The position numbers were made by a program, and so were the translations under genes. 33,606 nt of DNA from Candidatus Nanopelagicales bacterium (GTDB taxonomy: Bacteria; Actinomycetota; Actinomycetes; S36-B12). This document shows, piece after piece, positions 1-33,606 of the stretch. The stretch covers positions 1 to 33,606 of the forward strand of contig JAURFD010000016.1 of NCBI GenBank assembly GCA_030827125.1, given 5' to 3'. The notes below the pieces were generated by a model. It had not been told where the DNA came from. It did no database searches and worked only from the letters and a program-made list of their open reading frames with translations. Position 1 is the stretch's first letter. Each line of letters starts with the position of its first letter.

Positions 1-2
1 GA

Positions 3-566
3 CGCACGCCGATGGCGTGGGGGCCGGACGGCGAAATCATCTACCTGCTCGGTGACACCGGTGAGGACTTCGCCGGAAGCGAGTGGGCGCATGTGATGCA
101 TGGTCACCTCGGCGGCATCGCACCGCAGGCTGATCTCGCGCGAGAGAAGTTGCTCGGTGAGGTCCTCATTGCGGGCTCGCGCGATGGCATGCTCACCGCA
201 GCGCACGACGTGGCCGATGGTGGTGTCGCGCAGACGCTGGCGGAAATGGCGCTTCGATCCGGGATCGGTGCCCGCACGTGGACACCTGACGGGCTCGACA
301 CTGCAGTGTTCCTCTGGTCGGAGTCCCCCGGTCGTGCGATCGTCGTCGTGCCGCGCAGTGAAGAACTTCGCTTCACCTCCATGTGTGCCGCGCGTCGCCT
401 ACCGGCGTACCGCATTGGTGCCGTCGACTCCGGTCTGGGCGCCGACACCGGCCACGAAGGCCAGCAGGTGCTGCAGATTGATGATGTCGTGGTGTCCCTC
501 GATGAACTGCGAAGTGCACATGAGCAGACTTTTCCGAATTACTTCGGCCCCGCTTTGACCAAGTAG
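3..566 (+). CDS. purL: Phosphoribosylformylglycinamidine synthase subunit PurL, C-terminal part (runs in from the left edge)
   Basis: PurL makes FGAM from FGAR, ATP and glutamine-derived ammonia in the fourth step of cytosolic de novo purine synthesis. The reading frame is open from base 3, so the start lies outside the window and only about 187 C-terminal residues are present. The motif HDVADGGVAQTLAEMAL, near residue 68 of the visible part, is the conserved C-terminal PurL signature next to the ATP site. The upstream stretch with GDTGEDFAGSEWA also matches PurL. The gene ends 14 bp before the convergent BldC-like gene. The usual partner genes purF and purM lie about 18.5 kb downstream instead of adjacent. 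Identification is firm; only the N-terminal extent is unknown. Confidence 0.95.
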   Translation, partial: RTPMAWGPDGEIIYLLGDTGEDFAGSEWAHVMHGHLGGIAPQADLAREKLLGEVLIAGSRDGMLTAAHDVADGGVAQTLAEMALRSGIGARTWTPDGLDTAVFLWSESPGRAIVVVPRSEELRFTSMCAARRLPAYRIGAVDSGLGADTGHEGQQVLQIDDVVVSLDELRSAHEQTFPNYFGPALTK

Positions 567-580
567 AAAATCTCCCGGAG

Positions 581-802
581 TCAGGACACGGAGGGAGCGC
601 CGGCGTCGACCGGGGTGATGCCGCTCTCTTCGAGAAGCGCATAGACCTCGTTCGCGCGGTAGCGGCGATGACCGCCCAGGGTCCGCACCGCGGAGAGCTT
701 GCCGGACTGAACCCAGCGCGACACCGTCTTGGGGTGCACACGGAAGAGGTTGGCCACCTCGGCCGGCGTCAGCAGTCGTTCGTGATCCTGCGGTGCAGTC
801 AT
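581..802 (-). CDS. bldC: BldC-family MerR-like DNA-binding regulator
   Basis: This is a 73-residue single-domain protein built around a winged helix-turn-helix: LLTPAEVANLFRVHPKTVSRWVQ, then KLSAVRTLGGHRRYRANEV. The GGHRRY wing is the hallmark of BldC and MerR-like excisionase-type domains. Length and sequence match Streptomyces BldC, which controls developmental timing; in other actinobacteria the ortholog's role is less clear. It has no effector or dimerisation domain, so it probably binds DNA as head-to-tail oligomers as known for BldC. BldC commonly sits near the purine and valine-dehydrogenase genes in actinobacteria, and here it is convergent with purL. The ATG is preceded by a purine-rich GGGGGA ribosome site. 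Confidence 0.9.
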   Translation of the reverse strand: MTAPQDHERLLTPAEVANLFRVHPKTVSRWVQSGKLSAVRTLGGHRRYRANEVYALLEESGITPVDAGAPSVS

Positions 803-834
803 GGAATCCCCCGATCAATGGGCTGCTGCGCGAA

Positions 835-840
835 AGGCTA
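835..840 (-). promoter_or_regulatory. Possible -10 element for the BldC-like gene
   Basis: On the minus strand, TAGCCT lies 32 bp upstream of the ATG. This leaves room for a short leader carrying the GGGGGA ribosome site. No convincing -35 hexamer is visible. Confidence 0.35.
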
Positions 841-895
841 CAGCAATTCGGGCGAAACGCCTTGCGAAGCGCAGCCTGTCCTCTCTCAGGGGGAC

Positions 896-1330
896 TCAGC
901 TGCTCCGCAGGACCATGGAGTCGGCACCGACAGTCAAAGTGAGGACCTCACCGTCGAGGGACCACAGCGGGTCGCCTTCGAGGAAGGTTCCCACAAGCAG
1001 GTCCTGCTCCATGAGGGCCGGTTCGCACGCCATCATCGTCATGGCGATCGGGCCCACGGTGATCTGTGTCGATGTGTACGTCGCCTCGCCGTTCATCGTG
1101 TTGCAGCCGGCGTTGGCGGAGACCGAATCCTCCAGCGTGGTGATGACGATGGCCGAGCCGCTCACGGGCTCTACCGCTGAACCGCCAACGGTCATCTCAT
1201 CGACCGTAAACGCCTTGCCGTAGAGCACCGCGGGGTCCGGCTCGGCGGCCCCATCACTCGAGGAACCCCCGCAGGCGGTGAGCACTAAGGCGGTGGTGAG
1301 CAGTGCAGCGGGAGCGAGAATGCGCGGCAT
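896..1330 (-). CDS. META-domain (HslJ-like) lipoprotein
   Basis: The 144-residue protein starts with a lipoprotein signal peptide ending in the lipobox LTAC (Cys about residue 20), followed by a short Gly/Ser/Ala-rich tether. The rest resembles a META/HslJ domain: a GKAFTVDEMTVGG strand, then SANAGCNTMNGEATY and a second cysteine in MTMMACEPALMEQD, ending with a LWSLDGEVLTL strand. These are the standard landmarks of the family. Its biochemical role is unknown; some members are linked to stress or antibiotic tolerance. The protein would sit on the outer face of the cytoplasmic membrane. A TAGCCT hexamer six bases before the ATG suggests a leaderless transcript. The gene is divergent from the flavin monooxygenase. 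Confidence 0.85.
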   Translation of the reverse strand: MPRILAPAALLTTALVLTACGGSSSDGAAEPDPAVLYGKAFTVDEMTVGGSAVEPVSGSAIVITTLEDSVSANAGCNTMNGEATYTSTQITVGPIAMTMMACEPALMEQDLLVGTFLEGDPLWSLDGEVLTLTVGADSMVLRSS

Positions 1331-1336
1331 CTGCCC

Positions 1337-1342
1337 AGGCTA
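1337..1342 (-). promoter_or_regulatory. -10 element, leaderless start of the META lipoprotein
   Basis: TAGCCT on the minus strand is followed by GGGCAG and then the ATG at 1330. Transcription would begin at or next to the start codon. No ribosome-binding site fits in between. Confidence 0.6.
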
Positions 1343-1362
1343 CCCCCGGAGGGCGCCGGAAA

Positions 1363-1374
1363 CTTCCGCGGAAG
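1363..1374. promoter_or_regulatory. 12-bp perfect palindrome between divergent genes (possible operator)
   Basis: CTTCCGCGGAAG is a perfect palindrome flanked by imperfect GGAA/TTCC arms, giving near-dyad symmetry from about 1358 to 1380. It sits between the META lipoprotein promoter and the flavin monooxygenase start. This is a usual operator position, but no regulator is identified. Confidence 0.35.
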
Positions 1375-1421
1375 AGTTCCGCCCCGTTGCGGCATGGGCG
1401 AAAGGCGGAGATGCTGTCGGC

Positions 1422-2789
1422 GTGACACATTCGGATACTGAACCCCTGGACCGGGGTGGCGCCTGGGCCGTGATTGGGGCCGGACCCCACGGCCTCTCGG
1501 CCCTGAAGGCGCTGCTCCAGGCCGGGATCGACGCTGACGGATTCGAGCGCGATGCTGACCTCGGCGGCAACTGGAACTTCCACGCCGAGAACTCCCGCGT
1601 CTACGAGTCGACGCACCTCATCTCCACCAAGCCCTTCACCCAGTTCCCCGACTTCCCCATGCCGGACTCCTACCCGGACTATCCGTCGCACTGGCAGGTG
1701 CACCGCTACTTCCGTTCCTACGCCGAGCATTTTGGCCTGCTCGATCACCTCTTGCTGAACACCGAGGTTGTTCGCGTCGTACCTGTTGCGGGTGATCGCT
1801 GGGATGTCACCGTCCGTGATCGGGCGACGGGTGACGAGCGCACGATGCAGTACGCCGGGGTTGTCGTGGCCAACGGGCACAACTGGTGGCCGAAGATCCC
1901 GCAGTATCCCGGGCAGGACACCTTCACCGGTGAGATTCGACACTCCGCTCAGTACAAGTCGGCCGATGTCGTACGCGGCAAGCGCGTGCTCGTTGTGGGT
2001 GCCGGCAACACCGGGTGCGACGTCGCGGTTGAGAGCGCACAGAACGCCAAGGAGACCTACCACTCGACTCGTCGGGGCTACTACTACAACCCCAAGTACG
2101 CCTTTGGGCGGCCGAGCGACCAGACCGCGGATCTCATGCTCGCGATGCGCATTCCGCTTGCGGTGCGCCGAGTTATGTTCAAGGCCACTCTGCGTCTGAC
2201 CGTCGGCGATTTCACCAAGTTCGGACTGCGCAAACCCGATCACGCCTTCTTCGAGACGCATCCGATCGTCAATCAGCAGCTCGTCTACTACGTCGGCCAC
2301 GGCGATATCAAGCCCAAGCCGGACATTGACCGATTTGACGGTGCGACGGTGCACTTCACCGATGGCACCAGCGCTGACGTCGACACGGTCGTCTTCTGCA
2401 CCGGATACCTCGCCAAGTTCCCGTTCCTCGACGAGTCCCTGCTCAACCTCGAGGGCGATCACCCGGTGCTGGCCCGTCAGATCTTCACGCCGGCCAGCCC
2501 GACGCTGGTGGTCTCGGGCCTGATCCAGCCCGACAGTGGTCAGTGGACGATTGCGCATTGGCAGGGTGTGCTCATCGCCACGTACGCCGCCGTACAGGCG
2601 ACCGATCCCGCGGCTGCGGAGCACTTCTACGACGCGATGGTGGGCGAGGTCGACGTGCGCTTCACCGGCGGCACCGACTACAAGGATTCGACGCGTCACT
2701 ACTACGAGATCGCTCATCAGGAGTACCTGCAGGCACTCGAACGAGACCTGGAGCGACTCGGCGACGCGGCCTTGGTGTCGGCGCGATGA
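1422..2789 (+). CDS. Flavin-containing monooxygenase (FMO/BVMO-like)
   Basis: This predicted flavoprotein would use NADPH and oxygen to oxygenate nucleophilic or carbonyl substrates. The sequence shows an N-terminal FAD site (GAGPHGLSALKAL), the FMO/BVMO-type fingerprint FTGEIRHSAQY around residue 170, and directly after it the NADPH Rossmann motif GAGNTGCDVAVE. The third conserved element, VVFCTGY, is near residue 325. A longer frame is open from 1278, but that would overlap the divergent lipoprotein. The GTG at 1422, preceded by GGCGGAG, gives 455 residues, normal for the family. The stop overlaps the ATG of the next gene (ATGA), so the hydrolase is probably co-translated. The substrate is unknown; Baeyer-Villiger activity followed by ester hydrolysis is one possibility. 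Confidence 0.85.
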   Translation: MTHSDTEPLDRGGAWAVIGAGPHGLSALKALLQAGIDADGFERDADLGGNWNFHAENSRVYESTHLISTKPFTQFPDFPMPDSYPDYPSHWQVHRYFRSYAEHFGLLDHLLLNTEVVRVVPVAGDRWDVTVRDRATGDERTMQYAGVVVANGHNWWPKIPQYPGQDTFTGEIRHSAQYKSADVVRGKRVLVVGAGNTGCDVAVESAQNAKETYHSTRRGYYYNPKYAFGRPSDQTADLMLAMRIPLAVRRVMFKATLRLTVGDFTKFGLRKPDHAFFETHPIVNQQLVYYVGHGDIKPKPDIDRFDGATVHFTDGTSADVDTVVFCTGYLAKFPFLDESLLNLEGDHPVLARQIFTPASPTLVVSGLIQPDSGQWTIAHWQGVLIATYAAVQATDPAAAEHFYDAMVGEVDVRFTGGTDYKDSTRHYYEIAHQEYLQALERDLERLGDAALVSAR

Positions 2790-3622
2790 TTCGTCGCCGT
2801 TCGCCGAAGGTGATGCGGCTGTGGGACTGGTCGCTGCCGCCCACGAGCGCGCACCGCGAGGTGCTGTCGATCGTGCCGGAGGGCTGGCACGACGAACCCC
2901 GCGCGACCCGCAAGCCGCCGCTGCTCTTCATCCACGGCCTCGCACACGGCGCCTGGTGCTGGCGCGAGCACTGGATGCCGGCGGCGGCGGAGCGGGGCTT
3001 CCCGACGTATGCCGTGTCACTTCGTGGACACGGTGACTCCGGCGGTCGCAAGCGCATCGGTCGCACCCTGCTGCGTCACTACGTCCACGACGTCATGCAG
3101 ACCATCACCGAACTGCCCCAGCCGCCGGTGCTGGTGGGGCACTCGATGGGCGCGCTCATCGCTCAACTCGTGGCGGATCGTTATCAGCCCCGGGGTCTTG
3201 CCCTGCTCACGCCAGCACCGATCCAGGGTGCGGCCGGCATCATGCTCAAGCTGGCACGTCACCGGCCCCTTGATGCGGCGAAGGTCGTCGCGGGCGGCAC
3301 CGTGCCCCTGCGTGCGGAGGACCTCTTCACCGGGCTCGATGAGACGACCGCTGCGCGTTACGTCGACCGGCTCGGCCGCGAGTCGCCCTGGGCGCAGTAC
3401 GAACTCCTCATCCCGAAGAAGATCGGCCCGGTCCGCGCACCCGTCCTTGTCGTGGGCACTCCCGATGATCGCGTCGTTGACGAGGCTGCCGTGGAGGTGA
3501 CTGCCGAGACATACGGGGTCGATCCGGTCTGGATCCCCGGCATCGGCCACGACCTCATGCTCGATGCCGGCTGGGAGAAGCCCCTGTCCGTTGTGTTGGA
3601 CTGGGTCGACGACCGCTGCTGA
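2786..3622 (+). CDS. Alpha/beta-hydrolase fold protein
   Basis: The 278-residue enzyme has the oxyanion-hole motif FIHGLAHGAWCW near residue 50 and the nucleophile elbow GHSMGA with Ser120. The acid Asp is in GTPDDRVV and the catalytic His is in GIGHDLML near the C-terminus. All three triad positions are present, so it should be an active esterase, lipase or related hydrolase. No signal peptide is seen, so it is cytoplasmic. The ATG overlaps the monooxygenase stop by four bases, indicating translational coupling. An oxygenase followed by a hydrolase suggests a two-step conversion of one small hydrophobic substrate, but this is inference. Confidence 0.85.
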   Translation: MIRRRSPKVMRLWDWSLPPTSAHREVLSIVPEGWHDEPRATRKPPLLFIHGLAHGAWCWREHWMPAAAERGFPTYAVSLRGHGDSGGRKRIGRTLLRHYVHDVMQTITELPQPPVLVGHSMGALIAQLVADRYQPRGLALLTPAPIQGAAGIMLKLARHRPLDAAKVVAGGTVPLRAEDLFTGLDETTAARYVDRLGRESPWAQYELLIPKKIGPVRAPVLVVGTPDDRVVDEAAVEVTAETYGVDPVWIPGIGHDLMLDAGWEKPLSVVLDWVDDRC

Positions 3623-3680
3623 GCCGATGTTCGTACCGAAAGCCGCGCCAGATTCCGTGACGAGCGCCAAGAATGGGGAT

Positions 3681-4037
3681 ATGGCGACGGATCCGGCGAT
3701 GGCAGCGCAACTCGAGGCGTGCCTGGCGGCCTACGCGATGGACCGCAAGCCTGATCGCGACACCGAGAAGGCCGCGGTCAGGGCGACGCTCGCCATGCTC
3801 ACCGACAAGGCGCCGGGCCGCAGCGTCGAGGTGCGCATCCCGCCGTACGCGGCCGTACAGGTCATCGAAGGGGTCCGTCATCGCCGCGGCACCCCATCAG
3901 CCGTCGTCGAATGTGACGCGCGCACCTGGCTCGAGCTCGCCACGGGGCAACTCACCTGGGAGCAGGCGCGGACCGCGGGGCGAGTCAGCGCCAGTGGCGA
4001 GCGCAGCGACCTGTCGACCTATCTCCCGCTGGTCTGA
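3681..4037 (+). CDS. Sterol carrier family protein (actinobacterial purine-locus type)
   Basis: This 118-residue protein contains the block VEVRIPPYAAVQVIEG, then HRRGTPSAVVECDARTWLELATGQLTW and the ending SGERSDLSTYLPLV. I recognise this as the small actinobacterial sterol-carrier-family protein often found next to purF. Its function is not established; the fold predicts a hydrophobic ligand pocket. The frame is open further upstream (ATG at 3627), but homology starts after 3681. The hexamer AAGAAT lies six bases before this ATG, echoing the leaderless pattern of other genes here with one mismatch. In this window its usual neighbour purF is 15 kb away. Confidence 0.78.
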   Translation: MATDPAMAAQLEACLAAYAMDRKPDRDTEKAAVRATLAMLTDKAPGRSVEVRIPPYAAVQVIEGVRHRRGTPSAVVECDARTWLELATGQLTWEQARTAGRVSASGERSDLSTYLPLV

Positions 4038-4054
4038 TGCGGCGAACCCCGAAT

Positions 4055-4083
4055 TTGACCACGCACTGCTGACTCCGTAACTT
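4055..4083 (+). promoter_or_regulatory. Promoter of the iron transporter operon
   Basis: A -35 TTGACC (4055-4060) is separated by exactly 17 bp from a -10 TAACTT (4078-4083). This is the clearest sigma-A-type promoter in the window. Transcription should start near 4090, giving a leader of about 30 bases that contains the iron boxes and an AAGGAG ribosome site. Confidence 0.7.
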
Positions 4084-4110
4084 AGGTAGTCCTAACTAAG
4101 CCTTACCTAA
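4082..4110 (+). promoter_or_regulatory. Two overlapping DtxR/IdeR-like iron boxes
   Basis: By eye, 4082-4100 (TTAGGTAGTCCTAACTAAG) matches 13 of 19 positions and 4092-4110 (CTAACTAAGCCTTACCTAA) matches 14 of 19 positions of the known consensus TTAGGTTAGSCTAACCTAA. The two are offset by 10 bp, about one helical turn. They overlap the -10 element, the expected start site and part of the ribosome-binding site. Binding of a metal-loaded DtxR/IdeR repressor here would block transcription when iron is plentiful. Confidence 0.75.
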
Positions 4111-4120
4111 GGAGTTCTCG

Positions 4121-5152
4121 GTGTCCCGCTTCGCCCGCCTTGCCACCGCCGCCGCCGCGGTTGGTCTGGCCCTGCCCCTTCTCGCCGCCTGTGGAGGGAC
4201 CGCCGACAACGGTGCGGCGGACGGATCGCTCACTGTCTACTCCGGCCGCTCCGAAGAGCTCGTCGGGCCGCTCTTCGCCCAGTTCACCGCCGACACCGGC
4301 ATCGAGGTGCAGGCCCGCTACGGCGACACCGCCGAACTCGCCGCACAACTGCTCGAAGAGGGCGACGCCAGTCCGGCACAGGTCTACTTCGCGCAGGATG
4401 CTGGTGCGCTCGGTGCGGTGAGTGCCGCCGGTCTCTTTGCGCCCCTCCCGGAGTCGGTGGCGACGACCGTGCCGGAGGCCTACCGGGCTCCCGACGGCAC
4501 GTGGACCGGCGTCAGCGGTCGCGCCCGCGTGATCGCCTACGACGCCGAACAACTCACCCCGGACCAGGTCCCGGACTCGATCTTCGCGCTCACCGAACCG
4601 CAGTGGAAGGGACAGGTGGGCATTGCGCCGACCAACGCGTCCTTTCAGGCGTTCGTCACGGCGATGCGTGTCTCCCAGGGCGATGACATCACCCGGCAGT
4701 GGTTGGAAGGCTTGGTCGCGAACGATGTCCAGACCTACGAGAAGAACGGCCTCATCCTCGACGCCGTCGACACCGGACAGGTGCAACTCGGGCTGATCAA
4801 CCACTACTACTGGTACGAGAAGGCCGCCGAGGTTGGTGAGGACGCGATGCGCGCCCAGATCGCCTTCACCAAGCCCTCGGATCCGGGCAGCCTGGTCAAC
4901 GTCGCGGGCGTGGGCATCATGGCGGGTGCCGCGCAGAACGCCAACGCCGCCACTTTCGTTGAATGGCTGCTCTCGCCGACCGCGCAGGAGTGGTTCGTCA
5001 CCAACACCTTCGAGTACCCGCTGCTGCCGTCCGTCGCCGCAGCGGAGGGTCTGCCTCCACTGGACTCGCTGCGCGGACCTGACGTGCCTCTTGCTGAACT
5101 CGCGGACCTTCCGGGCACGCTGGTGATGCTCGAGGACGTCGGCCTCATCTGA
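4121..5152 (+). CDS. Ferric iron ABC transporter, substrate-binding lipoprotein (FbpA/FutA type)
   Basis: This 343-residue periplasmic-binding-like protein captures Fe(III) outside the membrane. It has a lipoprotein signal with lipobox LAAC (Cys about residue 24), then LTVYSGRSEELVGPLFAQF, the standard opening of FbpA/SfuA/FutA proteins. Tyr229 and Tyr230, in NHYYWYEKA, correspond to the tyrosine pair that binds iron in this family. The TAQEWF segment near residue 288 is also typical. The start is GTG with AAGGAG six bases upstream. It is the first gene of a three-gene operon (binding protein, permease, ATPase) under the double DtxR/IdeR-like box. The iron specificity rests on both the tyrosines and the operator. 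Confidence 0.9.
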   Translation: MSRFARLATAAAAVGLALPLLAACGGTADNGAADGSLTVYSGRSEELVGPLFAQFTADTGIEVQARYGDTAELAAQLLEEGDASPAQVYFAQDAGALGAVSAAGLFAPLPESVATTVPEAYRAPDGTWTGVSGRARVIAYDAEQLTPDQVPDSIFALTEPQWKGQVGIAPTNASFQAFVTAMRVSQGDDITRQWLEGLVANDVQTYEKNGLILDAVDTGQVQLGLINHYYWYEKAAEVGEDAMRAQIAFTKPSDPGSLVNVAGVGIMAGAAQNANAATFVEWLLSPTAQEWFVTNTFEYPLLPSVAAAEGLPPLDSLRGPDVPLAELADLPGTLVMLEDVGLI

Positions 5153-5168
5153 TTCGTGACGTGACCTG

Positions 5169-6752
5169 ATGTCCACGGTGGTGACGCGTGCGCGTCCGCG
5201 ACGACTGCAGGGCCGGCCTCCGCGCACCCTGATCGTCGCGGGTGCCGTCACGGCTATCGTCTCGCTGATCCCTCTCGTCTACCTCGTCGTGCGCGTGAGC
5301 GATGCCGGCGCGCAGCGCATCATCGACGTCCTTATCCGACCGCGAACACTCGAAACCGTCGTAACGTCGGTGTCCCTTGTGCTCGTCGTCGTGACGGCCT
5401 GCCTTGCGATCGGCATCCCCGTCGCGTGGCTGCTGGCGCGGACCGCACTCCCGATGCGCGGACTGTGGATCGTGCTCGTTGCCCTGCCGCTCGCGATGCC
5501 GTCCTATGTCGCGGCCTACGCGTGGATCGCGCAATTCCCCGCGATGAGTGGCTTTTGGGCGGCGGCATTCATCCTCACCTTGGTGTCGTCGCCGTACGTC
5601 GTGCTGCCGGTGACGGCGTCCTTCCGCGGTAGCGACCCCGCGTTGGAGGAAGTGGCGCGCTCCCTCGGCCGCGGACCCTTCCGGGCCTTCGCCACCACGA
5701 CGTTGCCGCAGGCCTGGCCGGCCGCTGCGGGCGGAGCTCTCCTCGTCGCCCTCTACACACTCTCGGACTTCGGAGCCGTGGCGCTGCTGCGGGTCGACGC
5801 CTTCACCCGTGTCATCTACGCCTCCTATCGCGCGAGTTTCGACCGTGTCAGCGCGGCCGTTCTCGCCCTCGTGCTGGTCGGTCTCGCGGCTCTGCTGGTG
5901 CTCGCTGAACGCCGTGTTCGCGGGCGGACGCGTCGCTGGCGGGTCGCGACCGGGACTCAGCGCACCGCCGCACCTGTCGAACTCTCACCACCCGCTCGCA
6001 TTGCGGCCATCCTCGGCCTGACGATCCTCACGGTACTGGCCCTCGGCATCCCACTGCTGTCGTTGATCTTGCGCATGGTTCAGGGCAGCCGCAGCGAACT
6101 CGACCTCACCGAACTCCTCGCGGCTGCCGCCACGTCACTGGGTGTATCCCTTGCCGGTGCCTTCCTCGCCGTCCTTCTCGCGCTTCCGGTGGGCATCCTC
6201 GCGGCGCGCTACCGCACGCGCTCGGTTCGCACGATCGAGACCGTGTCGTACACCGGTCACGCGTTGCCAGCCGTCGTCGTCGGCCTGTCGCTCGTCTTCC
6301 TCACCCTCAACGTCGTGCCGTTCGTCTACCAAACTGTTTTTGTCCTGGCCTTCGCGTACGCCGTGCTCTTCTTGCCGAAAGCAATCGGGGCTACGCGTAG
6401 TGCGACGGCGGCTGTTTCGCCGGTGCTCGAGCAAACTGCGCGCACGCTGGGTCGCAGTCCGCTGCGCGCGTGGAGCGAGACCACGCTGCGACTCACGCTG
6501 CCCGGGATCGCCGCCGGTGGTCTGCTCGTGCTCCTCACCGCGATGAAGGAACTCCCCGCCACGCTGATGCTGCGCCCCACCGGGCTTGACACGCTCGCCA
6601 CCGAGTTGTGGAGTCGGACCGAGATCGCGGCATACGGCGCAGCAGCGCCCTATGCCATCGCGCTCGTTTGCATCGCGGCCATCCCGGCCTGGCTGCTCGG
6701 CCGCACGATGACGCGGACACCGGAGGCGGTCGACGAGGCGGAGGATCTGTAA
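5169..6752 (+). CDS. Ferric iron ABC transporter, fused two-domain permease (FbpB type)
   Basis: This 527-residue integral membrane protein is two permease domains joined in one chain, as usual for FbpB/SfuB. About twelve hydrophobic segments are visible. Each half carries an EAA-type loop that docks the ATPase: EVARSLGRGPFRAF near residue 160 and EQTARTLGRSPLRAW near residue 420. The gene follows the binding protein by 16 bp and precedes the ATPase by 16 bp, so the three should be co-transcribed. Length and architecture match the family. Confidence 0.9.
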   Translation: MSTVVTRARPRRLQGRPPRTLIVAGAVTAIVSLIPLVYLVVRVSDAGAQRIIDVLIRPRTLETVVTSVSLVLVVVTACLAIGIPVAWLLARTALPMRGLWIVLVALPLAMPSYVAAYAWIAQFPAMSGFWAAAFILTLVSSPYVVLPVTASFRGSDPALEEVARSLGRGPFRAFATTTLPQAWPAAAGGALLVALYTLSDFGAVALLRVDAFTRVIYASYRASFDRVSAAVLALVLVGLAALLVLAERRVRGRTRRWRVATGTQRTAAPVELSPPARIAAILGLTILTVLALGIPLLSLILRMVQGSRSELDLTELLAAAATSLGVSLAGAFLAVLLALPVGILAARYRTRSVRTIETVSYTGHALPAVVVGLSLVFLTLNVVPFVYQTVFVLAFAYAVLFLPKAIGATRSATAAVSPVLEQTARTLGRSPLRAWSETTLRLTLPGIAAGGLLVLLTAMKELPATLMLRPTGLDTLATELWSRTEIAAYGAAAPYAIALVCIAAIPAWLLGRTMTRTPEAVDEAEDL

Positions 6753-6768
6753 TGCAGGCTGGTGTGCT

Positions 6769-7836
6769 GTGACGGGTGTCGAGGTGCGTGGCCTAACGGC
6801 CGGCTACGGCGGCGTGCCGGTGCTCGAGAATCTCGATCTCACCGTGCCCTCCGGTGCTGTGGCCGCGGTCCTCGGACCGAGCGGATCAGGCAAGACCACC
6901 CTGCTGCGGGCTCTCGCCGGCTTCATCAAGCCCACCGCCGGGACCATCACTTTTGGCGACCGACTCGTCGCGGGTGCGGGGCCTGGTTGCCCACATGCGT
7001 TCATCCCACCGGAGAAGCGCCGCGTCGGCATCGTCCCCCAGGAAGGCGCCCTCTTCCCGCATCTCGATGTCTCCGCCAATGTCGCCTTCGGCCTCCCCAA
7101 GTCCCGGTCATCACGCGCGGACACCACGGCCCGCACCGCCGAGGTGCTCGAGATGGTGGGCATGGCGGACTACGCGCATGCGCGACCCCATGAACTCTCG
7201 GGTGGTCAGCAGCAGCGCGTCGCGCTCGCCCGAGCTTTGGCTCCGCAGCCGGACGTCGTACTCCTTGACGAACCCTTCACCGCACTCGACGCCGGTTTGC
7301 GCGGTCGTCTGCGGGCTGAAGTCCGCGAACTCCTCGACTCTCTCGGCACCACGGCGATCCTCATCACGCACGATCAGGAGGAGGCACTATCGACGGCTGA
7401 CCTCGTCGCGGTGATGCGGGATGGTCGCATCGCGCAGTCGGGCACTCCACTTGATGTGTACGACGTCCCTGCCGATCTCGCCGTGGCACGTTTCGTTGGT
7501 GACGCGGTCGAACTCCCCGGCGTCGCCCACGACGGCATCGCCACCTGCGCTCTCGGAGATGTCGCGATTCGCGATGACGCAGTCTCCGGCCCCACCACCG
7601 TCGTGCTGCGACCGGAGCAGCTGGTCCTCTCCTGCCCGGTTGATGTCTCGCGTGAGATGCCCGGGGCTGGCGTCGTGCGCGAGACCTCGTACCACGGCCA
7701 TGACTCCCTGCTGCGCGTCGAACTCGTGGACGGCACCTTGATCCCGGTACGCGTCCCCGGGGGTACGCCGCCACCCCGACCCGGCGAGGACGTCGTCGTC
7801 ACGGTCACCGGCACCGGTCGCGCATTTCCGGCCTAG
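6769..7836 (+). CDS. Ferric iron ABC transporter, ATP-binding protein (FbpC type)
   Basis: This 355-residue ATPase drives iron import through the adjacent permease. It has a Walker A motif GPSGSGKTT (Lys42), a Q-loop in [10 protein letters not shown], the ABC signature LSGGQQQR, Walker B VVLLDEPF and the H-loop ITHDQEEAL. The last third resembles a TOBE domain ([13 protein letters not shown]), which is typical of CUT1/Fbp/Pot ATPases. The start is GTG, with a poor ribosome-binding site, so translation may depend on coupling. It ends the iron operon; about 120 bp follow before the polyamine operon. Confidence 0.9.
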
Positions 7837-7923
7837 CGACCCACCCGGCCCGCCAAGGTCACGATTCGGACAATACGTCGACGGATTCGGCCCCGAACGG
7901 GTGCCGGAATCGAGGGTTCCCCC

Positions 7924-7951
7924 TAGGCTCACGGGACCATGGACTCGGAGG
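7924..7951 (+). promoter_or_regulatory. Possible -10 and ribosome site for the polyamine transporter operon
   Basis: The 119-bp gap before potA holds TAGGCT at 7924-7929, a plausible -10. GGAGG lies at 7947-7951, four bases before the GTG start. No clear -35 is visible, and I see no terminator hairpin for the iron operon here. Confidence 0.4.
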
Positions 7952-7955
7952 TCAT

Positions 7956-8981
7956 GTGAGCACCGCGATCCGGCTGACCGGCCTACGCAAGACGTTCGGT
8001 GACGTCGTCGCCGTTGACAGCGTCGATCTTGAGGTGGCTGACGGCGAGTTCCTCACCCTGCTCGGCCCCTCGGGGTCCGGCAAGACCACCGTGCTGCGCA
8101 TGGTCGCCGGCTTTGAGCAGCCGACGGCGGGGGCGATCGAACTTGCCGGTGTCGATGTCACTGGGACCCCGCCCTACAACCGGGACGTCAACACCGTCTT
8201 CCAGGACTACGCGCTCTTCCCGCACATGAATGTGCTGGACAACGTCGAGTACGGCCTGCGCGTGAAGAAGGTACCCAAGGCCGAACGCCGCAGTCGGGCG
8301 CAGGAGGCACTCGACGCCGTACGCCTCGGTGACTACGGCGAACGCAAGCCGAGTCAACTCTCCGGTGGTCAGCGGCAGCGCGTTGCTCTGGCTCGGGCCC
8401 TGGTCAACAAGCCGCGCGTGCTCCTGCTCGACGAGCCACTCGGCGCACTCGATCTCAAACTCCGCGAGCAGATGCAGGTGGAGTTGAAGGAGTTGCAGCG
8501 CGAGGTCGGCATCACATTTGTTTTCGTGACGCACGATCAGGAGGAAGCGCTCACGATGTCGGACCGTATCGCGGTTTTTGACGCGGGCCGCATTGCTCAG
8601 ATCGGCACACCGACTGAGATCTATGAGCACCCGAAGACCGCGTTCGTCGCGGGTTTTGTCGGCGTCTCGAATTTGCTCGAGGCGGGAGCCGCGGCGACGA
8701 TCCTCGGCCGGGAGGGCACCTGGTCGGTCCGCCCGGAGAAGATCCGGGTGATGCTCGGCGAGGCCTCAGCGGAGGGCAATGAGCGTGCGGCCGCGGGGAC
8801 GATCCACGAGGTTGTCTACGTCGGTATGGCCACGCGATTCTTCGTCGACCTTGATGCGGGCGGCACCCTGATCGCCGTTCAGCAGAACTCTCACGCGACC
8901 TCGGCGGATGTCAACGCCATGAGGGGGCAGCGCGTGACCTTGTTGTGGAACACCGAAAACGAGATCCACGTCGGATCCTGA
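7956..8981 (+). CDS. potA: Polyamine-type ABC transporter, ATP-binding protein
   Basis: This 341-residue ATPase has Walker [10 protein letters not shown] (Lys43), Q-loop [11 protein letters not shown], signature LSGGQRQR, Walker [13 protein letters not shown] and H-loop [11 protein letters not shown]-terminal TOBE-like region follows ([12 protein letters not shown]). [10 protein letters not shown] and the arrangement with a binding protein and two separate permeases place it in the PotA family of spermidine/putrescine importers. The GTG start has a strong GGAGG site. It heads an operon in the order A-D-B-C. The specific substrate is inferred from the family; related systems import other cationic or opine-type compounds. 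Confidence 0.88.
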
Positions 8982-9038
8982 CGGTGTTCGCAGGACCGCA
9001 ACCATCCGGGTCGGTCCACGAAAGAGAAGGAGGAGCAG

Positions 9039-10214
9039 GTGCAGAAGACGCAGCTGCTAAAGATGCTGGCCGTTGGCGGTGCCGCGGCCCTGGCTCTTGC
9101 CGCCTGTGGTGGCGGGAGCGATAGCGGATCGGGTGGTGCACCCGATGTGCCGATGTACGAGGGCCCCGTTGGCGACGGCGAGGGTCAGCTCAACATTCTC
9201 GCGTGGCCGGGCTATGCCGAGGACGGCAGCACCGATCCCGCGGCCGACTGGATCACGCCATTCGAGGAGCAGACGGGCTGCCAGGTCAACGTCAAGGTGT
9301 TCGGCACCTCCGACGAGGCCGTCAAGCTCATGCAGGGTGGTGGCTGGGACGTGGTCTCGGCCTCCGGTGACGCGACGCTGCGCCTGATCTATGGCAGCAA
9401 CGTGCAGCCGGTGAACACCGACCTCACCCCCAACTACGCCGACATCTTCCCCGACCTGAAGATGCAGTCGCACAACAGCGTCAACGGCGTTGCCTACGGC
9501 ATGCCGCATGGTCGCGGCGCGAACCTGCTCGTGTGGAACAAGGATGTCGTGGGTGAAACCGCTGACTCCTGGTCGATCATGTTCGAGCCGGATTCCCCCG
9601 CTGCCGGTGGGGTGGGCCCGTACGACTCGCCCATCTACATCGCTGATGCGGCGGTCTACCTGATGGCCACGCAGCCCGATCTGGGTATCAAGGATCCCTA
9701 CTCACTCGATCAGACCCAGTTCGATGCGGCAATCGCGCTGCTCAAGGAGCAGAAGGCCCTGGTGAGCGAGTACTGGAGCGACTACAACAAGCAGATCGAG
9801 GCCATCACCAACGGCACGATGACCGGTGCGACTTCCTGGCAGGTCCTGGTCAATTACTACCCCGAGAACATCGGGTCGACCAAGGCCAAGGAAGGCGCCA
9901 CCGGCTGGTCTGACACCTGGATGATCGCCAAGGACACGCCGAACATCAACTGCTCCTACAAGTGGCTTGACTGGATTGCCTCCCCGGCAATCAACCAGCA
10001 GGCCACGGCGTGGTTCGGCGAGGCGCCGAGCAACGTCAAGGCGTGCGACATCGATCCGCAGCAGTGCACGGACTACCACGCGGGCGAGACCGCCTACTGG
10101 GAGAACGTCTACTACTGGAACACCCCGACCGAGGTGTGCCTCGACGGCCGTACGGACGTCAAGTGCGTGCCCTATTCGGAGTGGTCGAAGGCCTGGTCGG
10201 AGCTTCGCTCCTAA
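9039..10214 (+). CDS. potD: Polyamine-type ABC transporter, substrate-binding lipoprotein
   Basis: This 391-residue lipoprotein has a signal peptide ending at LAAC (Cys about residue 23) followed by a Gly/Ser tether. The mature part starts QLNILAWPGYAED and continues with WITPFEEQTGCQV, GGGWDVVSASGD and GMPHGRGANLLVWN, all typical of PotD-like extracellular solute-binding proteins. Several extra cysteines occur in the C-terminal third (NINCSYKW, VKACDIDPQQC, EVCLDGRTDVKC), suggesting disulphides outside the membrane. GTG start with a strong AAGGAGGA site. It lies between the ATPase and permease genes of the same transporter. The exact ligand cannot be read from sequence. Confidence 0.88.
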   Translation: MQKTQLLKMLAVGGAAALALAACGGGSDSGSGGAPDVPMYEGPVGDGEGQLNILAWPGYAEDGSTDPAADWITPFEEQTGCQVNVKVFGTSDEAVKLMQGGGWDVVSASGDATLRLIYGSNVQPVNTDLTPNYADIFPDLKMQSHNSVNGVAYGMPHGRGANLLVWNKDVVGETADSWSIMFEPDSPAAGGVGPYDSPIYIADAAVYLMATQPDLGIKDPYSLDQTQFDAAIALLKEQKALVSEYWSDYNKQIEAITNGTMTGATSWQVLVNYYPENIGSTKAKEGATGWSDTWMIAKDTPNINCSYKWLDWIASPAINQQATAWFGEAPSNVKACDIDPQQCTDYHAGETAYWENVYYWNTPTEVCLDGRTDVKCVPYSEWSKAWSELRS

Positions 10215-10235
10215 GGACCTGAGCCTGTCTGGTTA

Positions 10236-10262
10236 AGCACTATCGAGCACAGCACTATCGAG
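10236..10262 (+). repeat. Short tandem direct repeat upstream of potB
   Basis: AGCACTATCGAG occurs twice (10236-10247 and 10251-10262) with a 15-bp period, in the 69-bp gap between potD and potB. It is not palindromic and its role is unknown. Confidence 0.6.
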
Positions 10263-10283
10263 AAGAGAGGCGGCGAGGGAGCA

Positions 10284-11159
10284 GTGGCAGCGACGACGGC
10301 CAGTCCCCCGAAGGGGGGTTTCGGCTATCGGCATCCGCGGGCACGGCTCGCAGCGTTGCTGGCAGCGCCGATGACCTGGCTGGTCGTGGTCTACCTCGGC
10401 TCCCTCGCCGCCCTCTTCCTCACCGCCTTCTGGACGGTGGACGGCTTCACCAGTGCCATCGTCCGTACGTTCACGTTCGACAACTTCATCGAGGTCTTCA
10501 CGACCCCGGCGTATCTGCAGACGATGCTCCGCACCCTAGGGATCGCAATCGCGGTGACGATCGTGTGTTTGGTCCTTGCGATCCCGGTCGCCTACTTCAT
10601 GGCCCGGGTGGCTCGACCTCGCTGGCAGCCACTGCTCGTGGCGATGATCCTCACCCCGCTGTGGGCGTCGTACCTGGTCAAGGTCTATGCCTGGCGTGCG
10701 ATGCTCACACCGGAAAACGGCGTCATTGCGTGGTTCGCCAGCCCCTTCGGCCTCGGCGGCCCCGGCTTCGGTGAGGTGGGCATCATCATCACTCTCACCT
10801 ATCTATGGCTGCCCTACATGATCCTGCCGGTGTACGCCGGCTTCATCCGCCTGCCCAACTCGATGCTGGATGCGTCCGCGGATCTCGGTGCCAAGGGCTG
10901 GCGCACGTTCCGCAGCGTCATCATCCCGATGATCTTCCCGTCGGTGGTGGCCGGATCGATCTTCACGTTTTCCCTCAGCCTGGGTGACTACATCACCGCG
11001 CAGATCGTGGGTGGCAAGGTCATCATGCTCGGCAATGTCGTGCAGCAGAACTACGTGACGAATCTGCCGTTTGCCGCAGCGTTTGCCACCATCCCCGTGG
11101 TCATCGTGCTCATGTACCTCGCGATCGTGCGGCGATCCGGAGCCTTGGAGAACCTGTGA
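10284..11159 (+). CDS. potB: Polyamine-type ABC transporter, permease 1
   Basis: This 291-residue inner-membrane protein has about six transmembrane segments, the first being WLVVVYLGSLAALFLTAFW. The EAA loop DASADLGAKGWRTFRSVIIP near residue 195 contacts the PotA ATPase. The start is GTG, with GAGGGAG upstream. The stop overlaps the GTG of potC by four bases, so the two permeases are translationally coupled and probably form the heterodimeric channel. Confidence 0.9.
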   Translation: MAATTASPPKGGFGYRHPRARLAALLAAPMTWLVVVYLGSLAALFLTAFWTVDGFTSAIVRTFTFDNFIEVFTTPAYLQTMLRTLGIAIAVTIVCLVLAIPVAYFMARVARPRWQPLLVAMILTPLWASYLVKVYAWRAMLTPENGVIAWFASPFGLGGPGFGEVGIIITLTYLWLPYMILPVYAGFIRLPNSMLDASADLGAKGWRTFRSVIIPMIFPSVVAGSIFTFSLSLGDYITAQIVGGKVIMLGNVVQQNYVTNLPFAAAFATIPVVIVLMYLAIVRRSGALENL

Positions 11160-11962
11160 CGACCAGCCGCGGCACCAAGGTCGCCCTCAGCATCTTCGCG
11201 GTCATTGCGTTTGCCTTCGTCTATGTGCCGCTCGCGGTCGTGCTCATCAGTTCCTTCAATGCTGGTGACACCCTCGCCTGGCCACCCGCTGGCTTCTCCA
11301 CGCAGTGGTGGGCCAAGGCCATCGACAACGAGGGAGTCCGCAACGCCATCGTGACGAGTGTTGTGCTCGGGCTTGTCGCGACGGCCGTGGCGCTGATCTT
11401 TGGCACTCTCGCGGCGCTTGCGCTCTCACGATTCAACTTCTTTGGCAAGGATGCGGTTTCGCTGCTGATTATCCTGCCGATCGCGTTGCCCGGCATCGTC
11501 ACCGGTATCGCGCTCAACAACGTCTTCACAAGTTATCTCGGTGGCCTGACCTTCATGACACTCGTCGTGGGTCACTCGACGTTCTGCATTGTCGTCATCT
11601 ATAACAATGCGATCGCACGACTGCGTCGCATGGGCGGCAATATGGAGGAAGCCTCAGCCGATCTCGGTGCGCGTGGCTTCACGACCTTCCGGCTCGTGAC
11701 TTTCCCGCTCATGCGGTCAGCGATCCTTGCCGGTGCGGTACTCGCCTTCGGGCTGAGCTTTGACGAGATCATCGTGACGACATTCACCGCGGGCCCGGGC
11801 ATCACCACCCTGCCGATCTGGATCTATCAGAACCTCTTCCGCCCCAACCAGGCCCCGATCGTCAACGTCGTCGCCGCGGCCTTGGTCATCGTGTCGATCA
11901 TCCCGATCTACGTCGTGCAGAAGTTCTCTAGCGCCGATGAGCGTGGCGGCGGGGTTATCTAA
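11156..11962 (+). CDS. potC: Polyamine-type ABC transporter, permease 2
   Basis: This 268-residue membrane protein has about six transmembrane segments and the EAA loop EASADLGARGFTTFRLVTFP near residue 165. The N-terminal VPLAVVLISSFNAGD and the ISSFN motif are typical of PotC/PotI permeases. The GTG start lies inside the stop of potB (GTGA overlap). It is the last gene of the A-D-B-C operon and converges on the minus-strand lipoprotein gene 21 bp downstream. Confidence 0.9.
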   Translation: MTTSRGTKVALSIFAVIAFAFVYVPLAVVLISSFNAGDTLAWPPAGFSTQWWAKAIDNEGVRNAIVTSVVLGLVATAVALIFGTLAALALSRFNFFGKDAVSLLIILPIALPGIVTGIALNNVFTSYLGGLTFMTLVVGHSTFCIVVIYNNAIARLRRMGGNMEEASADLGARGFTTFRLVTFPLMRSAILAGAVLAFGLSFDEIIVTTFTAGPGITTLPIWIYQNLFRPNQAPIVNVVAAALVIVSIIPIYVVQKFSSADERGGGVI

Positions 11963-11983
11963 CGACCTGGCTGCCTTCGCGGA

Positions 11984-12424
11984 CTAGCCACAGAAGTCCG
12001 CGACGTTGCTGCTCGCACCACCGAGGGCCTCGGCAGCCTGCTGGGTGGTGACGCCATTGTTGTCGGAGGCGGCCACCGCGAGCCAGTTGGCACCGTAGGC
12101 GATCTCCGACTCACTGCCCCTGCCTGCCGCATCGGCGCACAGGGTCGACTTGACCTCGTCGAAATCCTCGACGGTGTCGGCGACGGCGACGACAACCGCG
12201 CCCGTGGTGCCGACCAGGCAGGTCACGGCGCGGGCGACGACCCCGTCCTCGAGAGCCTCCACGGAGGAGTCGGTGCACTCGATCCCTGCATCGGTGAGCC
12301 GGGGGACGACGTCGTCGACCGACAACGTGCTGGCACCGCTGCTACCTCCGCCGCAGGCGGCGAGAGTGAGTGCCGCAGCGGTGGCAGCGAGCGTGGCGAG
12401 GAGCGTGCGAGGGCGTGAGTTCAT
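11984..12424 (-). CDS. Small lipoprotein of unknown function
   Basis: This 146-residue protein has a lipoprotein signal ending at the lipobox LAAC (Cys about residue 24). A GGGSSGAST tether and an acidic, alanine-rich domain follow, with three further cysteines (GIECTD, VTCLVG, STLCAD) and a Cys-Gly at the C-terminus. No family is recognised. It is probably anchored on the outer face of the membrane, and the paired cysteines may form disulphides. TAGCCT six bases before the ATG points to a leaderless transcript of its own, even though the gene lies only 9 bp downstream of the GH5 endoglucanase on the same strand. Confidence 0.75.
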   Translation of the reverse strand: MNSRPRTLLATLAATAAALTLAACGGGSSGASTLSVDDVVPRLTDAGIECTDSSVEALEDGVVARAVTCLVGTTGAVVVAVADTVEDFDEVKSTLCADAAGRGSESEIAYGANWLAVAASDNNGVTTQQAAEALGGASSNVADFCG

Positions 12425-12430
12425 GCCGTG

Positions 12431-12436
12431 AGGCTA
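12431..12436 (-). promoter_or_regulatory. -10 element that contains the stop codon of the upstream gene
   Basis: TAGCCT on the minus strand is followed by CACGGC and the ATG at 12424. Its first three bases, TAG at 12434-12436, are also the stop codon of the GH5 endoglucanase. Confidence 0.6.
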
Positions 12437-14347
12437 GCGGAGGCGCTTGACCGTGACGGTGCCACCGCTTACGCAGAGACCGGTGTCCTTGTGCAGGGAG
12501 CGTGTCAATGCCCAGCTCGGCAGCGTCAGGGTGAGGGTGTCACCTGATCGTGTCGATTTCGCGTTCCACAGGCTGGTGACCGAACCGGTGACGGTCAACG
12601 TCACCGTGCTGGGAACCGGTGCGACGAGTTCAAGGTGCGCACACATGCCATTGGCCCAGGTGGAGTCCACCACCAGTCGGTCGCCGCCAATCGGCGTGGG
12701 CGTGGGCGCGGGGGTGGGTGTGGGTGTGGGTGTGGGCGTGGGCGTGGGTGTGGGTGTCGGCGTGGGTGTCGGCGTGGGCTGTCCCGCGAGGGACACAGTG
12801 CCGTTCACACACAGACCGGTTGCGGTGTACGTCGATCCGGCGGGCACGGTGCGTGCCCACGTGGGTGCGGTCAGCCGCGTGAGGGAGCCGTTGCTGCTGG
12901 TGCTGGCATTCCACACGCTGGTGAGTGAACCGGAGATCGCCACATCGACCGTGGACCAGTTCTGCGTTGAGGAGGTGCCGTTGGCCATCGCCAGGTGCAC
13001 GCACATGCCACTGCCCCATTGAGAGTCCACAACCAGCGATGTCGTGAGAGCGCCGGGAACCGTCGGAGTAGGCGTCGGAGTCGGAGTAGGCGTCGGAGTC
13101 GGCGTCGGAGTCGGCGTCGGAGTAGGCGTCGGAGTCGGCGTCGGAGTCGGCGTCGGAGTCGGCGTCGGCGTGGGGGTCGGAGTCGGCGTACTGCCCATCA
13201 TGGAACTCAGCAGCGCCATCTTGTCGGCGTGCACCGTGCGCCAGTCGTCAGTGAGCACGCCACCGGTGTCGCCGGAGTTGGGGTTCCAGGACCAGAAGGT
13301 CCAGCTCATGCCCTTGGCTGCGAGGTAGTCGGTGAACTGCGTGATCCAGCGGCCTTCGACGGTGTCGGTCGTGACGTTCTTGGCGCCAAACTCACCGATG
13401 AGGATGGGGGCGATGCGCTGATCGTGGATGTAGCCGAAGCCCTTCTGCCAGCGGTCGGCCAGGATGGCGGACATGTTCGGGTCGCTGAACCAGGGTTGGG
13501 CGAAGACGCCGGGACCGTACTCGTGCGGTGAGTAGACGAGACGGTCGGCAACGTTCAAGCGCACCGGGTTGTTGCGCACACCCTCCAGATTGCCGCCCCA
13601 CCAGTGCCGGTCGAGCTGCTGCCCACCGGCGACGGCGCCCTCGATGCCTTCCACGACGATCAGCTTCTGTGGCGCGATGGCGAGCACCGCGTTGCCGGCT
13701 CGCTCGGCGGCGCGCCGCCAGTCCGTCGCGGAGCCATCACCCCAGGTGGCGCGGCCGTGCGGTTCGTTCTTGAGATCGAAGGCCACGACATTGTCGTCGT
13801 CGCCGTACCGCTGGGCCATCATCTTCCATGTGGCGATCCAGTCGGCCTCGCTGTAGCCGTTCTGTCCGTACCAGAGGTCGTACATGAAGCCGTCGTCAGC
13901 GAGAGAGTGGTTGTCGAGGATCACCATGAGCCCAAGGCGGTCCGCCTCGGTGATGATGATGTCCATGACCTGCAGCGGGGTCTTGCCGGCAAGTTCGGCG
14001 TTCTTGCCTCCGCCGTAGTCGATGCCATTGGTGGACGACGAGTTCACCGCCTGCACGGAGAACGGCATGCGGATGGTGTTGAAGCCAAGGTCCTTGATCT
14101 GGCGGAGCATGTCCTTGTAGTCGCGGGACCACAGGCCGTGTGGTGCATGCGTCGCGGTCTCGAAGCCGAACCAGTTGACTCCCTCCCACACGACCGTTTT
14201 GCCGGAGGCGTCGACGATGCGATTGCCATCAGTGTGCAAGGGGTACGCCGTTCCCGCGCTGGCAGCACTCGCCGTCTGGAGTCCGAGGCCGCCGGCGAGC
14301 AGGGCGAGCAATGTGCCCAGGAGGGGGGCGATCCGTCGTGCGTTCAT
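12434..14347 (-). CDS. Secreted GH5 endoglucanase with two CBM2-like modules
   Basis: This predicted extracellular cellulase of 637 residues has a signal peptide ending near residue 28, then a GH5 domain (about 36-390). The start YPLHTDGNRIVDASGK and VNWFGFETATHAPHGLWSRDY closely resemble the Acidothermus E1 (GH5_1) endoglucanase as I recall it. The acid/base is Glu195 in LKNEPHG and the nucleophile Glu319 in IGEFGAK. A long Pro-Thr linker leads to a CBM2-like module (LVVDSQWGSGMCVHL), a second PT linker and another CBM2-like module at the C-terminus. A clear AAGGAG site precedes the ATG. The catalytic domain is very similar to the second GH5 protein at 17.4-18.9 kb, which points to duplication. 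Substrate is inferred to be cellulose or another beta-1,4-glucan. Confidence 0.93.
   Translation of the reverse strand: MNARRIAPLLGTLLALLAGGLGLQTASAASAGTAYPLHTDGNRIVDASGKTVVWEGVNWFGFETATHAPHGLWSRDYKDMLRQIKDLGFNTIRMPFSVQAVNSSSTNGIDYGGGKNAELAGKTPLQVMDIIITEADRLGLMVILDNHSLADDGFMYDLWYGQNGYSEADWIATWKMMAQRYGDDDNVVAFDLKNEPHGRATWGDGSATDWRRAAERAGNAVLAIAPQKLIVVEGIEGAVAGGQQLDRHWWGGNLEGVRNNPVRLNVADRLVYSPHEYGPGVFAQPWFSDPNMSAILADRWQKGFGYIHDQRIAPILIGEFGAKNVTTDTVEGRWITQFTDYLAAKGMSWTFWSWNPNSGDTGGVLTDDWRTVHADKMALLSSMMGSTPTPTPTPTPTPTPTPTPTPTPTPTPTPTPTPTPTPTPTPTPTVPGALTTSLVVDSQWGSGMCVHLAMANGTSSTQNWSTVDVAISGSLTSVWNASTSSNGSLTRLTAPTWARTVPAGSTYTATGLCVNGTVSLAGQPTPTPTPTPTPTPTPTPTPTPTPAPTPTPIGGDRLVVDSTWANGMCAHLELVAPVPSTVTLTVTGSVTSLWNAKSTRSGDTLTLTLPSWALTRSLHKDTGLCVSGGTVTVKRLR
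12693..12780 (-). repeat. Pro-Thr linker minisatellite (second linker of the first GH5)
   Basis: Tandem six-base units of the type GGYGTG encode alternating Pro-Thr on the minus strand. Low-complexity coding DNA; copy number is likely to vary by slippage. Confidence 0.85.
13062..13189 (-). repeat. Pro-Thr linker minisatellite (first linker of the first GH5)
   Basis: About twenty tandem units alternate between GGCGTC and GGAGTC/GGAGTA, forming a 12-bp super-repeat, and encode (Pro-Thr)n between the GH5 domain and the first CBM2-like module. Confidence 0.88.
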
Positions 14348-14417
14348 GGTGGCTCCTTCGTCGTCGCTCCGTGGTCTCAGCGTTTCGGCTGGTCGAGGGC
14401 TAGTCGCGGTGAGTGAT

Positions 14418-14429
14418 GCCTTCCCAGGA
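14418..14429 (-). promoter_or_regulatory. 12-base element shared with the LPMO-chitinase upstream region
   Basis: TCCTGGGAAGGC (minus strand) lies 70 bp upstream of the first GH5 gene. The identical 12-mer occurs 85 bp upstream of the LPMO-chitinase start. It may be a regulatory site; no known factor is assigned. Confidence 0.4.
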
Positions 14430-14445
14430 GGTTTTCCGAGTGGGT

Positions 14446-14457
14446 GGTGCTAGCACC
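14446..14457. promoter_or_regulatory. Perfect palindrome upstream of the first GH5 gene
   Basis: GGTGCTAGCACC is a 12-bp perfect palindrome about 100 bp upstream of the GH5 start. The half-site GGTGCTGG recurs at 14476-14483. The shape fits a LacI- or TetR-type operator, but the regulator is unknown. The rest of this 207-bp gap holds the terminator at 14505-14541 and the shared 12-mer; no gene is seen in it. Confidence 0.4.
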
Positions 14458-14504
14458 GTGCTTGCGCATTGCATCGGTGCTGGTGGGGTCCGTGGATGCG
14501 AAAC

Positions 14505-14541
14505 GACGAAGACCGCGCACGACGCGTGCGCGGTCTTCGTC
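14505..14541 (-). terminator. Transcription terminator hairpin after the LPMO-chitinase gene
   Basis: Two perfect 16-bp arms (14505-14520 and 14526-14541) enclose the 5-base loop GACGC, starting 13 bp after the stop codon. There is only a short GTTT tail on the minus strand, as is common in actinobacterial terminators. The core GCGCACGACGCGTGCGC is shared, with one change, with the hairpin after the second GH5 gene. Confidence 0.85.
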
Positions 14542-14554
14542 ACCATGAGGGTGC

Positions 14555-17227
14555 CTAACGCAGGACGTTGTTCACGGCGTCGATGAGGACGCCATCGCGG
14601 TCGCCGCTGAGTTCCCACATCATGGCTCCGCCGAGTCCGCGATCGCGGATGAGCTCAGCCTTCGCCGTCATGGACTCAGCGTCGTCGTAGGAGATCCAGG
14701 TGGCGCCGTCGTACAGGTAGGGCACCTGCGACTCGGCGTCCCAGTAGCGCGTCATGGTGGGCAGGTACTTCGCCACGATGTCGTCGTAGTCCAAGATCCC
14801 GGCCTCCCAGGTGCCGGTCGACGCTCCGGTCGCCAGGGAATACAGGCCGGTGCCGGTGCTGCCCGGTTGTACGCCGGACCACCCGCGGCCGTAGAGCGGC
14901 ACGCCGAGGACGAGTTTGTCCGACGGCATCCCGGTGGCCAGGTAGGCATCGACCGAAGACAGGACATCCCAGCCGAGCGGGCCGTTGTCGGCGGCGCTGC
15001 GCTCCAGGGCGGCGTTGTGCCCGGTGGTCTTGGCCCACGCGCCGTTGTAGTCGTAGGCCATGAGGTTGATCCAGTCCAGCGTGTTGGCCAGGCCGGGCAC
15101 GTCAAGGTTGGCGACCTTGTCGGGGCCGGCGCCGGTGGCGATGGTCAACAGGTAGTCCTGGCCCGCGGCTGCCTCGCGGCGGTCGAGTTCGGCGCGCATT
15201 TCCTTCATGAGCAGCGTGTAGTTCGCCGTATCGGCCGCCGTTCCCGTGGTCAGTCCACCGGAGACGGGGTACTCCCAGTCGACATCGATGCCGTCAAAGC
15301 CATAGGTCTCCATGAAGTCCGCGCACGATGTGGCGAACGCCTTGCGGCTGGCATCGGTCGCCGCGACAGACGCGAAGTTGCCGGACCAGGTCCATCCGCC
15401 GACAGAGATCAGCGTCTGAAGCTGCGGGTACTGCGCCTTGAGCTTCGTCAACTGGTTGAAGTTGCCGCGCAAGACTCCGTTGTCCCAGGTGTCGCCGGGG
15501 AAGTACTTGTCGGTGTCGGCGTAGGTGTCACCCACGACGCACTTGCCGTTCTGCACATTGGCGAAGGCGTAGTTGATGTGGGTGATCTTGTCGCCGGGGA
15601 TGTCCGCGACCTGGTAGTCGCGGGCGTACGTCGCCCAGCCGGCGTAGTAGGCCACGACCTTGGTGCCGTCCGTCGGGGCCGGAGCGGGCGTCGGGTCCGT
15701 GGGGGCAGGCGCCGGAGTCGGCGTGGGGGCCGGCGTAGGTGTGGGTGTGGGTGTCGGCGTCGGTGTCGGGGTCGGCACCGGGGTGGGCTCGGGCGTCGGC
15801 ACTGGCGTGGATGCCCCGGCAATCGTGATGGTGCAGGGGACGCTGGCGCCGCCTGCCGTGGCGGTGCAGGTGTTCGGCTGCGGCATCGAAGTGCCGGTGT
15901 CGTTGAAGCCGAAGGAGGCCGAGGATCCGGCGGTGATCGTGCCGTTCCAACTCTCGTTGCCCACGGTCAAGGTGCCACCGGACACAGTGCCGCGGCCGTT
16001 CCAGGGAGCACTGATGACATTGCTCCACGGGAAGGCGACCTGCCAGGAGGAGATCGATGCCGCCGAGGCAACCTTCACGTCAACGGTGCGACCACTGCCC
16101 CAGTCATTGCTGTTCGTCACGGTCACGGCAATGCCACTGGACGGTGCGGGAGCCGGTGTGGGTGTCGGCGTCGGAGTGGGCGTCGGAGTGGGCGTGGGCT
16201 CCGGTGTCGGCGTGGGCTCGGGTGTCGGCGTGGGCTCGGGTGTCGCCGACGTGCGCGTCGCGCAGTAGCCGAAGGATGTCGGGCTGCCGGAGCGGATCAT
16301 GTGATTCCACTCAGCCCCACCGACACTGCGTACGCCGTCGGGCTGCACCGTCACCACGCCATTCCACAGCGACGACAGGGTGAAGCCGCCGGGCAGGTCC
16401 ACGCGCCAGTGCTTGTCCGTGGTCGACGTGGTGCTCACGGCAACATCGGCGCAGAAGCCGGCGCCCCAGTCGCTGGTGATCGTGGTGCGCGCGCCGACGC
16501 CTTCCGTCATGCCGGGCATGTCCGGCGCAGGTGTGGGCTCAGGAGTCGGCGTGGGAGTGGGCTCAGGAATAGGAGTGGGTGTTGGCGCTGAACCGGTGCC
16601 ATCAAGGGTGATGTCGGAGCAGGCGTAGAAGGCCTCGGGGGAGTCACTGCGCTGCCAGACGGTGTAGAGCATCTGCCGTCCCGTGCGGGCCGGGAGTTCC
16701 ATCCGCAGCGTCGTCGTCTTCTCCGCGGCTTGAGCACCGCTGTCGTGGACGAGCTCGAGGTCGCTCCACGCCAGCGGCTTTGTAGCGTCGAAGCCGGGCT
16801 TGGTGAGATAGACGCGGTAGTACTTCGTGGCATGCGGTGCCGTGTTGTCCCAGGTGAGCGTGTAGAGGCCGTCGGCATCGGGCTCGAGATTTGTGGCCTT
16901 CCACTCCAGCGAGGCAGTGTCGAAGGCGGCGTACTTGCTGCGACCGGCCGAGCACAGCTGACCATCAGGGATGAGCGACTTGTGGTTGCCATTGGCAGCT
17001 GGCTGGTTGATCTCGGTCCAGTCGTAGAGGGCCTGGGGGTTGGCTAACCAGGCCTCCTCGCACAGCGGTGCGGTGCGGTCGCCGAAGTAGCACTCGTGGA
17101 TGCGTGAGGGTGGGTTCGCCATCGATCCATGGGCTTGGGCTGCCGGTGCCACGGCCACGGTGGTCAAGAGCCCACCGGCAAGCGCGGTGGCGCTGCTGAG
17201 GGCGAGTAGTGCGCGGGTTCGCAGCAC
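14555..17227 (-). CDS. Secreted AA10 LPMO - CBM2 - CBM2 - GH18 chitinase fusion
   Basis: This 890-residue multidomain enzyme has a signal peptide 1-32 ending AQA, so His33 becomes the mature N-terminus (HGSMANPPSR), as an AA10 copper LPMO requires. The second copper ligand is His132 in NTAPHATKYYRVYLTK, and SDSPEAFYACSD ends the domain near 210. Linkers rich in Pro, Thr and Glu separate two CBM2-like modules (SDWGAGFCADV; NDWGSGRTVDV). The GH18 domain (about 522-890) has the motif DGIDVDWE with catalytic Glu652 and ends MMWELSGDRDG. The oxidative domain would nick crystalline chitin while the hydrolase cleaves freed chains. GTG at 17227 with AGGAGG four to five bases upstream is preferred; a TTG 21 bp upstream would place the ribosome site inside the gene. 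Substrate chitin is inferred from GH18; AA10 could also act on cellulose. Confidence 0.93.
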   Translation of the reverse strand: MLRTRALLALSSATALAGGLLTTVAVAPAAQAHGSMANPPSRIHECYFGDRTAPLCEEAWLANPQALYDWTEINQPAANGNHKSLIPDGQLCSAGRSKYAAFDTASLEWKATNLEPDADGLYTLTWDNTAPHATKYYRVYLTKPGFDATKPLAWSDLELVHDSGAQAAEKTTTLRMELPARTGRQMLYTVWQRSDSPEAFYACSDITLDGTGSAPTPTPIPEPTPTPTPEPTPAPDMPGMTEGVGARTTITSDWGAGFCADVAVSTTSTTDKHWRVDLPGGFTLSSLWNGVVTVQPDGVRSVGGAEWNHMIRSGSPTSFGYCATRTSATPEPTPTPEPTPTPEPTPTPTPTPTPTPTPAPAPSSGIAVTVTNSNDWGSGRTVDVKVASAASISSWQVAFPWSNVISAPWNGRGTVSGGTLTVGNESWNGTITAGSSASFGFNDTGTSMPQPNTCTATAGGASVPCTITIAGASTPVPTPEPTPVPTPTPTPTPTPTPTPAPTPTPAPAPTDPTPAPAPTDGTKVVAYYAGWATYARDYQVADIPGDKITHINYAFANVQNGKCVVGDTYADTDKYFPGDTWDNGVLRGNFNQLTKLKAQYPQLQTLISVGGWTWSGNFASVAATDASRKAFATSCADFMETYGFDGIDVDWEYPVSGGLTTGTAADTANYTLLMKEMRAELDRREAAAGQDYLLTIATGAGPDKVANLDVPGLANTLDWINLMAYDYNGAWAKTTGHNAALERSAADNGPLGWDVLSSVDAYLATGMPSDKLVLGVPLYGRGWSGVQPGSTGTGLYSLATGASTGTWEAGILDYDDIVAKYLPTMTRYWDAESQVPYLYDGATWISYDDAESMTAKAELIRDRGLGGAMMWELSGDRDGVLIDAVNNVLR
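15711..15805 (-). repeat. Pro-Thr linker repeat before the GH18 domain
   Basis: Six-base GGYGTN units encode PTPTPTP/PAPT between the second CBM2-like module and the chitinase domain. Confidence 0.8.
16151..16245 (-). repeat. Pro-Thr-Glu linker repeat between the two CBM2 modules
   Basis: Repeated units encode EPTPTPEPTPTP. The glutamate-containing period of about 18 bp differs from the pure PT linkers of the GH5 gene. Confidence 0.8.
16527..16588 (-). repeat. Pro-Thr-Glu linker after the LPMO domain
   Basis: Short repeats encode PTPIPEPTPTPTPEPTPAP and link the AA10 domain to the first CBM2-like module. Confidence 0.75.
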
Positions 17228-17312
17228 GATTCCTCCTGGTTGGTCCAACGGACGATCTACTCGACACGTTCAAGATCGGACCGAATTGCCGCCGATGGGG
17301 GGTATCCCACAG

Positions 17313-17324
17313 GCCTTCCCAGGA
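17313..17324 (-). promoter_or_regulatory. 12-base element upstream of the LPMO-chitinase gene
   Basis: TCCTGGGAAGGC on the minus strand is identical to the element at 14418-14429 upstream of the first GH5 gene. In both intergenic regions it follows a terminator hairpin with a near-identical core. Confidence 0.4.
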
Positions 17325-17334
17325 AACCCTGCAG

Positions 17335-17357
17335 ACTGCGCACGATGCGTGCGCAGT
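17335..17357 (-). terminator. Terminator-like hairpin after the second GH5 gene
   Basis: Nine-bp perfect arms (ACTGCGCAC / GTGCGCAGT) enclose GATGC, 25 bp after the GH5 stop codon. The core TGCGCACGATGCGTGCGCA is nearly the same as in the hairpin at 14505-14541. No T-tract follows. Confidence 0.7.
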
Positions 17358-17382
17358 TCAAAACCTCAACGCGCAACAGCCA

Positions 17383-18912
17383 CTAGCGATGTGCTAACGC
17401 GGTGGCGCTCACTTTGGTGGGCTTGCCCTTTCCGGAGATACACAGACCTCCGTGTTGGACTGAGCCACCCTCGCTGATCACGCCACCCCAGACTGGAGCT
17501 GCGATCGTCACGACGCGTCCTTTGACCGTCGCTTTGCCGTTCCACTGTGAGGTCACCTTGGCGCCCTTGGGCAGAGTGAGGCGCGCAGTCCAGGATTTCG
17601 TGGGCTGGGTGCTGACGTTGCGAACATTCACCAGGTAGCACGAGCCAGACTTCCATGAAGCCACCCGGACCACGCGGGCCTTGAGGACGATCGGAGTGGA
17701 TGAGCGCACGCCGTCCATCAACTCCGTGAGCAGGGCCATCTTGTCTTCGTGCACGGTGGTCCAGTCATCGGTGAGGACGCCACCGGTATCCCCGGAGTCT
17801 GGGTTCCAGGACCAGAAAGTCCAGCTGATTCCCGTGTCGGCGAGGTAGTCCGCAAACTGCGTGATCCATCGGCCCTCGGTCGTCGAGGGGTCGACCTGCT
17901 TGGCGCCGAACTCGCCGACGTAGACGGGTGCGATTTCTTCATCGTGGATATATCCGAACCCCGCGGCCCAGCGCTCGGCGAGGCTTTCGGCCATATCGGC
18001 GGGGTCTTCCTTGAACCAGTCCTGCATGAAGACCTCGGGGCCGTACTCATGGAGGGAGTAGACCAGGCGGTTCGGGACATCGAGACGCACCGGGTTGTTG
18101 TGAACCCCCTCGAGGTTGCCACCCCACCAGTTCTTGGTCAGGACCTGCCCGCCGGCGACTGGACCCTCGATGCCCTCGACGACGATGAGCTTGTCGGGGG
18201 CCACGCCGAGCACGGCGTTGCCTGCGCGCTCAGCAGCCCGGCGCCAGTCGGTCGAGGCCCCGTCGCCCCAGGTGGCCACCCCATGTGGCTCGTTCTTGAG
18301 GTCGAAGGCAACGACCTGCGGAGTATCGGCGTACCGCGCCGCGAGCATTTCCCACGCGGCAATCCAGTCATCCTCGGTGTAGCCGCCCTGGCCGTACCAC
18401 AAGTCATATGTGTAGCCGTCATTTGATTGCGAGTGGTTGTCGAGGATGACCATGAGGCCTTCACGCCCGGCTTCATCCACGATGATGTCCATAATCTCCA
18501 GGGGTGTCTTGCCTTTGAGCTCGGCGTTCTTGCCGCCGCCGTATTCGATGTAGCCGGTCGTCGTTCCTGCGAGCATCTGCAGGGAGAACGGCATGCGAAT
18601 CGTGTTGAACCCGAGGTCCGTGATCTGCTGAAGCATGTCCCTGTAGTCCCGAGACCATAGGCCATGGGGTACCTGGTCGCCCGTGTCGAAGCCGAACCAG
18701 TTGACGCCCTGCCAGACGACGACCGCACCGTTGGCGTCCAGGATGCGATTCCCGGACGTGGCCAGCGGATAGGCGGGTGGGACATGGGTGCGGGGCTGGG
18801 TGGCTGACGAACGGGTAGCCGACGACGCAGGTGTCGCCTGAGCGAGAGCTGCACCACCCACGAGAAGGGCAAGACTGCCGACGAAGAGCGGGATAACTTT
18901 GCCTGTGAACAC
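17383..18912 (-). CDS. Secreted GH5 endoglucanase with one CBM2-like module
   Basis: This second GH5 cellulase of 509 residues has a signal peptide (FVGSLALLVGGAALAQA) and then a GH5 domain starting YPLATSGNRILDANG. The catalytic acid/base is Glu208 (LKNEPHG) and the nucleophile Glu334 (VGEFGAK). It is strikingly similar to the first GH5 along the whole catalytic domain. It lacks any Pro-Thr linker: a short SSTPIVLKARV joins directly to a single CBM2-like domain (VASWKSGSCYLVNV ... WGGVISEGGSVQHGGLC). The frame is open to 19185, but that would overlap purF. GTG at 18912 with GAAGGG upstream, just before the signal peptide, is the sensible start. It is divergent from purF. Confidence 0.9.
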   Translation of the reverse strand: MFTGKVIPLFVGSLALLVGGAALAQATPASSATRSSATQPRTHVPPAYPLATSGNRILDANGAVVVWQGVNWFGFDTGDQVPHGLWSRDYRDMLQQITDLGFNTIRMPFSLQMLAGTTTGYIEYGGGKNAELKGKTPLEIMDIIVDEAGREGLMVILDNHSQSNDGYTYDLWYGQGGYTEDDWIAAWEMLAARYADTPQVVAFDLKNEPHGVATWGDGASTDWRRAAERAGNAVLGVAPDKLIVVEGIEGPVAGGQVLTKNWWGGNLEGVHNNPVRLDVPNRLVYSLHEYGPEVFMQDWFKEDPADMAESLAERWAAGFGYIHDEEIAPVYVGEFGAKQVDPSTTEGRWITQFADYLADTGISWTFWSWNPDSGDTGGVLTDDWTTVHEDKMALLTELMDGVRSSTPIVLKARVVRVASWKSGSCYLVNVRNVSTQPTKSWTARLTLPKGAKVTSQWNGKATVKGRVVTIAAPVWGGVISEGGSVQHGGLCISGKGKPTKVSATALAHR

Positions 18913-19015
18913 GCCGTGCCCTTCGTGAGCCTCCGCTGAGTTCCTTTCAGGGTGCGCCACAAATCCTCGTGAAGGAAGACGTTCGGGCAGATCCCCACGA
19001 ATCTCTCCGGGGCGC

Positions 19016-19029
19016 CCGTGCCAGCACGG
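19016..19029. promoter_or_regulatory. Inverted repeat in the purF promoter region
   Basis: CCGTGC-CA-GCACGG is a perfect 6-bp inverted repeat located where the -35 region of the purF promoter should be. Possible repressor site; the regulator is unknown. Confidence 0.35.
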
Positions 19030-19042
19030 CCGGGGAGGCACA

Positions 19043-19048
19043 TAGACT
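19043..19048 (+). promoter_or_regulatory. -10 element, probable leaderless start of purF
   Basis: TAGACT is followed by six bases and then the GTG start at 19055. A GGGGAGG lies upstream of the hexamer and would not be on the mRNA. Confidence 0.55.
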
Positions 19049-19054
19049 CGCCCT

Positions 19055-20599
19055 GTGGCGCGCGGAGACGGCAAGCTCACGCACGAATTCCAGGTCGGGG
19101 GTGACTTGGGTGACGACCGCGCACCCCAGGACGCCTGTGGAGTCTTCGGCGTGTGGGCCCCGGGCGAAGACGTCGCCAAACTCACCTACTTCGGCCTCTA
19201 CGCGCTGCAGCACCGCGGCCAGGAGTCGGCCGGCATCGCGGTGAGCGACGGCCACCACATCGTTGTCTACAAGGACATGGGATTGGTATCCCAGGTCTTC
19301 ACCGAGGCGAGTCTGGAGTCCTTGCACGGTCACGTAGCGATTGGTCACACTCGCTACTCCACGACCGGCTCGAGTTGCTGGGACAACGCGCAGCCGACTT
19401 TCCGATCGACCGCCACCGGTCACATCGCTCTTGCTCATAACGGCAACCTCACCAATACGGCGGAGCTCGCTGATCGCGTGGCCGCGCTCGACGGGCCCGG
19501 CGAGTTGCCCCTCGGCATGCCCAAACTCACGCGCGCAAGTTCTGATACCGACCTCATGACCGCACTCGTCGCCTCGCATCCCGATGAGTCGATGGAGGTT
19601 GCGGCGATGAAGGAGTTGCCCAAACTCCGTGGTGCCTACTCGCTGGTCTTCATGGATGAGTCCACCCTGTACGCCGCCCGTGACCCGCAGGGCATCCGCC
19701 CGCTTGTGCTCGGTCGACTCGAGCGCGGCTGGGTCGTCGCGAGCGAGACCGCGGCGCTCGACATCGTGGGTGCGTCCTATGTGCGTGAGATCGAGCCGGG
19801 CGAACTCATCGCGATCGACGAGCATGGTCTGCGTGCGCACTGTTTCGCCAAGCCTGAGCCGAAGGGCTGCCTCTTCGAGTTCGTCTACCTCGCTCGCCCC
19901 GACACCACGATTTCGGATCGCAGTGTGCAAGCCACCCGCGTCGAGATTGGCCGACGGCTCGCCGATGAGCATCCGGTCGAGGCTGACCTGGTCATCCCGG
20001 TGCCGGAATCCGGCCGTTATGCCGCGATTGGCTACGCCCAGCAGTCGGGCATCCCCTTCGCGGAGGGCTTGGTCAAGAATTCCTACGTCGGGCGCACCTT
20101 CATCCAGCCGTCCCAGACCATCCGCCAACTCGGTATTCGGCTGAAGCTCAACCCCTTGCGCGAGGTGATCGCCGACCAGCGGCTCGTCGTCGTCGACGAC
20201 TCGATCGTGCGCGGCAACACCCAGCGCGCCCTCGTGCGCATGCTGCGCGAGGCCGGGGCGCGGGAGGTGCATGTGCGCATCTCGTCTCCGCCAGTGAAGT
20301 GGCCGTGCTTCTACGGCATCGACTTCGCCTCGCGCGCCGAGCTCATCGCGAATGGGCTGTCGGTGGAGGAGATCTGCCGGTCGATCGGTGCGGACTCCCT
20401 CGGCTACGTCTCCCTTGACGAGTTGGTCGAGGCAACGACATTGCCGAAGAGTGCGTTCTGCTGCGCCTGCTTCGACGGGGTCTATCCCGTGCCGATCCCG
20501 GAGCCTGAGGTCATTGGCAAGCACCTGCTCGAGGGCCTTGAGAAGCATGTGACGTCAGCGGCGGCGGTGGGTGCGGCCGACGCGCTGGAGCGTCCCTGA
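19055..20599 (+). CDS. purF: Amidophosphoribosyltransferase PurF
   Basis: PurF transfers glutamine-derived ammonia to PRPP, the committed first step of purine synthesis. The 514-residue protein has a short propeptide; processing would expose Cys28 (CGVFGVWAPGE) as the N-terminal nucleophile. The glutaminase domain shows ALQHRGQESAGI and GHTRYSTTG. The PRPP loop VVVDDSIVRGNTQRALV is near residue 385. A cysteine cluster, SAFCCACFDG, near residue 470 is consistent with a 4Fe-4S cluster as in the Bacillus enzyme. The N-terminus MARGDGKLTHEF resembles the start of Streptomyces PurF, supporting the GTG start. purM starts one base after the stop. Confidence 0.96.
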   Translation: MARGDGKLTHEFQVGGDLGDDRAPQDACGVFGVWAPGEDVAKLTYFGLYALQHRGQESAGIAVSDGHHIVVYKDMGLVSQVFTEASLESLHGHVAIGHTRYSTTGSSCWDNAQPTFRSTATGHIALAHNGNLTNTAELADRVAALDGPGELPLGMPKLTRASSDTDLMTALVASHPDESMEVAAMKELPKLRGAYSLVFMDESTLYAARDPQGIRPLVLGRLERGWVVASETAALDIVGASYVREIEPGELIAIDEHGLRAHCFAKPEPKGCLFEFVYLARPDTTISDRSVQATRVEIGRRLADEHPVEADLVIPVPESGRYAAIGYAQQSGIPFAEGLVKNSYVGRTFIQPSQTIRQLGIRLKLNPLREVIADQRLVVVDDSIVRGNTQRALVRMLREAGAREVHVRISSPPVKWPCFYGIDFASRAELIANGLSVEEICRSIGADSLGYVSLDELVEATTLPKSAFCCACFDGVYPVPIPEPEVIGKHLLEGLEKHVTSAAAVGAADALERP

Positions 20600-20600
20600 C

Positions 20601-21680
20601 ATGGTCAGTTACGCCGACTCCGGGGTCGACGTCGAGGCCGGTGAACGCGCGGTCGCGCTGATGCGCGAAGCCATCACGCGAGCGACCCGACCCGAGGTGG
20701 TCGGTGGCTTCGGCGGCTTCGCCGGGCTCTTCGATGCGTCCGCCCTCAAGGGCTATCGACGGCCGCTGCTCGCGACATCGACAGATGGCGTCGGCACCAA
20801 AGTCGCTGTCGCGCAGGCGATGGACATCCACGACACGATCGGGCAGGACCTGGTCGCGATGGTCGTCGACGACCTCGTCGTGTGCGGTGCCGAGCCACTC
20901 TTCATGACCGACTACATCGCCACCGGCAAGGTTGTGCCCGAGCGCATTGCGGCGATCGTCTCCGGCATTGCCCGGGGGTGTGAGATCGCCGGCTGCGCGC
21001 TCGTGGGTGGTGAGACCGCTGAGCATCCCGGCCTTTTAGCCTCGAACGAGTACGACGTCGCCGGTGCGGGCACCGGGGTGGTCGAGGCTGACCGACTGCT
21101 CGGTGCTGAGCGGGTGCGTTCCGGTGATGTGGCGATTGCCATGCCGTCGTCGGGCCTTCACTCCAATGGCTATTCCCTCGCTCGCCGCGTCCTGCTCGGT
21201 GAGGGGGGCCCCGGCTTGGGGACCTACGTGGTTGACCTAGGGCGCAGTGTGGGTGAGGAAATGCTCGAGCCCACGCGCATCTACGCCCAGGACTGCCTCG
21301 ACCTCATCGACAACGTCGACGTCCACGCCTTCAGCCACATCACCGGTGGCGGCATCGCGGCCAATCTGGCGCGGGTCCTGCCCGCTCATCTGGCGATTGA
21401 GATCGATCGCGGCACTTGGACGCCCGGCCCGGTGTTCGACCTCATCGCGGCCGGTGGCGTGCAACGTGCGGAGATGGAACGCACTTTCAACATGGGCATG
21501 GGCATGGTGGCGATCGTCAACTCCGGCGACGCGGGCAACGCCCTGGCCCGCCTCCGCGATCGTGGCCTCGACGCCTGGGTGTGCGGCGTCGTTCGCGACC
21601 GCGCCAACGGAGAAGTCGGTGACGCGGAGGCCAAGGGCGGCGGCGGGGGTGCTGCCCTCGTGGTCGGGGAGCATCCCTAG
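20601..21680 (+). CDS. purM: Phosphoribosylformylglycinamidine cyclo-ligase PurM (AIR synthetase)
   Basis: PurM closes the imidazole ring of FGAM to give AIR using ATP, step five of purine synthesis. The 359-residue protein opens SYADSGVDVEAGERAV, then shows GGFGGFAGLFD, TDGVGTKV, ALVGGETAEHPG, PSSGLHSNGYSL and HITGGGIAANL, all PurM signatures. The frame is open a little further upstream inside purF, but ATG 20601, immediately after the purF stop, gives the standard N-terminus. It is co-transcribed and probably translationally coupled with purF. Confidence 0.95.
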   Translation: MVSYADSGVDVEAGERAVALMREAITRATRPEVVGGFGGFAGLFDASALKGYRRPLLATSTDGVGTKVAVAQAMDIHDTIGQDLVAMVVDDLVVCGAEPLFMTDYIATGKVVPERIAAIVSGIARGCEIAGCALVGGETAEHPGLLASNEYDVAGAGTGVVEADRLLGAERVRSGDVAIAMPSSGLHSNGYSLARRVLLGEGGPGLGTYVVDLGRSVGEEMLEPTRIYAQDCLDLIDNVDVHAFSHITGGGIAANLARVLPAHLAIEIDRGTWTPGPVFDLIAAGGVQRAEMERTFNMGMGMVAIVNSGDAGNALARLRDRGLDAWVCGVVRDRANGEVGDAEAKGGGGGAALVVGEHP

Positions 21681-21701
21681 CGGTATCACTTTTGACACCT
21701 T

Positions 21702-21911
21702 ATGCAGGTGGCGATGACCCTGCGGCTCAGCGATGAGCAGTCCGACGCACTACGTGCGCGCGCTGATCACGAGGGTCGATCGATGCAGGAGGTGGCAAAG
21801 CCCGCCATCGAGGAATATCTCGAGACCCATGCCAGGTCGGACCTCATTGAGCGCATCCTCGATGAGGAACTTCCCCGGTACGCCGAGGCCATGCAGCGCC
21901 TTGCCGAGTGA
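21702..21911 (+). CDS. Ribbon-helix-helix antitoxin (partner of a Doc-type toxin)
   Basis: This 69-residue protein has the pattern MTLRLSDEQSDALRARADHEGRSMQEVAKPAIEEYL, a short N-terminal beta strand followed by two helices, typical of RHH antitoxins. The C-terminal tail (RSDLIERILDEELPRYAEAMQRLAE) would wrap a toxin. Antitoxins of this form commonly precede Doc/Fic-type toxins in actinobacteria. The stop overlaps the GTG of the next frame (GTGA), which is a severely truncated Doc. The gene itself looks intact. A start at the second Met (21714) is possible. TTGACA at 21692-21697 may be a -35, but no good -10 follows. Confidence 0.75.
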   Translation: MQVAMTLRLSDEQSDALRARADHEGRSMQEVAKPAIEEYLETHARSDLIERILDEELPRYAEAMQRLAE

Positions 21912-22003
21912 CCTTGCTCTTCCTCACGGCGCAAGAGATTCTGCGAATCGCTGAACGGGTTATTGAGCAACCACAGTGTCGTGACCTGGGGCTGATTGAT
22001 TAG
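21908..22003 (+). pseudogene. Remnant of a Doc (death-on-curing, Fic-fold) toxin, first 31 codons only
   Basis: The frame starts GTG inside the antitoxin stop and reads TLLFLTAQEILRIAERVI, then CRDLGLID and TAG. The pattern (F)LTxEEVLxIxERV followed by RDLGLLESA is the known N-terminus of Doc proteins. Intact Doc is about 125 residues and needs the catalytic HPFxxGNKR motif; this is absent, and DUF3073 coding sequence follows after 12 bp. The toxin is therefore lost and the antitoxin is an orphan. Not a functional protein. Confidence 0.8.
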
Positions 22004-22015
22004 GACCCCGTGGGA

Positions 22016-22225
22016 CTACTGGTCCTCGTCGTCCTCGTCGTCGTAGTACTTGGCGTAGGGGTCCTCGACGGGCTCGTCGATCTCGATTTCCTCGGCACCG
22101 TCCACGTGGTGCTGCTCCCCGGCGGACAACTCCGCCTGCAAGCGCTGGAGATCGGTGTCCGGGCCCCCGTACTTCAGGGCACGGGCGACCTTCGTCTGCT
22201 TCGCCTTCGCGCGGCCGCGACCCAT
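22016..22225 (-). CDS. DUF3073 family protein
   Basis: This 69-residue protein begins MGRGRAKAKQTKVARALKY, the invariant start of DUF3073, a small actinobacterial family of unknown function. A very acidic tail follows (EIEIDEPVEDPYAKYYDDEDDEDQ). The basic head and acidic tail suggest a nucleic-acid-associated or chaperone-like protein, but no role is established. It commonly lies next to purM in actinobacteria, as here (tail to tail). GAGGGAG precedes the ATG. Confidence 0.92.
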   Translation of the reverse strand: MGRGRAKAKQTKVARALKYGGPDTDLQRLQAELSAGEQHHVDGAEEIEIDEPVEDPYAKYYDDEDDEDQ

Positions 22226-22312
22226 GGGGCGACTCCCTCTAGCCGATGACGGTGGCCGGCTCAGGGCCGGCGTTCTGCGGGCAAGAGTACCCCGTGCCCC
22301 GGCCCGCTGGCA

Positions 22313-23389
22313 TCACGAGGTCAGGTCTGCCCTCACGGTGAATCTCCGGAACGCCGGCCCCCCGGCGGCGATGAGATCCTCGGCCTCACGGGCAGCCGCC
22401 TGCTCCGGACGCAGTCCCTCAGACACCGCCCGGGCCAGGACCCGCAGCGTGGTGCCGTGCACCTGGGCCACCCGCTGCCGGGCCCGCTCCATATCGAAGC
22501 CGTCGATCTCCTCGGCGGCCTGCACGACGCCCCCGCAGTTCACGAGGTAGTCGGGGGCATAGAGGATGCCGCGCTCGGTGAGCCGCTCACCGACCTCCGG
22601 GGAGGCGAGTTGGTTGTTCGCCGCCCCGCAGATGGCGGCCACTCGCAGCCGCTCGGCGACGTCGGCGGTCAGGGCGTGCCCGAGGGCGTTGGGGGAATAG
22701 ATGTCCATCTCGGTGTCGATGAGATCCTCGGTGGATCCGACGACGGTGACCGGCACCTCGATCGACTCGATCGCAGCCGCCGACGGGTCGGTGATGGTGA
22801 CCCGGGCGCCCTCCTCCTCGACGAGGTGCTGGGCGAGGCGTCGCCCGACCTTGCCGGCGCCAGAGATCCCCACGGTCTTGCCCTGCAGCGAGTCGCTCCC
22901 CCACAGGTGCTCGGCGACCGCGCGCATCGCCTGCTGGATGCCGTACGCCGTGAGGATGCCGGTGTCACCGGAGCCGCCACGCTCCGGCGAGCGCCCGGTC
23001 GTGTACGGGTTGGTCTCATAGATGAGGTCGAGATCCGCGACGGTCGTGCCGACGTCTCCGGCGGTGATGTAGCGGCCACCGAGCGTGGCGATGAAGTCCC
23101 CCATCGCATGGAAGAGTTCGGGGGACTTGTCCGTCGCCGGGTCACCCCAGATCACCGCCTTGCCACCGCCATGCGCGAGCCCGGCGAGTGCGTTCTTGTA
23201 GCTCATCGCCTCGGACAGGCGCAGGGCGTCGGCGAGCATCTCGTCAGCGTTGGCGTAGGCACGCATGCGGCAACCACCGAGTGATGGCCCCAGCGCGGTG
23301 GAGTGGATCGCGACGATGGCGCGCAGGCCGGTCTTGGGATCGTGGCCGTGGACGACCTGCTCGTGCGTGAACTGTTCCGGGGGGTGCAT
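22313..23389 (-). CDS. Leucine/valine dehydrogenase (Glu/Leu/Phe/Val family)
   Basis: This 358-residue NAD-dependent enzyme deaminates branched-chain amino acids to 2-oxo acids and ammonia. It shows GPSLGGCRMRAY and MSYKNALAGLAHGGGKAVI; by family analogy Lys65 binds substrate and Lys77 is catalytic. The nucleotide-binding motif GISGAGKVGRRLAQHL is near residue 175, and CGAANNQL and YLVNCGGV follow. Length and sequence fit Streptomyces valine dehydrogenase (Vdh), which supplies acyl-CoA precursors. TAGGGT six bases before the ATG suggests a leaderless mRNA. Valine versus leucine preference cannot be read from the sequence. Confidence 0.92.
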   Translation of the reverse strand: MHPPEQFTHEQVVHGHDPKTGLRAIVAIHSTALGPSLGGCRMRAYANADEMLADALRLSEAMSYKNALAGLAHGGGKAVIWGDPATDKSPELFHAMGDFIATLGGRYITAGDVGTTVADLDLIYETNPYTTGRSPERGGSGDTGILTAYGIQQAMRAVAEHLWGSDSLQGKTVGISGAGKVGRRLAQHLVEEEGARVTITDPSAAAIESIEVPVTVVGSTEDLIDTEMDIYSPNALGHALTADVAERLRVAAICGAANNQLASPEVGERLTERGILYAPDYLVNCGGVVQAAEEIDGFDMERARQRVAQVHGTTLRVLARAVSEGLRPEQAAAREAEDLIAAGGPAFRRFTVRADLTS

Positions 23390-23395
23390 GGCACC

Positions 23396-23401
23396 ACCCT
23401 A
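23396..23401 (-). promoter_or_regulatory. -10 element, leaderless start of the Leu/Val dehydrogenase
   Basis: TAGGGT on the minus strand, then GGTGCC, then the ATG at 23389. It faces the divergent -10 at 23444 across a 66-bp gap. Confidence 0.6.
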
Positions 23402-23443
23402 GGCGGCTTTGGGCAATGCTGGTCGCGCGCAGATGACGACCGC

Positions 23444-23449
23444 TAGGTT
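23444..23449 (+). promoter_or_regulatory. -10 element, leaderless start of the S33 peptidase
   Basis: TAGGTT, six bases (GGCGCA), then the ATG at 23456. No Shine-Dalgarno sequence fits between them. Confidence 0.6.
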
Positions 23450-23455
23450 GGCGCA

Positions 23456-24985
23456 ATGCGCCCGGTTCGCCTACTCCTCGTCCCCCTCGCCACGCTCGGC
23501 CTCCTGGCCGGTGCTCTCGTCGGCGTCACCACTCCGGTGGCGACCGCGGCACCCGGTGATCGCGGCACCATTACGTGGCATGACTGCGATCCTGACGCGG
23601 ACCTGGACGGGTTCGAGTGCGGCACGCTGACGGTGCCGCTCGACTGGGATGACCTCGACAATCCGGCGAACGCCCAGATCGAGTTGGCGATCCACCGGGC
23701 GACCTCGGACCGGCGCATCGGCGCCTTCACCTTCAACCCCGGGGGTCCCGGTGAGTCCGGGCTTGCCATTGCCAACCTGGTGCTGGAGATGCTTCCGGCC
23801 AAGGTCCGCAATCGCTTCGACTTCGTGGCGTGGGATCCGCGCGGCGTGGGGCTTTCGCAGCCGCAACTGAGCGGGTGCGTCGATGGCGCTGCAGTTCAGT
23901 CGCAGGCTCAGGAGGTCTATTACGCGCCGCTCACCGGCCCGGTGGACTGGGCTGCCTACGCCGAGAGCATGTACGACGCCACCGCGGCGCAGCTCACGGC
24001 ATGCCTGGATGCCAATCCCGATGTAGCGCCGTACCTCGGCACCTACTACGTCATCCGTGACCTCGACGCGATGCGTGCGGCCCTCGGGGAGGAGCAATGG
24101 AACTTCTGGGGAATGAGTTATGGCACGCGTATGGGCTACCGCTACGCCCGCGAGTTCCCGGACCGACTGCGCACGCTGGTCCTCGACGGCGCCTGGTCGC
24201 CCAACCTCACCATCACCTCGTGGATGAACGGTGCGACGTGGAATTACGGCACTGCCCAGGCGGTGTTCAGTTCGCAGTTCGGCAAGAAGATGGGCTACCG
24301 ATTCCAACGTGTCATTGACGGACTGGACGAGCGCACCATCGTGGTTGACGGTCAGGAGTATTCGCGCTGGCAGATCTTGCCGCAGATCTTTGACAACATC
24401 TCTTACCAGAGAGCCTACCCCCAGATCCTCGCGGTGATCAGTGAGGCCTACCGGGCCCTCTACGCGCCTACCGCGAAGAAGCGGTCCGCTGCGGCGCGCA
24501 AGATGCTCAAACCGTTGAACGAATTGCGGGCCTACAACCCCAACTCGGCGTTCAACATCTACTTCATCAACTGTCGCGATATGGATGACTACCCGACGGT
24601 CGCCGAGATCGCCCGCGCGGCCACGGTCGCTACGGCAAACAATTCGGTCATGGCAGGCAATTTGGCCGTGACCAAGGGCAGCCTCTGCGCGGGCCTGCCG
24701 CAGGACTTCACCTACGGCTACACCCCGCTTACCGAGTCATTGCGTCTGCCGATCAAGCCGGTGGTCATCAACTCCCTGGGCGACTCCCGCACCGAATACG
24801 ACTTTGGTCGCACGATGGCGAACTACCTATGGGACGCCTCGCTCATCACCTATGACAGCACCCAGCACGTGACCTATCGGTCGACCCCGTCGAGGTGCGT
24901 CAACAACCCGGTGACGGCGTACTTCCTCGATCGAACGGCGCCGGGCTGGCTTCTTTGTCCCTACGCACCGCTGCCGTCGAGTTAG
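23456..24985 (+). CDS. Secreted alpha/beta-hydrolase, tripeptidyl aminopeptidase-like (S33 / TAP family)
   Basis: The 509-residue protein has a signal peptide (LVPLATLGLLAGALVGVTTPVATAA). The catalytic domain shows the oxyanion segment FNPGGPGESGL and DFVAWDPRGVGLSQP, then the nucleophile elbow WGMSYGTRMG with Ser221. A TAP-type C-terminal region has NSLGDSRTEYDFG (likely the acid) and HVTYRSTPSRCVNNPVTAYFLD, with the catalytic His and a conserved Cys. Actinobacterial members release short peptides from the N-termini of extracellular proteins. Its 3' end overlaps the convergent nucleoside hydrolase by four bases. Peptidase activity is inferred from the family. Confidence 0.88.
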   Translation: MRPVRLLLVPLATLGLLAGALVGVTTPVATAAPGDRGTITWHDCDPDADLDGFECGTLTVPLDWDDLDNPANAQIELAIHRATSDRRIGAFTFNPGGPGESGLAIANLVLEMLPAKVRNRFDFVAWDPRGVGLSQPQLSGCVDGAAVQSQAQEVYYAPLTGPVDWAAYAESMYDATAAQLTACLDANPDVAPYLGTYYVIRDLDAMRAALGEEQWNFWGMSYGTRMGYRYAREFPDRLRTLVLDGAWSPNLTITSWMNGATWNYGTAQAVFSSQFGKKMGYRFQRVIDGLDERTIVVDGQEYSRWQILPQIFDNISYQRAYPQILAVISEAYRALYAPTAKKRSAAARKMLKPLNELRAYNPNSAFNIYFINCRDMDDYPTVAEIARAATVATANNSVMAGNLAVTKGSLCAGLPQDFTYGYTPLTESLRLPIKPVVINSLGDSRTEYDFGRTMANYLWDASLITYDSTQHVTYRSTPSRCVNNPVTAYFLDRTAPGWLLCPYAPLPSS

Positions 24986-25923
24986 CCGACAGAACGGTCC
25001 AACTCGGCGAGCCGGGTGTCCATCAGCGCGCGGAAGCGTGGCACGTCGACCTGCATGACCACGTCGGTGTTCGGGGGCGATCCAGGCCGGTGGCGGTGAT
25101 CGACCACGGCCATCCCGGCGGTGATCCGCCCCACGTTCTCGATGTCGACGTGGAGTGCGGCTGTGGTCACGAGCGTGGGATCAATGGCGATCGCCATCGC
25201 GAGTGGATCGTGCATCTCCATCGCTCCGCCGCTGCCGTACCCGGCACGCTCGTAGTCCTCGAGGATGTGCTCCACCAGGTGGGCGATCCTCCCACCTGAC
25301 GCCCACAGTTGGGGCAGGTCGTCAGGACCTACCAGCGCCTGGTGGGTGGCGTTGAGACCCACCATCGTGATCGGCACGTCGAAGGCAAAGACACGCGCGG
25401 CGGCATCGGGATCGGCGTAGAAGTTGAATTCGGCGGCTGCGCTCGCATTGCCGGGCACGTCGAGTGTGCCGCCGCCCATCACGATGAGCCGCTCGATCTG
25501 CCGAGCGGTGTCGGCATGTTCATTGATCAGCAGCGCGATATCGGTGAGTGGGCCGATCGTGACGACGGTGATTGGCTCGTCGCTCCCACCGAGGAGATCC
25601 GCGAGAAGCGGTACGCCGGGGATTAGTTCGCGCGAGGATCGCGGGAGTTCGTAGCCGCCGAGGCCGTTGTTGCCGTGCACATGCGCGGCATTCTCGGTGT
25701 CGCGGCGCCACAGGGGTCCGGCAGCGCCACGCCCGACGGGACAGGCCAACTCGAGCAGATCGGCGAGTGCGGCTGCGTTGGCAGCGGTCTGGTCGATACC
25801 CACGTTGCCCGCCACTGCGATGATGCCGCGTACGTCGACCTCTGGGCTCGCGGCGGCGAGCATGAGGGCGAGGGCGTCGTCGACTCCCGGATCGGTGTCA
25901 ATCACGATGGGACGTGCTGACAC
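24982..25923 (-). CDS. Inosine-uridine preferring nucleoside hydrolase
   Basis: This 313-residue cytosolic enzyme splits ribonucleosides into base and ribose. It opens IVIDTDPGVDDALALML, the calcium-binding Asp cluster of the family. Further family elements are VTIGPLTDIALLI near residue 120, ERLIVMGG, AAEFNFYADPDAAA and the second metal-site region MHDPLAMAIAIDP near residue 235. The start is GTG, matching the conserved N-terminus. It is probably a purine/pyrimidine salvage enzyme. The hexamer TAGGGA six bases before the start may be a weak -10 and contains the stop codon of the upstream gene. Confidence 0.9.
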   Translation of the reverse strand: MSARPIVIDTDPGVDDALALMLAAASPEVDVRGIIAVAGNVGIDQTAANAAALADLLELACPVGRGAAGPLWRRDTENAAHVHGNNGLGGYELPRSSRELIPGVPLLADLLGGSDEPITVVTIGPLTDIALLINEHADTARQIERLIVMGGGTLDVPGNASAAAEFNFYADPDAAARVFAFDVPITMVGLNATHQALVGPDDLPQLWASGGRIAHLVEHILEDYERAGYGSGGAMEMHDPLAMAIAIDPTLVTTAALHVDIENVGRITAGMAVVDHRHRPGSPPNTDVVMQVDVPRFRALMDTRLAELDRSVG

Positions 25924-25929
25924 CGATGG

Positions 25930-25935
25930 TCCCTA
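25930..25935 (-). promoter_or_regulatory. Weak -10-like hexamer overlapping a stop codon
   Basis: TAGGGA on the minus strand, six bases, then GTG at 25923. It lacks the final T. Its TAG (25933-25935) is the stop codon of the secreted protein upstream. Confidence 0.35.
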
Positions 25936-26682
25936 GAGGGCTTTCAACGCGGCCAGGTGGTAGCGCTGAAGGGTGACCAGGGCGAGGGTCTCGATCGTGC
26001 GCACCTGCGGATCGGAGAAGACGAAGTTCTTCTGCTTCGGCACGTACTTGTTGGCCTCGACCTCCATGATGACCATGCCGTCGTAGCTCCAGATGGAGAT
26101 CTCATCGGAGGACGCGACCGTGTCGGCGCCACCGGGCAGCGGCTTGTCGTATTGGACGTCTTCGTTGATGACGATCTGCTGCTGGCCGTACATCCCAGAG
26201 CGGAAGGAGACGGTGATCACGACGGTGGCCTCACCGATCTTCGTCCCGGACGCGTCCTTAATCGGGTGCACATGGGTGCCGGCGCACGTGCCCGCCTTGT
26301 TCTGTAGGTCCTGCCAGGCGAATTCGGCCGCCTGCACGCTGTCGTACTGGTAGACGAACTGGGCAATGTCGAGGTAGTGGTCGTCCTTGTTCTGCTCAAA
26401 GACGGTTTTCATCTCGGCAAAGGAGGCGGACTTCTCACCCTTGACCGTCTTGCCCTTGGTGACGCACTCGACTGGCTTCGAGCCCTTCTCCGAGACGTTG
26501 TAGTCGTATTCGCCAACCTTGCCGAGCCACAGCGGCCCCCACGACTTCTTGATGAGGGTCTGCTTCAGGCCCTTGGAGTTGAGGGCGACATATTCGAGTT
26601 CAGCAGCCTGCGCCGCGGGCGTACCCACGAGCAGTGAAACGGGAAGGGCGGTGGCCGCCAGGGCAAGGAAGAATCGACGCAT
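25933..26682 (-). CDS. Secreted protein of unknown function
   Basis: The 249-residue protein has a typical signal peptide (FLALAATALPVSLLVGTPAAQA, cleavage near residue 27). The mature part has two cysteines (KPVECVTKG and AGTCAGTH) that could form one disulphide. It contains segments such as YQYDSVQAAEFAWQDLQNKAGTCAG, vaguely reminiscent of the extracellular sensor domains of mycobacterial PknH-type kinases, but no kinase is attached and the likeness is weak. TAGCGT six bases before the ATG indicates a leaderless start. No family is assigned. Confidence 0.75.
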   Translation of the reverse strand: MRRFFLALAATALPVSLLVGTPAAQAAELEYVALNSKGLKQTLIKKSWGPLWLGKVGEYDYNVSEKGSKPVECVTKGKTVKGEKSASFAEMKTVFEQNKDDHYLDIAQFVYQYDSVQAAEFAWQDLQNKAGTCAGTHVHPIKDASGTKIGEATVVITVSFRSGMYGQQQIVINEDVQYDKPLPGGADTVASSDEISIWSYDGMVIMEVEANKYVPKQKNFVFSDPQVRTIETLALVTLQRYHLAALKAL

Positions 26683-26688
26683 ACCTCG

Positions 26689-26694
26689 ACGCTA
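26689..26694 (-). promoter_or_regulatory. -10 element, leaderless start of the secreted protein
   Basis: TAGCGT on the minus strand, then CGAGGT, then the ATG at 26682. Confidence 0.55.
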
Positions 26695-26704
26695 GTGCTC
26701 CGGG

Positions 26705-27292
26705 CTACTCCTTGTCCTTGTCCTTGTCCTTCTTGTTGTCACCGGACTCGTCCGGGGCGAAGAGGGTGGTGTAGCACGTGACGGTCTGGCCAAGGAGGTC
26801 CTGCGTGGCCTCGTCCGGGGTCGCCATGGGGGCACCGCTCACCTGCGCGGCGAACTCATCGGCGGCGGCGAGGTTCGCCAGTTCTAGGCCCTCCCCGGTC
26901 CACTGGGCGAGCACCGCCAGGCCGGGGCCTTCGACGAAGGCGAGGATCGCGTGCATGCCCTCGTCGTCCGTGCGGACATCGACGACCTGGCTGATGGTGA
27001 AGTCATCGCTGACCGCGGCATCGAGCGCGGCGACCGACTCCTCGGTGGCCTCATCGCACAGGACCGCGACGATCTTGGTCGGCTCCGGGCTCGGATCGGC
27101 GGAGGAACTGCTCGAACTCGAACTGCTCGAGCTGGAAGCGGATGAACTGCTGGGCGCGGCGGACGACGACGTCGCCGCCTCGTCGCCACTGGAGCAGGCG
27201 GCGAGCAGGAGAGCGCCGGCCATAGCGGCCGCGGCCCAGGCGGTAGCGGTCCGTGCAGCGGTACCCCGAGAAGAAAGCTGTGTCGCAGACAT
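26705..27292 (-). CDS. Lipoprotein with a long serine linker and charged tail
   Basis: The 195-residue protein has a lipoprotein signal ending at the lipobox LAAC (Cys about residue 33). A run of about 25 residues, almost all serine and alanine, serves as a flexible tether. The globular part (about 72-180) includes VAVLCDEATEESVAALD and TVTCYTTLF; the two cysteines may pair. The C-terminus is a strongly charged GDNKKDKDKDKE. No family is recognised. It would be anchored on the cell surface. TACGCT seven bases before the ATG suggests a leaderless mRNA. Confidence 0.75.
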   Translation of the reverse strand: MSATQLSSRGTAARTATAWAAAAMAGALLLAACSSGDEAATSSSAAPSSSSASSSSSSSSSSSSADPSPEPTKIVAVLCDEATEESVAALDAAVSDDFTISQVVDVRTDDEGMHAILAFVEGPGLAVLAQWTGEGLELANLAAADEFAAQVSGAPMATPDEATQDLLGQTVTCYTTLFAPDESGDNKKDKDKDKE

Positions 27293-27299
27293 GTCACAG

Positions 27300-27305
27300 A
27301 GCGTA
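27300..27305 (-). promoter_or_regulatory. -10 element, probable leaderless start of the serine-linker lipoprotein
   Basis: TACGCT on the minus strand, seven bases, then the ATG at 27292. Confidence 0.5.
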
Positions 27306-27416
27306 CGTCGGCCTGGGTGCTGTTCCCAGACGACTCTGCTCTAGGCCGCTTCCTTCCCAGTTCATTCCCAGCCCCGCCCCTGGCGACGGCCACGCCGCAC
27401 GAGTCACACTCGAAAC

Positions 27417-27980
27417 ATGAGCATTTCGACCCGTCGGCCCGCCCTCGTGGTGGCGTTGGTGTCGGTCGTGCTCGCCCTCTTCGGCTCGCTCGTCTCGGCC
27501 GGCCCCGCCCGGGCCAACGACGACCAACTTCGCGAGCGGGCTCACGCCCGGATCGCGGCGATCTTGTCGGCGGCCGTCGAGGACGGGGTCTTTTCGGAGT
27601 CCCAGGAGAACTACGTCACCAGCGCCCTGCTGCCGGTGTGGGTCGATCCCAAGGATCTGTCCAAGCGGGCCGAGCGCAAGACCGTGAAGGCCTTCTGGAG
27701 TTTCGTCGGTGAGTCCTCCGGTCTCGACGAGGACGAGGTGCTCTCCCGACTCTCGCGAGGGCAAACCCTCACCCGCATTGCCGGCGATGGCGCCGACGAT
27801 CTGCGCGACGGCCTCTACAACTGGCTGGCACGCCCGGTTGCCGCGGCTGTCTTCGACGGCGACCTCACCTATTCCGAGTCCATCGAGCTGCGCGATGACA
27901 TCCAGCGCGCGGTCTACCGATTGATGATCCAATCCGGTGGAGGCGACCGGCCGGTGACACCGTCACCGCGTCGGCGCTGA
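27417..27980 (+). CDS. Small secreted helical protein of unknown function
   Basis: The 187-residue protein has a signal peptide (VVALVSVVLALFGSLVSAGPARA, cleavage near residue 34). The rest is rich in charged helices: DDQLRERAHARIAAILSAAVEDGVFSESQENYV, a middle EDEVLSRLSRGQTLTRIAG, and a C-terminal SESIELRDDIQRAVYRL. The repeated 'helix, D-G-x-(F/L)-(S/T)-(E/Y)-S' pattern (DGVFSESQ; DGDLTYSES) suggests an internal duplication. No cysteines. No family is assigned. Upstream, CACACT six bases before the ATG is one mismatch from the local -10 pattern. It is followed by a strong hairpin and the two-component genes. Confidence 0.75.
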   Translation: MSISTRRPALVVALVSVVLALFGSLVSAGPARANDDQLRERAHARIAAILSAAVEDGVFSESQENYVTSALLPVWVDPKDLSKRAERKTVKAFWSFVGESSGLDEDEVLSRLSRGQTLTRIAGDGADDLRDGLYNWLARPVAAAVFDGDLTYSESIELRDDIQRAVYRLMIQSGGGDRPVTPSPRRR

Positions 27981-28057
27981 TCTCCGATAGGGTCCCCTCA
28001 GCAGCTCGTGGTGGCCGTATGCGGTAGGGCGCGTAGATCCCGACCACTTCGAGCTTC

Positions 28058-28096
28058 GGCCCCCGGATCTCCAGAATGGAGTGAGGTCCGGGGGCC
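28058..28096 (+). terminator. Strong hairpin between the small secreted protein and the response regulator
   Basis: Perfect 10-bp arms GGCCCCCGGA (28058-28067) and TCCGGGGGCC (28087-28096) carry an inner CTCC/GGAG stem with loop AGAAT. No T-tract follows. It most likely terminates the upstream gene and insulates the response regulator, whose promoter follows about 30 bp later. The rest of the 160-bp gap holds no gene. Confidence 0.6.
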
Positions 28097-28128
28097 GCTT
28101 GATGTCCAAAACGAGAACCCCGATGTCC

Positions 28129-28134
28129 TACGGT
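28129..28134 (+). promoter_or_regulatory. -10 element, leaderless start of the response regulator
   Basis: TACGGT, then AGAGGT, then the ATG at 28141. This supports the shorter start over upstream in-frame ATGs. Confidence 0.5.
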
Positions 28135-28140
28135 AGAGGT

Positions 28141-28830
28141 ATGGCCATCCTCGTCGTCGACGATGACCCGTCCCTGCGGCAGGTCCTCGAGCGCGTCCTG
28201 TCCTTCGAGGGCTACGACGTCGAGACCGTTCCCACCGGGTTCGATGCCCTGGAGCGCATGCAGACCCCGGCGCGCGGTGCGGCAACCATCGATCTCATCG
28301 TCCTCGACCTCGGGCTGCCCGATATCGACGGACTCGACGTGGCCCGTCGACTGCGGGCACACGGCAGCACTATCCCGATCCTCGTGCTCACCGCACGTGG
28401 TGAGGTGGGCGATCGGGTGGCGGGCCTGGACGCCGGTGCCGATGACTACCTGCCCAAGCCCTTCGACCTCACCGAACTCATCGCCCGGGTCCGGGCACTG
28501 CTGCGGCGCACCGGTCAGGCCGGTGGAAATGACACCTACGCCCTCGGCGACCTCATCGTGGACACCGCACGTCGCCAGGTCACGCGTGACGGCGAGGAAC
28601 TCAGCCTCACCAAGACAGAGTTCGCGCTACTGCAGGTGCTTCTTGCTGCCGACGGCGCCGTTGTCGAGCGCAGCGACCTCATGACCGAGGTGTGGGGCTT
28701 CGCCTCACCGACCCTGGACTCCAATCTCGACACCTATGTCTCCTACGTCCGCCGCAAGACCGAGGTGGGTGGACGCAGTCGGCTGGTGCATACGGTGCGC
28801 GGCGTCGGATTCGTCGCGCGCGTGGAGTAG
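28141..28830 (+). CDS. OmpR/PhoB-family response regulator
   Basis: This 229-residue transcription factor has a receiver domain with the acidic pocket DDD (residues 7-9), phosphoacceptor Asp56 (IVLDLGLPDIDG), Thr84 and Lys106 (YLPKPF). A winged-helix DNA-binding domain follows from about residue 130, with LTKTEFALLQVLL, SRxxL-like RSDLMTEVWG and TYVSYVRRKTE plus VHTVRGVGFVARVE at the end. The stop is followed two bases later by the GTG of the histidine kinase, so the pair is co-expressed. The signal and regulon are unknown; nearby secreted proteins are possible targets. Confidence 0.93.
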   Translation: MAILVVDDDPSLRQVLERVLSFEGYDVETVPTGFDALERMQTPARGAATIDLIVLDLGLPDIDGLDVARRLRAHGSTIPILVLTARGEVGDRVAGLDAGADDYLPKPFDLTELIARVRALLRRTGQAGGNDTYALGDLIVDTARRQVTRDGEELSLTKTEFALLQVLLAADGAVVERSDLMTEVWGFASPTLDSNLDTYVSYVRRKTEVGGRSRLVHTVRGVGFVARVE

Positions 28831-28832
28831 CG

Positions 28833-30176
28833 GTGCGGTCACTGCGCACGACGGTCGCCTTGATCGTCGCGGTCGCCGTCGCCCTCTCCGTCGTTGGTCT
28901 TGCTATCGGCGTGTGGTTCCTCACCCGCAGCGCACTCATCGGCAGCGTCGACTCGTCGCTGGAATCGCGATTGCAGGCGGGCATCTATCTGGAGTCTGCC
29001 GAGGACTCCCCTCCGGCCGTTCGACCGCCGATCAAGGGTCAGCCGTCCGTGCTCGTCGACGCGGTCTTCGCCGACGGGGAGGTCTTCGAGGTCGATCGTG
29101 AATCGTTCGACCTGCCGGTGGACGACCTCGACATCGAGATCGCGTCCTCGCCGCCCGGCACCGAGGCCTACTCCACCCGTGTCGCCCCCAACGGTGCGCA
29201 GGTGCGCGTCCTGACGGTCTCGGTGGTGGAGGGTGCGGCCGCGCGCGCGGTGCGATCGCTGGAGGAGACCAACACGATCCTCGTCGGTTTGGCGTCGATC
29301 CTCGCCGTCGTCGGCCTCGCTGCGGTCGGCATCGGGGCCGGCATCGGCGTGCTCGCCGTACGCCGATCCACGATTCCCCTCGAGGATGTCGCCGAGACCA
29401 TGCGTGCCTTGACCCGCGGGGAGAAGGGCGCCACGCCGGAGGTGAAGTCGGGCTCGCCGCGCGAGGTGGTCGATGTCGTCGATGCGACCGCGGCGCTCCA
29501 GGAGGCCCTGCGGCGTTCGGAGGAGCAGCAGGAGCGACTGGTCCAAGACGCCGGCCACGAGTTGCGTACTCCGCTCGCGGCCCTGCGGGCCAATGTGCAG
29601 TTCGCGGCTCGCACAGCGACCGACGACATCACCGCCGAGTCGCTGAACGCCGCGCAGGCCGAGCTCGACGAACTCGGCCGACTGGTCGAGGAGCTGCTCG
29701 CCCTCGCCGCCCGGGATGAGCCGGTTCGGGAGTACGTCGACCTCGATATCCGCGGTGCCGTCACGGCCGCGGCCGAGCGGCTGACTCGTCGCACCCAGCG
29801 CTCGGTGACGCTGGACCTGCCCAACCGACCGGTCATGCTGCGGGTGGATCCGGCGTCCATGGCGGAGATCATCGGCAACCTGCTCGACAACGCGGCGAAG
29901 TTCTCCCCGCGGGAGGCGGCCATCGTCGCGGCCGTCCGCGAGGGCCCCACCGAGGTCGTGCTCGAGGTGCGCGACGGCGGTCCGGGGATCCCCGACGATG
30001 AGCGCGACACCGTCTTCGATCGGTTCCACCGCACACCGGATGCCCGGGCGATACCGGGCTCGGGTCTCGGCCTCGCCATCGTGGCCTCGGCCGTCGAGGA
30101 CTGCGGCGGCACTATTGCGCTCGATCGAGCCGCTGAGGGTGGTCTGCTCGCGCGGGTCGTGCTGCCGCGGCAGTAG
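28833..30176 (+). CDS. Sensor histidine kinase
   Basis: The 447-residue membrane kinase has a first transmembrane helix (about 8-30), an extracytoplasmic sensor of about 110 residues, and a second helix (ILVGLASILAVVGLAAVGIGAGIGV). A HAMP-like linker follows, then the HisKA dimerisation domain with phospho-acceptor His242 in DAGHELRTPLAALRANV. The ATPase has an N-box (NLLDNAAKFSP), G1 (DGGPGIPDD) and G2 (GSGLGLAIV). The architecture is that of MprB/TrcS-type kinases. GTG at 28833, two bases after the regulator's stop, places the first helix at the N-terminus; the longer open frame upstream overlaps the regulator. The signal is unknown. Confidence 0.92.
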   Translation: MRSLRTTVALIVAVAVALSVVGLAIGVWFLTRSALIGSVDSSLESRLQAGIYLESAEDSPPAVRPPIKGQPSVLVDAVFADGEVFEVDRESFDLPVDDLDIEIASSPPGTEAYSTRVAPNGAQVRVLTVSVVEGAAARAVRSLEETNTILVGLASILAVVGLAAVGIGAGIGVLAVRRSTIPLEDVAETMRALTRGEKGATPEVKSGSPREVVDVVDATAALQEALRRSEEQQERLVQDAGHELRTPLAALRANVQFAARTATDDITAESLNAAQAELDELGRLVEELLALAARDEPVREYVDLDIRGAVTAAAERLTRRTQRSVTLDLPNRPVMLRVDPASMAEIIGNLLDNAAKFSPREAAIVAAVREGPTEVVLEVRDGGPGIPDDERDTVFDRFHRTPDARAIPGSGLGLAIVASAVEDCGGTIALDRAAEGGLLARVVLPRQ

Positions 30177-30255
30177 CGGCTCAGGACGTCGAACATCGGA
30201 CACCGGGCAAGATTCCCCATCCGTCGCCCGGGTCACATCAGGGCCGGTTTGGTCC

Positions 30256-30261
30256 TACCCT
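30256..30261 (+). promoter_or_regulatory. -10 element, leaderless start of the secreted protein
   Basis: TACCCT, then GGGGTG, then the ATG at 30268. This decides the start; the frame is open far upstream inside the kinase gene. Confidence 0.6.
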
Positions 30262-30267
30262 GGGGTG

Positions 30268-31314
30268 ATGTTGGTGCGCGCGGGGATTGCTTTCGCTCTG
30301 TTTGTCGCGGCCCTCGGGGTTGCCGTCCCAGCCGGAGCGGACACCGCCCCGGCCGCCTCGTCCGGCGGCACGGTTGACCGGACACCGACAACCCGAGTGC
30401 TCAATGTCGCCGATGAACACACCGCCTTCTTCTCGACGACGTTTGACGCCGATGCCGGCGAGTCACGATTCGTGTCGACCGGTCTGGTTGTCATGGATGC
30501 CAAGGGCACCTCGCCGAATGAGATCTTCCTCGGCGTGACCGTGCTGTGCACGAGTCCGTCCGGGGCGACCACGGAGGCTGAGGGCGGTCGCAATGTGTGG
30601 CCCGGTGGAGGCGAGTTCTCGATCACCGTCGACATGATGCTGGACACGGACGTGGCCGGCAGTTACACCTGCCAGTCCGACGTCATGATGTGCGATCCGG
30701 GGGACTGCAACGGTTCTCCGGGGACGGGCAAGGTCAAGATCGTCACCCGCAAGATGGATCCGAAGGAACATTCCTTCCTCCTGGTCACCGCTCCACTGCC
30801 AGCGTGGGCACAGGCCATTCAAGAACCGCCCGGCGGTGACCAACTGGTGGCGCCAGGCAAGTCCTTGGTGCTGACCGAGACCTTCGATGTGTCCGAGGAT
30901 GGCGGCCAGTCGGTGGAGGTCGGGGCGATGCTGTCGATGACGAACTGCATCGAGGACGACTATCCAACAGCGTGCGGCTCAGCCAAGTCCGTCAAGACCA
31001 ACGGCTCAGCCAAGGTGAGGCTGTCGATTACGGCGAAGCAGTTGCCCACGGAGCAAGGTGTCACCTGCGCGACGAAGTCCGGCAACAAGGTCACGGGGAC
31101 GGGCGCATGGACGATCACGTGGCAGCAGCATCATGCTGTCAATGTCCTGTGGGTGCCGGACTTTGAGTTAAGCCAGGCGGCGGGGTGCGGCAATTCGGTC
31201 CAGGTACAGGTCACGGTGAAGGTGCTGAAGGGCAACTCGCTGGTGGTCGAGTCTGGCGACAAGGCCAAGTGGTCGAGCCTGGTCTACGTCGTCCCCGGGG
31301 ATGCCTTCGGCTAG
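30268..31314 (+). CDS. Secreted cysteine-containing protein of unknown function
   Basis: The 348-residue protein has a signal peptide (GIAFALFVAALGVAVPAGADTA). The mature part is rich in Thr, Val, Gly and short hydrophobic strands, so a beta-sandwich fold is likely. About nine cysteines are spread along it (VTVLCTSP, YTCQSDVMMCDPGDCNG, MTNCIEDDYPTACG, GVTCATK, AAGCGNS), suggesting several disulphides in the extracellular space. The two halves look alike in spacing (an 'LTETF/FSTTF' strand, then Cys, then S-V-K-V-x-I/L), hinting at two repeated domains. No family is recognised. Codon use and GC resemble its neighbours. Confidence 0.75.
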   Translation: MLVRAGIAFALFVAALGVAVPAGADTAPAASSGGTVDRTPTTRVLNVADEHTAFFSTTFDADAGESRFVSTGLVVMDAKGTSPNEIFLGVTVLCTSPSGATTEAEGGRNVWPGGGEFSITVDMMLDTDVAGSYTCQSDVMMCDPGDCNGSPGTGKVKIVTRKMDPKEHSFLLVTAPLPAWAQAIQEPPGGDQLVAPGKSLVLTETFDVSEDGGQSVEVGAMLSMTNCIEDDYPTACGSAKSVKTNGSAKVRLSITAKQLPTEQGVTCATKSGNKVTGTGAWTITWQQHHAVNVLWVPDFELSQAAGCGNSVQVQVTVKVLKGNSLVVESGDKAKWSSLVYVVPGDAFG

Positions 31315-31353
31315 GCCTCGTCCGCAGGGCCGGTCTGCTCAGCGTGCCGGCGG

Positions 31354-32361
31354 CTAGTCGCCGGGATCGAGGATCCTTTCCGATCCGTTGATGATGCGCA
31401 CCTTGACCGTGGGGTTGGACCACAGGACGCCGATCTCCGCCTGATCGAATCCTGCTGCCTCGGGAAGGGGGCCGCTGCCGAGGATGTCGATGGTGACCAC
31501 GCCGGCTTGGGATTGGGCCCTGACGAAGGTGTAGCTCGAGCCCTCGAGCCACTCTTTGGCCATGACCGTCGATCGCTGCGTCTCGATGATCTGGACGAGG
31601 CTCTGGCTGGAGGCCACGCCGAGGATGACGACGAGCAGAAGCAACGCCCCGTTCACGATGAGTAAGGGCCGCTTGACCACGCTGCGATCGTGCCGGGCGG
31701 CCTTGCCGTACCCGGCGATGGAGAACACGGCAATGGCGCAGATGATCATCGCGACGGCGTTCGCCGCGAAGAGGAGGAAGGCACCCCACGCTTCGAACCA
31801 CGCGCCCTGAGACAGGCAGATGCCGACGACGGCGAGGGGCGGCACCAGGCTGATCGCGATGGCGACCCCGGGAAGCACGCCGGACAGATCGCTGCGCGCC
31901 GTCGCGTAGGCACCGACGAGTCCGGTCGCGATCGCGACGAAGAGATCGAGCAGTCCCGGCGATACGCGGCCGGTGATCTGGCCGTTGCCGGCAACGTTCA
32001 CCGGGAGGTGGAGGAATGCGGTGAAGATCAGGGGGAGCAGGATCACCGCGGCGATGGACCCGAAGAGGATGATGGCGGACCGCACAATCTGAGCCGGGCG
32101 GGTCGTCACGATGGCCAGGCCAATCGCCTGGATGGGGGTGCCGAGTGGCGCGACGATCATGGCGCCGATGACGGTGGCGGTGGAGTCGGTGAGGATGCCA
32201 CCGGTGGCGATGGCGGTGGACAGGACGAGCAGGACGCCGTAGCGGGTGAGCTTGTCGAAGCTCTGGTCTGAGCTGGTGCGCAGATAGAGCTGGTCGCTCA
32301 CGCCATCGAGTGAGGTGGCCTTCTCACCGTTGTCGAAAAGCAAGCCCGTCAGCGTTGCCAT
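31354..32361 (-). CDS. DUF389 family membrane protein
   Basis: This 335-residue integral membrane protein carries the DUF389 core: DSTATVIGAMIVAPLGTPIQAIGLAIV near residue 60, followed by further hydrophobic helices (about six in all) and GVLPGVAIAISLVPPLAVVGICL near residue 155. The C-terminal 90 residues are soluble and look like a small alpha/beta domain (QSQAGVVTIDILGSGPLPEAAGFDQAEIGVL). The function of the family is unknown. AAGGAGG precedes the ATG, unlike the leaderless genes nearby. Its 3' end converges on the secreted protein gene. Confidence 0.9.
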   Translation of the reverse strand: MATLTGLLFDNGEKATSLDGVSDQLYLRTSSDQSFDKLTRYGVLLVLSTAIATGGILTDSTATVIGAMIVAPLGTPIQAIGLAIVTTRPAQIVRSAIILFGSIAAVILLPLIFTAFLHLPVNVAGNGQITGRVSPGLLDLFVAIATGLVGAYATARSDLSGVLPGVAIAISLVPPLAVVGICLSQGAWFEAWGAFLLFAANAVAMIICAIAVFSIAGYGKAARHDRSVVKRPLLIVNGALLLLVVILGVASSQSLVQIIETQRSTVMAKEWLEGSSYTFVRAQSQAGVVTIDILGSGPLPEAAGFDQAEIGVLWSNPTVKVRIINGSERILDPGD

Positions 32362-32502
32362 GGATCCTCCTTCGCGGGATTACCCTGCCATGCGGCTGAC
32401 GGTGAGAGCGACTAGCCACGAAATGACGCATGGCTTAGCGGAGGAACAGGTGTTCCAATGTGATCTGTTCGAGGCATCGGAGAGTCCAGGGAGTCGGGCC
32501 AC

Positions 32503-32542
32503 CGGCCGCCCACCTCACTCGTGTGCGTCAACGTGGCGGCCG
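32503..32542 (-). terminator. Inverted repeat after the VapC toxin gene
   Basis: Perfect 8-bp arms CGGCCGCC (32503-32510) and GGCGGCCG (32535-32542) with a 24-base loop lie 8 bp beyond the toxin stop codon. Possible terminator; there is no T-tract. The rest of the 188-bp gap to the DUF389 gene holds no recognisable gene. Confidence 0.5.
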
Positions 32543-32549
32543 TGACTCA

Positions 32550-32975
32550 CTAGTCGACGAATCGTTGCACCGCCTCAGCCGCCGTCAGGACCGGCACGAT
32601 CCCGACCCGTGCGAGGCCGGCATCTTCACTGACGACCGCCTCGGCACCGGTGCGCATGGCGACAGCAAGCAGGAGAGCATCGAAGGATCCGATTTCCTGG
32701 TGGCTTCGCCACAGGCGCAGGGCACTGGTGACGTCGGCCGTGGCGATGACTTCAAGGGGACCGAGCAGGTCGGTGAAGGCCTGCGCCAAGGATGCCGCGT
32801 CGTCCCGATCCCGGCGGCGACCGCGCACGTGAGCGAATTCGACGATGACCTGGCCGGTTGTACGGGCGACCACGATGCCGTTCGCTGCCGCTTCGATCAA
32901 CGCCTGCGCGCTGGATTTGCGATCGTGATCATCGCCCACCGCATAGACCAGGCAGGTGGTGTCGAGAAGGATCAT
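32550..32975 (-). CDS. PIN-domain toxin (VapC family)
   Basis: This 141-residue predicted ribonuclease toxin shows the PIN acidic residues: Asp5 in MILLDTTCLVYAV, Glu in TGQVIVEFAHV near residue 47, Asp in GSFDALLLAVA near residue 99 and Asp in VVSEDAGL near residue 117. These would bind the metal needed to cleave RNA. The ATG overlaps the stop of the upstream antitoxin (ATGA), the standard VapBC arrangement. All four acidic residues are present, so the toxin looks intact. The RNA target is unknown. Confidence 0.88.
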   Translation of the reverse strand: MILLDTTCLVYAVGDDHDRKSSAQALIEAAANGIVVARTTGQVIVEFAHVRGRRRDRDDAASLAQAFTDLLGPLEVIATADVTSALRLWRSHQEIGSFDALLLAVAMRTGAEAVVSEDAGLARVGIVPVLTAAEAVQRFVD

Positions 32976-33220
32976 CTGCCGCGCCCCCGCAGGTCGTCGA
33001 GTTCCGTCCTAAGGGCGTCCGGGGAGGGCACGGGCATGGATGCGGCCGTGCGGATGAGGGTCCACGCCGCCGCGCGGCGATCTGGCGACGCCGCGGTGTG
33101 CGCGTCGATGGCGTCGCGAATCACCGAAGCCACGGATCGGCGCTCCCGCTCGGCGATGGCCGCGATGCGGGCGTAACGGTCCTCGTCGAGAAGCAGTTGC
33201 AGCCGTCGGTCGAGTGACAT
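32972..33220 (-). CDS. Ribbon-helix-helix antitoxin (VapB type)
   Basis: The 82-residue protein begins MSLDRRLQLLLDEDRYARIAAIAERERRSVASVIRDAID, an RHH DNA-binding domain (strand, helix, helix). A C-terminal tail follows that should bind and silence the PIN toxin (TELDDLRGRGR). Two in-frame ATGs exist, at 33226 and 33220. I prefer 33220 because a -10-like TAATGT lies exactly six bases before it. An inverted repeat overlaps this start and is a likely autoregulation site. Confidence 0.82.
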   Translation of the reverse strand: MSLDRRLQLLLDEDRYARIAAIAERERRSVASVIRDAIDAHTAASPDRRAAAWTLIRTAASMPVPSPDALRTELDDLRGRGR

Positions 33221-33241
33221 ACACATACATTAGCATGTGTA
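33220..33241. promoter_or_regulatory. Inverted repeat over the antitoxin start (likely autoregulatory operator) with -10
   Basis: TACACAT (33220-33226) and ATGTGTA (33235-33241) are perfect 7-bp arms separated by 8 bp. On the minus strand the spacer contains TAATGT, a possible -10, followed by six bases and the ATG. This is the expected layout for an RHH antitoxin that represses its own operon. Confidence 0.6.
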
Positions 33242-33606
33242 GGTTCGACGCCGAATAACTCCGCCACGCGTCCGGCGGTTCGCTCGTCGTCTCCGGCGAT
33301 GACATGGGCGTAGGTGCGCAAGGTCATGGCCGAGGTGGCATGACCGACGCGGGCGGACACGTGGGCGATGGGTTCGCCCCCGGCGTCCGATAACCGTTGA
33401 GCCGGCGTTCGAGGTCGGCGAGGAAGGCGGAGTGCTCGACCTCTCGGGTGCGACGCCACTTGGTGAGGGCCTCCATCGTGCCGGCGTCGATGCTGATGGT
33501 GCGGTGGAAGCGGCGGGATTTGGGCGGGCCGTACCGGATATCGGACTCTCGGGAGTCGGCCTGGAGGTTGCGGCGGATCGTGAGGCGCCCCGCGGGCAGG
33601 TCGAGG
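33240..33606 (-). pseudogene. Broken phage-type tyrosine recombinase (integrase)
   Basis: From the window edge, one minus-strand frame (33605 to about 33395) reads LTIRRNLQADSRESDIRYG and SRRFHRTISIDAGTMEALTKWR, as in the early catalytic domain of phage integrases. The C-terminal part is in a different frame (about 33402 to 33240): LSDAGGEPIAHVSARVGH, then ATSAMTLRTYAHVI with the catalytic Tyr. The intervening segment that should hold the HDLRHTHAS-type motif with box II residues is missing. A frame change plus an internal deletion make this non-functional. The gene continues beyond the right edge. It marks a former mobile element next to vapBC. Confidence 0.8.

Follow-up and report, generated by a model that had tools for sequence, protein, structure and literature searches.

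Why does an RHH-type antitoxin gene stand between purM and a DUF3073 gene when the Doc frame overlapping it ends after 31 codons, and does such an antitoxin still do anything? The locus lies in the window, the whole stretch of 33,606 nucleotides analysed here, which is contig C7 of an 82-contig draft (genome G000). On the plus strand, purM (AIR synthase, 20601..21680, with PF02769/PF00586 matches) ends in TAG at 21678-21680 and is followed by a putative operator, GGTATCA-CTTT-TGACACC (21682..21699, plus strand), and by the antitoxin frame, open over its full length (21702-21911, plus strand, 69 aa counted from ATG). The antitoxin TGA (21909-21911) overlaps GTG 21908 by 4 nt, and from this GTG a frame of 31 codons runs to a TAG at 22001-22003. 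As the preliminary description had proposed, this frame is the start of Doc: it is recovered as G000:C7:21908-22003 in a search with a Doc query (91% identity, E 3.0e-12), and the match includes the TAG. The same description correctly placed DUF3073 directly next; the gene is convergent (22016..22225, minus strand; PF11273, 78.3 bits, cut-off 25), and its end at 22016 leaves 12 bases between the two stops. An overlap of the same length (-4) joins antitoxin and Doc in 26/34 homologous loci with a Doc frame (122-142 aa) detected by script. The window, with the overlap kept and the toxin truncated, does not hold a complete type II toxin-antitoxin module.

Taken alone, the 31 aa give no hit to Pfam or NCBIfam models at E<=1, those of the Doc family (TIGR01550 and PF02661) included. 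The catalytic motif is absent from the frame, so that the earlier claim of a missing catalytic part stands, but its form had been misjudged, as this Doc group usually carries NH(A/P)L(V/I)DGNKR rather than HPFxxGNKR. When the window's own genome is searched with the Doc query, the fragment at 21908-22003 is the only match. The genome's only Fic-family match, L031 (G000:C44:65329-65616; a 296-codon frame, 26.9 bits), was not returned by the Doc search.

The missing part is displayed by a sister contig, L039 (G034:C150, 3,233 bp), which is identical in sequence to JAURME010000022.1 (L073) of 'Candidatus Nanopelagicales bacterium isolate SFB_Oligo_Co_20'. L039 holds, in order, the purM end, an antitoxin remnant, a Doc with the catalytic motif, a convergent gene for a 777-aa FN3 protein, and the TAGGACCCC...DUF3073 flank; the 777-aa frame reads as FN3 domains with a signal-peptide-like start. 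Its first 141 bases are identical to window 21464-21604, and its right flank aligns to window 22001-22171 with 0 mismatches and one 15-nt gap. Between these flanks, L039 has 2,635 bp that are missing from the window, comprising the rest of doc and the FN3 protein gene, and the deletion junction falls at 22000..22001 (no strand). The absence of the 2,635 bp is established by comparison with L039, itself one short metagenomic contig, and from this comparison we infer a single deletion event. The Doc of L039 is complete from about codon 5 on, its native first codons missing; it forms a 151-aa frame (L039:239-694) that opens at the old antitoxin ATG, passes TIGR01550 (43.8 vs 38.65 bits) and PF02661 (42.8 vs 24 bits), and finds two death-on-curing entries among solved structures (E 0.002 and 0.0097). 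Comparing the purM-DUF3073 gap between relatives, as had been suggested, thus reveals a doc at this site that includes the catalytic part. L039, in turn, is without one base near the antitoxin start and without a 124-base segment that spans, in the window, the antitoxin end and the opening 14 bases of doc. The DUF3073 gene of the window (22016-22225) lacks a 15-base unit present in L039.

L039 diverges from the window by ~5-8% over its middle and is identical to it in the flanks, which indicates that recombination or mosaicism is involved and that L039 is not the direct parent of the window allele. The codon differences between the two are few (synonymous/non-synonymous 4/0 in doc, 2/3 in the antitoxin, and 7/2 in purM), and at the three antitoxin protein differences the window has the commonest homologue residue, the L039 residue occurring in 0, 6, and 2 of 39 homologues. 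Genome G034 carries another purM (62% identity) on contig C92; thus C150/L039 is probably mis-binned and derives from a population close to that of the window. The length of the shared start, 141 nt, is also the k given in the contig name of L039 (k141), and the identity over these 141 bases looks like the mark of an assembly-graph branch. With a draft assembly, and with another version of the locus that has near-identical flanks, the true genome might have a full doc from which the contig skipped 2.6 kb through strain mixture. This is improbable, since several positions in the antitoxin and the doc remnant set the window apart from L039 as a distinct allele, and since searches with the Doc query and with the leading 503 aa of the FN3 protein reveal nothing on the remaining contigs of the genome. 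A relocation of the doc remainder or of the FN3 gene within the genome was likewise considered and rejected, neither the Doc query nor the first 503/777 FN3 aa finding a match.

The remnant (21908..22003, plus strand) consists of ~30 N-terminal doc codons, and its TAG comes from the distal flank; the 31-codon frame is thus a deletion scar and no peptide gene. Its reading as a real small peptide gene, whose product might, e.g., bind the antitoxin and tune its repression, was rejected as exceedingly unlikely: the GTGA overlap would permit translational coupling and 4/4 codon differences from L039 are synonymous, but the stop is created by the deletion junction, and a full Doc under selection would leave the same synonymous bias, the rest of Doc being encoded in L039. 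Moreover, a similar short frame in relatives, named in the preliminary description as the sign of a genuine peptide, is absent: among the 49 Doc matches listed (E<=0.001; 85 family genomes), only that of the window is confined to the first ~32 residues.

The insertion itself looks derived. Eleven same-genus genomes were examined and both purM and DUF3073 were found in 7; in 5/7, the two genes share 4 nt (G002, G003) or are 9 (G006), 64 (G005), or 69 (G010) nt apart, and this tight spacing suggests that the insert of the window, where the gap measures 335 bases, is an addition. In G007 (L106, G007:C79), 1,942 bases separate the two genes and hold another secreted-protein-like frame, and in G034 the gap beside its own purM (L102, G034:C92) is occupied by a 277-codon lipoprotein-like frame. 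These unrelated frames point to a place where cargo comes and goes, and the convergent purM-DUF3073 gap has the look of a site of repeated insertion.

What the deletion left behind is an antitoxin gene that most likely starts at GTG 21708 (21708..21911, plus strand, 67 aa) rather than at ATG 21702, given that VAMTLRL in the window corresponds to MAMTLRL in homologues, which were themselves selected by a start pattern. The protein shares 53-61% identity with its best full-length homologues; its RHH matches stay under the Pfam cut-offs (26.1 vs 27 bits; 19.3 vs 20.5 bits), and the homologue L004 passes PF01402 (34 vs 20.5 bits). Structure prediction from 4 sequences (pLDDT 81.1, pTM 0.45) yields helices at 9-22 and 26-66, with the monomer devoid of strands. 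The top PDB matches of this model are mostly RHH proteins (PutA, TacA, MazE6, VapB, Arc, CopG), none at E<=0.001, and a comparison with solved structures gives weak CopG-family matches (E 0.013 and 0.032). The antitoxin retains the C-terminal LPRYAEA, which it shares with homologues that have the longer type of C-terminus. The antitoxin had been called intact, which holds for its full-length open frame but may overstate its health: residue 32, in predicted helix 2, is a proline in the window and in 0/39 homologues, and the upstream region contains no -10-like TANNNT. Residue 62 is M in the window and leucine in 39/39 homologues. The proline and the missing TANNNT together raise the prospect that the antitoxin itself may be decaying.

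The upstream region retains two half-sites, one perfect (GGTATCA) at -26 and one with a single mismatch (TGACACC) at -15 relative to GTG 21708, which are the usual positions in homologues (near -26 and -15); a repeat of the operator type looked for with RHH antitoxins is therefore present in the window. The set used for this comparison comprises 40 distinct antitoxins recognised by their start pattern, window included, and 38/39 pattern-selected homologues have at least two GGTATCA/TGATACC half-sites upstream (<=1 mismatch). Shuffled upstream regions reach at least two half-sites in 13/2000 cases; these mononucleotide shuffles preserved nothing but base composition and spanned 60 bases, and the real scan also took in 6 gene bases. 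Seven of 30 loci from the antitoxin homology search (L014, L016, L022, L026, L028, L029, and L030) fall outside the set: L016 is the sister contig, L028 and L029 are similar in the N-terminus only and have a different downstream partner, and the starts of L014, L022, and L026 were missed by the pattern. The last three were later added to the counts, L022 with two half-sites and L014 and L026 with one each, which brings the paired half-sites to 39/42 homologues. The TANNNT element occurs at -22..-4 in 34/43 loci (34/40 before the three were added), and the nine loci without it are the window, L002, L004, L011, L014, L022, L025, L026, and L027. With half-sites kept and TANNNT missing, autorepression is plausible and expression probably comes via purM read-through. 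The proposal that the orphan acts as a repressor thus gains computational support from two half-sites at the usual positions, while its expression and DNA binding remain putative.

Damage to the toxin is not restricted to the window. Doc homologues occur in 41/85 family genomes among the matches listed, window fragment included, and Doc is truncated, frameshifted, or altered beside an open antitoxin frame in 11/42 assessable antitoxin loci (the window, L004, L011, L014, L022, L024, L025, L026, L027, L054, and L070). The count was reached in steps. A script gave 10/40 non-intact Docs (Fisher p 0.002), including L010 and L023; L010, with no room downstream, was dropped, and L023 (SHPLVDGNKR) was intact by reading, leaving 8/39 (the window, L004, L011, L024, L025, L027, L054, and L070), to which the added loci contributed L014 with GNER, L026 with GNER and a shifted frame, and L022 with a shifted frame. 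In L027 (K to R) and L024 (N to D), the changes are single and mild and need not inactivate the toxin. TANNNT is missing in 8/11 loci with a broken or altered Doc vs 1/31 others, in a comparison made after looking and among related loci; besides the window, this applies to 7/10 such loci, and, conversely, 8/9 loci without TANNNT have a broken or altered Doc, L002 being the exception. These sequences suggest that damage to the toxin beside an antitoxin that survives is a repeated event in the RHH-Doc group and goes with promoter loss. When the best 30 of the 49 Doc matches are taken as the starting point instead, 27/30 have an antitoxin according to the script, and the antitoxins of L064 and L066 lie in L014 and L017, so that 29/30 best Docs keep their antitoxin, the exception being L039. 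The motif is altered in 3/30 (L054, L057, and L064) vs antitoxin lost in 1/30, and, as this difference is small and the Doc-seeded set favours intact Docs, the order in which the toxin goes first is only a suggestion.

The history that we regard as highly probable would begin with the entry of a chromosomal RHH antitoxin-Doc module and a convergent FN3-protein gene into the purM-DUF3073 gap in the common ancestor of the window and L039. In the window lineage, one ~2.6 kb deletion would have removed all but ~30 doc codons and the whole FN3 gene, leaving the 31-codon frame as a scar that would be without function. The orphan antitoxin would most likely still fold and dimerise, would bind the GGTATCA/TGACACC site weakly, would be transcribed by purM read-through, and would do nothing essential; its protein and upstream features read as those of a repressor-like protein whose control is weakened and which is idle or in slow decay. 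Protection, by an occasional neutralisation of incoming cognate Doc, would be possible. Whether the antitoxin is already non-functional and being lost is close to an even question, leaning slightly towards no: P32 in predicted helix 2, the mutated half-site, the missing TANNNT, and the association of that loss with damaged toxins (a comparison made after looking) speak for a pure relic, and against it stand the full-length open frame and the commonest homologue residue that the window has at all three sites differing from L039.

Conversely, selection might keep the antitoxin as an anti-addiction gene against a Doc of the same family carried by mobile DNA or by a recombined doc-bearing allele. 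The kept LPRYAEA stretch, the spread of Doc homologues over the family genomes, and the existence of a doc-bearing allele with near-identical flanks agree with this reading, as does the anti-addiction role proposed for orphan antitoxins in the available parts of PMC7354431 and PMC7192599. It is nevertheless unlikely, as the proline is unique against 39 homologues, the invariant leucine 62 is replaced, TANNNT is missing, and the orphan is known from a single allele. Moreover, plasmid records yielded no relative and neither did viral contigs in a scan reaching close relatives only, so that nothing here shows incoming toxins of this kind. A further reading starts from the opposite decay of the two alleles, antitoxin-only in the window and toxin-only in L039, by which this chromosomal site of a Nanopelagicales species complex could act as a toxin/immunity polymorphism within one population; this is very improbable and, if true, possession of the antitoxin-only allele would make a strain immune to the toxin-bearing one.

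The literature searches, judged by the titles and abstract openings listed, gave no paper on this locus. The actinobacterial type II RHH antitoxin-Doc modules (TIGR01550 / PF02661; L003, L005, and L006) resemble it in antitoxin sequence, gene order, 4-nt overlap, half-site positions, and Doc N-terminus, whereas the window Doc ends after 31 codons without the catalytic motif. Phage P1 phd-doc likewise pairs an antitoxin gene with a Doc-family toxin and is autoregulated (putatively so in the window), but its antitoxin is placed under Phd/YefM in the available part of PMC4803016, that of the window is RHH-like, and no Doc activity is expected from the window remnant. Orphan antitoxins of Klebsiella pneumoniae, 2,253 occurrences according to the part of PMC7192599 at hand, are toxin-less as well and often stand in the context of a former pair, and those of one common group go with a Fic-domain toxin; unlike the orphans described in that part, the one in the window has a sister allele that shows the removed segment. 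Explanations proposed for orphan antitoxins include degraded pairs and anti-addiction (PMC7192599; PMC7354431, as far as the same portions go). Since toxin-antitoxin leftovers are common, the locus is a well-documented but ordinary relic; with the removed part displayed between near-identical flanks, it also illustrates clearly how such an orphan originates.

Lastly, the GGTATCA/TGATACC pair is a testable candidate operator for an actinobacterial RHH-Doc group. A role of the antitoxin as a regulator of other loci was considered and rejected, as the genome contains 0 exact GGTATCA-N2-8-TGATACC and TGATACC-N2-8-GGTATCA pairs. In the genome, an 18-base operator pattern matches exactly at the window site only, which says little because the pattern was written from the window. 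With <=2 mismatches, the pattern gives 14 forward and 13 reverse matches vs 6 and 0 for the backward control, and some places are common to the forward and reverse lists.
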